From a virus, in IMG/VR virus record IMGVR_UViG_3300008117_000029, positions 1-64,000 of that record: 64,000 nucleotides of DNA, one strand, 5' to 3'. This document shows, piece after piece, positions 1 through 64,000 of this stretch. The translations under genes were made by a program, and so were the position numbers. The notes beneath the pieces were generated by a model. The model saw nothing but the letters and a program-made list of their open reading frames with translations, was not told the DNA's origin and made no database searches. Within the stretch, counting starts at the first letter, position 1. Each line of letters opens with the position of its first letter.

Positions 1-7
1 ACTCAAA

Positions 8-1819
8 ATGGGAGCATTATTAGAATCAGGTCTTGTTGGTAACATCGGTCTTAAGCACCTTAAAGTTATCAAAGAAGACACAATCAACAAATGGGACAAA
101 TTAGGATTCTTAGAGGGTCTTAAAGGTCACATGAGAGAAAACGTAGCTCAACTTTATGAAAACCAAGCTTCTCACTTAATCAACGAAGCTTCATCTACAT
201 CTGATACAGGTGCATTTGAAACTGTTGTATTTCCAATCGTGAGAAGAGTGTTCTCTAAGTTGTTGGCTAACGATATCGTTTCAGTACAAGCAATGAACTT
301 ACCAATCGGTAAATTGTTCTACTTTGTACCAAACATTCAGAGCTATGACCCAGCAGCACCTGCAGGTCTTAATCAACACTATTCACCATACGGTGCACCA
401 GATGGTCCAACATCTCCAAATGCAGGATACAACTATAACAATGGTAGAGACCTTTATGATAGATTTTATGAGGGTAATGAACCAGCGTTAGACCCACCAG
501 GTTTATTCGATTATTCTAAGGGTTCTTTCACTTCTGTAACATCTGCAATAACTTCAGTTGTAACAGCTCAGTGGAACAACACAACTTTGAATCTTGAACC
601 AGCGGCATACGCAACAGATAACTATAGAAAAGTATTAGTTATCATGTCAGGTTTTGCATCTGACGGAGCAGGTAAATTAATCGGTCCTGATGGTAACCCA
701 ATCGACACAGAATCATTCTTGTCTGATTTGACTATCTACGGTGTATCTGCTAACCCAACAACAGCGGGTGGTGGTCCTTACCTTTTCAGAGTAGTAACTC
801 AAAGATATGGTAAAGGTATCGTTCAATACGGTAACAACAACGCTACTTTAGATTTCCCAGGTTCATTAACTGATGGTGGTCAGTATGACAACATCTGTGA
901 TGTAAATGGTGATATCTATCTTGAAATCGACCTTCAAGTTCCAGTATGTATTACATGTACAGGTTCTATGGACGGTTACACAGGTTCTACATTCTCTTCA
1001 ACAACAGCTGCAAACTCAGCGTTCTCAGCTACTTACAGATTGTATAAGAACTTAGAATTTGAAGATAAAATTGGTGAGGTTTCATTTGACCTTATGTCAG
1101 TAACTGTTTCTGTTACAGAAAGAAAGTTAAGAGCACAATGGTCACCTGAAATGGCACAAGACGTTGCAGCATTCCACAACATTGACGCTGAAGCTGAATT
1201 GACAGCTTTATTGTCTGAGCAGGTTGCGGCTGAAATCGATAGAGAAATCTTGAGAGACCTTAGAAAAGGTGCAGCATGGAACTTGAGATGGGATTACAAC
1301 GGTTGGAAGAGACTCGGTGGTGGAACTGGCGCAGTTTCTTACACTCAGAAAGACTGGAACCAAACGTTGATTACTGCAATCAATCAATTGTCAGCTCAAA
1401 TTCACAAATCAACTTTAAGAGGCGGTGCTAACTGGATTGTTGTATCTTCTGAAATCTCTGCGATTTTTGATGATTTAGAATATTTCCACGTTTCAAACGC
1501 AGCTCCTGAGCAAGACCAATACAACATGGGTATTGAAAGAGTAGGAACTCTAGCTGGTAGATACCAAGTTTATAGAGACCCTTACTTCCCACCAAACCAA
1601 GTGTTAATCGGTCACAAAGGAACTTCGCTTCTTGATACAGGTTACATTTACGCACCATATGTACCTTTACAACTTACTCCAACAATGTATAACCCATTCA
1701 ACTTCACACCAATCAAAGGTATCATGACTAGATACGCTAAGAAAATGGTGAACAACAGATTCTACGGTAGAATCACAGTTGATGGTGTTAGAACATTCGA
1801 TTTGAAAGAGTTGAGATAA
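8..1819 (+). CDS. Major capsid protein, T4 gp23-like
   Basis: Forms the hexameric shell of the head. The 603-residue protein has the gp23 pattern: an N-terminal pro-region of about 60 residues followed by the shell domain. Residues 26-53 (NKW...GLK...LYENQ) resemble the T4 gp23 pro-region (NKWKPLLEGEG...FENQ), and residues 57-61 read LINE|A, a good match to the T4 prohead protease consensus (L/I)xE|(A/G/S). Mature shell sequence would start near A61. The reading frame is open to the left edge of the window, so an upstream start cannot be excluded. A strong terminator follows directly. Family assignment is confident; the cleavage site is inferred from the motif. Confidence 0.9.
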   Translation: MGALLESGLVGNIGLKHLKVIKEDTINKWDKLGFLEGLKGHMRENVAQLYENQASHLINEASSTSDTGAFETVVFPIVRRVFSKLLANDIVSVQAMNLPIGKLFYFVPNIQSYDPAAPAGLNQHYSPYGAPDGPTSPNAGYNYNNGRDLYDRFYEGNEPALDPPGLFDYSKGSFTSVTSAITSVVTAQWNNTTLNLEPAAYATDNYRKVLVIMSGFASDGAGKLIGPDGNPIDTESFLSDLTIYGVSANPTTAGGGPYLFRVVTQRYGKGIVQYGNNNATLDFPGSLTDGGQYDNICDVNGDIYLEIDLQVPVCITCTGSMDGYTGSTFSSTTAANSAFSATYRLYKNLEFEDKIGEVSFDLMSVTVSVTERKLRAQWSPEMAQDVAAFHNIDAEAELTALLSEQVAAEIDREILRDLRKGAAWNLRWDYNGWKRLGGGTGAVSYTQKDWNQTLITAINQLSAQIHKSTLRGGANWIVVSSEISAIFDDLEYFHVSNAAPEQDQYNMGIERVGTLAGRYQVYRDPYFPPNQVLIGHKGTSLLDTGYIYAPYVPLQLTPTMYNPFNFTPIKGIMTRYAKKMVNNRFYGRITVDGVRTFDLKELR

Positions 1820-1840
1820 TATGGTCTAACCAAAATATAA

Positions 1841-1867
1841 AAGGGTCCTTCGGGACCCTTTTTTTTT
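1841..1867 (+). terminator. Rho-independent terminator after the capsid gene
   Basis: A perfect 8-bp stem, AAGGGTCC / GGACCCTT, closes a TTCG tetraloop and is followed by seven more T. It starts 21 nt after the capsid stop codon and should end the capsid transcript. Confidence 0.95.
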
Positions 1868-1874
1868 ATTATGA

Positions 1875-1881
1875 TATTTAT
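1875..1881 (+). promoter_or_regulatory. TATTTAT box upstream of the tag protein gene
   Basis: TATTTAT lies 4 nt before the ATG at 1886. It is one of a set of such boxes found on the coding strand ahead of genes in this window. The spacing is so short that a transcript from here would be leaderless or nearly so. Confidence 0.35.
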
Positions 1882-1885
1882 TTAT

Positions 1886-2452
1886 ATGACCAAGAAAATA
1901 ATAAGATTAACGGAATCGGAATTTGTGGAAATTGTTAATAGAGTAATTAATGAACAACAGCAAAACTATGATTTTATTTTTTCAAGAAACACATCCTTAA
2001 CGGAACCTACCAAGGCGGAGGAAATATATTTGGTTAAAAATGGAGATACCTATGATGTTTTTGCGAAAAGACCTAAAAGTAACATCATTGAGAAAACTGA
2101 ATTTAGTTTACCGAAACTTTCTGAGTTATCGCTAAGGTGGAATGGTTCCACATTCGAAAATAATGAGACAACCGAAACCGCGAATATGATTGCCTCTTTG
2201 ATTAAAACTAACTTCGAAAGGAGTCAGGGTAATTGGGTTGTCTATACAAAAGAAAATGGTTTACCTGCTATCGGAAAATTATCTTTGGGTCCTGTGTATG
2301 ATTTTGATATTTTAGACAAATACAAAAAAAATAGAAAGAAACTTAAGACTGGAGAATCCTACACCCCAAATGATTATTTCATTGTAAAACAAAACAAGGG
2401 TCGTTCTTTAGAAGTTAAAGACGTGGAAGAAGCAAAACCCTACGAAGTTTAA
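1886..2452 (+). CDS. Putative internal head protein with N-terminal targeting tag
   Basis: A 188-residue protein of unknown fold. The ATG at 1886 is preferred over one at 1871, because it places the tag MTKKIIRLTES at the very N-terminus. The tag continues to VINE at residue 23. A very similar tag (KLTESD...LVNKVLNE) begins the gene at 4882, and xNE endings also occur in the capsid protein and at residue 8 of the gene at 3084. Both LTE|S and INE|Q resemble prohead protease sites, so the protein may be packaged in the head and trimmed. The rest is basic, with no recognised domain. Its 3' end overlaps the convergent gene by 4 nt. Confidence 0.6.
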   Translation: MTKKIIRLTESEFVEIVNRVINEQQQNYDFIFSRNTSLTEPTKAEEIYLVKNGDTYDVFAKRPKSNIIEKTEFSLPKLSELSLRWNGSTFENNETTETANMIASLIKTNFERSQGNWVVYTKENGLPAIGKLSLGPVYDFDILDKYKKNRKKLKTGESYTPNDYFIVKQNKGRSLEVKDVEEAKPYEV

Positions 2453-2838
2453 TAATATTGTTGCACCGTTATTTTTGAACCATTAGTATCCCTATTAACA
2501 AAAACCATGTATTTTGGTTCCATCAGTGTTGCATTACGAAATAGTGTTTCAATTAAATAGTTTGTATAAGTTTGTGTTCTAGAATCCTTGAAAAGGTAAT
2601 CACTTTTAACTACAGCTTTTATATTACAGTTCAATAAAATTGGTGAATCATAAATTTCATCAACTCCTTTGATTGAATCAAGTTTAACATTTAGAGAATC
2701 CAAACATTCATTTAGTAAGATTTTTTCTGATTGTGATAAAAATTGATAACAATCTTTCGGATTTTTAAATCCGAGGTTTTGTCCGAAAGTGGAAAAAACA
2801 GATATAACAAACAAGATAAATAAATAATATTTTTTCAT
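2449..2838 (-). CDS. Small secreted or periplasmic protein
   Basis: A 129-residue protein. Starting at the ATG at 2838 gives MKKYYLFILFVISVF followed by STFGQ, a classic signal peptide of the style seen in Flavobacteriia, where the mature protein often begins at or near Q. A longer reading from 2913 would bury this signal inside the protein and is rejected. The mature part (about 105 residues) contains two Cys (in LLNECLDS and LLNCNIK) that could form a disulfide in the periplasm. The function is unknown; a host-envelope role such as superinfection exclusion is possible but has no direct support. It is convergent with the upstream plus-strand gene. Confidence 0.6.
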   Translation of the reverse strand: MKKYYLFILFVISVFSTFGQNLGFKNPKDCYQFLSQSEKILLNECLDSLNVKLDSIKGVDEIYDSPILLNCNIKAVVKSDYLFKDSRTQTYTNYLIETLFRNATLMEPKYMVFVNRDTNGSKITVQQYY

Positions 2839-2857
2839 ATCACACAAAATTAATCGA

Positions 2858-3055
2858 TTATTTTTTATCCACCAATTTTTTTTTACAATATGGACTATTG
2901 TAACCGAATACAATACATCTCAATGTGTCAACTTCTTGTCTGAGAGGTTCTAAATAGTCACCAAAAAAAGGTTTATGTCCTTTAGAGATTTCTGAGGTAA
3001 TGTGATATTCAATTTCTATAATTCGAGAAATTAATTGATTCTTGTTATCAAACAT
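2858..3055 (-). CDS. Hypothetical protein, 65 residues
   Basis: A short protein, MFDNKNQLISRIIEIEYHIT at the N-terminus, predicted helical, with two Cys in its C-terminal third (LRCIVFG and YCKKK). It lies just upstream of the secreted-protein gene on the same strand, 19 nt away, and is divergent from the DUF5872-like gene at 3084. No family is recognised. Confidence that it is coding rests on its position and on the lack of any competing gene. Confidence 0.45.
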   Translation of the reverse strand: MFDNKNQLISRIIEIEYHITSEISKGHKPFFGDYLEPLRQEVDTLRCIVFGYNSPYCKKKLVDKK

Positions 3056-3064
3056 TTTACAGGA

Positions 3065-3072
3065 TATTTATA
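3065..3072 (+). promoter_or_regulatory. TATTTATA box upstream of the DUF5872-like gene
   Basis: TATTTATA sits 11 nt before the ATG at 3084 on the coding strand and matches the recurrent candidate late-promoter motif of this phage. Confidence 0.4.
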
Positions 3073-3083
3073 TTAAGAAATAT

Positions 3084-3977
3084 ATGAAAAAAAGATTCAT
3101 TAATGAAGCCACTGGTTCAGGTAGTTCAGGTAGAATGAAAATACCATTAGTTCTTGCACCCCAAATATGGGAAAAAGAGCCCTTGGAACCTTTCACGAAA
3201 CCAGTATCGAACTTTGTTAGTGCGGTGAATGCTTACGATAGTTATGATGGTGAAATGGAAAGGGACCAAACGTTAATAAGAAAAAACGAAACGAAGGCAA
3301 TAAAAAGAGCTAAAAAAGCAAAAGAAATGTTTTCACAAAGCGATGATGACGGAAATCCAATAAATGGGTATTCACCCATGGGAAGTGATGCCCTTGGAAC
3401 ACCCAAAGAAGTAAAAAGAATTGCACATATACCAAAAACTGAATATGAACCAGTTTTAAAAGAGGATTTAGCGGTATGGTTTGGGACAAAAAAGAAACCA
3501 AAAGGTAGTAAACAACCCAAAGGACCTTGGGTAAATATATGTAGAAAAAAAGAAGGTGGGGGACATCCTCCGTGTGGAAGACCCGAGGCAGATAGTAAGG
3601 GATATCCAAAATGTAGAGCGGCAGGTGTTGCTTCAAAAATGAGTGACTCTCAAAAAAAGAATGCATGTGCTCAAAAAAGGAAAGCTGAGAAAAAAGACCC
3701 TAAAATGGGAACAGGTAACAAACCAACAATGACTTCATATAAACCAAAAAATGAATCTTTGAGGGGATTAATTAAGAGGGTTTTAAAAGAAGAATATAGT
3801 CCCAATTTGTTATATCCTGTTGAACAGGTTTACCTAATGACAAGTAAAGCCCCATATGAACTGAGAAAACTTGTAAAAAATCTAAAACCAATAGATTGTG
3901 TAAACAATAAAGGTGAAAAGAAAAGTTGTTTCAGAATACCTGAGGTATTATACGTATATTTTAGTGGGAGATACTAA
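3084..3977 (+). CDS. DUF5872-like basic protein, putative internal head protein
   Basis: A 297-residue, Lys-rich protein. The start at 3084 (MKKRFINEATG) is chosen over 3042 because the TATTTATA box lies between them and because FINE|A at residues 5-9 repeats the capsid INE|A site. Residues near 135-205 (GPWVNICRKK..., HPPCGR, YPKCRAAGVA, KKNACAQKRKAEKKD) match the small Cys/Lys-rich domain I know as DUF5872, found in phages and large DNA viruses. A second tag-like stretch, ESLRGLIKRVLKEEYS, occurs at about residue 225. A basic packaged DNA-binding protein is plausible. The last 4 nt overlap the convergent gene. Confidence 0.6.
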   Translation: MKKRFINEATGSGSSGRMKIPLVLAPQIWEKEPLEPFTKPVSNFVSAVNAYDSYDGEMERDQTLIRKNETKAIKRAKKAKEMFSQSDDDGNPINGYSPMGSDALGTPKEVKRIAHIPKTEYEPVLKEDLAVWFGTKKKPKGSKQPKGPWVNICRKKEGGGHPPCGRPEADSKGYPKCRAAGVASKMSDSQKKNACAQKRKAEKKDPKMGTGNKPTMTSYKPKNESLRGLIKRVLKEEYSPNLLYPVEQVYLMTSKAPYELRKLVKNLKPIDCVNNKGEKKSCFRIPEVLYVYFSGRY

Positions 3978-4384
3978 TCAAGTTTTTTTAAAATTTCCTC
4001 TAAAGAATGATTGATATTATTATTGATTTCAATCTCAAGTTTCATTCTTTCATCATCCAATTTCTTGTCAAATTTTTCGACTAACTCTACGTAAAGACTT
4101 GTGTCTGAGATATACACGGAATAACTGTATATATGATTTATTAGTTTTACACTATGGTCATGTAAAACAATAAACATATCCTTGGACTCGTTTTTTATAA
4201 ATCTTTTATTAGATAATGGGGCTAAAGTTAATTTTGAATCTGAGTCGTCAAGGACCTTTCTACATATTTCGTAGGTGATTCTTTCGTCAGCCGGCAACGG
4301 TTTTTTGGGGTCGAACTTTTCCTTGAGTGCTAAAAAAACCTTATATAATATATTCGGGATGAAACCAACAACTTTGTTATCCAT
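3974..4384 (-). CDS. Hypothetical protein, 136 residues
   Basis: A soluble, charged protein, mostly helical in appearance, with no signal peptide or membrane segment. It ends in a Glu/Lys-rich helix (NNINHSLEEILKKLD). No family is recognised. It sits between two putative internal head proteins, convergent with one (4-nt overlap) and 27 nt downstream of the other, which suggests the same transcription unit as the gene at 4882. Confidence 0.55.
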   Translation of the reverse strand: MDNKVVGFIPNILYKVFLALKEKFDPKKPLPADERITYEICRKVLDDSDSKLTLAPLSNKRFIKNESKDMFIVLHDHSVKLINHIYSYSVYISDTSLYVELVEKFDKKLDDERMKLEIEINNNINHSLEEILKKLD

Positions 4385-4411
4385 TAATCAAAGATAAAAA
4401 TAATAATCAAA

Positions 4412-4882
4412 TTAACAATATGCACCTGAACATTGTTTTTTTCCATCTAAACCTGGCATTTTTCCTTTACAAACCTGAACGGCATATCCATTTGCATAAG
4501 CTGATGGGTAAACTTTGAATTTACTCTTAGCCGCTGCCTTACCTCTTGCACAAAGTTTAGTTCCTGTTTTTTTTCTACCTTCACTCAAATCTTCGAAATC
4601 TAAATAATCTCCCATTTTAGATTTTTCATTCATGAAAAAATCAAAAACTTGGTCCATGTTGGTTTTAGCCTCAGTAACGTGGTCATCGGCCCAGTCGTGA
4701 CCGTTTTGTAAAATTTCATCTATCATCTGTGGGTCAAACTCCAACAACATTTTACATTGTCTCATAATCTGTTTGAGGTTAGAAAAAAACATGTAATTTT
4801 CATGCTCTTGGTATGATTCATTGAGAACTTTGTTAACCAACTTGGTTATATCTGATTCGGTTAATTTTACAACTTTAGCCAT
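4412..4882 (-). CDS. Putative internal head protein with LTES tag
   Basis: A 156-residue protein starting MAKVVKLTESDITKLVNKVL and then NE|S at residues 21-23, the closest relative of the tag on the gene at 1886. The C-terminal 55 residues form a small basic Cys-bearing module (LCARGKAAAKSKFKVYPSAY, then VQVCKGK and CSGAYC) that I recall from other environmental phage proteins with the KVYPSAYANGYA motif. The tag carries LTE|S and LNE|S, both fitting a prohead protease site, so head packaging is inferred. It overlaps the upstream virion gene by 8 nt. Confidence 0.6.
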   Translation of the reverse strand: MAKVVKLTESDITKLVNKVLNESYQEHENYMFFSNLKQIMRQCKMLLEFDPQMIDEILQNGHDWADDHVTEAKTNMDQVFDFFMNEKSKMGDYLDFEDLSEGRKKTGTKLCARGKAAAKSKFKVYPSAYANGYAVQVCKGKMPGLDGKKQCSGAYC

Positions 4883-6383
4883 TTTGTTTCTGATTTACTA
4901 TGTTAAACGTTAATTGTCTTTTATAAGTATCTTTCTCACCTGAAGTGTTAACTTGAATGTCAACATAATATTGATTAGGAATTTTATCTCTCATATCGAA
5001 AATGAAATAATACTCATTTGGCGTTCTGTTTATTGGTGTCCAATCTTGAACTAATACTTCTGTTGTTCCTTCTTTGACATAAACCCTGTAAAATGCTGAT
5101 ACATCTAATAACATTTGTTGACCGGTGTATGCTTTTTTAATTGTGACACCAACCTTTCTAATGTCTGTATTCAAAATTTGTTCGTTCTGTAGAATCCCGT
5201 AAAAATTGAAACCAAACTTTTGAGGTTCTTTGGATAGAGTTCCGATTTGTATTCCTGCAGAATATTGTTGAAGAGTGAAGGTATTCGATACGTTTGGAAG
5301 TGATTGACCATTAATTGTTAATCCTGACCAAACATCGTAGTATTGACATGGGGTAGCACCTGTAAAACCATTCGGAACAATTACTTCATAAACCCCTTTA
5401 GTTCTTAAACAAGTTGTCAATGCCTCCATACCAGTTACAGCAACACCAACTCTATCTTCTATTCTCACAAACGGGTCACTATCAAGATTAACCAAATCAC
5501 CATTCTGATAAATGTAGAGATATAATCTATTCTCTTGGTTCTTCAGAAATTGGTTTCTATCATCCTGAATCAAATCGTCGTAATTGGTCAAAAGGTATGG
5601 TTGGTAGAAAGTTTGGGTATGTCTCGAGAAGAATGCAACACTGTAACTATCGGTCAAACCTGTTATATTTTCAATCTGAGGAAGATATGCTAAACCCCAA
5701 CCTGTTACACCCGTTATAGAACCGTTTAAAACACCGTTAATTTCGTTTGTCATGTCCATGTTGAGGTCTTCATTACCCAACTCGAAATGTTGTCTAGAAA
5801 CGACTGTAAGACCCGTATAATTAACACTGCCCTCATTCTTGTTATTGTAAATTCCTGCTTGTGACCAATCATCAATTGTGGTAGTCTGATACCAATTGGA
5901 TGGTCTTGTAGAAAAGGCTCTTGGGTCAACGTATGTCAAAGGGGATTGACCACCTTGTGCACTGTTCTGTGCTAAATTAAAATTGTTATAATCGTATCCA
6001 ACCCCTTCATCCCATTCTTGAGGGTTACCTGTTGAGCCTGAGGTTTTGGGGATTCTGAATAATATTAAATCGAATGAGGTCGCCCTTCTCCTTGAGTCGG
6101 ACATAAAGGTGTTGAGTAACTCGTTGTCAAAAGAAGACGTGTTTGTCATCTTAAGTGTATGTGTCATCGCCGATGTGCATCCTGTCGAAATTGTTCCGTT
6201 TGCAATCGAATCTCTTAGTTGTTGTAGGTCTAAATCAAAAATGAAACGTGTATATCCATAGTTTGGAACTATGTAATCCGACGCACCAAAATTCAATTGA
6301 ACAACAGGGTTACGTCCTGTGTTCACGTATGAATTGGAAATAATTGTGTTATTTTTACTGAAATATGACCTTAAAATTGACAT
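4875..6383 (-). CDS. Putative virion protein, tail or baseplate appendage
   Basis: A 502-residue protein, rich in Asn, Thr, Ser and Tyr and predicted mainly beta, the composition usual for phage tail appendages. It has no signal peptide, no catalytic motif and no recognised domain. It follows the baseplate-like gene at 7935 in the same direction, separated by 19 nt that contain a TATTTAT box. The role as an adsorption or tail-surface protein is inferred from composition and context only. Confidence 0.55.
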   Translation of the reverse strand: MSILRSYFSKNNTIISNSYVNTGRNPVVQLNFGASDYIVPNYGYTRFIFDLDLQQLRDSIANGTISTGCTSAMTHTLKMTNTSSFDNELLNTFMSDSRRRATSFDLILFRIPKTSGSTGNPQEWDEGVGYDYNNFNLAQNSAQGGQSPLTYVDPRAFSTRPSNWYQTTTIDDWSQAGIYNNKNEGSVNYTGLTVVSRQHFELGNEDLNMDMTNEINGVLNGSITGVTGWGLAYLPQIENITGLTDSYSVAFFSRHTQTFYQPYLLTNYDDLIQDDRNQFLKNQENRLYLYIYQNGDLVNLDSDPFVRIEDRVGVAVTGMEALTTCLRTKGVYEVIVPNGFTGATPCQYYDVWSGLTINGQSLPNVSNTFTLQQYSAGIQIGTLSKEPQKFGFNFYGILQNEQILNTDIRKVGVTIKKAYTGQQMLLDVSAFYRVYVKEGTTEVLVQDWTPINRTPNEYYFIFDMRDKIPNQYYVDIQVNTSGEKDTYKRQLTFNIVNQKQNG

Positions 6384-6395
6384 TCACTTTTTTTT

Positions 6396-6402
6396 ATAAA
6401 TA
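6396..6402 (-). promoter_or_regulatory. TATTTAT box upstream of the appendage gene
   Basis: Read on the minus strand, TATTTAT lies 12 nt before the ATG at 6383. It fits the recurrent candidate late-promoter box. Confidence 0.4.
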
Positions 6403-7935
6403 TCAATTAATTCGGATATTGGAGTTCAGAATTTTGTTTACCGCATTTTGTAGTTCAGTAAGTATTTCTTGAGACGTAGAACCGTCTTCTGTCACAGGTA
6501 TTGGTGGTAATCCAGGATAAGCGTGAGTGTGTGTAATAAGATATCTTACAATCAAATTTATAAGTTCCAATAACTCTTCACCTCTAACGGTGCTAGATGT
6601 TTTAGATTCTATGTTTGCAAATTCTTCAGGACCGATACCATACAAGGTATTGTCAAAATTTATTTTTCCTTTACCTGGAATTTGAGAATTATGTGATAGT
6701 AAGAATAATTTGTCACCACCTAGAGCCCCAACTGTATTTTGTTGGTTTATATATTTTACGTCAGGAACTTTAAGTTTTTTAATTGTTTGAGGTTCACCAA
6801 CTTTATTTTTTGCATATATGAGACCATAACCACCTTTTATTCCTGATAATAATTTTATGTTATTATAAACATCCGAAATGTTCTTGACCTCAATTGATGT
6901 TGCATTAACACCTGACGGGGTCGTAAGATTTAGTTTTTCACTCATCAATCGACTTGGTCTATAAAATATTGGGAACTTTTCGGCAGCGTTGTTATTCGGA
7001 AAAACAACTCTACCACCTACGGTTCTATCTGAACTGTTACAGTCCCTGATAAAATTATTTATATATTTGATGGCATCCTCTTTTGACAACATTGTGAAAC
7101 TTTGTTTCGTCACCAAGAATTTAAGATTTTCCTTAACTACACTATCAACTTTTAAGTTTTTAGAGTTTACGGTTGCGTCAGGTTTCAACTGATAAAGAAA
7201 AACCGAACCATTGAATTTGTCTTGGGAATTTTCGGGATTGTTGAGAACCCATTCTATAAGATATTTTACCAAAACTACATTTTCTTGTAACTGATAAAAC
7301 GTTCTATCTGGCTGATTTCTTTTAATGTATTGAAATCTTGAAAGTTGAAGAAAACTCCTTTGGGGATTATTGACGGGGACAACATTAGGTTGTAAAGTTT
7401 CCCCTTTGAATTTACCCGCTCTTAATAAAACGTCGTCCTGTTTGATGACTACGTCAGCACTACCCCTACCCAATAAAGCATTATCACCAGGTTCAGGAAA
7501 AACACCTTTATGTATTGCCTTATCAGAATAAGTTCCATCTTGGTTTTTTAAAGGTTTTGGGCTTTTGATTTGCATACCCGTTCCTGTAAATTTATTTGCG
7601 CCAAATTGGAATTGATTGAATGTTGAAGTTGGGCTAAAATATGTGTTTTGAACATAATATTGGTTCTGATATTTGAAATCTTTGTTCAAATATATAACCT
7701 GAACCATTTCCTCGTTTTTGGGGACTTGGTATAAGAAGTATGGTAGGAGCGGATTAAATACCAATGGGTCACGGGATGTCCAAGGGTCTTTCTCTGGATT
7801 CCACGGTGGGTCCGACACTGCTCTTAAAATGTCCTCAACGTTATCAATTTCGAGACACCCTCTAATTCTACCGAGCATCATTGGGTCATTGTTATCGATA
7901 ACTCTTACCTGAAAAAAAATTGAATTGTTATCCAT
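6403..7935 (-). CDS. Baseplate or spike protein with N-terminal OB-fold-like region
   Basis: A 510-residue protein. The start, FFQVRVIDNNDPMMLGRIRG, resembles the N-terminal OB-fold of gp5/gpV-type central spike proteins, in which a GRVRV-like strand is typical. The C-terminal part has a helical segment ending in THTHAYPGLPPIP, a His/Pro motif common at the ends of baseplate spike or hub proteins. No lysozyme domain as in T4 gp5 is visible. The neighbours on the same strand are large structural genes. Assignment to the baseplate is moderate; the exact T4 counterpart is uncertain. Confidence 0.55.
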   Translation of the reverse strand: MDNNSIFFQVRVIDNNDPMMLGRIRGCLEIDNVEDILRAVSDPPWNPEKDPWTSRDPLVFNPLLPYFLYQVPKNEEMVQVIYLNKDFKYQNQYYVQNTYFSPTSTFNQFQFGANKFTGTGMQIKSPKPLKNQDGTYSDKAIHKGVFPEPGDNALLGRGSADVVIKQDDVLLRAGKFKGETLQPNVVPVNNPQRSFLQLSRFQYIKRNQPDRTFYQLQENVVLVKYLIEWVLNNPENSQDKFNGSVFLYQLKPDATVNSKNLKVDSVVKENLKFLVTKQSFTMLSKEDAIKYINNFIRDCNSSDRTVGGRVVFPNNNAAEKFPIFYRPSRLMSEKLNLTTPSGVNATSIEVKNISDVYNNIKLLSGIKGGYGLIYAKNKVGEPQTIKKLKVPDVKYINQQNTVGALGGDKLFLLSHNSQIPGKGKINFDNTLYGIGPEEFANIESKTSSTVRGEELLELINLIVRYLITHTHAYPGLPPIPVTEDGSTSQEILTELQNAVNKILNSNIRIN

Positions 7936-8137
7936 TTCCTCTATCGTTGTAAATTTTCAAAATATTATTATATAACATTTCAACTTTATCTAAATAAATC
8001 GTCCCTGCGATAATATTTTTCTTTGTTGATTCGAAATCATCTGTCAATAAATCCATGTATTTGACCAATAAGTTGTTTGGTAAATTATTCAGATTTGGTT
8101 GTTCTTTTACAATTTCGTCAAGTTGTTCTTTTGTCAT
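7928..8137 (-). CDS. Hypothetical protein, 69 residues
   Basis: A small acidic helical protein (MTKEQLDEIVKEQPNLNNLP at its start) that overlaps the baseplate-like gene by 8 nt and follows the 703-residue protein by 3 nt. Such tight coupling suggests co-translation and perhaps a chaperone or minor structural role, but no family is recognised. Confidence 0.55.
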   Translation of the reverse strand: MTKEQLDEIVKEQPNLNNLPNNLLVKYMDLLTDDFESTKKNIIAGTIYLDKVEMLYNNILKIYNDRGNG

Positions 8138-8140
8138 AAA

Positions 8141-10252
8141 TTATATTGCTTTTCCGACTCCACTAATTGGGCTTGTTAATACGATTTCCACTTTTTCGTT
8201 TGCTGCTCTTTCCTCGTCAATTGCTCTATTGGTTAGTAAATTATACAAATTCATTAAATTGGGGGAGCCATCGGGTAATACACCTGTGGGTATTCCCAAG
8301 GCCTGTAATTTTTCCAAAAAGTTAATGTTTGCTCTTTGAGGTGAAAAACCTGGTAATATTGCTGCTGCGGGTAACAATGCCAAAGGGATTGCATTATTAG
8401 AAATTCCATTGATTGAGTTCAATAGTAATAAAATATTTTTTGTCAAATCTTTACACCTTGCAAAATCATTTACTAATTGAGATACTATTAATACAAGTTC
8501 AATTAATCTAAGTATGATTGCATAGTTTTTTAATCTTTTGGAATTTTCGACATCTTTTATTATGATACTAATTAAATTCAATATGTCCCTTTTCAAAATA
8601 TCATAAAGTGTTTTCAGAAATTCAGCATTGATTTTGGTGACCATGGAAATCATAAATTGTTTCCATTTTTTTGTAAAATCAGTTCCACTTGTGATGATGT
8701 TACTACCCTCTCGACCAATTTCAGTAGCCATGGTGTTTCCTGAATTGATTATTGTATTCGCGGAATTTATGTAAGTGTTGGCACTTGTAACTGCTTGGTT
8801 ATAGGTAAATGTTGCAGCCGATTGTGTTATGGCCATCACAGAGAATATTGGTAAAAGAACCTTTGGCGATAGAATATTTGCCACAACCGCTAATGGCAAA
8901 GTTTTCAGAATTTTGTTGTTCACAGAAACATCCAAATTCAAATTATTGATTCCATAAACTTTCCATTCAGGATTTTCTACTATTGAATCTAGAATTTGTT
9001 CCAAAACACCAACTTTTTCTTCTACTGTGGCACCAGTTAAATCCCTAAAAGCAATTAATTGGTCAACTAAATTTGTAGCGTCTACTGGGAGTTTGATATT
9101 ATCACAGTCTTCAAATTCCATCACACCATTTTTGATGTTTGAAATTTGTATATCAATATTTCTTAAATCAATCTCATTGAATTCAAAAAAGCTTTCATCA
9201 ACCCCATCTAATTCGGCTATCTTTGCAATTCCACTGACATCAATCTCCCTTCTGTTATCAAAACATAATCCCAAAATCCTCTGTAATATGATTCCATATC
9301 TTGATTGATTATCGATTTGCCCTGACCCTGTTTTGGCTTCAATATCAATTGCACCTGAAATTATGTTAACAAGCTGTGCACCAATATCCACTGGGTCATT
9401 TATGGTTATTGTGCTATAGTAGTCCGAGATAAATTCACCAACCTTGTTAGAGGTTAACCCAGCATTATTTTCCCTATCAATTAACGCAACACGATAAAAG
9501 TTACCAGTAATACCCAATCCATTTGTTGTGGTATATTGAACATCAAATAAATTCTGTCCTGATTTTCCTTGGTAATTTTTTCCCAAGATTTGAGATAAAC
9601 TTCTACCACTATTTGAAGGTTCCATGAGTTGATAGAGTTGTTTATTCATTGGATAATAATCAATCCCACCAAATGGTTTAAATTTTGGGTCAGCGGATGG
9701 CTCTGGTTTTTCGTAATAAACTTTTCCTATCTTAGTATCGGGTGCATTTTTTAAATTTTCTAAAAAATCGATTGATTGCACGGGTATGTAAAGGAATCCA
9801 TCATTAGGTCCCTGAGGAATTGTTGAGAGTGGTTGAAGTTGAAGTAAAGAAGGTGATACACCTTTATAGGTTTGTTCTTGTGAACAACCTAAAGCTTTTA
9901 TAGATTCTTCTTTGAGAATTGCGGCGGCTTTTGGCTCTAAGGTAGTAGCTACCTCTAAAAGTTTTTTTCTTAGATATTTTAATGTTTCAGAACCTTGTCC
10001 TTTAGTTTGAAAGATGTATCCTATTAATTGGTCTAACGAATTAGGGGGATTTCTTTGATACCTTTTTTGTAAATCTTTTACTTTATCGAGTTGACTTGTT
10101 GTAAAATTTTTTGATTCGGCAAATGAGTTCGCAACTGACTTTGATAAATCTTTTTCAGCTTTAAGAGTTTCCACCGCGGCCTTGAGAGCGCTTATTCTTG
10201 AGTTTACTCTTTGTTCCCCACTTGTTAAATCTATGACATTGTTAGCTTGCAT
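8141..10252 (-). CDS. Large putative virion protein, 703 residues
   Basis: The N-terminal 120 residues are Lys/Glu-rich and probably coiled coil (VETLKAEKDLSKSVANSFAE). The middle contains mixed alpha/beta sequence. Residues around 460-510 (PLAVVANILSPKVLLPIFSV, then Ala/Thr/Asn-rich heptads) and 585-640 are hydrophobic and could be membrane-active or buried helices. It lies in the same minus-strand run as the baseplate-like gene and probably belongs to the tail or baseplate. A DNA-ejection role is possible because of the hydrophobic stretches. No named family is recognised. Confidence 0.5.
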   Translation of the reverse strand: MQANNVIDLTSGEQRVNSRISALKAAVETLKAEKDLSKSVANSFAESKNFTTSQLDKVKDLQKRYQRNPPNSLDQLIGYIFQTKGQGSETLKYLRKKLLEVATTLEPKAAAILKEESIKALGCSQEQTYKGVSPSLLQLQPLSTIPQGPNDGFLYIPVQSIDFLENLKNAPDTKIGKVYYEKPEPSADPKFKPFGGIDYYPMNKQLYQLMEPSNSGRSLSQILGKNYQGKSGQNLFDVQYTTTNGLGITGNFYRVALIDRENNAGLTSNKVGEFISDYYSTITINDPVDIGAQLVNIISGAIDIEAKTGSGQIDNQSRYGIILQRILGLCFDNRREIDVSGIAKIAELDGVDESFFEFNEIDLRNIDIQISNIKNGVMEFEDCDNIKLPVDATNLVDQLIAFRDLTGATVEEKVGVLEQILDSIVENPEWKVYGINNLNLDVSVNNKILKTLPLAVVANILSPKVLLPIFSVMAITQSAATFTYNQAVTSANTYINSANTIINSGNTMATEIGREGSNIITSGTDFTKKWKQFMISMVTKINAEFLKTLYDILKRDILNLISIIIKDVENSKRLKNYAIILRLIELVLIVSQLVNDFARCKDLTKNILLLLNSINGISNNAIPLALLPAAAILPGFSPQRANINFLEKLQALGIPTGVLPDGSPNLMNLYNLLTNRAIDEERAANEKVEIVLTSPISGVGKAI

Positions 10253-10253
10253 C

Positions 10254-10619
10254 TTATCTCATTTTGTATGTTCCCTCGTCATTAGAAACATCCTTTTCAA
10301 TGAGATTTTGAAGTAGGTCGTCATCCAAATCAGCCATTGAGAAGCTTTCCTGTGAATTATTGGATTTTTCCCAAATACTAGACTGTAGTTTCGAAAGACT
10401 TATTTTTTTCTCAACACAATCGTTTACAATTTTTTGTTGTTTCTCTATAACGGGACCTATGGTTGTCATGTCTTCAGGGTCCTTTAACATTGACAACATT
10501 TTATTTTGGATACGAATAGCGGTTTGTCTTTGTTCTACAAGTTCGTTGTATATCTCTTGCATCAAGGCAAGGATGGAGTCCTTAGTGAAATTAATTTCTT
10601 TTCTTTGTGGTCTTGGCAT
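10254..10619 (-). CDS. Small helical protein, possibly a structural accessory
   Basis: A 121-residue, highly charged protein with a long predicted helix (residues 12-90) and an acidic C-terminus (DLDDDLLQNLIEKDVSNDEG). It is 1 nt from the 703-residue gene, so the two are probably translated together. No family is recognised; a chaperone or coiled-coil accessory of its large neighbour is a reasonable guess. Confidence 0.5.
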   Translation of the reverse strand: MPRPQRKEINFTKDSILALMQEIYNELVEQRQTAIRIQNKMLSMLKDPEDMTTIGPVIEKQQKIVNDCVEKKISLSKLQSSIWEKSNNSQESFSMADLDDDLLQNLIEKDVSNDEGTYKMR

Positions 10620-10623
10620 ATCA

Positions 10624-10630
10624 ATAAATA
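10624..10630 (-). promoter_or_regulatory. TATTTAT box before the 121-residue gene
   Basis: TATTTAT on the minus strand, 4 nt before the ATG at 10619, between the sigma factor gene and the structural run. It would mark the start of a late operon running leftward. Confidence 0.35.
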
Positions 10631-10638
10631 CTTTTTCA

Positions 10639-11385
10639 TTAATTTTTTAATTTATGTTGAATAACCAAGTATAACTTTTTGAATCTTTTGATTGAACTTC
10701 TGATTTCTTTGGTGCTTAGATTTGTCATCTCTCTCAATGACAATAAGATTACATTTTTATTGAATTTATTGTTATCTGCGCCGGAGAAAATACTTTCGTA
10801 GTTGTCAAACAAGTCTATGAGTGCATAACCCAACTTTTTTTCATTTTCATTCAAGTTTTCTACCTCAATAAAATCCTTCAATTCTTTGAGATATTCTACA
10901 ATCAATACATCTGTTTCCAAAACGTCATCATCAATTGTGTAAATCATATCTGGACGCTCTTCAATCATTGAGGATATATCCTCATAAGATATTTTTCTGT
11001 TCGTCTCTTTTTGGTCTTTAATTATTTGACCCATCAAATAATTCTTACAAATAGTGCCGAAATAAGAATAAGCTTTTTTGTTTTTAGAGGGTTTGAATTT
11101 ATCCACCTTTGTCATCAGGAAAGAATGAGTGTCAGTGTGTATTTCAATGAAATCCATATCTTTACGATACAATTTGTATCTTCGGATAATAGATGATATC
11201 ATCTTATCCAAAGGAGCTCTTAGGAATTCGTTATAGATTTTATTTTTTTCTTCTGAAGATTCGGCTAACAAAAAGTTTCTTACCGCAGTCTCTTCCCTTA
11301 CGTCAAAATAATTTTCTTTAACTGCTTTCCTACCCCTTTTTTTCGATGATATATCTTCTGTTAAAGCGGAGAGGGTTTCTTGCAT
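10639..11385 (-). CDS. Late-transcription sigma factor, T4 gp55-like
   Basis: A 248-residue divergent sigma-70 relative that would direct host RNA polymerase to late promoters. Residues 25-160 carry the gp55-type region 2: YFDVREETAVRNFL, a pattern of the form LDKMISSIIRRYKLYRKDMDF, then TDTHSFLMTKVDKFKPSKN and AYSYFGTICKNYLMGQIIKD. The C-terminal part is helical with no region 4 helix-turn-helix, as in gp55. It overlaps the upstream glycosyltransferase by 1 nt. The recurrent TATTTAT boxes are its likely targets (inference). Sliding-clamp partners are not in the window. Confidence 0.8.
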   Translation of the reverse strand: MQETLSALTEDISSKKRGRKAVKENYFDVREETAVRNFLLAESSEEKNKIYNEFLRAPLDKMISSIIRRYKLYRKDMDFIEIHTDTHSFLMTKVDKFKPSKNKKAYSYFGTICKNYLMGQIIKDQKETNRKISYEDISSMIEERPDMIYTIDDDVLETDVLIVEYLKELKDFIEVENLNENEKKLGYALIDLFDNYESIFSGADNNKFNKNVILLSLREMTNLSTKEIRSSIKRFKKLYLVIQHKLKN

Positions 11386-12191
11386 TACGCATTTGGTGAT
11401 TCATATTTTATGACTCTGTCGTCAGTAAAGAAATATTCTTTCTTGGCTGTCTGTAGCCAAAACTTAACTTCATCTTCTAACATTTTCGAATCACCATTTT
11501 TGTAATTCCAAAATATTGAACCCTCTCTAAGGTTAACGTGTTTGTAACCAAGTTTGGGTATAGTCATAATAGAAACTGAATTATACGTAAGTCTCAAAAG
11601 GAACTCATAAATAAAAGTGAGTTTGATTGAGGGTTTGAAACCACCAAAATCATCAATCAAAGATTTTTTGAATACTGACCCTGCGGTTTGGAAGTTCTGA
11701 TAATCTTGAAGTGTGTCATTTGTCAAGAATCCCATTTCTTGTGTAAAGTTTGCCGCAAACGTTGCTTCATTTGTGAAACCAGCGAAGGTCCCTTTTTCGT
11801 CCACTTCGACAACTACTGGTAAGAACATCTGAACATCAGGATATGATTCAGCGTATTTCTTTACATTTTTGAACCAAATATTTGAGTATTCATCATCAAA
11901 TTCAAAAAGAGAAATCCAAGTTGCTTTCGCATTTTTAATTCCGAAGTTGACTTGAGAACAGTAATTAGGTTTTTGACTCCACTCTAATAATTTTACATTC
12001 AGATTTTCGAAATTATAACTTTTCAAAAATTCTTGAAGTGATTCTTCAATTGAATGAACGATTAGAATTTCCTCTAGCTCTACAGACTGATTTTTGATTG
12101 AATTGATTGCTTTATTAAAATACTCTTCAAAGTCTTTTGCTTTAGAAGATTTGATAGGTAATATTACAGATACTGAAAATTTGTTTTCCAT
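11385..12191 (-). CDS. Glycosyltransferase, GT2-like
   Basis: A 268-residue protein with a GT-A fold start (FSVSVILPIKSSKAKDFEEY, IKNQSVELEEILIVHS) and an acidic metal-site candidate, FEFDDEY, near residue 100. It probably transfers a sugar from a nucleotide-sugar in the cytoplasm. It is the promoter-distal member of the minus-strand glycan island, 1 nt from the next glycosyltransferase upstream and overlapping the sigma factor gene by 1 nt. Donor and acceptor cannot be read from the sequence. Confidence 0.7.
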   Translation of the reverse strand: MENKFSVSVILPIKSSKAKDFEEYFNKAINSIKNQSVELEEILIVHSIEESLQEFLKSYNFENLNVKLLEWSQKPNYCSQVNFGIKNAKATWISLFEFDDEYSNIWFKNVKKYAESYPDVQMFLPVVVEVDEKGTFAGFTNEATFAANFTQEMGFLTNDTLQDYQNFQTAGSVFKKSLIDDFGGFKPSIKLTFIYEFLLRLTYNSVSIMTIPKLGYKHVNLREGSIFWNYKNGDSKMLEDEVKFWLQTAKKEYFFTDDRVIKYESPNA

Positions 12192-12192
12192 A

Positions 12193-13242
12193 TTAGTTTT
12201 CTGTTTTTGACATTTGTTCTTTAAATGAGTTTGCTCTTGTGGTTAGATACGATTGAAATAGTTCAACTGCGTTCTCTTCAAACTCTTGTTTATTTGAGAA
12301 AGTTTCTGCTGTTTTTTGAAATTGTTCGTAAAGTTCAGGTTTGATGTTATCCTCCAACCAATTTTGAACAAAATCTGCTAATACATCAGGGAATAATGTT
12401 TGGTCTGTAATCCATATCCCATTGTCTTCGTTCATCCAATCGGGCATCAAATCTGGAATTTTGCCAATACAAGGAACACCACATTTCATGGATTCTAAAG
12501 GAAATGTTCCAAATCCACTCTTATCGTCAATCCAAACGCTGACAAAACATTCTTTCAAAGAGTTTGCAAATTCTGTTTCCGACAACCCTCTTAAGTCTCG
12601 GAAGGTAAACCATCTATATTGTGGAAACCTGAGATAAAAAGTTTTGATTATGTTCACCGCATCAGATTGTTCTTTGGTGTGAATACCAATAATCGGCATT
12701 GGTGGTAAATTTTTTGGTTGGAACTTATCATTTATATAAGGTTTCAAAACATCAATTGAGGATTGTCTCATTACCTTCTCGATATATTCTTTTTGTTTGA
12801 AATTGGTAGTTATACATTTGTAAAATCCAAACTGTGACCACGATTGACCTGGATTGAGAGTTTCTAACATGTGAGCATATTGTTGAGTTATAACAATTTT
12901 AGCACATGGCAATTGTTTAACTTGCTCCATAACGTATCCAAATATCTCGGGGATTACCAAAAAGTCTTCGGGAGAAATTTCTAAATTCTCACCTTCAATT
13001 GTTTTATGAGGAATCTTCATGTATTCCTCACCCATCCAATTTACACCTAAGTAATCTTTCTTTTCATGTAAAATGATTGGATTGAATCCATTATCCAAAA
13101 GGGTTTTTGCAACTTGATAGATAAATCTAACAGAAGCTTTAGCGTTGTTTTTGGTATCTTGAACCAAAAAATAAATTCTGGCTTTTTTGTCTTCCAAATT
13201 TTTGATTGAAATTTCTAATTTTTCTTTTACTGGTGCCTGCAT
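12193..13242 (-). CDS. Glycosyltransferase, GT-B/GT4-like
   Basis: A 349-residue protein with a GT-B type arrangement. The N-terminal half begins KARIYFLVQDTKNNAKASVR, and the C-terminal half includes SVWIDDKSGFGTFPLESMKC followed by GVPCIGK, the donor-binding signature of GT4 enzymes (E in PLESM at the usual E-x7-E position). It sits 1 nt from the next gene downstream and 1 nt from the small gene upstream. The sugar donor is unknown. Confidence 0.65.
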   Translation of the reverse strand: MQAPVKEKLEISIKNLEDKKARIYFLVQDTKNNAKASVRFIYQVAKTLLDNGFNPIILHEKKDYLGVNWMGEEYMKIPHKTIEGENLEISPEDFLVIPEIFGYVMEQVKQLPCAKIVITQQYAHMLETLNPGQSWSQFGFYKCITTNFKQKEYIEKVMRQSSIDVLKPYINDKFQPKNLPPMPIIGIHTKEQSDAVNIIKTFYLRFPQYRWFTFRDLRGLSETEFANSLKECFVSVWIDDKSGFGTFPLESMKCGVPCIGKIPDLMPDWMNEDNGIWITDQTLFPDVLADFVQNWLEDNIKPELYEQFQKTAETFSNKQEFEENAVELFQSYLTTRANSFKEQMSKTEN

Positions 13243-13243
13243 A

Positions 13244-13525
13244 TCAATAATGATTTATTAATTTTTTGTTTAGTAAGGTATTAAATGCCAATTTGAACGG
13301 TATACTAACGTTCTTCGGATTGTTTAAACCTAACTTATCTTCGAGAGGTTCCTGTTCTGATAGAACAGTTTCTAATAATAATTTTATGAGTTCAAATTTA
13401 ATAACATTTATTCTCATTTCAGATGTTCCTGAAAGTGGCTCGTAGTTTTCATCATTGGACATGTCTAAATAATTTTCGACTTTATCCAAATCGATATAAT
13501 AAGTTTCACCTAAAACACTAATCAT
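13244..13525 (-). CDS. Hypothetical protein, 93 residues
   Basis: A small acidic protein starting MISVLGETYYIDLDKVENYL. It has no recognisable motif. It overlaps the HAD-like gene upstream by 8 nt and precedes the glycosyltransferase by 1 nt, so it is clearly part of the same polycistronic run. No function is proposed. Confidence 0.55.
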   Translation of the reverse strand: MISVLGETYYIDLDKVENYLDMSNDENYEPLSGTSEMRINVIKFELIKLLLETVLSEQEPLEDKLGLNNPKNVSIPFKLAFNTLLNKKLINHY

Positions 13526-14111
13526 AAAGTTTGTTCAATTTTGATTTCAATTCTCCTATCGACTGAATTGAATGGTTTGTATTTATATCCTTATTGTATG
13601 ACGTTTCATATTTAATGACTTCCACATTAGAAGGATGATTTAATAATAGGTTTGGATTTGCAGTAAGTAAAACGTCTACGCTGTCCCAAAGATAATTTAT
13701 TGTAGATTCACTATAAAATTTGACGTTTTCTGTAAGACATCCGAACTTGGATAGAAAAAATAAAGAAGCTGGTTTCGATTTTCCTATTTCGTCAGAAACA
13801 ACAATAATATCATGTTCTTCTCTCATGTCCAAATAAAAATCATTAAAATCATTCATACCGTTATATTCCTTAGAACCGGCATGACCGAATATTTCCATAG
13901 TATACTCTTTGTATAAGAAATTATATAATTCATCTTCATCTTTAAATTTAAGATGTTTCATAATTTCTAAGGAATTCAATTCTGAAAAAACTTCACCTTT
14001 AGGTTCTTCGTCATCATCGAAACGATTTTCTATAAACCACTTCTCATAAACTTCTTGAATCTTTTTTAAGGTGTCTCTTAAAACTCCATTTATTTCGATT
14101 CCAATTCTCAT
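13518..14111 (-). CDS. Degenerate HAD-like protein
   Basis: A 197-residue protein whose start, MRIGIEINGVLRDTLKKI, aligns with the HAD phosphatase motif I (DxDGV) but has Glu and Asn at the two catalytic Asp positions. Later stretches IIVVSDEIGKSKPASLFFL and YLWDSVDVLLTANPNLL fit motifs II/III and IV of a HAD fold. The loss of the nucleophile suggests a binding or regulatory protein rather than a phosphatase. It overlaps phoH by 4 nt. The fold assignment is moderate; the lack of the catalytic pair is directly visible. Confidence 0.55.
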   Translation of the reverse strand: MRIGIEINGVLRDTLKKIQEVYEKWFIENRFDDDEEPKGEVFSELNSLEIMKHLKFKDEDELYNFLYKEYTMEIFGHAGSKEYNGMNDFNDFYLDMREEHDIIVVSDEIGKSKPASLFFLSKFGCLTENVKFYSESTINYLWDSVDVLLTANPNLLLNHPSNVEVIKYETSYNKDINTNHSIQSIGELKSKLNKLYD

Positions 14112-14842
14112 TGTTCGTATTTTTTTAATATTTTCGAAATCAATGGATTTCTAACTACATCATAAGGTTTGAATTCGAAAATGCCAACATCTTCAATGTC
14201 ATCGAATCTTCTAATCACGTCCCATAAACCTGTTTGTGTTTTATCTTTATGTCTGTCAAATTGTTCCAAATCCCCTGATATGAAAAATTTCGAATTGAAT
14301 CCTATTCTTGTCAATAATAATTTCATTTGACTCGGAGTTGAGTTTTGAGCTTCTTCGAAAATGAGTATTGAATTATCAATATTCATACCTCTCATATAAG
14401 CTAATGCAAAGACCTCAATAGCTTCAGCTTCCTTAAGTTTTTCTCTCGTCTCTTTACCTATTATTTTATTCAAAAGATAGTATGATGGAAAAATGTATGG
14501 GTCTAACTTTTCTTCAACGCCACCAGGTAAACTACCTAATTTTTCTTCTGCCTCCACCGCCGGTCTGACGATGATAATCTTTTCGAAAGGAGTTAGAGGG
14601 TCAGAAAGTAAGTCTATTGCACATTTCATTGCAACATAACTTTTACCAACACCTGCTGGTCCTGAACAGATTGTAATTTGATTATTTAAAAGTGTGTCGT
14701 AATATATTTTTTGATTTTCAGATAAAAATTTTTGTTTGGTTTTCTTTTTTACTATCGAACAAATTAAGTCTTTCTTTGTTTTTATTTGTGCCTCATCTCT
14801 CTGAGCGGTCGTTCCACTCAACTTTCTCGTCGTTTTTGCCAT
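14108..14842 (-). CDS. phoH: PhoH-like ATPase
   Basis: A 244-residue P-loop ATPase of the PhoH family, common in marine and lytic phages and thought to act in RNA metabolism or phosphate stress. Walker A is GPAGVGKS (residues 61-68), Walker B is ILIFEEAQN (about 159-167), and a conserved ISGDLEQFDR follows near 190. The segment VRPAVEAEEKLGSLPGG is typical of the family. The first 40 residues are basic. It is followed by the HAD-like gene with a 4-nt overlap and lies 16 nt downstream of the DUF6165-like gene. Confidence 0.85.
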   Translation of the reverse strand: MAKTTRKLSGTTAQRDEAQIKTKKDLICSIVKKKTKQKFLSENQKIYYDTLLNNQITICSGPAGVGKSYVAMKCAIDLLSDPLTPFEKIIIVRPAVEAEEKLGSLPGGVEEKLDPYIFPSYYLLNKIIGKETREKLKEAEAIEVFALAYMRGMNIDNSILIFEEAQNSTPSQMKLLLTRIGFNSKFFISGDLEQFDRHKDKTQTGLWDVIRRFDDIEDVGIFEFKPYDVVRNPLISKILKKYEQ

Positions 14843-14858
14843 TGTATAAATTTAATTT

Positions 14859-15245
14859 TTATCTTTTGTAGTTCACATATTCTTTTACTTCTCTTATTTC
14901 AGATGAAGTGATTGAATTGATTTCGTTTTTCAATTCGAATCTTCTGTCGTTTGTGATATACACTTTTCTAGCCAAATCTATAAACTCACCCTCGAATTTA
15001 CTTTCAAGTTCCAAAACTCTGAGTCTATCCTCAATTTCCCACAGATTTGAGTTTGTGTTTACCAAATCGTGGTATAAATTTTCAATTGTCATATCGTTCA
15101 AATATTCTGAAGACAAGTTGTAAAGTAACTCGAATTCCTTTTTGATGTATTCAAGTTTTTCTGTATTTTTTACTTTTGTCTTTTTTACTTGAAGGATGGA
15201 AAGTTTATCAATTAACTCTCCGACACTAACAGGGACATTTATCAT
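14859..15245 (-). CDS. DUF6165-like protein of glycan loci
   Basis: A 128-residue helical protein. The start, MINVPVSVGELIDKLSILQV, matches what I remember of DUF6165 (VPVSIGELIDKITILEIK), a family often found beside surface-polysaccharide glycosyltransferases. Here too it sits directly next to a sugar epimerase gene (1 nt) in a glycan island. Its biochemical role is unknown. A structural or partner role to a glycosyltransferase is plausible. Confidence 0.55.
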   Translation of the reverse strand: MINVPVSVGELIDKLSILQVKKTKVKNTEKLEYIKKEFELLYNLSSEYLNDMTIENLYHDLVNTNSNLWEIEDRLRVLELESKFEGEFIDLARKVYITNDRRFELKNEINSITSSEIREVKEYVNYKR

Positions 15246-15246
15246 T

Positions 15247-16347
15247 TTATTTAATTTTTTTTCTAATTGGATTGTTTATTTCTCTTCTATAAACTGTTTT
15301 ACCATTGTCAGGTGTTTCATATATCCAAGGGGTTTGTGTCTCATAGTCATCAACCTGAGATTTAATCCATTGATATGTTTTTCTTATACCAACTTCTAAA
15401 GGTTGACTAACTTCCCATCCAATTTTTTCTCTATATAACTTGTTGTCTGAGTTTCTTCCCTTAACACCCAACGGACACTTGAAACCGTATTTTTTTTCAA
15501 ACTCTCGACCTGCAATATTTTTGACTTTTAATTTCTTACCTGAAATATTGATTGCTAGAATTGCTAATTCGTTGATTGAAACCATTTCTTCACTTCCTAT
15601 GTTGACAGGTCCGGTAAAGTCAGACTTCATTAATCTTAACACAGCTTCTACACATTCGTCTACATAAAGAAATGAACGGGTTTGATTACCCTCTCCCCAA
15701 ACCTCTATCTCATCACCGTCTTTTGATTCTGCAGCTTTTCTACACATCGCTGCGGGTGATTTTTCTCTACCCCCTTTCCAAGTTCCTTGAGGTCCAAAAA
15801 TATTATGAAATCTTGCTATTCTAACATTGAGTCCATAGTTTCTATGAAATGAAAGGAATACTCTCTCTGAGAATAACTTTTCCCATCCGTATTCCGAATC
15901 TGGATTTGCAGGATATGCTGAAGATTCTTCACAATTTGGATTGTTGGGGTCTAATTGATTGTGCTCGGGATACATACAAGCAGAAGAAGAGTAAAAAACC
16001 TTTCCTACTTTTTTCTTAACACATTCTCTTGCAACATTGAGATTAATCATTGCTGAGTTATACATTACATCTGCATCGTGTTCTCCTGTGAAAATATACA
16101 AAGCACCCCCCATATCTGCAGCTAACTGATAAATTTCGTCAACACCTTCTTCGATTACCAATTCCACAACCTTTGGGTCAGTCAAATCACCCAAAATAAA
16201 TTCATCACATATTTCATCTTGGAAAAAGTATTCATGTTTTTTTATATCACATATTCTAACGTGACATCCTTCTTCTTTTAATCTTTTAGCCAAATGCCCC
16301 CCTATGAATCCTCCACCACCTAAAACAACTACTTTTTTTTGTTTCAT
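15247..16347 (-). CDS. NAD-dependent epimerase, GDP-mannose 3,5-epimerase-like
   Basis: A 366-residue extended short-chain dehydrogenase/reductase that acts on nucleotide-sugars in the cytoplasm. The NAD site GGGGFIGGH is at residues 9-17. SSSACMYPEH carries the catalytic Ser/Cys region and SEYGWEKL the Tyr-x3-Lys pair near residue 153. The ADMGGALYIFTGEHDADVMY-type segment and FHNIFGPQGTWKGGREKSPA are hallmarks of GDP-mannose 3,5-epimerase and its close relatives. It would make GDP-L-galactose or GDP-gulose-type donors. Position beside fucosyltransferase-like enzymes that use GDP-sugars supports this. Substrate assignment remains inferred. Confidence 0.75.
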   Translation of the reverse strand: MKQKKVVVLGGGGFIGGHLAKRLKEEGCHVRICDIKKHEYFFQDEICDEFILGDLTDPKVVELVIEEGVDEIYQLAADMGGALYIFTGEHDADVMYNSAMINLNVARECVKKKVGKVFYSSSACMYPEHNQLDPNNPNCEESSAYPANPDSEYGWEKLFSERVFLSFHRNYGLNVRIARFHNIFGPQGTWKGGREKSPAAMCRKAAESKDGDEIEVWGEGNQTRSFLYVDECVEAVLRLMKSDFTGPVNIGSEEMVSINELAILAINISGKKLKVKNIAGREFEKKYGFKCPLGVKGRNSDNKLYREKIGWEVSQPLEVGIRKTYQWIKSQVDDYETQTPWIYETPDNGKTVYRREINNPIRKKIK

Positions 16348-16348
16348 A

Positions 16349-17164
16349 CTAATTTGTCATTTCATTTATAATTTTATTGATACCCTCTTTCAAGGATATC
16401 TCAGGTTTCCAAAAATTCAATATGTAAGGGTCGGGTTCGTTCTTTTTATTAAGTTGAACAGAATCTTTTTCGGTTGAAGGAATGACTTCACAAGGAATTG
16501 TCTCACGAATAATATTTGCAACTTCTAAAATTGTATTCCATTCAAAATTTGTTATGTGTAGGTTTTTTGACCTATCAATCTCATTATATTTTTGTGAAAG
16601 AATATACAAACAATTTGAACAATCCTCAGCATGTAAAAACTGTCTTTCTTCTGTTCCATCGGTCATCATTGTAATTTGACCTTTTTTAGCCTTTAATATG
16701 AAATCAGTCACAACGTGTGATTTTTCCAAATCATGTTCAGGTCCATACACGTTCCAAAACTTGACTGTGACTCCATTCAGTGCAGTTGAGAAAATCTCAC
16801 CTAAACTTTTACAAACTCCATATGGTGAATATGACATATTTGCCATTTGTGATGATGCAAATATAAAAGGTTTGTTATGTTTTTTCAAACTTTCAAAAGT
16901 GTATAGTGTTAGCTTTGTATTATTTTCAATAAATTCATATGTGTGTTGATATTTTTTCAAATATCTTGAACCACCAACATCAAAAGCCAAGAACATCACA
17001 AAATCAGATTCCATCACCAAATCATCAATGATATTTGGTATTCTTAAATCTTGACTGGGTATTTTAGCGTTATCAAATTCTATTACTGTTTCCCCTTTGT
17101 TTCTGAGGAATTTACATAATTCCATTCCGATTTGTCCTTCGGAGCCTAAAACAAGATATTTCAT
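16349..17164 (-). CDS. NAD-dependent epimerase/dehydratase, short form
   Basis: A 271-residue extended SDR protein. The nucleotide-binding motif GSEGQIG is at residues 7-13, and the SPYGVCKSLGE segment supplies the catalytic Tyr-x3-Lys near residue 115. FWNVYGPEH and EERQFLHAEDCSNC follow, as in sugar-nucleotide epimerases and reductases. It is shorter than usual (families run 300-350), with a reduced C-terminal substrate domain. It is 1 nt from the GDP-mannose-epimerase-like gene and may act in the same pathway. The substrate is unknown. Confidence 0.7.
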   Translation of the reverse strand: MKYLVLGSEGQIGMELCKFLRNKGETVIEFDNAKIPSQDLRIPNIIDDLVMESDFVMFLAFDVGGSRYLKKYQHTYEFIENNTKLTLYTFESLKKHNKPFIFASSQMANMSYSPYGVCKSLGEIFSTALNGVTVKFWNVYGPEHDLEKSHVVTDFILKAKKGQITMMTDGTEERQFLHAEDCSNCLYILSQKYNEIDRSKNLHITNFEWNTILEVANIIRETIPCEVIPSTEKDSVQLNKKNEPDPYILNFWKPEISLKEGINKIINEMTN

Positions 17165-17997
17165 TAGAATAAATTTTTAAGATAGTTTTCCCACATGTAA
17201 TCTTCTGCTAGTGGTAATTCCAACGCTTTCTTGAAATTTCTTTCAATTGCGGGCATCATGGACTGATATTTTTCTACAGTTAAACTTGACAAGTCGGGGT
17301 CATCCTCCAAGAATATTACTCCTGTTGGGTCGAAGTATTTCTCAACGACCTTCCTCGAACCATAATATACAGGGACAGTTCCCATAACAAAATTATCTGT
17401 AAGTTTCTCTGTGAAGTATGTGTCAGAATTATCATTTTCAATTGAGACTGAAAACATATAATCTCTCAATCCATCCTCTTTATCGTTTATTTGGTGGGGT
17501 CTGCCTGAACCGAATAGGTCCACTTTATCTTTCAATCTCTCAACCCATTGTAGTCTGTTTTGGTGACCCCTCAACCATCCTTTATTGGATGCAATCATGG
17601 ATACAAGTTTAGTTTTTGGGTGTATCATTCTATTTCTTTCCCAAATCCAAGGAACCGCATTTGATATATTGTAAACAAATGGTGCACCCATTTCGACAAG
17701 ACTATCCATACAAGTGAATATCCACTTATAATGTTCCCTTGTTTTGTCAATATTATCTAAGAGATATTTGATTGTGTGCTCATTCATCTGTGGTGATTCG
17801 AGTAACCATCCAATTTTTTCTCTTGATGGGTCATTGAATCCCCAATCTTTAATGTAGTTATCAACATATACACTAACTTCGTGTGGTGTTTCAGTTTCTC
17901 TAGATAGCCATTGTATATACTTTGGCATGTTGCGGTTTGATGAACAATCATATTCACCCCACCAATCTGATACTTTCCTGATTAATTTTTTTTCCAT
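17164..17997 (-). CDS. Fucosyltransferase-like glycosyltransferase, GT10 family
   Basis: A 277-residue protein with the GT10 donor-binding signature: FSVSIENDNSDTYFTEKL followed by TDNFVMGTVPVYYGS at about residues 183-213. This is the pattern of alpha-1,3/1,4-fucosyltransferases, which use GDP-fucose. ASNKGWLRGHQNRLQWVERL upstream also matches the family (SNC...R..v..L). It overlaps the short epimerase gene by 1 nt. Bacteroidota hosts commonly make GDP-fucose. Family call is firm; the true donor could be another GDP-sugar. Confidence 0.8.
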   Translation of the reverse strand: MEKKLIRKVSDWWGEYDCSSNRNMPKYIQWLSRETETPHEVSVYVDNYIKDWGFNDPSREKIGWLLESPQMNEHTIKYLLDNIDKTREHYKWIFTCMDSLVEMGAPFVYNISNAVPWIWERNRMIHPKTKLVSMIASNKGWLRGHQNRLQWVERLKDKVDLFGSGRPHQINDKEDGLRDYMFSVSIENDNSDTYFTEKLTDNFVMGTVPVYYGSRKVVEKYFDPTGVIFLEDDPDLSSLTVEKYQSMMPAIERNFKKALELPLAEDYMWENYLKNLF

Positions 17998-18000
17998 TTT

Positions 18001-18609
18001 TTATCTTTTAATATATGCTCCACCATAAGTCCCATTATGGGTTAATTCAAATTGGAGATTATGTTTATTTATCCATTCGTTGAAGGCCTGCCTTTCGTGA
18101 TGGTCATATTCAGAATTCCCACCATGCCAATCATCAAATCTTATGAAAACCTCTGACCATTCACATTTTAACAAAAATTCGAGTGATGATACCGTTGGTT
18201 CATATATGTCTACATCAACATTACATATAGAAATTTTTCCGATTCCGTAATCTGATGGATGTGTTAATTTGTGAATATCTGAGATAATTGGTTTTATATT
18301 TGGCTTACTTGATAGTTTTTGCAGGGCCTCATCTATTGTTTTTGGAAACTCGCAACCTTTTGCGTTCCATGCACCCAACGCAAAAGAACCTTCCCTCCAA
18401 TCACTTGAGGATGGTAATGGTTTGGAACTTTTTCCAAGTCCTTGAAAATGGTCAATTGTGAATACTGTTTTGTCAGGAAACATTGTGGCAAGTTGGATTG
18501 CACTTTGACAAGTGCAAGTTCCAAACTCCAAAACATCACCAATTAGAGAATATTTTTTCGATATCTCTTTTAAAATTTCTAATTTACATGAAAGGTTTGA
18601 GTTGTTCAT
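18001..18609 (-). CDS. SAM-dependent methyltransferase, TylF-like, copy 1
   Basis: A 202-residue class I methyltransferase-like protein. GDVLEFGTCTCQSAIQLA is the SAM-binding strand-loop-helix and TVFTIDHFQGLGKS the second strand with its acidic residue. The C-terminal half has NVDVDIYEPTVSSLEFL and FIRFDDWHGGNSEYDHHE. It closely resembles the next gene (for example CEWSEVFIRFDDWHGG against CEWSEIFIRFDDWHGG), so the two are a tandem duplication, overlapping by 4 nt. The DD and H residues may bind a metal, as in TylF-type sugar O-methyltransferases. A sugar substrate is inferred from context. Confidence 0.65.
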   Translation of the reverse strand: MNNSNLSCKLEILKEISKKYSLIGDVLEFGTCTCQSAIQLATMFPDKTVFTIDHFQGLGKSSKPLPSSSDWREGSFALGAWNAKGCEFPKTIDEALQKLSSKPNIKPIISDIHKLTHPSDYGIGKISICNVDVDIYEPTVSSLEFLLKCEWSEVFIRFDDWHGGNSEYDHHERQAFNEWINKHNLQFELTHNGTYGGAYIKR

Positions 18610-19238
18610 CTTGCTCTTTTTACGTGGACCCCACCTATATAACCACCGTGAGTTATTTGGAAATCATATTTATATTTTTCAATCCACTCTACGAATGCTA
18701 AACGTTCATGTTGGTCGTATTCGGATTCACCTCCGTGCCAATCGTCAAACCTGATGAATATCTCGGACCATTCGCATTTTGTTAAAAACTCTAATGAAGA
18801 AACTGCTGGTTCATAAATGTCAACATCAAGGTTACATATGGAAATTTTTGAGATATTATAATCCGAAGGTTCAGTTAAGTCATGGATATCCGATATAATC
18901 ATTTCGATATTATTATGACCTTTGAATCTATTTTTAAGTTCTTCTATAGATTTTGGAACACTAGAAATATGTTTATACAAAGGATTGTCCAAAGCAAATG
19001 CTCTCTCAATCCAATCACTATCTTTAGGAACGTTTTTGTTTGTTTTTTCTAACCCTTGAAAATGGTCTATTGTGAAGATGGTTTTATCGGGGAAAAGACC
19101 TGAAAGGACTTTGGTGCTCCCACCTGTGAAAGTTCCAAATTCAATTACATCACCATCCAATTTGAAGTTTCGAGATGTAACAATTTTTTTTACGTCAGAT
19201 ATTTGACAAGATTCGCTGTTTGGACTTGTATTAATCAT
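18606..19238 (-). CDS. SAM-dependent methyltransferase, TylF-like, copy 2
   Basis: A 210-residue paralogue of the gene immediately downstream. It has the canonical glycine-rich loop VIEFGTFTGGSTKVLSG, where copy 1 has CTCQS, and shares TIFTIDHFQGLEKT, NLDVDIYEPAVSSLEFL and FIRFDDWHGGESEYDQHE. Divergence is concentrated in the first third and in the central segment, suggesting different acceptors. It overlaps the GT11-like gene by 8 nt. Methylation of glycan hydroxyls is the likely role. Confidence 0.65.
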   Translation of the reverse strand: MINTSPNSESCQISDVKKIVTSRNFKLDGDVIEFGTFTGGSTKVLSGLFPDKTIFTIDHFQGLEKTNKNVPKDSDWIERAFALDNPLYKHISSVPKSIEELKNRFKGHNNIEMIISDIHDLTEPSDYNISKISICNLDVDIYEPAVSSLEFLTKCEWSEIFIRFDDWHGGESEYDQHERLAFVEWIEKYKYDFQITHGGYIGGVHVKRAR

Positions 19239-20061
19239 TTTTTAGAGGAATTAATCTTCCACCCTCAACCCAATCACAATTTATAGTGTGCCAGTAAGAT
19301 TCGTAGATATCCTTTGCATTAGGACCTTTAGGACCGAACCAACGAGATGGGGCGACAATTTTTTTATTTAAGTTTTTGTTCAAAAATACACCCCACCATG
19401 AAAAAGTGGAGTTTGATATTATGTGATTTTGACAGAGTCCCATTAAGTATAATTCTCTCCAATCCTCAGACTCATTTACATAAACTACACTTGGAAAATT
19501 TAAATTTTGTTTAACAAAATCGTGGTCATCACTGAAAACAAATACTGTTGAGTATTCCCCAATTACTTTTAGAGCTTCTTGAATATACTCTAAACTAATT
19601 GTTGGGTGAATCTCAGGGAATTGAAGATATTCACTTCTTCTGACGTGGAGAGATAAAGTATTTGGTTGGGATAATTGAGGATATTTTAATTTCATTTCTT
19701 CGACCAATTCAGGGTTAGGTTGAAAAATATCTCTTATTTTTTCATCGTATCCAAACCAATTTTTGGAACTTTGATAGTATCCATAGAATGAGGTATTGGT
19801 TTCCAGTGGATTCACTTCAGAATACTCGAAAGGTCCTTCATATACGTGTGTAAAACCTTCAATCTTATCTGAAAATTCCAAGTTTCTGAATACGTTATCG
19901 ATGTAATTTTTAGCATTTCTCCCTTGACCTGGTGTCCAAGAATCAGGAAAGAATTTTACCTCTCTGTTGTGTTTCCAGCCTTGAGCTAAAGCGTGTGCAG
20001 CCTCAAACAATTGATTTCCTAATCCACCCATAAGGTGTGCTGATATTAAATTCGACATCAC
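19231..20061 (-). CDS. Alpha-1,2-fucosyltransferase-like, GT11 family
   Basis: A 276-residue protein with the GT11 signatures in order: MGGLGNQLFEAAHALA (residues 11-26), the donor motif HVRRSEY (139-145), VFVFSDDHDFVKQNL, and ISNSTFSWWGVFLN near residue 225. These enzymes transfer L-fucose or a related GDP-sugar to galactose. It lies between a methyltransferase (8-nt overlap) and an FkbM-like gene (1-nt gap). Length is normal for the family. Together with the GT10-like gene it indicates a fucosylated or GDP-sugar-derived glycan. Confidence 0.85.
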   Translation of the reverse strand: MMSNLISAHLMGGLGNQLFEAAHALAQGWKHNREVKFFPDSWTPGQGRNAKNYIDNVFRNLEFSDKIEGFTHVYEGPFEYSEVNPLETNTSFYGYYQSSKNWFGYDEKIRDIFQPNPELVEEMKLKYPQLSQPNTLSLHVRRSEYLQFPEIHPTISLEYIQEALKVIGEYSTVFVFSDDHDFVKQNLNFPSVVYVNESEDWRELYLMGLCQNHIISNSTFSWWGVFLNKNLNKKIVAPSRWFGPKGPNAKDIYESYWHTINCDWVEGGRLIPLKND

Positions 20062-20062
20062 T

Positions 20063-20710
20063 TTAATTTTTTACATATAGAGTATCACCCCAAACACTAT
20101 GAAATTGGTGATAGTATTTTTTATGAAATCCCTTGGACTCCATTAATGAATCTATTTCTGTGTCAATTTTCTGACCTTCGTATAATTCTACTTTAGCCGT
20201 CTCAATTACTATTATATTCGCATTAAAAATTAATTCACTCGAATTAAGTATTTCAAAATCATGTCCTTGTGTATCAAGACTGACTAAATCGAAATTAGAC
20301 TCTAAATTATTTTCAGAAATGAATTCATCTATGTTGATTGTATTAACTTGGCAAGTATCAACTTTCTGTATATCTTGATAAAGTTCCAAGTGGATTTTCA
20401 AATCCTGAAGGGATGAACATCCTGGGTTTGTTTTCGATGTGTTTTCAATTATGTTGAAACTAGCAACTCCTTTCTTATTGCTTACCGCATAGGGAAATAA
20501 TGAGTTTTCAAAATTATATCCTGCAAGGTTTTTTTCTAATTGGCTCAATAGTTTTGGGTTTGGTTCGAACCAGTAAACTTTTTTTGGATTGAGTCTGTTG
20601 TAAAAAGTTACTTCTTCACCTAAACACGCTCCGATGTGGAGGATGTTGTCTATTTTTTTTGTTTGGTTAATTTCCAAAATAATGTTTTCTATACTTGAAT
20701 CAAAACTCAT
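20063..20710 (-). CDS. FkbM-family methyltransferase
   Basis: A 215-residue SAM-dependent methyltransferase. ILHIGACLGEEVTFY is motif I, VYWFEPNPKLLSQLEKNL the second acidic strand, and DLVSLDTQGHDFEIL with IVIETAKVELYEG are FkbM hallmarks. FkbM enzymes O-methylate sugars and polyketides and are common in phage and bacterial surface-glycan loci. It overlaps the GT2 gene upstream by 4 nt and is 1 nt from the GT11-like gene. A glycan substrate is inferred. Confidence 0.8.
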   Translation of the reverse strand: MSFDSSIENIILEINQTKKIDNILHIGACLGEEVTFYNRLNPKKVYWFEPNPKLLSQLEKNLAGYNFENSLFPYAVSNKKGVASFNIIENTSKTNPGCSSLQDLKIHLELYQDIQKVDTCQVNTINIDEFISENNLESNFDLVSLDTQGHDFEILNSSELIFNANIIVIETAKVELYEGQKIDTEIDSLMESKGFHKKYYHQFHSVWGDTLYVKN

Positions 20711-21417
20711 AGTTTTGTGTAGGGGGTTTTGTTTCTGATTTTATTGACCGTTTCAATAACCTTGTTCATATTGACTTTATGGTCATTGAGTGGGTTAGAT
20801 TCATTGTAAATATAATTTATGTCGGTCAAAAATCTATAATGTTCCATACCTGACATTTCAAACATCGGAAACATAAAAGATAGGTCACCAGCAACATCCC
20901 AATAGTTACCTTTGTCGTCTCTCAAGTCTTTTTCGTCAATTTTTTTCCAAAGCCAAGATTTCCATGTTCTCATGTGAGAAAGGGTGAAAACTTGTTTTCT
21001 TACATCTACATTTGTCGTAGGTGGATTTGCAAAACCTGGTCTTCCGTCATGATACTTGAACGAACCACTTGTCATCCAAACATTTTTATCTTCATAGACT
21101 TTTGCAATATTGGACAGAACTTGTGAGTTTGGTAACCAATCGTCTCCATCAATCTCAACACAGATTTCTTCCCCTTCAATACCTCTCCATCTTATTATTT
21201 GGTCGTAGTTGCCTGGTTGATAAAACTTGATATGATTTTCAATAAGAATAAACCTTGGGTCGTCAGATATAGTCCTTTTGATGATTTCTCTAGTTTTATC
21301 CGTAGATAAATCATCAGTTATGTAACATATAAAATCTTTGAATTTTTGACCCATTATACTCAACAAACACCTTTCAATGAATTGTTCGCAGTTAAAAGTG
21401 GTGGTTAGAATAATCAT
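20707..21417 (-). CDS. Family 2 glycosyltransferase
   Basis: A 236-residue GT-A enzyme. MIILTTTFNCEQFIERCLLS and YITDDLSTDKTREIIKR are the N-terminal nucleotide-binding half, and CVEIDGDDWLPNSQVL carries the DxD metal site near residue 92. LSHMRTWKSWLWKKI further on resembles acceptor-side sequence of GT2 proteins. It overlaps both neighbours by 4 nt. The donor is unknown. Confidence 0.8.
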   Translation of the reverse strand: MIILTTTFNCEQFIERCLLSIMGQKFKDFICYITDDLSTDKTREIIKRTISDDPRFILIENHIKFYQPGNYDQIIRWRGIEGEEICVEIDGDDWLPNSQVLSNIAKVYEDKNVWMTSGSFKYHDGRPGFANPPTTNVDVRKQVFTLSHMRTWKSWLWKKIDEKDLRDDKGNYWDVAGDLSFMFPMFEMSGMEHYRFLTDINYIYNESNPLNDHKVNMNKVIETVNKIRNKTPYTKL

Positions 21418-23042
21418 GATAAAACTTCTCTGTATATATTTTTTATTTTTTCACTTACTTTACTACTGTGGTATTTCTCAACGTCATCGGGAACTTGATA
21501 AAGTTCTTTAGAAATAATAAATCCATTCGAATCTACCTTATATATCCAACCTGGTTTCTGGCATAACCAACCCTCTATTGTTGTTCTACCCAATTGTATT
21601 CCGGCTGTCTCTGAACATCTATTTATAAAACTTTCAACATTCCAAGTTGGTGGGAAATGCTTGACGTGTGAATTCAAAAGAATTTGTGGAAGATAATTCG
21701 ATTTATCCTCTCCAACAATCCAAAGTTCCTTTTCATTTTCTTTTGTGTAGTCAATCAAATCCATTATTGTTTCTCTTCTAAGATAATCTATAGTCCCAAC
21801 AAACAATATCGCGTTTTCTTTTTTTACATTCTTAGTAACAAATTTGTTTTCATCTATAGGGTTATAAATCACTTCAATCTCATTTTCAGAAATCTGAAAA
21901 TTTTCAATCATATAATTTTTTATTTCAGGTCTGATTGCAATGTATTTTTTTATAGATTCATGTTTGATTGGATTTTCTAATTCAATGACTTCAGAATGTA
22001 TCGAATAAACTTTTTCAACCTCAGGATAGAATTGAATCATCCTTTCCGCAACAGGTTTGTGTTGCATATGAATAATATCGAATGGCGCCTCTGTAACTCT
22101 ATACATCATATTTGGTGTAGAAGGTTGAAATCCTTTTTCCGTTGTAAATCCCCATTTCCCGTCACCCAATTTAAAACCAGGCGCTTGTTCGAAACTTATA
22201 ACCTTGATACCTTGTCTTTTTGCCATATCGGTTAACACTCCACCTATTTGAGACATGATTGTAACATCACAACCCAATTTTTGTAATTTTTGTGCTAATT
22301 CATAAACGTATAATTCAGAACCGGTAAAAGTTTTAAAAAATAAACAACTCAATAAAACTCTAATTTTTCTTTGAGTATCATATGGTATTTTGACAGGTAG
22401 GTTTTGGCTGTATTTGGTTTCGAATAACTGTCTATTTTTTTCCCATTGGTCATTGGTGGCACCGATTGATTTGTGAGTTATTCTTATATTTGTGATTACT
22501 CCAATCTTAACACCTTCCATAAAGTTTTCAAAACAAAATGGGATATCATAGAAATGAAATCCTTCGAATTCTTCATTGAAGTTTTTCTTAATTCGACTTT
22601 TACTGACAGCAATGAAAACACCGTCCAAGACAATCACAGGAGTCACCGAACTACCAATTGATTCCGAGTATTTTGATTCCCATTTTTTTCCTCCACTTTC
22701 GTGATTAACAATTCCTATCATTTTTCTTCTATCCTCCCACCATTTTCCACTCGCGGGCATAGATGTTGTTCCTGCCATACCGATAATACCATAGTCGGTT
22801 TTTTCGAAATGTTTAGTGATTTTGGAATACCAGGAGTTTGTATCGAAATAAATGTCATCATGACAAAATACGATAATATCAGTTTCTGATTCTTTCAGAA
22901 TTTCGTTATAAACTTGAGCCAATGATTTTTCTCCGTTATTTATTTTTTCAATAACGTTAATTTTTTTGTATCCTGATGACTTTTTTAAATATTCTATAAA
23001 TTCAGGCTTGTGTTCTCTGCTTGAATAACCAACTGTTATCAT
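21414..23042 (-). CDS. Two-domain glycosyltransferase (GT2-like plus GT4-like)
   Basis: A 542-residue fusion. Residues 1-215 are a GT-A domain of the Glyco_tranf_2_5 kind, with IIVFCHDDIYFDTNSWYSKI carrying the acidic metal site. Residues 225-542 are a GT-B domain: VLLSCLFFKTFTGSELYVYE, ENAILFVGTIDYLRRETIMD and IQLGRTTIEGWLCQKPGWIY (donor-site Glu). Two enzymes in one chain would add two sugars in succession. It overlaps the GT2 gene by 4 nt and the small gene upstream by 1 nt. Confidence 0.7.
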   Translation of the reverse strand: MITVGYSSREHKPEFIEYLKKSSGYKKINVIEKINNGEKSLAQVYNEILKESETDIIVFCHDDIYFDTNSWYSKITKHFEKTDYGIIGMAGTTSMPASGKWWEDRRKMIGIVNHESGGKKWESKYSESIGSSVTPVIVLDGVFIAVSKSRIKKNFNEEFEGFHFYDIPFCFENFMEGVKIGVITNIRITHKSIGATNDQWEKNRQLFETKYSQNLPVKIPYDTQRKIRVLLSCLFFKTFTGSELYVYELAQKLQKLGCDVTIMSQIGGVLTDMAKRQGIKVISFEQAPGFKLGDGKWGFTTEKGFQPSTPNMMYRVTEAPFDIIHMQHKPVAERMIQFYPEVEKVYSIHSEVIELENPIKHESIKKYIAIRPEIKNYMIENFQISENEIEVIYNPIDENKFVTKNVKKENAILFVGTIDYLRRETIMDLIDYTKENEKELWIVGEDKSNYLPQILLNSHVKHFPPTWNVESFINRCSETAGIQLGRTTIEGWLCQKPGWIYKVDSNGFIISKELYQVPDDVEKYHSSKVSEKIKNIYREVLS

Positions 23043-23212
23043 TATCCTAATCTTTTTTTCTTTGCTTCTTTTATAATTTCGTGTGGTGTTTTGTTGGGGT
23101 CAATTTTGGATATTTGGATGCAATCCAAAATAAACTCAGCGAGCAAATGTTTCCTCTCTAGTTTTTTGATTAATTCAATCAAAGTGTCCAGATTTTCGTA
23201 GTATTTTCCCAT
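23042..23212 (-). CDS. Hypothetical protein, 56 residues
   Basis: A small helical, charged protein (MGKYYENLDTLIELIKKLER at its start). The ATG at 23212 is chosen because the alternative start at 23281 would overlap the dUTPase by nearly 60 nt, whereas this one leaves a 10-nt gap. It is tightly coupled to the two-domain glycosyltransferase gene. No family is recognised. Confidence 0.5.
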   Translation of the reverse strand: MGKYYENLDTLIELIKKLERKHLLAEFILDCIQISKIDPNKTPHEIIKEAKKKRLG

Positions 23213-23222
23213 TATCAAAAAT

Positions 23223-23828
23223 TTAAATTCCTGTGCTTCCAAAACCATTGTCTCCCCTGTCTTTTTGACCAATCTCATCAACAGGAACTAAATTGACAAA
23301 TCTTCCGTTTTTCACAGGACAAAGAACTGCTTGAGCAACTTTCATGTTTTTTGAGATTGTAAATTTGGTTGGGTTTGCATTAAAAACAGGCACTTTTATT
23401 TCCCCTGTGTATCCTTGGTCTACGGTGCCTGGCGAGTTTAAGACCATTAAACCTTGATTAACTGCTAATCCACTTTTGGTTCTTATTTGTATTTCATATC
23501 CCTCTTCGAAATTGAACTTTAGACCAGTAGAAACCAAACCTCTTCCAAATGGTTCTAAGGTCATTTCATCAACAGAATATAAATCAAATCCTGAATCAGT
23601 TGGGTAGTTATATGATGGAAAGATTGCGTCCTCATGAATTAGTTCAATCTCAACCGTTTGTGTCTGTAATGCAATTGTTGCGTCGGCATTCATTTGTTCC
23701 ATGGACATCCCAAATAAATCTTCCAACTCACGTTGGTAATTCTCATCAGGTTCCATACCTACCTCATCCTTTATCCTTTGGAATTGTTCCATGATTTCTT
23801 TCAGAAGTTCTTCATCTTTTTTTTGCAT
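23223..23828 (-). CDS. dut: dUTPase
   Basis: A 201-residue trimeric-type dUTP diphosphatase, hydrolysing dUTP to dUMP and PPi and keeping uracil out of phage DNA. All five motifs are present: DSGFDLYS (78-85), RTKSGLA (116-122), GTVDQGYTGEIKV (134-146), KVAQAVL (163-169) and RGDNGFGSTG (191-200). An extra N-terminal helix of about 55 residues precedes the core, making it longer than the usual 150. It is 1 nt downstream of the exonuclease gene. Cytoplasmic. Confidence 0.95.
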   Translation of the reverse strand: MQKKDEELLKEIMEQFQRIKDEVGMEPDENYQRELEDLFGMSMEQMNADATIALQTQTVEIELIHEDAIFPSYNYPTDSGFDLYSVDEMTLEPFGRGLVSTGLKFNFEEGYEIQIRTKSGLAVNQGLMVLNSPGTVDQGYTGEIKVPVFNANPTKFTISKNMKVAQAVLCPVKNGRFVNLVPVDEIGQKDRGDNGFGSTGI

Positions 23829-23829
23829 G

Positions 23830-24531
23830 TTATTTAAGTTTTTGAATTTTTTTAATTACATCAATTAATACAGACACATCTTTCTCACAATATTTTACAA
23901 TACCTTCAATATCTTTTTTTACCCAAAAAGCGTCATGAACCTTATTACCTGTAATTTCCATGGTCTTCGAAGATTCTACACCCAAACATACACACATAAG
24001 TTCCAAGGATGCAATTGAGCCATAGCCACCGTATTGCCAAAATTCCTTAGTGTCAAAAGCCTTTATTTCCCAAGGTTTCGTATCGTGTCCTGGTAATATC
24101 TTTGGTGGTTGAAAACCGTTTATAATCATTCTTTTAGCCAACATTGGAATGTCAAAACCTTTTACATTATGTCCACAAAGAAAAAAACCTAACTCCCCAA
24201 CTTTTTGTAAAAGTTTCTGAACTTCAAATAATATCTTTTTCTCATCAGGGTCACTGAAAGATTGCATTCGTGTGTTACCTTGTTCGGTCACAAATGCAAC
24301 ACTTATACATGCAATTCTTGCAAACTCAGGGACAAGTGCCGCTCTATTGACGAACATATCACCGATTGGTTTGTCCGCATCTTCTGGGAATCTTTTTTGA
24401 AACCAATCAAAATAGTTTTCAAATTGGAAAGACAACGCTGGTTGGTTTTTTACCAAGGAATCCCAATTGGGTTGGACTCCAACGGTTTCGATATCTAAAA
24501 AAAGAATCTTACTAAGTGGAATGTTTATCAT
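23830..24531 (-). CDS. DEDDy 3'-5' exonuclease (DnaQ/PolB-exo-like)
   Basis: A 233-residue RNase-H-fold nuclease. Exo I is FLDIETVG with D13 and E15, Exo II is CGHNVKGFDIPML (about 117-129), and Exo III is Y-x3-D in KYCEKDVSVL (Y214, D218). The order and spacing match stand-alone polymerase-type proofreading exonucleases (predicted PolB exonuclease family). The phage polymerase has its own exonuclease domain, so this enzyme may act in repair or host DNA turnover. It overlaps the upstream glycosyltransferase by 4 nt. Confidence 0.8.
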   Translation of the reverse strand: MINIPLSKILFLDIETVGVQPNWDSLVKNQPALSFQFENYFDWFQKRFPEDADKPIGDMFVNRAALVPEFARIACISVAFVTEQGNTRMQSFSDPDEKKILFEVQKLLQKVGELGFFLCGHNVKGFDIPMLAKRMIINGFQPPKILPGHDTKPWEIKAFDTKEFWQYGGYGSIASLELMCVCLGVESSKTMEITGNKVHDAFWVKKDIEGIVKYCEKDVSVLIDVIKKIQKLK

Positions 24532-25739
24532 AATATAGATTTATAAAACTCTGCTCTATGTTTGGTGACTATGTTCAAATCATATTTGTCCTTCACGGTT
24601 TCATACAACCTTTCACCTAAATCGGTAACCCAATTTCTATTTTTTTCTAATTTTTCTATAAACTTAGCCCAATCTGAATGATTTCTATTTTCTTCAACTA
24701 AAAGAGCATTACCGTCTGTAAATTCTCCATTTTTTAAAGCGTGTTTTAAATCTATTGTATAAGGACCTAAGTTAGAAGCAATTATTGCTTTTTTGTAAAA
24801 ACCAGCCTCAATTACTTTAAGTTGAGATTTCATTCTGTTGAACATATGATTTTTAATTGGTGCTAAAGATATGTCGAACTTTGAATAGTTTTTTGCATAT
24901 GACTGAACTGGTTTGGTCCAGACTCTGATATATGATTCTTTGTTTTCTTCAGGGTAAGATTCTTGAGAGTATTTCAAAAGATAATTTTTATATTCTTCGG
25001 ATACAATAGAGAAATCTTGTGTGAATATTTTTTCGTAATTAGCCCAAACAGTTTCGTGTGGTAATATGTTTCTTTTTTTATGTTCTCCTGTTTGTTGGTT
25101 GATTTCAGTTATTGTTCCTCTTGTGTCAAATCCACAAATTACAAACTGTAGTTTGTCTGAAAGTTTAGATAACTTACTGAATGATTGGTCTAACAACTGT
25201 AGGTCGTGTAGATGAGAAGAACCTCCAAGCCAACCTACTCGTAATCTGTCTGATTCAGGTGTTGGTTCCTTAAATTGTGATTCTGTTGGGTTAATTGCGT
25301 TTGGAAAAACGAAAACGTTTTTGTTCAATTTTTTTATTTCGTCTGCAAATATTGAGGTAGTTGTTGTAACAAATTCGGCGACTTTGAGATTGTTTGTAAT
25401 TTTCTCATTTATTTTGTTGAATCTTATTACATCGTGGATTGGGTGTTCCTTACCTGGCATCCAATAGTCATCGATGTCACATATTGTTTTAATTCCCATT
25501 GATTTCAATCTCGGAATCAATTCATAGGCTTTTTCGAAATCAGCACCTAAACTTCTATGGAACGCAACTATTTGGTATTTCTTCCAAAAAGAATCATCGT
25601 TATACGGAACTTCATATATAATATCGACATGAAACTCTTCAGGATATAAATTTTGTAGAAAAATGTGAGGGTCTACAGACCTAAATTTGCCAACACCTGT
25701 TCTATCTGATGGGACAACTAATACGTTAATTTTGGGCAT
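24528..25739 (-). CDS. Glycosyltransferase, GT-B/GT4-like
   Basis: A 403-residue GT-B protein. The N-terminal domain starts KINVLVVPSDRTGVGKFRSV and includes GIKTICDIDDYWMPGKEHPI. The C-terminal domain has DRLRVGWLGGSSHLHDLQLL and FNRMKSQLKVIEAGFYKKAI, the latter containing the donor-site Glu of GT4-like enzymes. This gene heads the minus-strand glycan island and is preceded by a terminator hairpin that ends the upstream unit. The substrate is unknown. Confidence 0.75.
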   Translation of the reverse strand: MPKINVLVVPSDRTGVGKFRSVDPHIFLQNLYPEEFHVDIIYEVPYNDDSFWKKYQIVAFHRSLGADFEKAYELIPRLKSMGIKTICDIDDYWMPGKEHPIHDVIRFNKINEKITNNLKVAEFVTTTTSIFADEIKKLNKNVFVFPNAINPTESQFKEPTPESDRLRVGWLGGSSHLHDLQLLDQSFSKLSKLSDKLQFVICGFDTRGTITEINQQTGEHKKRNILPHETVWANYEKIFTQDFSIVSEEYKNYLLKYSQESYPEENKESYIRVWTKPVQSYAKNYSKFDISLAPIKNHMFNRMKSQLKVIEAGFYKKAIIASNLGPYTIDLKHALKNGEFTDGNALLVEENRNHSDWAKFIEKLEKNRNWVTDLGERLYETVKDKYDLNIVTKHRAEFYKSIL

Positions 25740-25745
25740 AAAAAA

Positions 25746-25772
25746 ATTGTTATATTGGAGAAATATAACAAT
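25746..25772 (-). terminator. Terminator hairpin between the structural run and the glycan island
   Basis: A perfect 11-bp inverted repeat, ATTGTTATATT / AATATAACAAT, with a 5-nt loop. Read on the minus strand it is followed by a run of six T (positions 25746-25741) and lies between the stop of the gene ending at 25795 and the ATG at 25739. The stem is AT-rich, so termination may be partial. It separates the two minus-strand gene groups. Confidence 0.65.
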
Positions 25773-25794
25773 CTATGTTGAATAAAGAAATATG

Positions 25795-26400
25795 TTAGGA
25801 TAACTTTTTAATCTTTGTAACCTTTCCTTCGAAAATATGTTTACCAACCTTGAAAGAGAAAATCTCATTAGTTTTTTCTGCACTTTCAACCAAAAGTCCA
25901 TTTTTTTCTAATGCTTTCTCTACGGCCTCTTCAATCATTTTTTGAATCATGTTGTAGTCAATACCTGAGGATACTTTTGTTGTTTGTTTGTTCTTAGCAG
26001 ATTCAGGAATGTAGTTACTATCTTCTCTCTTCATTAATCTTGAAGCTTTTTCTACTAAGTCATTTGATAGAGTTGCTTGTTGTTGTTGTGCTTGCGCAAT
26101 CGGATGTTCAATCATTAATCTTTTGATTTCGTCAGGTAATTTTGAGTTCTTGATTGCATCGACACTAGGAACTCCAACAGGTTTAGTATTTTCTCTTGGG
26201 ATTTGACTCAGAAGAGGTGCAGATTGTTGTTCTTGTAAATACTCCTGTGGAATATTGTATTTTGCTTGTGGGACATCGAAGTCTTGTAAAGATGTTGGTG
26301 GCAATCCACCACTAATACTATTTCTAGATTGGTTGAATTTTGGACTGTCCATTATGGCTTTTGAAGCCACTAATCTACTCATTAAATCGTTCTCGTTCAT
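25795..26400 (-). CDS. Hypothetical protein, possibly structural, 201 residues
   Basis: The start at 26400 (MNENDLMSRLVASKAIMDSP) is chosen over 26442, because the latter overlaps the upstream gene by 38 nt. The first 140 residues are Gln/Pro/Ser-rich and look disordered (EYLQEQQSAPLLSQ, IAQAQQQQATL). The last 60 residues form a small domain with a helix (MIQKMIEEAVEKALEKNGLL) and a beta hairpin (FSFKVGKHIFEGKVTKIKKL). A scaffold or minor virion protein is possible; nothing proves it. It is the last gene of its run, ending at the hairpin. Confidence 0.55.
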   Translation of the reverse strand: MNENDLMSRLVASKAIMDSPKFNQSRNSISGGLPPTSLQDFDVPQAKYNIPQEYLQEQQSAPLLSQIPRENTKPVGVPSVDAIKNSKLPDEIKRLMIEHPIAQAQQQQATLSNDLVEKASRLMKREDSNYIPESAKNKQTTKVSSGIDYNMIQKMIEEAVEKALEKNGLLVESAEKTNEIFSFKVGKHIFEGKVTKIKKLS

Positions 26401-26404
26401 AAAA

Positions 26405-26809
26405 TTATGTTGTTTGAGGTTGAGTATTATCAAACTTAGCAATCGTAATTACTGATACCATACTCTTATCTCCGTTAAAATTATAATTTGGTTTCGGAGT
26501 ATTGTAAACTTCACCTGTTGGTTTCATAGATAGGATTTTATCAAGTCTAAATAATCTCCATCCAGGTAAAGGTTGTTCACCCTTATATCCTGTGTGAGAT
26601 GCTCCTTCTCTATCCCAACCTCTCATGACTAAATTACCTGCCTTACTTTTACCTAAAGCCACGGGCTCTATTTCACGAAGTCCTCTACCACCTGGCTCGT
26701 CACCATCGTAGTATATCACACAAACTTTTCTCCCATTGACAGCATCTTGAACTGTTTGTATGGAAGCAATCTCCGTGAGTAAACCTTTTAGTGTGTTCGT
26801 TAGATTCAT
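26405..26809 (-). CDS. WYL-domain-like protein
   Basis: A 134-residue protein. Residues 25-90 (GRKVCVIYYDGD, GLREIEPVALGKSKAGNLVM, GWRLFRLDKILSM) have the strand order of a WYL-type ligand-binding domain (YR.....R.v.P..l......y..a.....g..r.f.ldrI). There is no DNA-binding domain. In bacteria WYL domains sense nucleic acid ligands in regulators. The N-terminus, MNLTNTLKGLLTEIASIQTV, ends in a possible LTE protease site. Neighbours overlap by 1 nt. It may be a virion or regulatory protein; the fold call is moderate. Confidence 0.5.
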   Translation of the reverse strand: MNLTNTLKGLLTEIASIQTVQDAVNGRKVCVIYYDGDEPGGRGLREIEPVALGKSKAGNLVMRGWDREGASHTGYKGEQPLPGWRLFRLDKILSMKPTGEVYNTPKPNYNFNGDKSMVSVITIAKFDNTQPQTT

Positions 26810-27102
26810 TAGAAATCAGGGTAAGTTTTACTTGAATTGAATTTGTTGATTTTTATTTCATTTTTTCTTTCAACAATGTCTGTGATTGTTCCTGCATTAA
26901 CATTGTAAACATCTAAAAATGTTCCCGTTCCTCTACCCATTGAATCACCGTCGGCAACAGCGTCTCTATTAACTGATGAGTATTCATTCCCAACCGCATT
27001 AAAATCGTTTTTTGGAATTAACTTTGCTCTCTCAGCGTCTGCGATAGCGGTAAGGGTATTAGGTATGTTCTGTGATAAATCAACATTGATTTGTTCTGAC
27101 AT
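26809..27102 (-). CDS. Hypothetical protein, 97 residues
   Basis: A small soluble protein (MSEQINVDLSQNIPNTLTAI at its start) with a Gly/Asp-rich middle (ADGDSMGRGTGTFLDVYNVN). No domain is recognised. It overlaps the WYL-like gene by 1 nt and is 3 nt from the gene upstream, so it belongs to the same translation-coupled set. A structural role is a guess from context. Confidence 0.55.
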   Translation of the reverse strand: MSEQINVDLSQNIPNTLTAIADAERAKLIPKNDFNAVGNEYSSVNRDAVADGDSMGRGTGTFLDVYNVNAGTITDIVERKNEIKINKFNSSKTYPDF

Positions 27103-27105
27103 AAA

Positions 27106-27573
27106 TTACAATTTTGAAATTATTTCGTTTATCCTTTTCAGACTTTCAGTTACCGCGGCAGTATATTTGTCCACGGTTTTCGAATGTTCTTTTGAAGGTC
27201 TCACATTTGTAAAATCCTTTTTTTCGTGAGGTTTTATAAATTGATTCTGCATTCCTGCATCCATCTTATTTCTTTTAGTAAGGTGACCAAATTCCCTCAT
27301 TTTTCTTAACTCATCATTCACAAAATTTTTCATCAGATGACCACCGTTTAGAATGAATTCCTTTTCGTTTTGATTTCCCTTAAAACTATCGAAAAAGTTT
27401 TTTATTCTTTTCAATTGTTTATACCCAATAAATCTTTTGTCTTGAAGTTCTTTATTTCTTTTAAGTCCTTCAGTGTTTTCATCAACTTCTCCCACATATT
27501 TGAAAGATTTTTTTAGATGCTTTCTTATGTGTGCGGGTAATTCAATTTCCTTATCGTATAAATCTTTATTCAC
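27106..27573 (-). CDS. Hypothetical protein, basic, 155 residues
   Basis: A Lys/Arg-rich helical protein with stretches IRKHLKKSFKYVGEV and LKRINEIISKL at the ends. It contains no recognised motif. It overlaps the 272-residue gene upstream by 8 nt. Basic character would suit binding to DNA or to an acidic virion partner, but this is not shown. Confidence 0.55.
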   Translation of the reverse strand: MNKDLYDKEIELPAHIRKHLKKSFKYVGEVDENTEGLKRNKELQDKRFIGYKQLKRIKNFFDSFKGNQNEKEFILNGGHLMKNFVNDELRKMREFGHLTKRNKMDAGMQNQFIKPHEKKDFTNVRPSKEHSKTVDKYTAAVTESLKRINEIISKL

Positions 27574-28384
27574 CGTCTAGTAATTTCAAAAAGTCTTTTT
27601 TAGATAATCCTTCTTTTTCCATTTGTTTCAACAAAGATTTCGCATTTTTCTTAAGCAGACTTGAAACTTCTATATTTTTTTCTTTTTCTGAAATGTCTGC
27701 GTTCGACGAATCCTTTTTCTTGGCCAACATATCCTCTAACATTTTTATTGCTTTTTGTTTTTGGATTTCAGGTAAAATTTGTCTTGAAATAAAATTAGGG
27801 TCTTTTCTGTATTTTGACTTTTTGTCTCTTTTACCTGAAGGGTCTTTGCCTTGTTGTTCTGTTCGGTCCTTGGCCTCTTCGGAACCCATTTCTAATTCAT
27901 CTTTGAAATACTTGAAAGTTTCTTTTCCGTCGAGGTCTTTTGTTTCTTCATATCCGAAAGCTGCAGACATATCCTCTTCGCTCATTTCTTCGATTGACTC
28001 GCCATAGTAAGTTCTGTAACCACGTGAAATTGGGTCGTTTGTTATACGGGAAGCTGCAACAGTTTGGTCCATAGTTTTTCTAGGGTGAAGTTTCGGGTCT
28101 AAGATTGGGATTTTAGAGTTTGTCATTGAACCATCGGTTGCAACTAGCTCCTCAATTTCCCCTTTCATGTCTTTTGTGTTTTTATTTGATTTATTTTTCA
28201 ATAATTTTTCCAAATAATTTAAGACGTGTTTAACCTTAGATTTAGGGACCTTAATCATTTCATCTTTTTTTCTTGCTTCCACAAGAGTTGGCTCTACAGA
28301 GAAATATAATGAATAGTCTTTTCCTTTATCTCTTAAAAAGAAATAATATGGTGAAGAATAAAATTCTTTATCTGTTGTAATCAT
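27566..28384 (-). CDS. Hypothetical protein, charged, 272 residues
   Basis: The N-terminal 100 residues look folded (FYSSPYYFFLRDKGKDYSLY), while the remainder is a long Lys/Glu/Asp-rich stretch with predicted helices, including KKNAKSLLKQMEKEGLSKKD at the C-terminus. It is the first gene of the five-gene minus-strand run and has a TATTTATA box 16 nt before its ATG. No family is recognised. A scaffold-like protein is possible from the charge pattern. Confidence 0.55.
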   Translation of the reverse strand: MITTDKEFYSSPYYFFLRDKGKDYSLYFSVEPTLVEARKKDEMIKVPKSKVKHVLNYLEKLLKNKSNKNTKDMKGEIEELVATDGSMTNSKIPILDPKLHPRKTMDQTVAASRITNDPISRGYRTYYGESIEEMSEEDMSAAFGYEETKDLDGKETFKYFKDELEMGSEEAKDRTEQQGKDPSGKRDKKSKYRKDPNFISRQILPEIQKQKAIKMLEDMLAKKKDSSNADISEKEKNIEVSSLLKKNAKSLLKQMEKEGLSKKDFLKLLDGE

Positions 28385-28399
28385 CGCTTCTTTTTAAAC

Positions 28400-28407
28400 T
28401 ATAAATA
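28400..28407 (-). promoter_or_regulatory. TATTTATA box of the leftward arm of a divergent promoter region
   Basis: On the minus strand the sequence reads TATTTATA, ending 16 nt before the ATG at 28384. With the plus-strand box at 28421 it forms a back-to-back pair in the 52-nt gap between divergent genes. Read on the plus strand it is TATAAATA, identical to the T4 late box. Confidence 0.45.
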
Positions 28408-28420
28408 CTATGACACAAGG

Positions 28421-28428
28421 TATTTATC
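28421..28428 (+). promoter_or_regulatory. TATTTATC box of the rightward arm of a divergent promoter region
   Basis: TATTTATC lies 8 nt before the ATG at 28437. If it is a -10-like element, the transcript for the adhesin gene would be nearly leaderless. Confidence 0.4.
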
Positions 28429-28436
28429 ATTAGTTT

Positions 28437-30986
28437 ATGTCGTATCAGAATATTAATCAATACAATTTTAGAAGGTTAGGCCTATTACCTGTTAATGAAA
28501 TAACGGATATTTGTCTTGCGTCAGACGAAAAAACCTTTGACCAAGAGGTAATTTTTTCACCATTATTAATTGGTGATGATGACGGTAATAGAATGCCTTT
28601 TAAATTTGAATTTAATTCGACAGGGACAACTGTTGCGACAGTCTCTGCGGTAACATTTGATTTTGATACCATAGTATCCGAAAACTACTGGAACCCAGAC
28701 AACCTCGACCCAAATTTTTGTCCATCAGCACAAACTCTTTGTGATGTTGGTCTTACGGGTATTGATAATGGTTTAGTAAAAAGAATGTCGGGTGAAACAA
28801 TTGAGATAACGACTGGTCTATATACAAACATATCCGACAAGTTTTCAAGATACAAATATGATAGGAGAATGAAACTTCATCCTATCACAGGTTTTACAAC
28901 AACAAGTAACCGTCTTTGGAATGATGATTCATATACCTACGATTTATCGTATGACAGTTATGGTGATTTAGTAGGAAATTTTGCCAGATTGAATGGAGGA
29001 TTTTACCAAGGATTCTATAAGTTACCAGGTTATACCTATCAAGTATTCCCTCAAAGACCTCATTGGGGTTGGACAACTGAGGTTATGTTACGTTATAGAT
29101 GGACTGGTGATACAAATGTAGGTTTGAATAAAAGATACCCTGAAAATAAAGGGGCATTCTTCTACATGGGTGCGAGAGCCGAAAACAAATTTTATCATTA
29201 TGCGGACGGACACCCAAAACAAGATACAGGTTACACAAGAGTTACATCTGGGTTGACTTGTATGCATACCTGCGAATGTCTACTGACGGGAATTACCGCT
29301 GAACATTCTTGTATGAAAGTTTATCAACAATCGGGAGGAACATCAACAAATTGCTCCTGTGGTTGTCCGTGTAATTGTGAAACAACTGTCAAGTATCCTG
29401 AGCTAGACCCACTATATGACGGAGTGTCAAATGCACTTTCTTTGAGATTGAGTGGGGACACTGGTAATCCAAGACTGTGTGTTAAAACATATAGAATTAC
29501 AGGGGATTGTGAATTTACAGGTGCATGCCTGTCGGGTTTAACTTATGTTACTGGTGTTACAGTAAATGAATGGTGTTCAACAAGGGGTATCTTCCATGAT
29601 TGTGAACAAACTGATTATTCAAAGCTTGAGCATTGGGTACAAATAGATGCTGTTTTTGAAAGAAATGAATGGTTTGATACTTGTGATTTATATGAAAAAG
29701 GGGGATTAGGTTTGATAACAGAAACAATCTATACCGCTACTCCTGCTCACAATAGTGTTAGTCTTATTGAACCTCCTCTAACCCATGAGAAAGATTATGA
29801 CCCGGCAACAACTGAAATTGTAACTTTTAATGACAATTGGACACTTGAACAAATATACCGTTTGGGTAAATTCAAGTTATACGTAAATGGTAGACTTTTC
29901 ATGGTTGTTGAAAACTTTGAAGAGATTATTCCGAGACTTTTAGACACACCAAGAGAAAAACAAATAGGCGTTTCTTATAACATTTCTGTTGGTGGTGGAA
30001 CACAGGGATTACACGACAACCTTACATTCTCAGGAGGATGTCCTGAAACTGTTGACGAAATAGTTTATCAACAAGACCCAGAGTGTTTAACAACACATGA
30101 TTTGGACAACACAATCTATTCAGGTTTAACAACACACATCAAACTTGAAGAATATTTTGGTGGCAGTTTAATTGGGGACATTAGTGCATTTAGAATGTAT
30201 ACAGAGCCTTTAAATGCTTCACAGATTTGGCACAATTTCAAAATTCAAAAAGACAAATATGATTTGTTAGACCCTAAGTGTCCTGACTGTAGAGTTTTAA
30301 TTTTACCAACACCTTCACCTACAGTAACTCCTACTGTAACACCAACACCTTCGATTACCGCTTCGGAAACACCAACCTTGACACCAACAAGTACGGAAAC
30401 ACCAACCGTTACGCCATCAGAAACCCCAACAAATACTCCTACACCTTCAATTACTGCAAGTCCTGGTCAAACTCCAACTGCAACTGAAACTCAAACACCT
30501 ACACCTACCGAGACACCAACAAATACTCCTACAGAAACATCAACTCCTACATCCACACCTTCGGAGACACCAACTGAAACTCCAACCGAAACACCTACCA
30601 ACACTCCAACACCGACGAAATTGAGATTCGCGTTTAATGTTTGTTCGGGAACTACTTTGATTGATGCATGTCAATGTGTTGATAATGGAATTATATATGG
30701 TGAGTTTGAGAACTTCGATGAGAATAATCAATTCTTTGATTCTCCTACGGGTTCAAACACGGTTAATCTTTCTGGATATTATTCATATAATAACATTGTG
30801 GTTGAACTTGATTCAGAGGGGTTCACAATTGGTAGTTTCTCAATATGTCCTACAACAACACCAACATCAACGGTTACACAGACTCCGAGTGAGACGCCAA
30901 CACAAACTCCGAGTGAAACCCCAACAAATACCCCAACTCAAACTGAGACACCAACACAAACTCCTACTGAGACTCCCTCAAACTGA
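28437..30986 (+). CDS. Modular tail fibre or adhesin, N-terminal part, with Thr/Pro linkers
   Basis: The open frame encodes 849 residues. Residues 1-615 are a large beta-rich region that contains a nine-Cys cluster (residues 277-316, with CMHTCEC and CSCGCPCNC). It ends in a LamG/concanavalin-type lectin-like segment ([20 protein letters not shown]). Then comes a Thr/Pro linker (about 620-720), a Cys-bearing domain of about 75 residues ([33 protein letters not shown]), and a second Thr/Pro tract. The stop at 30984 arises inside the repeat and coincides with loss of 2 nt relative to the repeat consensus. The gene probably continues in the +1 frame. It would bind host glycans. Confidence 0.75.
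30295..30618 (+). repeat. Thr/Pro-rich coding repeat tract 1
   Basis: Degenerate 6-nt to 18-nt repeats encode T-P-T, E-T-P and N-T-P units for about 108 residues. The tract links the lectin-like region to a Cys-bearing domain. It is a flexible, mucin-like spacer. Confidence 0.85.
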
Positions 30987-31548
30987 GACTCCAACAGAAA
31001 CTCCTACTAACACTCCAACAGGAACCCCGATAGAAACCGTAACCCAAACACCAACAGAAACTCCTACTAACACTCCAACTGAAACTCCTACAAATACGCC
31101 AACTGAGTCTCCAACTCAAACACCTACTAATACTGTAACACCAACCATAACCGATACTTCTACATCTACGCCTACTCCAACAATTACAGATACACCTACT
31201 AATACTCCTACTAATACTACAACTCCAACAATTACAGATACACCTACTAATACTCCTACTAATACTACAACTCCAACAATCACAGATACACCTACTAATA
31301 CTCCTACTAATACTGAAACTCCAACTCAAACACCAACACCTGATGTAACACCTAATCCTGTTTGTGATATTCAAATAACCTTACTACCAACACCTACTCC
31401 TTCGTCAACTCAGACACCAACACCAACAAATGAACCAAGTCCAACACCTACTGAAACTCCAACTCAAACACCAACACCTGAGGTAACAAGTACTCCAACA
31501 CAAACCAACACACCAGATGTAACACCTACACCAACTCAAGCGATTGTA
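30847..31548 (+). repeat. Thr/Pro-rich coding repeat tract 2
   Basis: A long run of degenerate ACT/ACA-CCA/CCT units coding Thr-Pro repeats. It crosses the frame break at about 30976 and includes a 48-bp tandem array. It is one of the most recombination-prone stretches of the window. Confidence 0.85.
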
Positions 31549-31641
31549 CCAAGTGACCCAACCCTTGAAATTTATTATCAAGGTCAGACTGGTGACCAAT
31601 TTAACCCTAATGCAACAAGTGGTTCGACATTTACACAATGG
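30976..31641 (+). pseudogene. Frame-shifted continuation of the adhesin (Thr/Pro linker and start of a lectin-like domain)
   Basis: After the stop at 30984, the Thr/Pro coding pattern continues without interruption in the +1 frame from about 30976. The expected repeat ACT CCA ACT CAA reads ACTCCCTCAA here, two nt short. About 222 codons follow, ending in [20 protein letters not shown] and then STFTQW, the beginning of a lectin-like domain, before the frame breaks again at about 31641. An ATG at 30661 in this frame lies inside the previous domain and is not a credible start. This is either a sequencing error, a natural phase-variation event or a programmed shift. Confidence 0.6.
31174..31317 (+). 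repeat. Three tandem 48-bp repeats within the Thr/Pro tract
   Basis: Units begin at 31174, 31222 and 31270, each encoding 16 residues of the form [16 protein letters not shown]. The first two are identical and the third has small changes. In-frame length (48 nt) allows copy-number changes without frame loss. Confidence 0.9.
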
Positions 31642-31642
31642 C

Positions 31643-32137
31643 TTATCATCAAAATCAGGACAAACAATCATTATGGTTGTTAAGACACTCAATTCAACTA
31701 ATACGGCTCAATATATTCAGGGAGGTTCTGATGGAAATACAGGGTTGGATGCAACATACATAAGACAAAGTGGTTCAACATACAACATTGCGGCTGGTGG
31801 TGGTTTTGCTACGGGTGGTGTTGTTAATACAAATCCACACATTATATCTTATGTGTTTAGTGGAACAGGTGTGACCAATCAAGATAAATTAAAGTTTTAT
31901 ATTGATGGTTCAGGACAAACCTTGACCTATATAACTAATGTTGGAACAACAACAAATGCACTTCTTGATTATGTGTTCTTGGGAGTATCCTATACGGGAG
32001 CACCCGCGGGAACCACACAGTTCTTCTATAATGGATTTTTGTTTGATGTGTTAGCTTACAGTAGAGCTTTATCTCCATCGGAGTTACAATCTGTCCAACA
32101 ATATCTATCAAATAAATGGAATATACCACTATTATAA
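31643..32137 (+). pseudogene. C-terminal half of a lectin-like adhesin domain, out of frame
   Basis: From 31643 a third frame encodes [20 protein letters not shown] and continues for about 165 residues to FDVLAYSRALSPSELQSVQQ and a normal stop at 32137. This is a typical concanavalin/LamG-like C-terminal half (a.SR.Ls..E...v..YLs.KW). Compared with such domains, the part between STFTQW and LSSKSGQT seems too short, suggesting a small deletion as well as a frame change. The ORF has no own start near its beginning other than an in-frame ATG at 31544 inside the linker. Confidence 0.55.
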
Positions 32138-32138
32138 A

Positions 32139-32414
32139 ATGACTACAGGAGTACAAATATCAAGCACGAATTTTAATGGTCAGATAGCCAATATTACCTT
32201 TTATCCTGATACGGGAGGAACTGTGAGCTTGGGTGCAAATGTGTTACCATATACGGTTGAGTTGGAATATTTTAATGGAAGTTATGAACTTTATTTTGGG
32301 GCTTTTGACCAAACATGTTATACCTATATTTCTAACCCCGATACAAACTATTTATTACAAGAAGATTATTCAACCCTTGACCAAGAGGATAATTACAAAA
32401 TTTTAATTACATAA
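32139..32414 (+). CDS. Hypothetical protein, 91 residues
   Basis: A small, acidic, beta-rich protein (MTTGVQISSTNFNGQIANIT at its start) beginning 1 nt after the adhesin stop and ending 1 nt before the next gene. No family is recognised. Its position between two fibre-like genes suggests a tail-fibre accessory or chaperone. Confidence 0.6.
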   Translation: MTTGVQISSTNFNGQIANITFYPDTGGTVSLGANVLPYTVELEYFNGSYELYFGAFDQTCYTYISNPDTNYLLQEDYSTLDQEDNYKILIT

Positions 32415-32415
32415 T

Positions 32416-33051
32416 ATGCCTAATTTACCAATATCTGCATTACCAGAATTAACCGCGATGACTGCCAACGCTGAATTCGCAGTTGCTCAAGGAGGAGTAA
32501 CTTATCGTGTTAAAAATAGCACATTAGCACCATTTCCAACTGTTTATGGATTATTTTCCCAAACGGCAAATAGCGTATCAATTAGTGCAACAACTGTTGA
32601 AGGGACTTTAATCAATGGGGGTGTTGGAACTCTTACCGTTGGTGCGAATCAATTTCAAATTGGGGATTCTTTTAGAGCGGATTTTGGTGGGTTATTGTCT
32701 TCAAAAAATGGAGACACAATTCAAATCCGTGTGAAGGCGGGTTCAGTTGTGTTGGCGGACAGTGGTGTACAAACTATGAGTTCAGCGACAGACGATGTTT
32801 GGCAGTTCTCAATAAATTTTACAATTAGAACTCTTGGTGTTGCTGGAGTTGCCGATATTGTATCTCTTGGAGTATTTCATACAACAAAACAATCAAGTGG
32901 TGTTCCTGCAGGTTTTGCGTTCAATACTGTAAACGATACAACCTTTGATACAACTATTCCGAATACTCTGAATGTGACTGCTCAGTTTAGTTCTAATAGT
33001 CCTTTGAACTCAATTTTCAGTGATATTTTTGTTCTGAATAAGATTTATTAA
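32416..33051 (+). CDS. Putative tail fibre tip protein
   Basis: A 211-residue, beta-rich protein. The N-terminus MPNLPISALPELTAMTANAE resembles the attachment segment found at the start of many phage fibre proteins (LPISALP..., AVAQGG). The remainder, rich in Ser, Thr, Asn and Gly, would form a jelly-roll-like receptor-binding tip. There are no Cys and no catalytic motif. It is 1 nt from the small gene upstream. The role is inferred from composition and position. Confidence 0.6.
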   Translation: MPNLPISALPELTAMTANAEFAVAQGGVTYRVKNSTLAPFPTVYGLFSQTANSVSISATTVEGTLINGGVGTLTVGANQFQIGDSFRADFGGLLSSKNGDTIQIRVKAGSVVLADSGVQTMSSATDDVWQFSINFTIRTLGVAGVADIVSLGVFHTTKQSSGVPAGFAFNTVNDTTFDTTIPNTLNVTAQFSSNSPLNSIFSDIFVLNKIY

Positions 33052-33081
33052 AAAAGAAAATAAAATTGAGCGAGTTCTCAG

Positions 33082-33088
33082 TATTTAT
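33082..33088 (+). promoter_or_regulatory. TATTTAT box before the second Thr/Pro adhesin gene
   Basis: TATTTAT lies 14 nt before the ATG at 33103, which supports 33103 rather than 33159 as the true start of the downstream gene. Confidence 0.4.
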
Positions 33089-33102
33089 ATAAAAAAAGTA
33101 AA

Positions 33103-33158
33103 ATGGCTTGTAGTAAATATATTTTACAACTTTCAACTATAGAAGATGCGAAGATTCA
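33103..33158 (+). pseudogene. 5' end of the second adhesin gene, separated by a frame break
   Basis: ATG at 33103 encodes MACSKYIL and then runs to a stop within 25 codons. The frame used by the downstream gene is open from 33117 and reads IYFTTFNYRRCEDS before its first ATG at 33159. This matches a domain I recall from related phage proteins (TFNYRRC, then YQVEL and KNIWLI). The true protein therefore probably starts at 33103 and changes frame between about 33117 and 33131. Confidence 0.55.
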
Positions 33159-35099
33159 ATGTGGGATTACCAAGTAGAATTAGAACCAAATCAGGTAAAA
33201 AACATTTGGTTGATAGATGGAACATATTCCACGGCGAATACAACAATCGTTCTCCAAAATATGGGTGCGTTCCCACCAACTGGACCCACACCTACTCCGA
33301 CATCTAGTCCGACTCAAACACCTTCGAACACTGCAACGCCTACAACAACACCAACCAATACTCAGACACCAACTGCGTCAGAAACACCGACAAATACTCC
33401 AACGTTCACACAGACTCCGACTAACACGGAAACTCCAACGCAAACTCCAACACCTACAAACGTTGAGAGAACTGCTATTGTGAGATGTCACGATGAGACG
33501 GATATATTACTAACTTGTGATTGTGTTCAAACAGCAAACATATTTGTAAATGGAACAAGTTTGGCGGATTCAACATTAGTTTGGTCAGATGCTACAGGTC
33601 CAAATACAGGTAATCCGGAAGGTTATTATACTGAAGATGGTATTATTTACATAGTTGCTTCTGGTTGTGGACCAGGTTGTATTACGGGAGCTACAATTAC
33701 AGTTGATGGAAATTGTGGTCCAACACCAACTCCTACTTCAAGTCAAACACCTACACCAACTCCAACTAACACAGAAACACCAACTCAAACTCCAACACCT
33801 ACACCGACACCAGTAAGATTTGAGTTTTCAGTAGGTTCAGGTTCAACTGAGAATGAAGCATGTTCTTCAGGAATAGTTGGAAATATTTGGGGTAATGCGG
33901 TTCTTTTCGATAACTGCACACAATTCTATCCTGAAAGTTTTGGTCCGTCAACAATGTTGGCAGGTTTTTATAACAGTTCAAATATTGTAACAGAAATAGA
34001 TTCGAATGGTGCTCAAGTGGGTGCATTCAGTTCTTGTTTGGTTGTTCCAACACCAACAGCAACTGTAACCGCATCTCCAACTGAAACACCAACACCGACT
34101 CCAACTACAACACCAACAGCAACATTTGGATACTATACATATAATTTAGGTTCAGGTTCAACTCCGAATGAAGCTTGTTTGGGTTCAACTAATCCTGTCT
34201 ACGGAACTGTAGCGGGTGGAGTAGGTCCAAACGTTGGTGAGTCACTTTATCAAAATACAGCTCTGACAGTTCCTGTTATTGATGGTTATTATTCTAATGG
34301 GATTGCTTGGTTTATTGTTAGCGGTGGAGCAGGATTGATTACAAGTTCCGACCCTAACGGATGTTCGAACTTACCGACACCGACACCTACAGTGACTTCA
34401 ACATCTACACCAATATCATCACCAACACCAACAACAACTCAAACACCAACCAACACAGAAACTCCAACTCAAACACCAACCAACACAGAAACTCCAACTC
34501 AAACACCATCTCAAACTGCAACATACACACCAACACCTACTGAAACACCAGGAACTTTCGCATTAATTGGTGCAACTAAATTTTCAACAGTGTCTGGATT
34601 GGACGCTTGTTCAGGAGGAACTTCGACAACTTCTTATTACTATAATCAACCGTCATATCCGAATGATATCATATTTAGTGGGGCATCTTTCTCAGATATT
34701 TATCCATCAGGATGGCTTAACTTACTTGGCGGTGGCGGATGGGAATTAACTAACGGTGAAATAACAGGAACTCTTATTTGTCCCGAAATCATAGCGGTTA
34801 ACGAATCAACAGGTGGAGCGGAAATTATAGATTTTGTTGATGATGGTGGAAGTATAACACTTACCAATCTATCAGGAGCTTTACCTGTAACATCAGGTCA
34901 AACTTTTACAGCACTACACGGTCTAACATTCGGTAATCCAAGAGCTTCTATAACAGGAACTCCTGTTAATTTTATAGTTGAACTTAATGGGTCGTTCTTA
35001 TATTCAGGGTCAACAATCCCACCATCAATGATTGGATTAACTAGTGGTGGAGTTCCTTTACAAGATACAGATGTAGCAAAAATCACACTTACAGATTAA
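33159..35099 (+). CDS. Second modular adhesin with Thr/Pro linkers
   Basis: The open frame from the first ATG gives 646 residues. After a short N-terminal domain (YQVELEPNQVKNIWLIDGTY) come alternating Thr/Pro linkers and Cys-bearing domains of about 75-85 residues. The domains start near residues 106 (AIVRCHDETDILLTCDCVQ), 222 (FEFSVGSGSTENEACSSG) and 325 (YYTYNLGSGSTPNEACLGS). They share the pattern GSGST-x2-EAC, a central GYY or GFY and a final Cys. A C-terminal domain of about 180 residues follows a fourth linker. The protein resembles the first adhesin and probably forms fibres. A terminator follows. Confidence 0.7.
   Translation: MWDYQVELEPNQVKNIWLIDGTYSTANTTIVLQNMGAFPPTGPTPTPTSSPTQTPSNTATPTTTPTNTQTPTASETPTNTPTFTQTPTNTETPTQTPTPTNVERTAIVRCHDETDILLTCDCVQTANIFVNGTSLADSTLVWSDATGPNTGNPEGYYTEDGIIYIVASGCGPGCITGATITVDGNCGPTPTPTSSQTPTPTPTNTETPTQTPTPTPTPVRFEFSVGSGSTENEACSSGIVGNIWGNAVLFDNCTQFYPESFGPSTMLAGFYNSSNIVTEIDSNGAQVGAFSSCLVVPTPTATVTASPTETPTPTPTTTPTATFGYYTYNLGSGSTPNEACLGSTNPVYGTVAGGVGPNVGESLYQNTALTVPVIDGYYSNGIAWFIVSGGAGLITSSDPNGCSNLPTPTPTVTSTSTPISSPTPTTTQTPTNTETPTQTPTNTETPTQTPSQTATYTPTPTETPGTFALIGATKFSTVSGLDACSGGTSTTSYYYNQPSYPNDIIFSGASFSDIYPSGWLNLLGGGGWELTNGEITGTLICPEIIAVNESTGGAEIIDFVDDGGSITLTNLSGALPVTSGQTFTALHGLTFGNPRASITGTPVNFIVELNGSFLYSGSTIPPSMIGLTSGGVPLQDTDVAKITLTD
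33281..33462 (+). repeat. Thr/Pro-rich coding repeat tract 3
   Basis: A linker of about 60 residues made of T-P-T, Q-T-P and N-T-P units between the N-terminal domain and the first Cys-bearing domain of the second adhesin. Confidence 0.8.
34441..34500 (+). repeat. Two identical 30-bp tandem repeats
   Basis: Positions 34441-34470 and 34471-34500 are identical and encode a 10-residue Thr/Pro/Asn/Glu unit. They lie in the last linker of the second adhesin and could expand or contract in frame. Confidence 0.9.
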
Positions 35100-35119
35100 A
35101 TTTAAAAATAATAAAGATA

Positions 35120-35148
35120 AAACCCTCTACTTTCGTGGAGGGTTTTTT
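35120..35148 (+). terminator. Rho-independent terminator after the second adhesin
   Basis: Stem AAACCCTCTAC / GTGGAGGGTTT (11 bp with one G-T pair), loop TTTC, then a T run. It starts 20 nt after the adhesin stop and ends the fibre transcript before the second glycosyltransferase cluster. Confidence 0.9.
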
Positions 35149-35169
35149 ATTTTTAGACAAAAAGATAAT

Positions 35170-36444
35170 ATGTCTAACAGTAAAATTTTTATTCAAATCG
35201 CATCATACAGGGACCCACAGTTAGTTCCAACACTCAAAGATATGATTGCAAACGCTAAAAAACCAAAGAACTTGGTTTTCTCAATCGCAAGACAATTTAG
35301 TGAAACAGATGGATTTGACAACTTAGATGAGTTTAGAGAAGATAAAAGATTCAAGATTTTAGATATACCTTATCAAGAATCTAGAGGCGTTTGTTGGGCA
35401 AGAAACTTAACCCAACAACTTTACGATGGTGAAGGATACACAATGCAAATTGATTCCCACATGAGATTTGTAAAGGATTGGGATGAAATATTAATAAAAA
35501 TGATTAAGGGTCTACAAAAGGATGGGTATGAAAAACCTCTACTTACGGGTTATGTGCCCTCCTTTGACCCTGAAAATGACCCAGCGGGAAGGGCACAAGA
35601 TGCTTGGAGAATGGCATTTGATAGATTCATTCCTGAGGGTGCTGTGTTTTTTCTCCCTGAAACAATTCCTGGTTGGAGAGAGATGACAAAACCCGTAACA
35701 GCGAGATTTTATTCTGCACATTTTTGTTTTACTTTGGGTCAGTTTTCTCTAGAAGTCCAACACAATCCTGAATATTACTTCCACGGAGAAGAAATCTCAA
35801 TTGCAGCTAGAGCTTACACATGGGGTTATGATTTATTTCACCCTCACATTCCTGTTGTCTATCATGAATACACACGTAAGGGTAGGACAAAACAATGGGA
35901 TGATGACAAAACTTGGGGTGAGAAAAACAAAGTATCCCATTTGACCAACAGAAAACTTTTTGGTATGGATGGTGAAACCCAAGAGGGTCATGATGGACCT
36001 TATGGTTTTGGTCCTGTGAGAACTTTAAGAGAATATGAGAAGTATGCTGGTATTTTATTTGAAAAGAGAGCTGTTCAAAAATATACACTCGATAAGAATT
36101 ATCCTCCAAACCCATATAACTATTCATCAGAGGAAGATTGGAAAAATGATTTTGCTAAGGTATTCAAACATTGTATAGATATTGGATACTCACAGGTTCC
36201 TGAAACGGATTATGATTTTTGGGTTGTGGCTTTCCACGGACCTAACGACGAAACTTTATTCAGAAAGGACTCCGACAAAAATGAAATTGCTGGTTATATG
36301 AGAGACCCTGACAAATATTGTAAGATTTGGAGAGAATTTCAAACGGACGTTACTCCCACATATTGGGTTGTTTGGCCTCACTCGGTATCAAAAGGATGGT
36401 GTGATAGAATCACTGGACAATTAAATCATAATGTTGTAAGCTAA
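35170..36444 (+). CDS. GlcNAc-transferase-like glycosyltransferase (Skp1-type family)
   Basis: A 424-residue GT-A enzyme. IFIQIASYRDPQLVPTLKDM, RGVCWARNLTQQLYDGEGYT and MQIDSHMRFVKDWDEILI are the signature blocks of the GlcNAc family (PF11397), which includes the protein O-GlcNAc transferase acting on Skp1. DSH is the metal-binding DxD-like site near residue 96. EEISIAARAYTWGYDLFHPH follows as the acceptor-side block. It opens a four-gene cluster directly after the Thr-rich adhesin genes and overlaps the next gene by 1 nt. Modification of the adhesins is an attractive but unproven role. Confidence 0.8.
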   Translation: MSNSKIFIQIASYRDPQLVPTLKDMIANAKKPKNLVFSIARQFSETDGFDNLDEFREDKRFKILDIPYQESRGVCWARNLTQQLYDGEGYTMQIDSHMRFVKDWDEILIKMIKGLQKDGYEKPLLTGYVPSFDPENDPAGRAQDAWRMAFDRFIPEGAVFFLPETIPGWREMTKPVTARFYSAHFCFTLGQFSLEVQHNPEYYFHGEEISIAARAYTWGYDLFHPHIPVVYHEYTRKGRTKQWDDDKTWGEKNKVSHLTNRKLFGMDGETQEGHDGPYGFGPVRTLREYEKYAGILFEKRAVQKYTLDKNYPPNPYNYSSEEDWKNDFAKVFKHCIDIGYSQVPETDYDFWVVAFHGPNDETLFRKDSDKNEIAGYMRDPDKYCKIWREFQTDVTPTYWVVWPHSVSKGWCDRITGQLNHNVVS

Positions 36445-37187
36445 TGATTTTCAAAGACATACCAAAATTTGTTATAAATTTGGAAAGTAGACCTGACAGA
36501 CTTGAAGATATAAAGTTCGAGATGAATTACATCGGTTGGGATTACGATTTGTTTAAGGCTGTTCCACGTAACGATTATATGGGTTGTGCTCTTTCTCATT
36601 TGTCAATAATTGAAATGGCTAAAGAAAGAGGTTACAAGAGAGTAATGGTGATAGAAGATGATTGTGTATTTATGCCTTATGCAAAAAATTTCATTGAGGA
36701 TTTGGAGAGAAATATAAATGGAATTGATTTTGGTGTATTGAATCTTTCTCCAACACTCAATCGTCCAATGAACGTCAGTGAAAAATACAGTATGCTTTTG
36801 GATTTGACAAACTTACCTCCAAAACCACATGAAAGATTGACCGAAACTTTCGCAACAAATATTCTGATATACGATGAATCATCTTTCGAAAAAATAGAAA
36901 AAATTAAAGATAAGTGTTTTTATAGTGGTGATTTTATCATTCCTATTGATGAACAATTGGTAAAACATGTGTATCCTTCAATTCAATCATATGCACCAAT
37001 CTTACCAATTGCCCCTCAGAAAAATTCTTATTCTGATGTGTCGCAGGGAATGTATAACAATTTCTACGCCCAAACATACAATTGGAATGTCTATTCACCA
37101 ATCAAGATTAATCACAGATTTTTGAATGAATCAGAAAATAAAAAAATGAAAACAGAAAAAAAATATTTACCTTATAATGTCAACTAA
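36444..37187 (+). CDS. Glycosyltransferase, GT25-like
   Basis: A 247-residue protein with the GT25 (LPS galactosyl/glucosyltransferase) pattern: KFVINLESRPDRLEDIKFEM at the start, GCALSHLSIIEMAKERGYKR, and MVIEDDCVFMPYAKNF with the EDD metal site near residue 72. It overlaps its upstream neighbour by 1 nt and the downstream gene by 11 nt. The acceptor is unknown. Confidence 0.8.
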   Translation: MIFKDIPKFVINLESRPDRLEDIKFEMNYIGWDYDLFKAVPRNDYMGCALSHLSIIEMAKERGYKRVMVIEDDCVFMPYAKNFIEDLERNINGIDFGVLNLSPTLNRPMNVSEKYSMLLDLTNLPPKPHERLTETFATNILIYDESSFEKIEKIKDKCFYSGDFIIPIDEQLVKHVYPSIQSYAPILPIAPQKNSYSDVSQGMYNNFYAQTYNWNVYSPIKINHRFLNESENKKMKTEKKYLPYNVN

Positions 37188-38061
37188 GTTTATAACCGCA
37201 ATTTATAGTGACCTTTATGGAACTGAATTTGGTGGTAGACCTAACAGAGGTGCCCACTATAGATATAGTTTATTGTCATTATTGAAGATGACCGATGCGG
37301 ATTTTTTATGTTATACCTCGGATAGAGAAATAGATTCCCTAAAGAAATTTTTCTATGAAGAAAACAATATACCAGAATCCAAGTTGAAATTTACAACATA
37401 CGATATTTCAAATTCCAAGTTTAAACATTTAATTGATTCGAGAAAAAATGTCGATGAGATTAAAAGAGGGGATAGATGTATCGAAATACAATATTCTAAA
37501 TTTTCATGGTGGTGGAATGAGGATAAATCCTACGATAACTATTATTGGATAGACGCGGGATTATCCCATTGTGGTTTAATACCTCTCAAGTATTTGACTG
37601 AAACAAAACATGCCTTAAGAAGATTTTATGAAAGCAATTTGTTTGATAATGATTTTTTGAAAAATTTGATAGAAGACACTAAAGACAAATTTTTAATTTT
37701 AGGAAAAGAAAATGAAAGAAACTATTGGTCAGGAACTGTAAGTCCAAGATGGTATAAAAATTATGATAGAAGTATTCATATCATAGGAGGATTGTTTGGT
37801 GGTCACAGGGACAAGTGGGATAATATAGTCAATATATTCGAAAACTATGTCCAAGAAGTTTTATCTAACGATGAGGGTTTACCTCATGAAGAACAAATAA
37901 TGACTCTTATGTATTTCAATCATATTGAGTTATTTGAGAGAAAACATTTTGATATTTGGTGGTGCAGGGATAATGCACCTCAAGGTGTAACAGATGAGTT
38001 ATTTCAGAAAAATAAAAGTTTCTATAAAATATTAGAAGAATTTAAAAGAATTTATGAGTAA
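37177..38061 (+). CDS. HtrL/YibB-like putative glycosyltransferase
   Basis: A 294-residue protein. KFITAIYSDLYGTEFGGRPN and YYWIDAGLSHCGLIPLKYL resemble the WlaTC/HtrL (YibB) family, in which W-I-D-(A/G)-G marks the likely nucleotide-sugar or metal site. The same WIDGG block occurs in the next gene. HEEQIMTLMYFNHIELFE near the C-terminus also fits. It overlaps the GT25-like gene by 11 nt and the next gene by 8 nt. Confidence 0.6.
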   Translation: MSTKFITAIYSDLYGTEFGGRPNRGAHYRYSLLSLLKMTDADFLCYTSDREIDSLKKFFYEENNIPESKLKFTTYDISNSKFKHLIDSRKNVDEIKRGDRCIEIQYSKFSWWWNEDKSYDNYYWIDAGLSHCGLIPLKYLTETKHALRRFYESNLFDNDFLKNLIEDTKDKFLILGKENERNYWSGTVSPRWYKNYDRSIHIIGGLFGGHRDKWDNIVNIFENYVQEVLSNDEGLPHEEQIMTLMYFNHIELFERKHFDIWWCRDNAPQGVTDELFQKNKSFYKILEEFKRIYE

Positions 38062-39727
38062 TATAACACTTGTAACAGGAATTTGGGACATCGGAAGAGG
38101 TGATTTAAGTGAAGGTTGGTCAAGACCTTTTCAACATTATTTGGATAAATTTGAAAAACTATTGGATGTCAATACCAATATGATTATCTATGGTGATAAA
38201 AGTTTAGAGGAATTTGTTTTTTCAAAAAGGGATAAGTCAAATACACAATTTATTGTAAGAGACATGTCTTGGTTCAGGAATAATGAATTTTTTGATAAAA
38301 TCCAAAACATAAGAAATAACCCTGAGTGGTATAATCAAGTTGGTTGGTTAAAAGATTCAACTCAATCGAGATTGGAAAACTATAACCCGTTGGTTATGTC
38401 AAAAGTTTATCTTTTGAATGATGCAAAAATAATGGATAGGTTTGATTCAGAATATCTGTTTTGGATTGACGGTGGGTTGACAAATACTGTGCATCCTGGT
38501 TACTTTACACACGACAAGGTTTTGGATAAATTAGTAAAATATATCTCCAAATTCAGTTTCGTTTGTTTTCCTTATGAAGCTAATACAGAAGTCCACGGGT
38601 TCAATTTCGATAAGATGAACTCTATGGCAGGTGCTAAAGTTGAGAGGGTTGCTAGAGGTGGGTTCTTCGGTGGACCAAAACACTCAATATCAGAAATCAA
38701 TTCAATATATTATTCTCTGATGAAAGAAACCTTGGATTCGGGATATATGGGAACTGAAGAATCTTTATTCAGCATAATGTGTTATAGACACTCCGAGTTA
38801 ATAAATTATTTTGAAATAGAATCAAATGGTTTGTTAGGTAAATTTTTTGAGGATTTGAAGAACGATGATTTGAAAGTAAAAACAGAATCAGTTCATAGAC
38901 AAGTTTCAAATTTGGATATTAACAAAGTTGGTCTATATGTTATAACTTTCAATAGTCCAAACCAATTCAAAACGTTGATTAATTCAATGTTAATGTATGA
39001 TAAAGAATTCATACTTAAAACAAAAAAATTCTTACTTGATAACTCAAGTGATTTGTCAACAACAGAAGAGTATAAACAACTTTGTGATGAATATAATTTT
39101 GAACATATCAAAAAAGATAACTTGGGTATTTGTGGAGGAAGGCAGTGGATTGCAGAACATTTTGAAGAAACAGATTTGGATTATTATTTGTTTTTTGAAG
39201 ATGACATGTTTTTTTATCCGAATGAAGGTTCGAAATGTAAAAACGGTTTTTCAAGATACGAACCAAATCTATTTTCAATCTCGATGCAAATAATGCAAAA
39301 GGAAAACTTTGATTTCTTAAAATTGAATTATTCTGAATTCTACGGAGATAACGGGACTCAATGGTCTTGGTATAATGTTCCTCAAGATGTTAGGTCAAAG
39401 TATTGGCCCTTAAATCCAAGATTACCACAAATAGGATTGGACCCGAATGCGCCAAAGACAGAGTTCAAAAAAGTTCTTTCACACAGAAAAGTTCCATATG
39501 CGACAGGCGACATATATTATTGTAACTGGCCTCAAATTATTTCAAGACCAGGTAACAAAAAAATGTTTTTGGATGTTACTTGGGCACATCCATTTGAACA
39601 AACGTGGATGAGTCATATGTATCAACTGACAAAAGAAGAAAAATTAAATCCTGGTTTACTTCTAATGACACCAACTGAACACGACCGTTTCGAACATTAC
39701 AACAGAGAGTTACGTAAAGAGTCCTAA
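38054..39727 (+). CDS. Two-domain glycosyltransferase (HtrL/YibB-like plus GT2-like)
   Basis: A 557-residue fusion. Residues 1-280 are HtrL/YibB-like: ITLVTGIWDIGRGDLSEGWS, YNPLVMSKVYLLNDA and YLFWIDGGLTNTVHPG. Residues 290-557 are GT2-like: VGLYVITFNSPNQFKTLINS, NLGICGGRQWIAEHF and YYLFFEDDMFFYPNEG, which holds the acidic metal site. As in the 542-residue gene of the minus-strand island, two catalytic modules are joined in one chain. The gene ends 16 nt before the next coding region. Confidence 0.7.
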   Translation: MSNITLVTGIWDIGRGDLSEGWSRPFQHYLDKFEKLLDVNTNMIIYGDKSLEEFVFSKRDKSNTQFIVRDMSWFRNNEFFDKIQNIRNNPEWYNQVGWLKDSTQSRLENYNPLVMSKVYLLNDAKIMDRFDSEYLFWIDGGLTNTVHPGYFTHDKVLDKLVKYISKFSFVCFPYEANTEVHGFNFDKMNSMAGAKVERVARGGFFGGPKHSISEINSIYYSLMKETLDSGYMGTEESLFSIMCYRHSELINYFEIESNGLLGKFFEDLKNDDLKVKTESVHRQVSNLDINKVGLYVITFNSPNQFKTLINSMLMYDKEFILKTKKFLLDNSSDLSTTEEYKQLCDEYNFEHIKKDNLGICGGRQWIAEHFEETDLDYYLFFEDDMFFYPNEGSKCKNGFSRYEPNLFSISMQIMQKENFDFLKLNYSEFYGDNGTQWSWYNVPQDVRSKYWPLNPRLPQIGLDPNAPKTEFKKVLSHRKVPYATGDIYYCNWPQIISRPGNKKMFLDVTWAHPFEQTWMSHMYQLTKEEKLNPGLLLMTPTEHDRFEHYNRELRKES

Positions 39728-39732
39728 CAATA

Positions 39733-39739
39733 TATTTAT
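39733..39739 (+). promoter_or_regulatory. TATTTAT box before the 125-residue gene
   Basis: TATTTAT lies 4 nt before the ATG at 39744 (within TATATTTATTG). The same box class precedes many other genes in the window. Confidence 0.35.
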
Positions 39740-39743
39740 TGTT

Positions 39744-40121
39744 ATGGAATTTTATATCAAACAAAATGCTACGTTACCAGTTTTGAAAATGCAAGTCGTA
39801 AAAGACGGTAGAGCGGGGTATATTCAGTTTATGGAAGCGTTGGAGGTTTCCACAATATATTTCACTATGATAGATTATGAGACTGGGATTCCAAAAATAG
39901 TTTCAGCCCCATGTGAAATAGTTAATCTCATTTTGGACCCTGGTGCTCCTGCAGAATACTACATTTATTTCAAATTTACTTCGAGAGATACTGATACGCC
40001 AGGAAGATACGAAGGACAATTCTTAATCAAAAATGATGAAGGAAATTTAATTCTTCCAATCAGAGAACAACTTTATATTAATATTCAACCAAGTTTCATT
40101 TCCGAAACTGCGTGTTGTTGA
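39744..40121 (+). CDS. Putative virion protein, beta-sandwich type
   Basis: A 125-residue protein (MEFYIKQNATLPVLKMQVVK at its start) predicted to be all beta, with PGRYEGQFLIKNDEGNLILP near the C-terminus and a terminal CC. The pattern is like the Ig-type or BppU-type domains used in baseplate and fibre proteins. It lies between the glycosyltransferase cluster and the polymerase gene. No catalytic motif is visible. Confidence 0.55.
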   Translation: MEFYIKQNATLPVLKMQVVKDGRAGYIQFMEALEVSTIYFTMIDYETGIPKIVSAPCEIVNLILDPGAPAEYYIYFKFTSRDTDTPGRYEGQFLIKNDEGNLILPIREQLYINIQPSFISETACC

Positions 40122-40124
40122 TTT

Positions 40125-40215
40125 GATTAAGACTTAATTTTTTTTATATTTATTATTGAATGAGTAAGGTGAATTTCACGATAGTGTGAAAGCCAATAAA
40201 CCACTCGTCTTAATC
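40125..40215 (+). promoter_or_regulatory. Structured leader of the DNA polymerase gene, possible translational operator
   Basis: A perfect 9-bp inverted repeat, GATTAAGAC (40125-40133) and GTCTTAATC (40207-40215), extendable to 10 bp, brackets the leader and ends 3 nt before the ATG. Inside lie a second pair, GAGT / ACTC (40162-40165 / 40203-40206), and a hairpin TTTCAC-GATAGT-GTGAAA (40174-40191). The right arm would cover the start region. T4 gp43 represses its own translation through an RNA hairpin at its start, so an analogous operator is plausible. A TATTTAT box at 40147 lies between the arms, so transcripts starting there would lack the left arm. Confidence 0.6.
40147..40153 (+). promoter_or_regulatory. 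TATTTAT box inside the polymerase leader
   Basis: TATTTAT, in the context TATATTTATTATTG, 64 nt before the polymerase ATG. This is the longest leader among genes with such a box. Confidence 0.35.
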
Positions 40216-40217
40216 AT

Positions 40218-42950
40218 ATGTTCAGTCACGAAGCAATTGAGTCTTTCCTATTAGGAAACGACCCCGAAGAATTTATTGTAGCAATAGAATTTGACTACGT
40301 CTCCAATTCAATTTTCAAGGTAAAAGAAATACCTGGTAAAGGTAAGGAAATACGTAAAGACACTTTTATCCCATTCGCATGGGTCGGTGATTTACGTGGT
40401 GTAAATTTCTACAACGATTCCAAAATGGCTCAAAAAGAAGCCATGACAAAATATGGAATTGTAATACAAAAATTAGATACAAAGGATAATGAAAGATTAG
40501 AAAACGGTTTGACCTATATGGTAAAATCGCTCAAGGGATACAGAGAACTGATTCAGTTTTTTAGAGATGGTGGATGCGACCCATGGGGAGAAAAAACGAA
40601 AGATAAAATATTAATCCTTCCACCTGTAGAACAATATTTGGTCTCTAAAGAAAAAAGATTATTCAAGGGGTTTACTGATTATGATGATGTGACACGTCTT
40701 GTATTTGACTTGGAAACAAATGCGTTAGACCCCAAAGATGGTAGAATATTCATGATAGGAATTAAGACCAATAAAGGATATCATAGAGTAATTGAATGTT
40801 TGGATGAATCACAAGAGAAGGGTGCTATACAGGAGTTCTTCAATGTGATTGACCAACTCAAACCATCAATCATAGGTGGATATAATTCGGCAAACTTCGA
40901 CTGGCACTGGATATTCGAAAGAGGTCAAAGACTTGGTTTAGATATGAGGAAGGCGATTAAATCCTTACATCCCCAACACTCATACACAAGAAAAGATACG
41001 ATTCTCAAATTAGCAAATGAAGTCGAAGATTTTCTTCAAACATCAATTTGGGGATATAATGTAATCGATATAATTCATGCTGTTCGAAGAGCTCAAGCCA
41101 TCAATTCAAATATCAAGGCGGCTGGTTTGAAGTATATCACAAAGTTTATTAATAAAGAGGCTCCTGACCGTGTTTATATCGAACACACGGACATTGGAAA
41201 ATTTTATGCCGCTAAGGAAGAATATTGGTTAAATATTAAAAACGGTAATTACAAGAAGGTTGGTTTGGACCCAAAGATTGATGAGGTATGTGAAAAAAGA
41301 AATGACATTTATATCAAAACTACTGGTGACAATCTTGTTGAGAGATATCTTGATGATGACTTGGAAGAAACCTTGGCTGTGGATAAAGAATTTAACCAAG
41401 CGTCATTTCTACTTGCATCTATGATTCCTACGACTTACGAAAGAGTATCAACCATGGGAACTGCGACTCTTTGGAAAATGCTGATGCTTGCTTGGTCATA
41501 CAAACACGGACTGGCAATCCCTGCCAAACAATCGAAGACAGACTTCGTAGGAGGTCTTTCTCGACTACTTAAGGTTGGTTATAGTAAGAATGTATTAAAG
41601 CTCGACTTCTCCTCTCTATACCCCTCTATTCAGCTTGTGCATGATGTATTTCCTGATTGTGATGTGACAGGTGCGATGAAAGGAATGTTGAAGTATTTCC
41701 GTGACACACGTATTCGTTACAAACAACTTGCGGAAGAGTTTGAAAAGTCTGACCCACAAAAGTCCGCATCATATTCAAACAAACAATTGCCCATCAAAAT
41801 ATTCATCAACTCCATGTTTGGTGCTTTGTCTGCTCCACAAGTTTTTGCTTGGGGTGACATGTATATGGGGGAACAGATTACTTGCACAGGTAGACAATAT
41901 CTGAGACAAATGATTAAATTTTTTATGTCTAAGGGTTATGTCCCACTTGTAATGGATACAGACGGTGTAAACTTCTCCAGTCCCGATGATGTGGAAAGTC
42001 ATCACTATGTTGGTCGTGGGTTGAATTGGAAGGTAAAGGCGGGAAAAGTTTATAAAGGTCCTGAAGCGGACGTTGCAGAATACAATGACATATTCATGAG
42101 GGGTGAGATGGCTCTCGATACTGATGGTGTGTGGCCTTCATGTATTAATCTTGCCAGAAAAAATTATGCGGTCATGGACGCCAAAGGAAAGATTAAATTG
42201 ACTGGCAATTCCATCAAATCAAAAAAACTTCCATTGTATATCGAGGAGTTTTTGGATAAAGGTATCAAATTACTTTTGGAGGGTAAGGGTAAAGACTTCG
42301 TGGAATATTATTATGAGTATCTTCAAAAAATATTCAACCAACAAATTCCCCTTTCAAAGATTGCACAAAGAGCGAAAGTTAAGTTAACACTCGAGGATTA
42401 TAAAAAAAGATTAACCCAAAAGACTAAAGCAGGGAATACAATGTCCCGTATGGCACACATGGAACTTGCACTTCAAACGGGGATAGGTGTAAACTTGGGA
42501 GATGTTATTATGTATGTTAATAATGGTGTCAAAGCCTCTCATGGTGATGTCCAAAAAAAGGGAGACAGTGTTCAGATTAATTGTTACATGTTGGATGCAA
42601 ACATATTAGAAAATAACCCCAATCTGACAGGTGAATATAATGTTCCAAGAGCAATTGTAACTTTCAACAAAAGAATTGAACCTTTACTTGTTGTTTATAA
42701 ACAAGACGTTCGTGACCAACTACTTGTTACGAATCCTGAAGAAAGGGGAATTTTTACGGGAGAACAATGTGAACTAATCAACGGTATGCCATTCGAAGAT
42801 GGAGACCAAGATAAACTTCAAGAAGATGTTTTAGATATAACATCGGATGAACTATCTTATTGGGAAAAACGTGGACTTGACCCTAATTACATGTATGAAT
42901 TAGCCGAAGAAAATTGGGAAACTAAATTAGGATTGCTTAAGACCGTCTGA
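40218..42950 (+). CDS. Family B DNA polymerase, T4 gp43-like
   Basis: A 910-residue replicative polymerase with a proofreading domain (T4 gp43 has 898 residues). The exonuclease has Exo I VFDLETNALDP (about 161) and Exo II GGYNSANFDWHW (about 220). Polymerase motif A is LKLDFSSLYPSIQL (about 460), motif B is KIFINSMFGALSAPQVF (about 527), and motif C is MDTDGVNF (about 578). All catalytic acids are present. It overlaps the convergent gene by 24 nt. It would work with clamp, loader and single-strand-binding proteins encoded elsewhere. Expression may be controlled by the structured leader. Confidence 0.95.
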   Translation: MFSHEAIESFLLGNDPEEFIVAIEFDYVSNSIFKVKEIPGKGKEIRKDTFIPFAWVGDLRGVNFYNDSKMAQKEAMTKYGIVIQKLDTKDNERLENGLTYMVKSLKGYRELIQFFRDGGCDPWGEKTKDKILILPPVEQYLVSKEKRLFKGFTDYDDVTRLVFDLETNALDPKDGRIFMIGIKTNKGYHRVIECLDESQEKGAIQEFFNVIDQLKPSIIGGYNSANFDWHWIFERGQRLGLDMRKAIKSLHPQHSYTRKDTILKLANEVEDFLQTSIWGYNVIDIIHAVRRAQAINSNIKAAGLKYITKFINKEAPDRVYIEHTDIGKFYAAKEEYWLNIKNGNYKKVGLDPKIDEVCEKRNDIYIKTTGDNLVERYLDDDLEETLAVDKEFNQASFLLASMIPTTYERVSTMGTATLWKMLMLAWSYKHGLAIPAKQSKTDFVGGLSRLLKVGYSKNVLKLDFSSLYPSIQLVHDVFPDCDVTGAMKGMLKYFRDTRIRYKQLAEEFEKSDPQKSASYSNKQLPIKIFINSMFGALSAPQVFAWGDMYMGEQITCTGRQYLRQMIKFFMSKGYVPLVMDTDGVNFSSPDDVESHHYVGRGLNWKVKAGKVYKGPEADVAEYNDIFMRGEMALDTDGVWPSCINLARKNYAVMDAKGKIKLTGNSIKSKKLPLYIEEFLDKGIKLLLEGKGKDFVEYYYEYLQKIFNQQIPLSKIAQRAKVKLTLEDYKKRLTQKTKAGNTMSRMAHMELALQTGIGVNLGDVIMYVNNGVKASHGDVQKKGDSVQINCYMLDANILENNPNLTGEYNVPRAIVTFNKRIEPLLVVYKQDVRDQLLVTNPEERGIFTGEQCELINGMPFEDGDQDKLQEDVLDITSDELSYWEKRGLDPNYMYELAEENWETKLGLLKTV

Positions 42951-43262
42951 AGAAAGAATATACCAATTACCTCCAACGTATTGGAATTCTACACAGGCAA
43001 ACTTATCTAATACAATTTCGTCCCATTCCTCGTCAATTTTTCCGACATCGGGTCTTACTGTTACCATAGTCATAGCTTTGACTACAACATGGTCTGTTGT
43101 TTTTGAATCTAAGACTAAAAATGATTGTGGGATTCCTCTAACAATTATACAAAATTCACCGTTGGTTCTATAATCCAATTCGGATACAACTGAAAGTTCA
43201 GATGTATTGATTGCATGACCATTAATAATTCTTTTGGATGGGATTGATTTTACTATTGCCAT
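42927..43262 (-). CDS. Hypothetical protein, 111 residues, probably virion-associated
   Basis: A small beta-rich protein (MAIVKSIPSKRIINGHAINT at its start, FACVEFQYVGGNWYILSSDG near the end). The final block resembles the WxxxxG ending of phage fibre and neck accessory domains. Its 3' end overlaps the polymerase gene by 24 nt on the opposite strand, and it is 1 nt downstream of the neck-like gene. No family is recognised. Confidence 0.55.
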   Translation of the reverse strand: MAIVKSIPSKRIINGHAINTSELSVVSELDYRTNGEFCIIVRGIPQSFLVLDSKTTDHVVVKAMTMVTVRPDVGKIDEEWDEIVLDKFACVEFQYVGGNWYILSSDGLKQS

Positions 43263-43263
43263 A

Positions 43264-44391
43264 TTAGATTACGTAGATTTGACGAGGCATTGCTCTGAAT
43301 TTCATTTGTTTATTTAAATTTTCAGCAATTTGTGCTTCTCTTTCCATAACCTTTTCAGGTCTTAGTCTTGTAAGCCATCCTTCAGCGCCCGTCAATTCTT
43401 CCATCAGTTTAGATTTTTCATCCTTGGCTTCAGTTAAAAGACTGGTGTAATCCATTGTAATTTCAGAATCAGGTGTCTTAAGATTCCCACTGTATTTACC
43501 TCTCACTCTTGCTAAGGTTTCTTTACAATATGCTGTAAACCATCTTCTTATCCATTGTTGTCCAGGAACATTGATATCTTCCCAACTCAAGGATTCAAGA
43601 GGAACGTCAGTCGGTAGTTTGATAATGTCAGGATTGTTTTTAAGACAATCAGCTCTACTGTCTGGTGTTACATCATAATACCAATACCAAACCGCTTTAC
43701 CAGCATACATGTTGAAATTAGCCCAGTTAAATTTACCACCAGGGGTATTCATCAAGTGTATCAACTTTTTACCATCAGGTAATGCGGTAATCCTATATGT
43801 CATAGAACCACCGAGAATTCTATTCAAGATATTTGCTTCTTGCATTCTGATGAGGTAATCAAAACCAGACATCATAAAATAAGAACCTTGGTATCCCATC
43901 TGAGCGTATCCTGCTTCATTGGCACCCAAACCTATACCACCGAATCCAAATCCACCAAGACCTCCAAGTCCGAATGCTGTCCAAGCCTGATTACTAAACC
44001 AAAGAAGTTCATTGACTTCTCTGTTGGCTGGTATTTCGTATGTCTGAACATTCTTTTCAATTATGAAATAATCTTTCTTCAAGACCCATGGTCCTACGGT
44101 CTGAAGTCCAACAATCTTAGAATACGAATATGCAAATTGTTGTTCGAAGTCCATTGTCCTTGTAACCAAAGCTCTGGCAACAGACTTTTCATTCATATTG
44201 AGGTTTACTAAGTTAACCCATTGTGAATCGATTAGCCATTGTAGAATATATTCTTCATAATCACCAATAGATAATTCCATTAGCGAGTCCATCATTTCGT
44301 CTTCTAATTCTACACTTCTTAAGGGTGCTCCCAACAAGTGTTTGACTCTTGTATAAATTTTACTTCTTTCTGGTTCTGGTAGTGCTGCCAT
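43264..44391 (-). CDS. Putative neck/connector protein, gp13-like
   Basis: A 375-residue protein. DYFIIEKNVQTYEIPANREV, a Gly-rich loop (GLGGLGGFGFGGIGLGANEA), and QQWIRRWFTAYCKETLARVR followed by an acidic helix resemble the architecture of cyanophage gp13 neck proteins, which end in a W-type helix, a Gly-x-Leu segment and an E/K-rich helix. T4 gp13 has 309 residues. A TATTTAT box lies 5 nt upstream. The call rests on remembered pattern similarity and is moderate. Confidence 0.45.
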   Translation of the reverse strand: MAALPEPERSKIYTRVKHLLGAPLRSVELEDEMMDSLMELSIGDYEEYILQWLIDSQWVNLVNLNMNEKSVARALVTRTMDFEQQFAYSYSKIVGLQTVGPWVLKKDYFIIEKNVQTYEIPANREVNELLWFSNQAWTAFGLGGLGGFGFGGIGLGANEAGYAQMGYQGSYFMMSGFDYLIRMQEANILNRILGGSMTYRITALPDGKKLIHLMNTPGGKFNWANFNMYAGKAVWYWYYDVTPDSRADCLKNNPDIIKLPTDVPLESLSWEDINVPGQQWIRRWFTAYCKETLARVRGKYSGNLKTPDSEITMDYTSLLTEAKDEKSKLMEELTGAEGWLTRLRPEKVMEREAQIAENLNKQMKFRAMPRQIYVI

Positions 44392-44396
44392 ATCAA

Positions 44397-44403
44397 ATAA
44401 ATA
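44397..44403 (-). promoter_or_regulatory. TATTTAT box before the neck-like gene
   Basis: Minus-strand TATTTAT, 5 nt before the ATG at 44391, in the 18-nt gap to the superoxide dismutase fusion gene. Confidence 0.35.
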
Positions 44404-44409
44404 TCTTTA

Positions 44410-45948
44410 TTATTCTATTTCGTGTAGTAGTGAACTAACGTTGAAGACATATTGGTTTTTATCACTTATAGGGTCGTTTTTGAATATAAGTATCTTATTT
44501 GTTTTAGGATTAATAAAAATATACCAATCGACTTCGTAATGCTTAACATTTCCTGTATCCAAAAGTTTAACTCTGTCCTCGATTATTGAAACATTAGAGA
44601 ATGGTTTAACCTGTGCAGAAAACTTTTTTCCATCTAAAATCACATTTACATCAATACCTTTGAAGGCGTCTTGTTTTCCACCATGTGAACCAATCTTTTC
44701 AATTTTAGCATTACCATCAAAATAGTCTTCTATTTTTTTAATTGCGTTGTCTTCAGACTTTTGACCCCTATCCCAAAGTTTTTTAAGGACTTTGATTATA
44801 TTGATAAAGTCTTCGTTATTCTCTGTAAAGATTTCGTTTCTGAAGTGGTCCAATGCTGAAATAAATCTAGTTGTTTCCTTTAGAGTTCTTTTTTCTTTTT
44901 TTGAAAAATCAAACTTCTTTTCTGACCTTCCAATTAATTCAATCTGTTTGTTTACTGCTTTTACCAATAAACAAAATGTATTGAAATTTGTATTAAGGTT
45001 ATTGAGTATAGACCTACCCTCGGGTGATTCTACACCATAAAATCCTGACATCTCTTCAGTATTACCCTCAACCCAAAAATGTGAAAATACTTTTTTTAGA
45101 ACGTAGGATACTCCCTCCTGATATCTTTTTTTGATTGCGTAATTATTAATCAAGTCTCTATAGAACAATACTTCTTTTGGATTACAGAATTGTGGTTCTT
45201 TTGATTCAGTAATTATTCCTTGAAATTTGTTCGACTCTAGTAGTTTTGTTTCAACTTTCATTTCATAAAGTTTCTGAACAAAATCCCAATTGACCACCTT
45301 CCAAAAATTTGAAATGTATTCGTCTCTCTTATTTCTGTATTTCAAATAGTAGGCGTGTTCCCAAAGGTCCAAACCTAATAGAGGGAAACCTCCACCTTCG
45401 ATAACATTCATAAGTGGATTGTCTTGATTTGGTGTCGACATTATTTTCAAAGTATTTTTTGAGGTTAAAATTAACCATACCCAACCTGAGCCAAATCTAT
45501 CCTTTGCAACAGTTTCAAATTTCTTTTTGAATAGATTGAAACTACCGTATTCTTTGGTAATTTTTTTATACAATTCCCCTGTTAATTTTTTTGGTGTTGG
45601 AGACAACATATTCCAAAAAAGTGCGTGATTGAATGCTCCTCCAGCGTTGTTCCTTACTACTTGGTCGTATCGACTAATGTTTTTGACAATTTTTTCTAAG
45701 TCTAAATCTCCATGTTTTTTCTTTGACAGGGCGGCATTTAATTTATCTACATATCCCTTATAGTGTTTGTTGTAGTGGAAATTCATCGTTTCTGCGTCGA
45801 TGAATCCTTTGAGGGCTGAATAAGAATAGGGTAGTTTTTCTATTCCAATTTTTTTCATTTCTGTAATCAACAATTGTTTTTCTGTTTCGATATGGTTTTC
45901 GGTAATTTGTTTTTCAATTTGTTGAATTCTTTCTTCTATTTTTTTCAT
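44410..45948 (-). CDS. Fe/Mn superoxide dismutase fused to an unknown C-terminal domain
   Basis: A 512-residue protein. After a 35-residue coiled leader, residues 38-235 form a complete Fe/Mn superoxide dismutase: LPYSYSALKGFIDAETMNFH, NNAGGAFNHALFW, GSGWVWL and LGLDLWEHAYY. The four metal ligands align with E. coli SodA as H58, H108, D194 and H198. Residues 240-512 are a separate helical then alpha/beta region with no family I recognise. It ends in DWYIFINPKTNKILIFKND, which has the look of a nuclease-like or restriction-fold strand set. Bacterial enzymes are about 200 residues, so the fusion is unusual. It may be a virion protein, since neck-like genes flank it. Confidence 0.85.
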   Translation of the reverse strand: MKKIEERIQQIEKQITENHIETEKQLLITEMKKIGIEKLPYSYSALKGFIDAETMNFHYNKHYKGYVDKLNAALSKKKHGDLDLEKIVKNISRYDQVVRNNAGGAFNHALFWNMLSPTPKKLTGELYKKITKEYGSFNLFKKKFETVAKDRFGSGWVWLILTSKNTLKIMSTPNQDNPLMNVIEGGGFPLLGLDLWEHAYYLKYRNKRDEYISNFWKVVNWDFVQKLYEMKVETKLLESNKFQGIITESKEPQFCNPKEVLFYRDLINNYAIKKRYQEGVSYVLKKVFSHFWVEGNTEEMSGFYGVESPEGRSILNNLNTNFNTFCLLVKAVNKQIELIGRSEKKFDFSKKEKRTLKETTRFISALDHFRNEIFTENNEDFINIIKVLKKLWDRGQKSEDNAIKKIEDYFDGNAKIEKIGSHGGKQDAFKGIDVNVILDGKKFSAQVKPFSNVSIIEDRVKLLDTGNVKHYEVDWYIFINPKTNKILIFKNDPISDKNQYVFNVSSLLHEIE

Positions 45949-45954
45949 ATTGGC

Positions 45955-45981
45955 GAGTTATTCGTTTTATATAAATAACTC
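45955..45981 (-). promoter_or_regulatory. Inverted repeat overlapping the promoter box of the superoxide dismutase fusion
   Basis: GAGTTATT (45955-45962) and AATAACTC (45974-45981) form a perfect 8-bp inverted repeat with an 11-nt spacer. The minus-strand TATTTAT box (45971-45977) lies in the spacer and right arm, 22 nt before the ATG at 45948. It could be an operator or an mRNA hairpin. Confidence 0.45.
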
Positions 45982-46007
45982 AGAATTGTTTTAAGGTTTG
46001 ATTGACT

Positions 46008-46220
46008 TTAATTTATTTTAACATAAATGTCACTGTTGGTTGGTAGGGCTAATGTATTATGATGATATATAATTTTTCCGTTTTCTGAAAAACTTGTTAT
46101 GACAACCTCTTCATTTAGGTCAACGTTAGCTAGTAATTTTGAATGTAATTTGTCTGATATAATTTTAATTCTATCACCAACTCTCAATTCAACTCCTTGG
46201 TGATTAGTTACTTTCTCCAT
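46008..46220 (-). CDS. Hypothetical protein, 70 residues, KOW/SH3-like
   Basis: A small beta-rich protein (VTNHQGVELRVGDRIKIISD at residues 4-23, then EVVITSFSENGKIIYHH). The pattern of V-G-D-R-I-K-I followed by a second strand pair resembles KOW- or SH3-like folds that bind RNA or protein. It lies 5 nt downstream of the helicase gene. The assignment is tentative. Confidence 0.5.
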   Translation of the reverse strand: MEKVTNHQGVELRVGDRIKIISDKLHSKLLANVDLNEEVVITSFSENGKIIYHHNTLALPTNSDIYVKIN

Positions 46221-46225
46221 CTATG

Positions 46226-47986
46226 TTAAGGGCGTAATTCGTTTATTCTTTTCAGAATTTCTTCGGCAGTGTCACCGATGTTTTGATTGTCACCCATAAC
46301 GGTCGCGATGACTTGCTTCTTATTATTAAGTATGTCATATATCGCGCCTTCGATTGTGTTTTCAAATATTGGATAATAGACTAACACATTATTTTTTTGT
46401 CCAAATCTGTATGCCCTATCTTCAGCCTGAGAGTGGTCCGATGGTAGGAATGATAAGTCGTTCATAATAACCGCTTCTGCGGAAGTCAAAGTAAGTCCAA
46501 CACCCGCAGCCTTTATGTTACCGACAAAAACTTTTATTTTATCATTTTCTTGAAATTGGTCAACACTAAATTGTCTATCTTGTTTTGTCATTGACCCATC
46601 AACTTTGACGGCAGTTTTTCCAAAATGTTGAACAATTTGATTTAGTGAATCTGTGAAGTTACAAAATATGATAACTTTTTTGTCCTGCTCTAATATGTTT
46701 TCGGCAAGTTCTATTGTTTGAGATATTTTCTCGTTGGCAATAACTTGTCTAACTTTTGTAAGTTTTGAAAATTGAACTGTTAACGATTTTGACTCGTCGG
46801 GGTTTTTATCATACCAATTATAATATTCCCCCATGAGTTCTTCATAGTCCTTTGATTTGAGTCTGAGATAAACAGGTGTGATAATTTTTTCAGGTAAATC
46901 CAAAACGTCTTCTTTCAATCTCCTTAGGATTGTATTCGAGGTTCTATCCCTTAGTTCATCTAAATTAGACGCACCCATTACGTTCCATACTTTCCTTGCT
47001 CCGACCTTGAATTGATATCCACTGCAATATCTTATGACGTAGGCCATCCAGTTCTTGGCAACAGGGGAATCTACGAGACTCAATAAATTATAATAATCAA
47101 TTGGTCTTGATGTCATCGGTGTTCCTGTTAATAACCAAAGTCTGTCAATTTTTTTTATGAAGTCGTTTATAAGTTTGGTTCTTTGTGCTTGAGCATTTTT
47201 GATATAGTGTGCTTCATCAATAACAACCAAATCAAAATTGGCTCTAAGAATTTGCGAATCATCTTTCTTTTTAGGGTCATGGAAGTTTTTTAGAATGTCG
47301 TAGTTTATGATTACAAAGTCGTGTTCTGTGCTAAAGTTTTTACCCTCCGCTATGTATATTGTCCTGTCAGAGTAATTTTCAATTTCACGCTTCCAGTTTA
47401 TCTTCAAAGTTGCGGGACATATGATTAAAACCTTTTTAGCCCCTGTTTCTAAGGCTGCAATTATAGTTGAGGTTGTTTTACCCAAACCCATATCATCGGC
47501 CAAAATATATTTTTTATTTTCAACCAGTTTCTGAATGGATTCTTTTTGATGGTTTAACGGGGGTCTGTTTGAATATTTTTCAAAATCGATGACAACGTCT
47601 TTAACGGTGTTGTCTTTTATTATAGAAGCCTTGGGTAACCAAAAATCATGTAGTTGTTCAGAGTCCCAAATCTTTCCCCAAATATGATAAGCTTTGTCCT
47701 TCTCCGCTAGAAGTTTTTCAACCCAGACTTTTTGTGGGATTTCAGTATACATCTTGTCGTCAGCTAATTTCTGTGCAAAATATGCGTCTAAAATTACCCA
47801 CTTTTTGGCAACTTTGGGTTGTTTGTCGTGGTTATTGATTATGTATTCTGATTGACTTCTTGTTGGGTAGAATTTTTTATTTACTTGGGATTTCCTTTGT
47901 AGTTCCAAGATATAATTGTTATACCCCTCATATTGTTCAAGAAGTGTTAGTGCTTTTGACTCGAGTGATATTTCTGATAAGCTCAT
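46226..47986 (-). CDS. SNF2-family DNA helicase/translocase
   Basis: A 586-residue superfamily 2 ATPase. Motif I is LADDMGLGKTTSTI (about 160), motif Ia is VLIICPATLKINWKREI, motif II is VVIDEAHYIKN (about 253), and motif III is LWLLTGTPMTSRP. The C-terminal half has KVIIFCNFTDSL, VDGSMTKQDRQ (IV) and VGLTLTSAEAVIM and QAEDRAYRFGQKN (V and VI). The last block is diagnostic of SNF2 (SMARCAL1/HepA-like). It may remodel forks or displace proteins and could play the part UvsW has in T4. It overlaps the SET gene by 4 nt. Confidence 0.9.
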   Translation of the reverse strand: MSLSEISLESKALTLLEQYEGYNNYILELQRKSQVNKKFYPTRSQSEYIINNHDKQPKVAKKWVILDAYFAQKLADDKMYTEIPQKVWVEKLLAEKDKAYHIWGKIWDSEQLHDFWLPKASIIKDNTVKDVVIDFEKYSNRPPLNHQKESIQKLVENKKYILADDMGLGKTTSTIIAALETGAKKVLIICPATLKINWKREIENYSDRTIYIAEGKNFSTEHDFVIINYDILKNFHDPKKKDDSQILRANFDLVVIDEAHYIKNAQAQRTKLINDFIKKIDRLWLLTGTPMTSRPIDYYNLLSLVDSPVAKNWMAYVIRYCSGYQFKVGARKVWNVMGASNLDELRDRTSNTILRRLKEDVLDLPEKIITPVYLRLKSKDYEELMGEYYNWYDKNPDESKSLTVQFSKLTKVRQVIANEKISQTIELAENILEQDKKVIIFCNFTDSLNQIVQHFGKTAVKVDGSMTKQDRQFSVDQFQENDKIKVFVGNIKAAGVGLTLTSAEAVIMNDLSFLPSDHSQAEDRAYRFGQKNNVLVYYPIFENTIEGAIYDILNNKKQVIATVMGDNQNIGDTAEEILKRINELRP

Positions 47987-48378
47987 TTTACTTCAATGTG
48001 ACTTCTACCGTCAGACCAATAACTTTCATCACCATAATAAGTTGTGACTTCCTCATCTTTCGAAATTGGTTTTGTTGCTTTAAATCTTAAAATGTCTTTG
48101 TCCAAATCGTCTTCCCATGTTGCGTTATAGTTTTCGGAATGGTTATATAGTGAACCATATCCAAGAGCAATAACGTGGTTTTGCCAATTCTCTCCTTTTG
48201 GAAATACAAATGTATAGTCAATTAAGGTGTAGTTTGTTTCTCCTCTTTGAACAGGTAATCTAAGAATCGGACACTCTTCAATAACCTCACCCTCGTTTAT
48301 GTCTTCACATGCGAAAACCCCCCAACCGTGAATTGAACTTTTTCTTACTTGTAGTTTTGTATTTCTTTGAATTTCCAT
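47983..48378 (-). CDS. Small SET-domain protein methyltransferase
   Basis: A 131-residue protein that is essentially one SET domain. HGWGVFACEDINEGEVI (residues 17-33) is the SET-N block, LYNHSENYNA (78-87) is the NHS SAM-binding motif, and KDEEVTTYYGDESYW (107-121) contains the catalytic-Tyr block. SET enzymes methylate protein lysine. The closest size match I know is the 119-residue viral vSET of chlorella viruses. The gene is translationally coupled to the SNF2 helicase (4-nt overlap). Substrate is unknown; phage or host DNA-binding proteins are candidates. Confidence 0.8.
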   Translation of the reverse strand: MEIQRNTKLQVRKSSIHGWGVFACEDINEGEVIEECPILRLPVQRGETNYTLIDYTFVFPKGENWQNHVIALGYGSLYNHSENYNATWEDDLDKDILRFKATKPISKDEEVTTYYGDESYWSDGRSHIEVK

Positions 48379-48405
48379 TTGGATTAAATATAATAAACTT
48401 AAAAG

Positions 48406-48412
48406 TATTTAT
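48406..48412 (+). promoter_or_regulatory. TATTTAT box before the neck-tail gene run
   Basis: TATTTATC, 24 nt before the ATG at 48437, in the gap between divergent genes. It would drive the rightward run of neck and tail genes. Confidence 0.45.
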
Positions 48413-48436
48413 CAATATAAACAAGTTCAGCTGACT

Positions 48437-48952
48437 ATGGCAGAGAAATTAGTTCCAATTACAAGACTCGGTAAATTTTTTGGCGGTGAGGATTACGCTC
48501 TCGACATTGGTATGGGTGAGGAGTGGTTAATTGGTGATATGAATTTCACCGTAATTTTATATAGAATAGATAGATACAAAACCAAAACTGATGATGTATA
48601 TGGTGAAGTTTTGGAAGATGGTATTCAGTTCTTAGCTCCCGTTGAATTGAAGGGTTACGTTCAGGTTATGGCTCCTACAAATAAAACTGTTGGTAACTCT
48701 AGAGTTGAGTTACAAGAACCAGGTAATATGAGATTTAGTATTTACCAAAAAACTTTGGATGACATGGGTGTTGATATATTCATGGGTGATTATTTTGGAT
48801 ATTATGAAAGTGAAGATAGAGTAAGATATTATGTTGTTAGTGATGATGGATATGTAAAGTCAGACAATAAACACACCTATGGTGGTTACAAACCTTTCTA
48901 TAGAACTGTTGTTGCCACATGGGTTAGTGAAAACGAATTTAACGGAATCTAA
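48437..48952 (+). CDS. Putative neck protein, gp14-like
   Basis: A 171-residue protein (MAEKLVPITRLGKFFGGEDY at its start). DDVYGEVLEDGIQFLAPVEL and MGDYFGYYESEDRVRYYVVS resemble the order of strands in cyanophage and T4-type neck proteins, which carry a YGE-type motif and an acidic F-x-G-x-Y loop. It starts a rightward run that leads to sheath and tube, where neck genes lie in T4-like phages (13, 14, 15, 18, 19). The call is moderate and depends on gene order. Confidence 0.45.
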   Translation: MAEKLVPITRLGKFFGGEDYALDIGMGEEWLIGDMNFTVILYRIDRYKTKTDDVYGEVLEDGIQFLAPVELKGYVQVMAPTNKTVGNSRVELQEPGNMRFSIYQKTLDDMGVDIFMGDYFGYYESEDRVRYYVVSDDGYVKSDNKHTYGGYKPFYRTVVATWVSENEFNGI

Positions 48953-48954
48953 TT

Positions 48955-49647
48955 ATGAGATTTATTTTAAAAGAATCACAATTGGGTTTTTTATTAGAAC
49001 AAATATCCTATGACCCAAATGTTGAAATCATACAAAAGTATCTGATAAAAAAGGGGTATGATTTGGGTAAGTATGGTCCAAACAAAGATGGAGTGGATGG
49101 TAAGTTAGGACCTTTGACAAGAGGTGCGATGGAACAAGAGTTTGGTTTGAAAATTGTGAGAAAAGGTTCCTCATCACAAAAAACATCTGGTGAGTATGAT
49201 GCAATTTTAGTTGGGGGGTTAGATAATAGGTCTGGTGACTTAAATATAGATTCACAAGTAAGTTTATTGAAACAGGGGATTGGAACTGAAAAGAATGTTA
49301 AAGGTTTTAGGTTTAACACACCATCCTCTACAATTATAGATTTTATCAATAAAAACCCAGGAATCCCGATTTATCTTTTCAGTGCGGGATGCAGGAAATC
49401 TAATGAGATTTCAAATGTCTTGGGTCAAAATAAAAATAACTTGTTCATCATTGAGCCATATGCTGCTGGAAGTGAAACGAAAAATAATGTAAGAAATGCT
49501 GTGAACAACGGAGTTCCTGCTTCAAATGTTTTTGTTGGAAACTCAGTCGGGAGAGGACAAGGGATTGTGATTGGGGCGAGTTCATCCAAGTCAGACTCTC
49601 ATTGGAATGCACTTAAAACTGTGGGTTCAATGACTAAAAATAATTAA
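48955..49647 (+). CDS. Peptidoglycan-binding protein with unknown C-terminal domain
   Basis: A 230-residue protein. After a tag-like start (MRFILKESQLGFLLEQI, with LKE|S as a possible protease site), residues 20-65 match a PG_binding_1 domain: VEIIQKYLIKKGYDLGKYGP and DGVDGKLGPLTRGAMEQEFG. Residues 75-230 are an alpha/beta domain (YDAILVGGLDN, IPIYLFSAGCR, NLFIIEPYAAGS) without a muramidase or amidase signature I recognise. It may help penetrate the cell wall during infection or lysis. It lies 2 nt after the neck-like gene. Confidence 0.6.
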   Translation: MRFILKESQLGFLLEQISYDPNVEIIQKYLIKKGYDLGKYGPNKDGVDGKLGPLTRGAMEQEFGLKIVRKGSSSQKTSGEYDAILVGGLDNRSGDLNIDSQVSLLKQGIGTEKNVKGFRFNTPSSTIIDFINKNPGIPIYLFSAGCRKSNEISNVLGQNKNNLFIIEPYAAGSETKNNVRNAVNNGVPASNVFVGNSVGRGQGIVIGASSSKSDSHWNALKTVGSMTKNN

Positions 49648-49648
49648 T

Positions 49649-50689
49649 ATGCCATTACCAAAACAAGTCATACCAACTTTACCATTAGTTCCCAAGAAGA
49701 CTCTTTCTGCAAGGAGGGAGCAACTCTTAGAATATATTAATAAGGATGGGACTTATCTTCCTAAATCAGTATTACATGCGGATTTGGACAGAGGTATGTT
49801 GGACTTTGTAAAAAACGATTTGAAGGTTGTTACTGGAGGTAAAACTGTTCCGATGATTGACATACTATTGACAACACAAAATTGGAGTCAGTATGTTGAA
49901 ACTGCAACATTTGTTAACTTAGATTATAATGTCGAACCTCCATTCGTTACTGTTGTGAGAAATCCTGAGGTGAAATACGGAACCAATCCATCTTTACAAT
50001 ACACAATACCAAACAGAAAACAATTTTATTATGCATCTGTTCCGACTTGGAATGGTAACGAACAAGGTATGGACATATATACAATTCCACAACCAGTTCC
50101 TGTTGATATTAATTATAGTGTGAAGATTGTGTGTAACAGAATGAGAGAATTGAATCAGTTAAATAAAATTACACTTCAGAAGTTTTCTTCGCGTCAAGCC
50201 TATACCTTCATAAAAGGGCAGTATGTTCCGATAATTATGAACAATATTTCAGATGAATCACAAATGACATTGGAGTCAAGGAAGTATTATGTTCAATCAT
50301 ATGATTTTACAATGTTGGGTTACTTGATTGATGAGGAGGAGTTTCAGGTGAAACCAGCCATTGCTCGCGTCGCTCAAGTTGTGGAACTTGACACATCTAC
50401 GATTAGTAAAAGAAGAAGGAAGTTTCCTGAAAATCCTGACGAGTTTTTGTCAAATTTTCAATACGTGGTTGGTAATGACTCTTTGTCTGAGTTCATTGAT
50501 TTCACTGCAGATATGACTTGGGTTGGTTCTGAGAACATCTCTAATTTTGATGTCTTTATTAATGGAGATTATTTCGGTTCGAATGTTAATAAAATACAAA
50601 TAACAACCAACGACATTCTTACAATATCCGTAATGAAACAAGACAACCTGAAAGAAGGTTCTATAAAGTTTGATAGTAAGTTGGTTTAG
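49649..50689 (+). CDS. Putative tail terminator or sheath-stabilising protein, gp15-like
   Basis: A 346-residue protein located between neck-like genes and the sheath, which is the place of gp15 in T4-type genomes. PVPVDINYSVKIVCNRMREL followed by NQLNKITLQKFSSRQAYTFI and YVPIIMNNISDESQ resembles the central block of that family, in which a pairwise strand pattern precedes a Y/F-rich helix. The last 80 residues form an extra beta domain. The assignment rests mainly on position. Confidence 0.45.
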   Translation: MPLPKQVIPTLPLVPKKTLSARREQLLEYINKDGTYLPKSVLHADLDRGMLDFVKNDLKVVTGGKTVPMIDILLTTQNWSQYVETATFVNLDYNVEPPFVTVVRNPEVKYGTNPSLQYTIPNRKQFYYASVPTWNGNEQGMDIYTIPQPVPVDINYSVKIVCNRMRELNQLNKITLQKFSSRQAYTFIKGQYVPIIMNNISDESQMTLESRKYYVQSYDFTMLGYLIDEEEFQVKPAIARVAQVVELDTSTISKRRRKFPENPDEFLSNFQYVVGNDSLSEFIDFTADMTWVGSENISNFDVFINGDYFGSNVNKIQITTNDILTISVMKQDNLKEGSIKFDSKLV

Positions 50690-50847
50690 TCCTCCCCATA
50701 CAAATCTTTCTTTTCTTTACACTTCTCTAATATTAAATTTTCTAAGAATTTATAAATCTTTATCCCCCTTTTATCACAGTATTTTTTCAATACCTCGTGA
50801 ACCTCAGGTGCTATCTTTATATTCTTTATTTCTTTCTTTTTATTCAT
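50686..50847 (-). CDS. Small ribbon-helix-helix-like DNA-binding protein
   Basis: A 53-residue protein starting MNKKKEIKNIKIAPEVHEVL. The pattern of one short strand (IKNIKIA), helix (PEVHEVLKKYCDKRG) and second helix (KIYKFLENLILEKCKE) is that of Arc/MetJ-type repressors. The start at 50847 is chosen over 50880 because RHH proteins begin close to the strand. It lies on the opposite strand between tail genes, overlapping the upstream gene end by 4 nt. It might repress the adjacent sheath promoter at 50928. Confidence 0.55.
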   Translation of the reverse strand: MNKKKEIKNIKIAPEVHEVLKKYCDKRGIKIYKFLENLILEKCKEKKDLYGED

Positions 50848-50927
50848 AGGTAGAAAAAAGGTAGAATTTATTCTCACCATTTACAAATAGATATTCAAAA
50901 GTCAAGTTTTTTCATTCAGATTAGAAT

Positions 50928-50934
50928 ATTTATC
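50928..50934 (+). promoter_or_regulatory. TATTTAT box before the tail sheath gene
   Basis: TATTTATC in the context GAATATTTATC, 32 nt before the ATG at 50967. Confidence 0.45.
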
Positions 50935-50966
50935 ATTAAAATAAATCTGCATAGAATAATTTAATA

Positions 50967-53900
50967 ATGGCAACAGCACAAGCAAATCAAAAAGTTTATG
51001 TTTCACCTGGTGTTTATACCTCTGAAACGGATTTATCATTCGTGGCTCAGAGTGTGGGTGTTACTACGTTAGGTTTAGTTGGGGAAACAATTAAGGGTCC
51101 CGCATTTGAACCGATTTTTATAACGAACTACGATGAATTTCAGGCATATTTCGGGGGGTCCGAGCCTGTAAAATTTGTTAATACACAAATCCCTAAATAT
51201 GAAGCGGCTTACATTGCCAAATCTTACTTACAACAATCTAATCAATTGTTCGTAACAAGAATCCTTGGTCTTTCAGGATACGACGCAGGTCCGTCTTGGA
51301 GTATCAAAGTTGTTGCTAATGTTGACCCAACTACGGTTGGTTTCAATCCTGCAACAGCTACCCCTTGGGTGGTAAACTTTACAGGAAGTTCGACAGGGAA
51401 TACAATTTCTTTTCTTAATTCATTCCCTTCACAAATTAACAATTCGTTGACTTCACTTTATAGAATGAGTGACGGAAGCACATCTAATATCCAATCCGAT
51501 ATTTTAGGGTTTGTGAAAGATGTTCTAACAACAAATTCATTGTCTTCAACAACTGCAAATGTATATGGTGCAATTCCAGAAAGTGACTATTATAGTTTGT
51601 CTACAGGACGTAACTTAGTCAACGTATATAATTGTGATAATATAAATTATCCTCTTAATGATTTAACAAGTGGTTTGAATGATTCTTGGTTCTATGCAAA
51701 CTTTAACAACTATTCCAATGATAACTATTCAGGTTATTCTATGGACTATATTGTTTCATCAATAGCAACAGGAGCTTCTAATAGTTTCTCGGGTAGTATT
51801 TCTGGTAATGTATATACATGGTCAGGAACTGCTTTCAGTGAATATAATAACATGGTTGTAGCGACAATCCGTTCAAGAGGTATATCACTTTTTGAAAATA
51901 GTGCAGCAAGTAATGCTCACGGTCCAATTTACGAGGTAAACTCGGGTGGAACTGTTTCAGGATTGAGTGCATTAACTATGGTTTGTTCGGGACAATACTC
52001 AGGGGTTACAATTAATCCTTACGAAACCTTCTTGTTATCAGGTATAACGAAAGATAATGATAATTTCAGTTTTGAAGTTTCATTGTCGGCACTTTCTTCT
52101 AAGTTTATAACTAAAGTATTAGGGACGGACAATTTCGGAAAATCTAGACAGGAGGTTCCTGTATTCGTTGAGGAAGTTTATCCAGCTTCTTTGGCTTATG
52201 CTTATAATCAAAGTTATATCCGTGGATTAGATTGTCAGTTGATTGGTTTACCTGGAGCAAGAACAGAAGACCCAAGTTCAATTGCTTATAACGTAGAAAA
52301 ATATCAATCACCTATGACACCATTCTTGGTTTCAGAGTTGAGAGGTAATAAAGTTTATAAATTATTCAGATTCATATCAATCTCTGATGGAGATGCAGCT
52401 AACGTTGAAGTAAAAGTTTCAATCGCGAACTTGTCTTTTAACAACATGACATTTGATGTTTTAGTTAGAAATTTCTTTGACACCGATGCGAACCCTGTTG
52501 TGATTGAGAAATTCACAAATTGCACTATGGACCCAGCTTCAAATAACTTTGTGGCTAAAAAGATTGGTTCTTCTAATGGTGAGTTTGCTTTAATATCAAA
52601 ATATGTGATGGTTGAAATGTCTGAAGAGGCACCAATAGATGCACTTCCTTGTGGATTCTACGGATACACTCAAAGAGAATATGCATCTGTTAGTAATCCA
52701 TCTCCTGTTCCAAAGTTCAAAACAAAATACTACTTCCCTGGTGAAGTTATCTATAACCCACCTTTCGGTGCAGCAACTGGAGGTGATAATTTAGTCGAGT
52801 CACCTGGTGATATAGTGAGAAGAAGTTACTTAGGTTTTTCAACTCAGTTCGGAATTGACGAATCATTCCTTTCTTATAAAGGTAAACAAAATCCACCTTC
52901 TTGGGTCATTGCTCCAATCCCTGTCGAGGGTGCTACTTGGAACTACTTAAGTAAAGGTTTCCATATGGACTCAGGTGCAACTGTAGTTACTATTGGTAAT
53001 GTTTATCAAACAAGTGGAACACCGGCATTTGAGTGTGGGGTTGCTGATTTCAGATTTGACCCAGAAACACAAGAAAATCCTTACTACTTTATCTACTCAA
53101 GAAAATACACAGTATGTTTCGCTGGTGGGTTTGATGGTTGGGACATTTATAGAGAATATAGAACAAACCAAGATAGATTCCAATTGGGAGCATCAGGTTA
53201 CTTGGCGGGTGCATCTGCATCATCAAGATATCCTTCAGCAACTGGTCAAGGTTTATTTAAGAGAATTGTGGTTGAAAACAATACACAAGATTTTGCTAAC
53301 ACTGACTATTATGCTTATCTATTAGGTATTCTTACGTTCAGAAATCCTGAAGCTACTAATATCAATGTATTTGCAACTTCAAGTATCGATTATTACAATA
53401 ACTCAAACCTTGTTGAAGAAGCTATCGACATGATTCAGTTCCAAAGGGCTGATTCTGTTTATATAGCAACGACACCAGATTATAACATGTATACTCCTGA
53501 TGGAACAAACTCTTTGGATATTATTTATCCTCAGGAAGCGGTTGATAACTTAGATAACACAGGAATTGATTCTAACTATACATCTACTTACTATCCTTGG
53601 ATTTTGGTGAGAGATACAGTAAACAATACACAGATTTACTTACCACCAACAGGTGAAGTTTGTAGAAATTTAGCTCTTACAGATAACATATCCTTCCCAT
53701 GGTTCGCGTCAGCGGGTTACACAAGAGGTCTTGTAAATTCAATAAAGGCAAGATTGAAGTTGACTCAAGAGGATAGAGATACTCTTTATCAAGGAAGAAT
53801 CAACCCTATTGCAACTTTTGCGGACGTTGGAACTGTAATTTGGGGTAACAAAACCCTACAGGTTGCGGATACCGCTCTAAACAGACTTAACGTAAGAAGA

Positions 53901-54191
53901 TTGTTACTTCAGGCTCGTAAGTTAATTTCAGCGGTGGCTGTAAGATTACTGTTCGAACAGAACGACCAAGTAGTAAGACAACAATTCTTGGATAGTGTGA
54001 ACCCAATCCTTGATTCAATTAGAAGAGATAGAGGTCTATATGATTTCCGTGTGACAGTATCTTCTTCACCTGAAGATTTAGACAGAAACACATTAACAGG
54101 AAAGATTTACTTAAAACCAACGAAGGCTCTCGAATTCATAGATATTGAATTCTTTATTACACCAACAGGAGCTTCGTTCGAAAATATCTAA
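50967..54191 (+). CDS. Tail sheath protein, T4 gp18-like
   Basis: A 1074-residue contractile sheath subunit. The N-terminus, YVSPGVYTSETDLSFVAQSV, and the following GLVGETIKGPAFEPIFITNY are characteristic, as is the C-terminal domain NVRRLLLQARKLISAVAVRL, SVNPILDSIRRDRGLYDFRV and LTGKIYLKPTKALEFIDIEF. T4 gp18 has 659 residues. The extra sequence is mostly in the middle (about 120-850) and is rich in Ser, Tyr, Asn and Gly, as expected for surface-exposed insertions. It is followed by a terminator and then, after an intervening gene, by the tube gene. Confidence 0.9.
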   Translation: MATAQANQKVYVSPGVYTSETDLSFVAQSVGVTTLGLVGETIKGPAFEPIFITNYDEFQAYFGGSEPVKFVNTQIPKYEAAYIAKSYLQQSNQLFVTRILGLSGYDAGPSWSIKVVANVDPTTVGFNPATATPWVVNFTGSSTGNTISFLNSFPSQINNSLTSLYRMSDGSTSNIQSDILGFVKDVLTTNSLSSTTANVYGAIPESDYYSLSTGRNLVNVYNCDNINYPLNDLTSGLNDSWFYANFNNYSNDNYSGYSMDYIVSSIATGASNSFSGSISGNVYTWSGTAFSEYNNMVVATIRSRGISLFENSAASNAHGPIYEVNSGGTVSGLSALTMVCSGQYSGVTINPYETFLLSGITKDNDNFSFEVSLSALSSKFITKVLGTDNFGKSRQEVPVFVEEVYPASLAYAYNQSYIRGLDCQLIGLPGARTEDPSSIAYNVEKYQSPMTPFLVSELRGNKVYKLFRFISISDGDAANVEVKVSIANLSFNNMTFDVLVRNFFDTDANPVVIEKFTNCTMDPASNNFVAKKIGSSNGEFALISKYVMVEMSEEAPIDALPCGFYGYTQREYASVSNPSPVPKFKTKYYFPGEVIYNPPFGAATGGDNLVESPGDIVRRSYLGFSTQFGIDESFLSYKGKQNPPSWVIAPIPVEGATWNYLSKGFHMDSGATVVTIGNVYQTSGTPAFECGVADFRFDPETQENPYYFIYSRKYTVCFAGGFDGWDIYREYRTNQDRFQLGASGYLAGASASSRYPSATGQGLFKRIVVENNTQDFANTDYYAYLLGILTFRNPEATNINVFATSSIDYYNNSNLVEEAIDMIQFQRADSVYIATTPDYNMYTPDGTNSLDIIYPQEAVDNLDNTGIDSNYTSTYYPWILVRDTVNNTQIYLPPTGEVCRNLALTDNISFPWFASAGYTRGLVNSIKARLKLTQEDRDTLYQGRINPIATFADVGTVIWGNKTLQVADTALNRLNVRRLLLQARKLISAVAVRLLFEQNDQVVRQQFLDSVNPILDSIRRDRGLYDFRVTVSSSPEDLDRNTLTGKIYLKPTKALEFIDIEFFITPTGASFENI

Positions 54192-54198
54192 TAAAAAC

Positions 54199-54224
54199 GG
54201 GGGGACAAAATCCCCCCATTTTTT
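54199..54224 (+). terminator. Rho-independent terminator after the sheath gene
   Basis: Perfect 7-bp stem GGGGGGA / TCCCCCC with a 5-nt loop (CAAAA), followed by a T run. It starts 8 nt after the sheath stop. Confidence 0.95.
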
Positions 54225-54235
54225 AGCCATACTAA

Positions 54236-55066
54236 ATGAGAAAAGAGATTACAGAAGGTTTCAAAGACGAGAAAACCCCGGATTTAAAATATTACGCTTT
54301 CGACTGGGATGACAATATTGTGCACATGCCGACAAAGATAATTCTGAAAGATTCAGACGGAGAAGAGGTAGGTATGTCAACCGAAGATTTTGCAGAATAC
54401 CGACACATTGTAGGAAAAGAAGATTTTGAATATAACGGACATAAGATTGTTGGGTTCGGTGACAATCCGTTTAGAAACTTTCGAACTGAAGGAGACAAAG
54501 ACTTTTTGATTGATTCTATGCAAGCAAAGAAGGGACCAGCTTTTGATGACTTTAGAGAAGCAATAAATAATGGTTCAATATTTGCAATAATCACTGCAAG
54601 GGGTCATAATCCCGAAACCCTGAAACAATCCGTCTACAATTATATTGTAAATGATTTCGGCGGGATATCCAAAGATGAACTAATCAAAAATTTAAAAAAA
54701 TATAGGAACTTTACAGGTGAAGAAGATTTATCTGATAAAGAACTTATCGACCTTTATTTGGATTTAAACAAATACCATCCCGTTTCTTTTGGAGATGAGT
54801 CGGGTGCCACAAATCCCGAGGAGGCGAAGGTTAGAGCGATGAATGATTTTGTGGACTACATTAAGAATATGGCAGCATTACTTAATAAAAGAGCATGGTT
54901 AAAAAACGACATAGGAAACAAATTTACACCATCTAAACCATCAATTGGTTTTTCAGACGATGACCCAAGAAATGTAGAAGTAATGAGAAAAGCCTTTAAA
55001 GATAAACCAGATAATTTAGTTAAAACATATTCTACTGCTGGAGGAACTAAGAAGGAAGTGCAATAA
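54236..55066 (+). CDS. HAD-superfamily phosphatase-like protein
   Basis: A 276-residue protein. Motif I is YYAFDWDDNI (DxDD at the catalytic position), motif II is FAIITARGHNPETL, and motif IV is IGFSDDDPRNVEVM. A cap of about 90 residues lies between motifs I and II and another between II and IV. A Lys-rich segment around KRAWLKND may supply motif III. The start, MRKEITEGFKD, contains ITE|G, which fits the prohead protease site, so packaging is possible. It sits between sheath and tube genes, an odd place for an enzyme. Confidence 0.65.
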   Translation: MRKEITEGFKDEKTPDLKYYAFDWDDNIVHMPTKIILKDSDGEEVGMSTEDFAEYRHIVGKEDFEYNGHKIVGFGDNPFRNFRTEGDKDFLIDSMQAKKGPAFDDFREAINNGSIFAIITARGHNPETLKQSVYNYIVNDFGGISKDELIKNLKKYRNFTGEEDLSDKELIDLYLDLNKYHPVSFGDESGATNPEEAKVRAMNDFVDYIKNMAALLNKRAWLKNDIGNKFTPSKPSIGFSDDDPRNVEVMRKAFKDKPDNLVKTYSTAGGTKKEVQ

Positions 55067-55117
55067 GAATACTTTTTTTAAAAATTAAAGTAAAGAGAAA
55101 TATTTTCTAACAGACTA

Positions 55118-55124
55118 TATTTAT
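55118..55124 (+). promoter_or_regulatory. TATTTAT box before the tail tube gene
   Basis: TATTTATA in the context CTATATTTATA, 34 nt before the ATG at 55159. Confidence 0.45.
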
Positions 55125-55158
55125 AACATATAAACACTGAAAACAAAAAATTAATTAT

Positions 55159-55647
55159 ATGGCTGATTTACTGATGAAAATGCCCATACCTTACGAACCG
55201 AAACGTCAGAATCGATTCATTCTAAGGTTTCCGTCAAGTTTAGGTATTAATGAGTGGTTCGTGGAGTCTGCTTCAAGACCATCTATCAAGATAAACTCAA
55301 CTGAAATTCAATTCTTAAACACTTCAACATTTGTTGCAGGTAGATTTAACTGGGATGAAATTCAGGTAAAATTTAGAGACCCAATTGGTCCTTCAGCTGC
55401 ACAAGCACTTATGGAATGGGTTCGTCTACACGCTGAGTCGGTAACAGGTCGTATGGGTTACGCAGCGGGTTATAAAAAAGATATTGACCTTGAGATGTTG
55501 GACCCAACAGGGGTGGTGGTAGAAAAATGGATTCTCTATGGAACCTTCCTAACAAGTGCAAACTTCGGAAGTCTGTCTTACAGTCAGGACGCTCTTGCAG
55601 ATATTACTTGTGGATTGAGAATGGATAGATGTGTGTTAGTTTACTAA
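55159..55647 (+). CDS. Tail tube protein, T4 gp19-like
   Basis: A 162-residue tube subunit (T4 gp19 has 163). MPIPYEPKRQNRFILRFPSS, FNWDEIQVKFRDPIGPSAAQ and MEWVRLHAESVTGRMGYAAG, then DLEMLDPTGVVVEKWILYG are typical of the gp19 fold. It has its own candidate promoter and terminator, fitting a protein needed in very high copy number. Confidence 0.95.
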   Translation: MADLLMKMPIPYEPKRQNRFILRFPSSLGINEWFVESASRPSIKINSTEIQFLNTSTFVAGRFNWDEIQVKFRDPIGPSAAQALMEWVRLHAESVTGRMGYAAGYKKDIDLEMLDPTGVVVEKWILYGTFLTSANFGSLSYSQDALADITCGLRMDRCVLVY

Positions 55648-55681
55648 TACTCTTTATAAAAAATCGTTTCTAATTATATTT

Positions 55682-55715
55682 AACCGTAGACATAAACTCT
55701 ACGGTTATTTTTTTT
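55682..55715 (+). terminator. Rho-independent terminator after the tube gene
   Basis: Perfect 9-bp stem AACCGTAGA / TCTACGGTT with a 7-nt loop, then a run of nine T. It lies directly in front of the ATG at 55718, so the next gene must rely on read-through or on a promoter inside the stem region. Confidence 0.95.
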
Positions 55716-55717
55716 TT

Positions 55718-56467
55718 ATGGATGAACAAACAAGAAATTATGCACAGAGTAATTTAACATTACCTCACGATATCGTGCCCTTACCATCTGAAGGGGTATT
55801 TTACAAGAATAAAAAGAAATCTGTGAAGGTTGGTTATCTGACCGCAGCTGATGAAAACATTCTTATGGCTGGTGGATTGGATATTACCACTAATCTTTTG
55901 AGAAATAAATTATACGAACCTGACATGAGGATTGATGATTTATTGGAAGGAGATGTGGAAGCTATTTTAGTATTTTTAAGAAACACAGGTTTTGGACCAG
56001 AGATGAACTTAAACCTTACCGACCCACAAACCAAAAAGACTTTTCCTGCGACAATTGTATTGGACGAATTGAATGTAAATAAAGGACAAAAACCAAATGA
56101 AGACGGAACTTTTATCACTACTTTACCAAAATCAAATTCAACAGTCAAACTCAAACCTATTACATATGGTGAGATAAACGAAATACAAAAAATCATAGAT
56201 ACATATCCCCAAGGGAGAGTTGCACCAAAAGTTACTCTCAGGCTTAATAAAGAAATTGTTGAGGTAAATGGAACTAGTGACAGAGCGGAAATTGCCAAGT
56301 TTGTAGAACAAATGCCAATTATGGACTCCAAGTATATTCGTAAGTTCATGGATGAAAATGAACCTAAATTGGATTTGAGAAGAGAAGTAATAGCCCCATC
56401 AGGAGAAAGACTAACAGTCAACGTTGGTTTTGGGGTTGAATTTTTTCGCCCTTTCTTCGGATTATAG
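55718..56467 (+). CDS. Baseplate/tail-assembly protein, T4 gp26-like, zero frame
   Basis: A 249-residue protein of the T4 baseplate family (gp26 type). IVPLPSEGVFYKNKKKSVKV and GYLTAADENILMAGGLDITT, then LLRNKLYEPDMRIDDLLEGD are the signature. It ends FFRPFFGL. Its place, tube then this gene then tape measure, is that of the lambda G/GT tail chaperones. The alternative frame downstream stays open for 46 codons past this stop, and the stretch from 56441 (TTTTTTCGC) is a candidate slip site. Confidence in the family is good; the chaperone role is inferred from gene order. Confidence 0.75.
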   Translation: MDEQTRNYAQSNLTLPHDIVPLPSEGVFYKNKKKSVKVGYLTAADENILMAGGLDITTNLLRNKLYEPDMRIDDLLEGDVEAILVFLRNTGFGPEMNLNLTDPQTKKTFPATIVLDELNVNKGQKPNEDGTFITTLPKSNSTVKLKPITYGEINEIQKIIDTYPQGRVAPKVTLRLNKEIVEVNGTSDRAEIAKFVEQMPIMDSKYIRKFMDENEPKLDLRREVIAPSGERLTVNVGFGVEFFRPFFGL

Positions 56468-56600
56468 GAAAGGTCAAATTGATGAATTCTATTATTTGAA
56501 TAGATTGTTGAATATAAGTTGGACCGATTTTGAAAAAATGCCTCTTTTTGTGAGAAGATATATTTTGGATAAATGGGTTGAAGAAAATCAAAAGGACTGA
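56414..56600 (+). CDS. +1-frame extension of the tail-assembly gene, probable frameshift product
   Basis: In the +1 frame an ORF without a usable ATG near its start runs from the stop at 56411 to TGA at 56598-56600. The part beyond the zero-frame stop encodes DYRKGQIDEFYYLNRLLNIS followed by a helical C-terminus rich in aromatic and charged residues (KMPLFVRRYILDKW), which looks like a folded small protein. The terminator stem begins within the stop of this frame, so the transcript ends exactly after it. Slippage of tRNA-Phe from UUU to UUC at 56444 with the slow CGC codon next would give the fusion. The first ATG, at 56548, would give only 16 residues. Confidence 0.65.
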
Positions 56601-56620
56601 AAAATCAGTCCTTTTGTATT
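56590..56620 (+). terminator. Rho-independent terminator after the tail-assembly genes
   Basis: Perfect 11-bp stem AAAAGGACTGA / TCAGTCCTTTT (56590-56600 / 56605-56615) with an AAAA loop. The T tract is short and interrupted (TTTTGTATT). The stop codon of the +1 frame lies in the left arm. Confidence 0.85.
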
Positions 56621-56623
56621 TAT
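56617..56623 (+). promoter_or_regulatory. TATTTAT box before the tape measure gene
   Basis: TATTTATA, 16 nt before the ATG at 56640, overlapping the end of the preceding terminator. Confidence 0.45.
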
Positions 56624-56639
56624 ATAATATTACTAAATT

Positions 56640-58490
56640 ATGCAAGCAGATTACGGAGGACAAATAGGCGGGGAAACAACACCAGAAGGATTTGCCGCAA
56701 GGATAAAATCGCTTTTAGATATTGGTGTAGAAGACTTTGCTTCAGCGGTCACAAGATTGAGTCAGGCCTCAACCGATATCAATAAGGTATTCACCCAAGG
56801 AAGACAAAGAGTAGTTGAACTTCAGCAGGCAGTTGCGGATTCAGTTCCTGACGTTCTTAGACTTGGAGGTTCAGTTCAAGATGTTAGTAGTGCAATCGAA
56901 GGAGTTGCCAAAGCGGCAAACAGGAATGTGTTGGCAACACAAGAACAAATCGAAAAGTTATATGCTGCAAATAAAATTCTAGACCTGAGTGCAGAGAGTC
57001 TTACCAACAGTTTCATGAATGTTGGTATGTCTGTGAAAGACATTGGAAAGAATTTAGAGTCATCAATACAGTATGTTCAAAGTATAGGAGGAAACGCTGC
57101 TGAGGTTGTCAAAGACATGACTGCAAACATGGACCAACTCAACCGTTATCAGTTTGAGGGTGGTGTGAAAGGTTTAACAAAAATGGCAGCACAAGCCTCA
57201 ATGTTAAGGTTTGACATGAACCAAACTTTTCAATTGGCGGAAAAGGTTCTGAGCCCTGAGGGTGCAATTCAAGTAGCATCAGCATTCCAAAGATTAGGTG
57301 TTTCCGTAGGAAACTTAGTTGACCCTTTTCAACTGATGAATCAATCCATCAACGACCCATCAGGTTTACAAGATAGTTTAGCCCAAATGACAAAACAGTT
57401 TTCTTATTTCGATGAGGAAACTAAAACATTCAAAATCAATCCACAGGGAGTTCTGACAATTAATGAGATTGCAAATCAAACTCAAATGAGTGCTAAAGAA
57501 CTTAGAGAAATGTCTTTAGCTGCTTTAGAATTGGACAGGAGATTATCTGCGGTAAGTGCTGCAGGTCTTTCTATTGCAAGTGAAGAGGACAAACAATACT
57601 TAGCTAACATAGCCACAATGACGAGTGAGGGGACCTATGAAGTAAAAATCAAAGATGAAAAGTCTGGTGAGTATATTACAAAAGAACTTTCACAAGTTAC
57701 TCAAACAGAATTTGACAAATTGATACAGGAACAAAAAAAAGGACCAAAAACTTTAGAGGATTTGGTTAGAAGTCAAATGAATTATACGGAGTCAATTGAG
57801 GCTGACGTATCTGCAATAAGAAATAAGTTGGTTGGTGGACTTGCCTCTGCTTCTCCTGTCTTAAGAGGATTTGAGGGTGCAAGAAATGTTATCTCTACAA
57901 TTGGTGGTGAACTTTCGGATATAGGTGGAACAAAAGAAGTTAGAGAAAAGGTTCAAAAATTCATGTCGGGTATGGGAAGTATTGTTGATGAATTAGCAGA
58001 CCCAAACACAAATAAGTTGTCGGTTATCCAAAAATACATGGCAAGTTTTGGAACTGAACTTGATGATATAAAAAATGATTTGAATAAAGCAATAAAAAGT
58101 GCTTTAGAAAAATCAAAAAACAAACTCAATACAGATAATAAAGTTGAAGCTGCTGGTTCGTGGGTGCTCGGTAAAGTTCTTGGTCAAGAAACAACTAACA
58201 CAAAGGCAAGTAAACAAGCTGAAATTTTGAATGACGCTTCGAAAAAAGCAGAATCTTTAGCCAAAGAAGGTAAGATTCCTTATGGGACACAGGTAAATTC
58301 AAAAGTGGAGTTTGGTGTATTGAAAGTTGATTTGAACATCCAAGGAAACCAAACCTTAAACGAAACGCAAAAACAAGAGATAGTTAAAATTTTAAGTGAT
58401 AAATTTAGAGAAATTGGGGTCCAAAATTATATGGTTCAGGTTAGCCAAAAGAATCCTTCAACAGCATCTGGTATAGCCAAAGCCAAATAA
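56640..58490 (+). CDS. Tail tape measure protein, T4 gp29 analogue
   Basis: A 616-residue protein (T4 gp29 has 590) that sets tail length and is packed in the tube. It is strongly helical with long heptad stretches (FASAVTRLSQASTDINKVFT, RVVELQQAVADSVPDVLRLG, IEKLYAANKILDLSAESLTN) and repeated Gln/Ala/Ser-rich helices. The position between tail chaperone and baseplate hub fits. Its C-terminal region from about 505 is Lys/Asn-rich. No transglycosylase motif is visible. Confidence 0.8.
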   Translation: MQADYGGQIGGETTPEGFAARIKSLLDIGVEDFASAVTRLSQASTDINKVFTQGRQRVVELQQAVADSVPDVLRLGGSVQDVSSAIEGVAKAANRNVLATQEQIEKLYAANKILDLSAESLTNSFMNVGMSVKDIGKNLESSIQYVQSIGGNAAEVVKDMTANMDQLNRYQFEGGVKGLTKMAAQASMLRFDMNQTFQLAEKVLSPEGAIQVASAFQRLGVSVGNLVDPFQLMNQSINDPSGLQDSLAQMTKQFSYFDEETKTFKINPQGVLTINEIANQTQMSAKELREMSLAALELDRRLSAVSAAGLSIASEEDKQYLANIATMTSEGTYEVKIKDEKSGEYITKELSQVTQTEFDKLIQEQKKGPKTLEDLVRSQMNYTESIEADVSAIRNKLVGGLASASPVLRGFEGARNVISTIGGELSDIGGTKEVREKVQKFMSGMGSIVDELADPNTNKLSVIQKYMASFGTELDDIKNDLNKAIKSALEKSKNKLNTDNKVEAAGSWVLGKVLGQETTNTKASKQAEILNDASKKAESLAKEGKIPYGTQVNSKVEFGVLKVDLNIQGNQTLNETQKQEIVKILSDKFREIGVQNYMVQVSQKNPSTASGIAKAK

Positions 58491-58506
58491 AAAATACTAT
58501 ATAACC

Positions 58507-58513
58507 TATTTAT
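58507..58513 (+). promoter_or_regulatory. TATTTAT box before the large baseplate gene
   Basis: TATTTATA, 10 nt before the ATG at 58524. Confidence 0.4.
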
Positions 58514-58523
58514 AGAAAAATAA

Positions 58524-61500
58524 TTGATGGCGAGTTTATTAGAATTTTCATCTTCCTCAGGATTCAGAAAAAAGTTACTCACAAGGAACCTTACACCATA
58601 TGCTAAGGCTCCTAATAGACCGTCACAACCGATAGACACGGAATATATCCAAAGCGATTCTTCTGTTCAAGACAGTCCAGACCAACTTATTGATGAACCT
58701 AGTTTTGCTAACAGACTCTACCCTCTCAACCAATGGGGGTCAGACGGTGGATATAAACAAGCACCAGACCCGACAGGATTACTTAATACGAAGTCAAATC
58801 AAGGAGAATATGGACCAGGTCAACAAGATGCAAGATTACTTGGTCAGGCCGAACCTGAATCGTTGAGATGGAAAACGGTTAACGCATATTCAAATGGTTC
58901 TGAAGCTCTGTTAGACAGTGGGGAATATATTACTGAACCTAATTTTGTTATAGGTGGAACAAGATTATATAATAATCAACCCTACCCGACAACATTCGTC
59001 CCTTCATTATATGGACCTGTTACTATTCTATTAACCAAAGACCCACTGGGTAGTAATGGGTTATTGAGTCAAGATTCCTTCATTGCCAAGTTGGGAGCTC
59101 AAACCTTGAGGAAATCTTTTGAGGAAAGAATTGCTGCACAAATAAGACAAAATACATTAGGTAGAGTAAATCTATTCAATGTTGACAGCGGGAACGATGT
59201 TTTGAATTTAATAACAGGAAGAGTTCCATTGTTGGAACCAAACTGGACTATTACAACCCCAAGTAACCCAATATTAGCCGCAACAGATTTTGCGCTCAGA
59301 CTTGCTGGAAGTATATTACCTGTATCCCCAATCCCAGGTTCTTATTGGGACCCATCAATAAATTCAGGACAGCCAACAACAATACAACAACTACAGAATG
59401 CATTTAGAAGAAGTGCTGTTGGAAACTTTTTCAATAGACTTTTAGGTGCCCCTCAATCAGGTTCTCAACTCTTCCTTAATAACACAGGTGGAGGACAAAA
59501 GTCTAGACTTTTCGCCAACATCGATTTTAACAAATTCAAACCGAACTACGAAAGAACTTTCTTGGACAGAGCCGCTGGTGCAATTGTTGGTGGTTTATCA
59601 GACAATAGTAACTATTATGTTGGTTCAAGAACATCAGAACCATCACAAGTCTTTTCTCCTGCGGGTGCATTACCCGTAAATGAGTTTGGGGTAGTCCAAC
59701 AATCTCCTGTTTTTGGACCAACTGAGTTAGCTCAACTTTATGAAGGACCTAGTCAAGATGTAAAATTAGGTGCTAATGGACCAACGTATAGTGACGGTGG
59801 TGGTATCGAAGGTGGGTTTACTTGGGTTTCACCGAAATACAAGGGAAATGCTGGTAAGAGAGTGGGTCTTGGTGGGGAGGTGACAAGAGAAGATGAAGAT
59901 TTCAGACCATCATCCTATAACTCAACAGAATCAACTGAAAGAAGATTTAGAGAGGGTTCAATTCTTGATGACACTCAAAGATTAATAGACAGTCAACCAC
60001 AAGGAGGAAAAAGATTACAACACGTAGGTAATGCCATAGACCAAGTATCCAAAGTTTTCAACGACGGATATAAAGAAATGACAAAGGGTTCTAGAGTTTA
60101 TAGATACGAAGGGGCTGTAGGACAGGAAGTTGGAACAGAATATTGTAGAGTTTTTGCTAAGGATACTCCATATCTTCAATATAATGATTTACAAAAGGTA
60201 GATGGTATAACAATTAATGGAAGAAGATTTGTAGATTCAGTTTTAGATAACACATATAATTTGAACATTGCTCCAAACAAACAAGAAGGTGGTCAAAGTT
60301 CTACAAATTTAATAGGAACTACAAATACCGCATTTGCAAAAAAATACATGTTCTCATTGGAAAATCTTGCTTGGAGAACCTCTTCTACACCAGGAGCATC
60401 AGTCTCTGATTTACCTGTTTGTGAGAGAGGACCTAATGGAGGAAGGGTTATGTGGTTCCCACCTTATGGACTTACCTTTAATGAAAACGTATCTGCGTCA
60501 TGGAACACTAGTGAGTTCCTTGGTAGACCAGAGCCAATATATACATATAAGTCAACAAGTAGAGGTGGGACTTTGGCTTGGAAGATAGTTGTTGACCATC
60601 CTTCAGTTTTGAATGTTATAGTCAACAAGGTTCTTGCAAATGAAACCAATAGAACAAGAGTTAATAGTATTATAGATTCATTCTTTGCGGGATGTAGGAA
60701 ATACGATTTATATGAATTAGCTAAGAAGTATTACACAATCAATCCGAATGACTTGTATCAATTACAAGAAGCTATTACCTCAAAGAAGTTGACAAGAGAA
60801 CAAATTGAATGGTCTAAACTTGAGATTCAAACAGGGGTTGATGGTGGACAAGGTCAAGACATCAGTCAACCTGGACCCACTGAAAGTGAACTATTAAAAT
60901 ATAAAGATGTTGGTTTGTATTTCGCAAATGATTATCCAAAAAAAGGGGACGTTACAGGATATGACCAGCAGAAACTGATATATGATGGTCAACGTGCAAA
61001 GTATGACACAAGTGCAGATACAAAAAGTTTTTTCGATGTTGTTGTAGATACTAACTTTAAAGTTGCTCAAAAACTAATTGATGATTTAGTTGCAAAATTA
61101 AAACAAACTAAAGGGTCTATTACAATCGTAATTGACTCAAGTTGTTCCGCACCACAAACACAAAGTTATAACGTAGAGTTATCAAAAAGAAGAATTGAGT
61201 CTGCTCAATTATTTTTCAATAAAAACCCTAAATTGTCCCAATACGTTAGTGAAGGGAGATTATTAGTTCAAGCTGGTAAAGGGTTTGGAGAATCTTTCAT
61301 TTCTCAACCAAGAAAGTTTGAAGGACCTGAACCATATGATTTATCTGTTAAAAATTTGGGAAACTCATATAATTGCACTGACACCGATAGTAGCGTTGTG
61401 GGTGGAGATATACAAGTTCAAGCTAAAGATGTTTTCACACCAGGAGCAATGGCCTGTAGGAGGGCTTATATCTATAATATCATAGATAATACCACCGACA

Positions 61501-63548
61501 ACACCCCTGAACCAGTTCCCACACCTCAATATACCGATGTATTAGTGTCTAATACAGTTGTAACAACAACTGAGACAGAGGAGATTTCAAGAGAATGGAG
61601 AAGAAGAGATAACATTACTAAAAGGGTTATTAGGTCCCTTCTATCTGAGTGTGATTACTTTGAGACAATAAAGGCAGAAACACCTATGGTTTTTGACAAC
61701 CTAAAAGACAAACTAAAGTTCTTCACACCGGCATTCCACTCAATGACACCAGAGGGATTAAACTCGAGGTTAACATTCTTACAACAGTGTATGAGACCTG
61801 GTGACACAATTCCTACAATCAAAGAAGTCAATGGTTCACCTGTGTTACAATACAACAATGCTGTAAACACAACATTTGGAGCACCTCCAGTTTTAGTTTT
61901 GAGAATTGGTGATTTTTATAATACCAAAATCATACCTGAGAGTTTATCATTACAATATGAGGAGTTGGACATAAATCCTGAGGGTATAGGGGTTCAACCA
62001 ATGATTGCAAATGTTAGTTTGAATTTCAAGTTCGTTGGGGGTAGCGGTCTAAAAGAATCTGTTGATAGATTACAAAACGCTTTGACATTCAATTATTATG
62101 CGAATACTGAGATATATGATGACAGAGCCGATGTTACAGCACAAGAGGATTTCTTGAAAGTCTTAGATGACGAGTTTCTGGCAATGGCGGTTCCACCAAA
62201 ACCACCTGCAGCTAATCAAGCGGCACCAAATAATGGACAAAATAATAACCAAACAATCGGTAGTATTCTAAACAGAACGAATCAACCTTTTGGTGAAAAC
62301 GGAACTATTTCATATTCTGATTTCATGGTAAATTTTGTCAATCAAACTCAAACTTATTTTCAAAATGTTGTTAACAAACAAATTACAATCACATCTCAGT
62401 ATAATAACGCGGTAAGGCAACAATGGATGGCTGAGAGAAATTATACATACGGAGGAACATCTGTGGATACCGCACCAGTATCAATATACATTTTTGGAAA
62501 ACCAAATAATGTTGAGAACAGATTCAATCAGATATTTGCTAATTTGGAGGAAGACATTACAAATGATGATGACCAATTTATCAACTTCATTTCAGATACC
62601 ACAAAAAATCTGACTCCAAGAGTAATAAATGCAATTAAGACAAACTATTCAAATGTTATTAAAAACAAGAGGGGTGTTTTCCAAAATGCCGTAACCCAAA
62701 TAACACAAGAGTTGGTTACACTGGAGACACAATATATTCAAAGTTGGTCAAGAGCCAACATAATTACTTATGATTATACGACTGGTTTTGCTTTCGATGG
62801 ATTCCAATCAGCGAAAGGTGATGTGACGGTTTATGAAATATCAGGATTATCTGAAGTAGATGTTTCATCCACTTCTGCAACTGATACCTTGGATGAGTTG
62901 GTGATTGATTTACAAAAAGTGAGAGATAATATTTCAGAATTTAATGATATTATTTGGGCGACAAATTCTTTTGTTTATTCTCAAGACAATTTAACTTATG
63001 ATGGTGTTATGGTTTATAAAACTGAGAATGGAATTGCAGACGGAGCACCTTCAACCGACGTAGTGTTTGAACCTTTTTCAAAAAAGGATGAGTTCACAAA
63101 CGGTAATTTCAAAAGACAATATATGATATTCTCTGATGACATTTTGGATGACAAGAAATATCAAACATTCAAACAATCAATTATCGGAGACGTTATTAAT
63201 AACACTGCACTCATAGGAGATTCAACAGCCGACGTTAGTAAGATTTTTGACGACTTTTGGATTGTAAAATCCAAACCTTTATATATTGAGGAAAATAACA
63301 TAACTAAAGGATTCTTGGATAGTGTGGCTAAGAATGAGTTGAAAGATTTCTTAATCTATACACCATTCCCCAAAAAGAATAGAATCCTTGGATTTTCAAC
63401 GGAAAACGTGTTTCCTGACCCAAGTTTGTTCGACCTTGAAAAATCTTGGATTAAAAGTTTGGCTGCACAAACAAACAGCTCGAACGACCAAGCCACTTGG
63501 AATGATGACATTTCAGGGGCATTAATATCTAAAGCAAAACTTAACTAA
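58524..63548 (+). CDS. Giant baseplate hub/tube-initiator protein with an OmpA-like domain
   Basis: A 1674-residue protein. Residues 600-700 (YMFSLENLAWRTSSTPG, GRVMWFPPYGLTFNENVSA, GRPEPIYTYKSTSRGGTLAW) resemble baseplate-cap proteins that start tube assembly. Residues 860-935 (GSITIVIDSSCSAPQTQSYN, LSKRRIESAQLFF, VQAGKGFGE) look like an OmpA-type peptidoglycan-binding domain. Residues 1150-1230 return to a tube-like fold (LVLRIGDFYNTKIIPESLSL, GIGVQPMIANVSLNFKFVGG). T4 uses several smaller proteins (gp48, gp54 and others) here, so this may be a fusion. It shares one base with the next gene, whose ATG starts at the last base of its stop codon. Confidence 0.7.
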   Translation: MMASLLEFSSSSGFRKKLLTRNLTPYAKAPNRPSQPIDTEYIQSDSSVQDSPDQLIDEPSFANRLYPLNQWGSDGGYKQAPDPTGLLNTKSNQGEYGPGQQDARLLGQAEPESLRWKTVNAYSNGSEALLDSGEYITEPNFVIGGTRLYNNQPYPTTFVPSLYGPVTILLTKDPLGSNGLLSQDSFIAKLGAQTLRKSFEERIAAQIRQNTLGRVNLFNVDSGNDVLNLITGRVPLLEPNWTITTPSNPILAATDFALRLAGSILPVSPIPGSYWDPSINSGQPTTIQQLQNAFRRSAVGNFFNRLLGAPQSGSQLFLNNTGGGQKSRLFANIDFNKFKPNYERTFLDRAAGAIVGGLSDNSNYYVGSRTSEPSQVFSPAGALPVNEFGVVQQSPVFGPTELAQLYEGPSQDVKLGANGPTYSDGGGIEGGFTWVSPKYKGNAGKRVGLGGEVTREDEDFRPSSYNSTESTERRFREGSILDDTQRLIDSQPQGGKRLQHVGNAIDQVSKVFNDGYKEMTKGSRVYRYEGAVGQEVGTEYCRVFAKDTPYLQYNDLQKVDGITINGRRFVDSVLDNTYNLNIAPNKQEGGQSSTNLIGTTNTAFAKKYMFSLENLAWRTSSTPGASVSDLPVCERGPNGGRVMWFPPYGLTFNENVSASWNTSEFLGRPEPIYTYKSTSRGGTLAWKIVVDHPSVLNVIVNKVLANETNRTRVNSIIDSFFAGCRKYDLYELAKKYYTINPNDLYQLQEAITSKKLTREQIEWSKLEIQTGVDGGQGQDISQPGPTESELLKYKDVGLYFANDYPKKGDVTGYDQQKLIYDGQRAKYDTSADTKSFFDVVVDTNFKVAQKLIDDLVAKLKQTKGSITIVIDSSCSAPQTQSYNVELSKRRIESAQLFFNKNPKLSQYVSEGRLLVQAGKGFGESFISQPRKFEGPEPYDLSVKNLGNSYNCTDTDSSVVGGDIQVQAKDVFTPGAMACRRAYIYNIIDNTTDNTPEPVPTPQYTDVLVSNTVVTTTETEEISREWRRRDNITKRVIRSLLSECDYFETIKAETPMVFDNLKDKLKFFTPAFHSMTPEGLNSRLTFLQQCMRPGDTIPTIKEVNGSPVLQYNNAVNTTFGAPPVLVLRIGDFYNTKIIPESLSLQYEELDINPEGIGVQPMIANVSLNFKFVGGSGLKESVDRLQNALTFNYYANTEIYDDRADVTAQEDFLKVLDDEFLAMAVPPKPPAANQAAPNNGQNNNQTIGSILNRTNQPFGENGTISYSDFMVNFVNQTQTYFQNVVNKQITITSQYNNAVRQQWMAERNYTYGGTSVDTAPVSIYIFGKPNNVENRFNQIFANLEEDITNDDDQFINFISDTTKNLTPRVINAIKTNYSNVIKNKRGVFQNAVTQITQELVTLETQYIQSWSRANIITYDYTTGFAFDGFQSAKGDVTVYEISGLSEVDVSSTSATDTLDELVIDLQKVRDNISEFNDIIWATNSFVYSQDNLTYDGVMVYKTENGIADGAPSTDVVFEPFSKKDEFTNGNFKRQYMIFSDDILDDKKYQTFKQSIIGDVINNTALIGDSTADVSKIFDDFWIVKSKPLYIEENNITKGFLDSVAKNELKDFLIYTPFPKKNRILGFSTENVFPDPSLFDLEKSWIKSLAAQTNSSNDQATWNDDISGALISKAKLN

Positions 63549-63871
63549 TGGCGTATCCATATTGGAATAGATATAGTCAATTTATCATTAATGGAGAACA
63601 AACAGTTGTCCCTTATGTTCAATTGCCTTCAAAACCAACCGATAAGGCTTACATTTATAAAGTTGGTAGAAGTAGGTTAGATAGAGTCTCACAAGAATAT
63701 TACAACTCACCATTTTTTGGTTGGTTGATATTACAAGCCAACCCTCAGTTTGGGGGTTTAGAAAATAATATTTTCGATGGTGCAATTTTGAGTATTCCAT
63801 TTCCATTGATACCATCATTACAAGATTATAAAGCGGCAATAGACAACCAATTCTTTTATTATGGCAGGTAA
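63548..63871 (+). CDS. Baseplate wedge protein, T4 gp53-like
   Basis: A 107-residue protein. AYIYKVGRSRLDRVSQEYYN, then FFGWLILQANPQFGGLEN and GAILSIPFPL follow the LysM-like layout of gp53 (Y-x-V-x3-RLD-x2-S-x2-YY...W-x2-L...N...i..P.pL). T4 gp53 has 196 residues, so this is the short form. It overlaps the next gene by 11 nt. Confidence 0.7.
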   Translation: MAYPYWNRYSQFIINGEQTVVPYVQLPSKPTDKAYIYKVGRSRLDRVSQEYYNSPFFGWLILQANPQFGGLENNIFDGAILSIPFPLIPSLQDYKAAIDNQFFYYGR

Positions 63872-64000
63872 TGTACAAGCGGACAACAGTGGGAATATCC
63901 TTGTCGAGTTTGATTATAACAACATTATCGTAGTCGACCCAAACAAAACAATTGATGCTTTCGGAAAGATAAGAGAAAGATTAGTCGACCACGAAAATTT
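63861..64000 (+). CDS. Partial gene at the window edge, probable baseplate protein
   Basis: ATG at 63861 opens a frame that runs off the window after 46 complete codons (MAGNVQADNSGNILVEFDYN, then NNIIVVDPNKTIDAFG). The 11-nt overlap with the gp53-like gene supports it as a real gene of the same operon. The fragment is too short to assign a family. The next T4-type gene would be a wedge protein such as gp25 or gp6. Confidence 0.6.
   Translation, partial: MAGNVQADNSGNILVEFDYNNIIVVDPNKTIDAFGKIRERLVDHEN

Follow-up and report, generated by a model that had tools for sequence, protein, structure and literature searches.

Shared N-terminal peptides of a giant T4-type phage as probable capsid-targeting propeptides

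Dozens of otherwise unrelated proteins of a giant T4-type phage share short N-terminal tags of 7-23 residues, which fall into at least four sequence classes. These N-termini are probably capsid-targeting propeptides cut by the prohead protease gp21. The best reading is a propeptide system of a known kind, which is greatly expanded here, comprises several tag classes and is used in polyproteins. The role of the capsid-targeting sequence (CTS) of T4 and the L/I-X-E motif have been published, and the use of a CTS by T4-like phages to load varied proteins has already been suggested as a possibility (PMC9026906). The present analysis adds the extent of tagging, the variety of classes and the occurrence in polyproteins; within the set of papers searched, no account of such tags was found.

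Source phage and capsid region

The window, i.e., the whole stretch analysed, comprises bases 1-64,000 of a 137,794-base IMG/VR virus record (fragment G000). Gene 4412 of the window is present at 100% amino-acid identity in the 321,283-base record G001, with the same neighbourhood around it, so the window record is a fragment of an approximately 321-kb phage. The window is thus part of a giant T4-type phage of bacteria, and G001 (334 proteins) was used as the full relative for genome-wide tests.

The gp23-like major capsid protein (MCP) is encoded at 8..1819 (plus strand); its nearest named isolates are Microcystis phage Mel-JY01 and Flavobacterium phage immuto (about 42% identity). The pro-region covers residues 1-60 (8-187). 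The original prediction had it end at LINE|A; the predicted site has I-N-E at P3-P1, and the glutamate, residue 60, is invariant in 84 of 84 relatives. Upstream of the MCP in G001 the genes follow the T4 order, with terminase, portal, small genes, an S77 (gp21-type) prohead protease and a protein in the scaffold position. The protease (107549-107980 in G001; Pfam E 1.5e-22; phrog_207, E 6e-43) is 32% identical to T4 gp21 over 148 aa. Its gene lies a short distance upstream of the MCP gene and is not part of the window; an S77 search of G000 gave no match, the gene falling off the fragment. As in T4, an S77 protease is encoded and the gp23 propeptide cut is predicted at the equivalent place. 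The scaffold position, between protease and MCP, is occupied by an acidic 525-aa protein with 11 L/I-x-E sites, no more than in shuffled sequence.

Tagged genes in the window

Two window genes start with a class A tag. The first, at 1886..2452 (plus strand), carries it at 1886-1954 (MTKKIIRLTESEFVEIVNRVINE; predicted cut VINE|Q; tag HMM score 41.5 bits). The second, gene 4412 (4412..4882, minus strand, starting at 4882), codes for a two-module protein with the tag at 4882-4817 (MAKVVKLTESDITKLVNKVLNE, next residue S) and, after a predicted cut LSE|G, a basic module at 4579-4415 which corresponds to phrog_27331.

Gene 3084-3977 (plus strand) begins with the putative propeptide MKKRFINE (3084..3107; predicted cut INE|A). 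Its basic module 2 (DLAVWFGTKKKPKG...) extends over 3465..3791, from a predicted cut LKE|D to the end of an internal tag NESLRGLIKRVLKE (3750..3791), after which comes a C-terminal domain (3792-3974). The AlphaFold2 model of this protein is weak overall (mean pLDDT 55; 48 for 4412): confidence is low near the predicted cut sites, and a confidently modelled domain follows the internal tag. Structure searches with the 3084 model returned nothing reliable. The ATGSGSSG start of 3084 was also considered as a copy of the capsid N-arm, which was not supported in G001.

Protein 48955 (48955..49647, plus strand) has a class C tag, MRFILKESQLGFLLE (48955-48999), with the N-terminus MRFILKE|S and a weak peptidoglycan-binding match. 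Only identical copies of it were found, with no divergent relatives, and its N-terminus clusters with other G001 tags. Gene 54236-55066 (plus strand) starts with a 7-residue putative propeptide, MRKEITE (54236..54256; predicted cut ITE|G).

The original prediction described the carriers as a set of small basic, DUF5872-like proteins. Neither 3084 nor 4412 has a Pfam match at E<=0.01, and hence none to DUF5872. Basicity fits parts of these two genes, module 2 of 3084 (net charge +20 in 109 aa) and module 2 of 4412 (+12 in 55 aa), while the 54236 protein is acidic and only 4 of the 35 tagged G001 proteins are strongly basic.

Sharing of N-termini beyond chance

The chance test involved no chosen motif: the N-terminal 30-mer of each G001 protein was compared with those of all the others at a score of at least 45, and pairs with similar bodies were excluded. 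It returned 97 non-paralogous pairs involving 43 of the 334 proteins, compared to 0-10 pairs (mean about 3.3, 20 draws) for internal segments and 4 for residues 32-61. About 35 of the 43 proteins are visibly tagged; a few are ordinary, e.g., two Rossmann-type enzymes. When applied to T4, the same test returned KTYQEFIAEA, the known capsid-targeting sequence of IPII/IPIII, in second place, the other top entries being pairs of homing endonucleases. The excess over internal controls, together with the recovery of the T4 CTS, argues for capsid targeting. All six N-termini named in the original prediction are present in the sequence, and sharing of this kind is far above chance. The size of the tag set and its classes, located mostly outside the window, were absent from that earlier view.

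The G001 tags include class A (MSKIVRLTESDLIRLVKKVIKEQ), class B (MNLNENISRVKELMG), class C (MKYIITESQLxxLLxEQ), class D (MRDLIKKLLRE) and a further pair, MNRS[YF]SKIRHIQE. The tag HMM gives 30-53 bits on clearly tagged proteins and 9 on the best reversed protein. L/I-x-E[AGSQ] is enriched 4.5-fold at residues 4-12 of G001 proteins. A tblastn search with the bare tag as query gave no match. The 22 IMG/VR contigs bearing tags contain S77 in five cases, gp23 in four and S78 in none; as these contigs are fragments totalling 1.91 Mb, about six S77 genes would be expected at one per 320 kb, and the S77 count is consistent with this expectation, which is no proof.

Candidate cut sites across relatives

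At none of the sites compared among relatives (40-88 per family) does the putative P1 residue deviate from glutamate. At the N-terminal site of 3084, [ILV]xE, it is found in 86/86 sequences, followed mostly by A at P1'; E|D of the middle site LxE|DLAVWFG is kept in 87/87, as is the final E of the internal or C-terminal tag. In the 4412 family the final E of the class A tag is present in 88/88, P1' being mostly Q rather than A/G/S, and the second site, [ILMV]xE|G, has E in 88/88 with M or V often at P3 (I/L in 51/88). The 54236 family shows M[RK]xx[ILF]xE|GF in all 40 distinct N-termini, with I/L at P3 in 32 of them. P3 is L/I in 97-100% at the 3084 N-terminal site, the 3084 C-terminal tag and the class A end, and P2 is variable at all conserved sites except that of the MCP. 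For part of the class B and C tags the L/I-X-E peptide end was checked in relatives.

Judged by sequence, the conserved sites match the published T4 gp21 cleavage motif, L/I-X-E (PMC9026906), more loosely at the second 4412 site. The Q at P1' of class A and the M or V at P3 of that site were counted against the capsid-targeting reading. The presence of the S77 protease, the invariant P1 glutamate and the enrichment of L/I-x-E[AGSQ] near protein starts speak for it.

Modules, polyproteins and fusions

Tags also occur mid-protein and at the C-terminus, at module boundaries of fused proteins. In one relative (L126) the homologs of genes 3084 and 1886 form one ORF, in which the 1886 part follows the 3084 part with a class A tag in between. 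X-type bodies are joined through a tag either to the 4412 body or to a 133-aa body; one locus (L046) carries two tags, and the same body bears different N-termini among relatives. In some fusions the internal tag retains an ATG, at which separate initiation is possible. In L038 the stretch between 16 codons upstream and 14 codons downstream of the internal tag start is free of ATG, GTG and TTG; in L036 the only such codon is a TTG at -7.

In podophages the basic modules of 3084 and 4412 are encoded as separate small genes. Stand-alone homologs of the 4412 basic module are P-SCSP2 gp19, located between the scaffold and capsid genes, and HTVC023P gp51; HTVC023P gp52 is a stand-alone homolog of 3084 module 2. 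All three genes have their start codons at the predicted cuts or only a few residues away. Phages of this type are expected to be without gp21. Polyproteins with internal tags and stand-alone modules starting near the predicted cuts also speak for the capsid-targeting reading.

Probable link to the head

In immuto, each of two tag groups has its best further match in a small head-cluster (prohead-core) gene flanking gp21, at rank 1 of 206 and 1 of 205 across the whole genome. The corresponding search in G001 was negative: the N-termini of its head-core genes are not among the high-ranking matches to the tags of that genome.

Virion proteins of the cyanophage S-CREM2 were detected by mass spectrometry, without N-termini, in a published study (PMC10665884). 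Combining this detection with the genome, we found T4-CTS-like N-termini in 6 of the 50 detected ORFs and in one of the 160 that went undetected (p = 8e-4, an optimistic value since the pattern was picked with S-CREM2 data in view); put differently, 6 of 7 ORFs with such an N-terminus were detected, vs 44 of 203 others. The carriers are annotated as SAM hydrolase, kinase, nucleotidyltransferase, Cas9-like nuclease and two hypothetical proteins. The pattern fits only two S-SCSM1 ORFs, and one of these, the nucleotidyltransferase, is an annotated virion protein (p = 0.32, not significant).

A WPSAYASG module similar to the one in gene 4412, preceded by xE|G (ISE|G, MTE|G), is present in annotated virion proteins of S-CREM2 as well as S-SCSM1. 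Profile homology between S-CREM2 virion protein gp160 and 4412 is modest (21 columns); with 3084 it is weak (probability 6%). The S-CREM2 pattern choice, the S-SCSM1 result, the ranking of head-core genes in G001, the dissimilarity to the T4 CTS and the 21-column gp160 homology were also counted against capsid targeting.

The matching S77 protease, the immuto core-gene matches and the S-CREM2 virion detection connect the tags to the head; the published role of the T4 CTS also speaks for targeting. The idea of targeting and proteolysis in the original prediction has gained the S77 protease, the invariant sites, the module fusions and the cyanophage virion data, from which we infer targeting and cleavage in this phage.

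Alternative explanations

The tag could instead be a docking helix for another structure (tail or baseplate, a replication or lysis complex, the membrane), with the terminal L/I-x-E lying uncut within the helix. The class A tag is predicted to be helical, with low confidence, and its first E is near-invariant (87/88) in a context which is not always L/I-x-E; this residue may be part of a docking helix. Most tagged G001 proteins have no domain match, the others matching glucosaminidase, peptidoglycan-binding, C39 peptidase, L,D-transpeptidase and DHH/TseH-like domains. Several thus look like cell-wall enzymes, judging from these matches, and could belong to the tail or to lysis. However, the last E is invariant while the residues after it vary, x-E precedes module boundaries that have no helix tag (LKE|D, LSE|G, ITE|G), and the links to immuto core genes and S-CREM2 virion proteins lead to the head. 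We therefore regard an uncut docking helix as rather unlikely.

Far less probable is an ancient set of paralogs in which the bodies diverged past recognition and the N-terminus is the part that stayed conserved. Thirty of the 35 tagged G001 genes are grouped within 158-243 kb, as tandem duplicates would be, but their bodies match folds as different as C39 peptidase, glucosaminidase and L,D-transpeptidase, pairs of similar bodies were excluded from the test, and one body can have different N-termini in relatives while fusions link the tag to more than one kind of body. Conserved DNA at gene starts, i.e., translation or transcription signals with no protein function, would suit the location of tags there, but is contradicted by the free variation of synonymous positions under LTESDL and by mid-protein and C-terminal tags, and can practically be dismissed.

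Proposed mechanism

If the N-termini are capsid-targeting propeptides, the tag would dock its protein on the prohead core during head assembly, and gp21 would cut after the final glutamate and between modules. The freed cargo would stay with the DNA and be ejected into the cell infected next. The place of the 3084 and 4412 basic modules would be on the packaged DNA, and enzymes among the cargo, with cell-wall-active proteins included, would work at an early stage of infection. We speculate, with more doubt than belief, that the tag classes are distinct addresses (docking partners or core layers), that tagged polyproteins are strings of cargo beads, each with a tag of its own and each cut by gp21, and that about a tenth of the genes of the 321-kb genome encode injected cargo readable from N-termini.

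To our knowledge, the proteins injected along with the DNA are known for very few uncultivated phages. Should N-terminal tags prove to be a loading code that can be read, sequence would suffice to predict the injected proteome, i.e., anti-defence, cell-wall and host-takeover proteins, for many metagenomic T4-like viruses.

Comparison with known systems

The tags resemble the T4 CTS of IPI-IPIII and the gp21-cut propeptides of Alt and gp23 in being short N-terminal peptides common to unrelated proteins and ending in L/I-X-E; the start of T4 Alt, MELITE, can be compared to MRKEITE of the 54236 family. Unlike in T4, there are about 35 tagged proteins rather than a handful and at least four tag classes, and neither tags nor x-E sites are confined to N-termini, both being present within polyproteins and at C-termini too. 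The T4 CTS (MKTYQEFIAE), whose pattern fits T4 and cyanophage tags, is not resembled by classes A-D. Since a CTS is defined by function, this limits a claim of common descent and not of mechanism.

In phiKZ and SPN3US many head-packaged proteins are cut after glutamate by the prohead protease (PMC9026906, PMC5694885). Head packaging and a cut after glutamate, here predicted from sequence, are the likeness to these internal head proteins, while the phiKZ/SPN3US protease is more distant. Among 20 tagged proteins scanned, none was above the cut-off of Pfam phiKZ_IP (PF12699); the best score, for G001 257699, was 18.5 bits vs 27.

The T4-like cyanophages S-CREM2 and S-SCSM1 likewise have unrelated virion proteins that share an N-terminal motif with xE at its end. 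This tag, F..F[LI]xE, is T4-CTS-like, unlike those of the window phage. The S-CREM2 paper makes no mention of targeting, N-termini or cleavage (PMC10665884). The nucleotidyltransferase carries the xE-ending motif in S-CREM2, S-SCSM1, S-CRM01, P-SSM2, S-SRM01 and Sf-CH8.

Copies of the mature capsid N-terminus

Three other proteins of T4 and T4-like cyanophages carry within them a copy of the N-terminal ~25 residues of their own phage's mature capsid protein, as judged against the maximum score obtained for each phage with shuffled arms. The copy scores 69 in T4 gene 61.1 (minus strand, 18966-19130 of the T4 locus L190; shuffled maximum 46), 95 in S-CREM2 gp160 (30342-31235 of L196; 47) and 83 in the S-SCSM1 protein encoded at 93082-93306 (52). 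The latter two are virion proteins by annotation or report, and 61.1 begins with MKTFKEFIKE, which resembles the T4 capsid-targeting sequence. No such copy was seen in G001, the 321,283-base relative, or in the Flavobacterium phage immuto.

C-terminal tag-like helices and other tag-like starts

In most proteins of the 3084 family (L005-L164), a tag-like helix NESLRDLIKKVLRE with an invariant E is located at or near the C-terminal end, with no body beyond it. The helix may be a tag placed at this end of the protein, or what is left of a module that has been lost.

The 401 aa product of 136443-137648 in the record containing the window (L004 16444-17649) has two KEATGSGS[SV]G stretches similar to the N-terminus of mature 3084, and close to its own C-terminus lies a tag-like NESVKEAIKSISKK.

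Two long G001 proteins begin with a short L/I-x-E sequence, one with MKFISILLKEG (129781-131262) and the other with MKILELILEN (263024-264784); both match phrog_17056 and phrog_28193 (PHROGs, function unknown). The 718 aa G001 product of 255156-257312 (L182 8156-10312) starts with MKNLITETGL and combines a DHH-like N-terminal domain with a TseH-like (T6SS-effector) C-terminal one.

In the window, the product of 44410-45948 carries both iron/manganese superoxide dismutase domains (PF02777, E 1.4e-39; PF00081, E 1e-22); a head-tail adaptor-like gene adjoins it.
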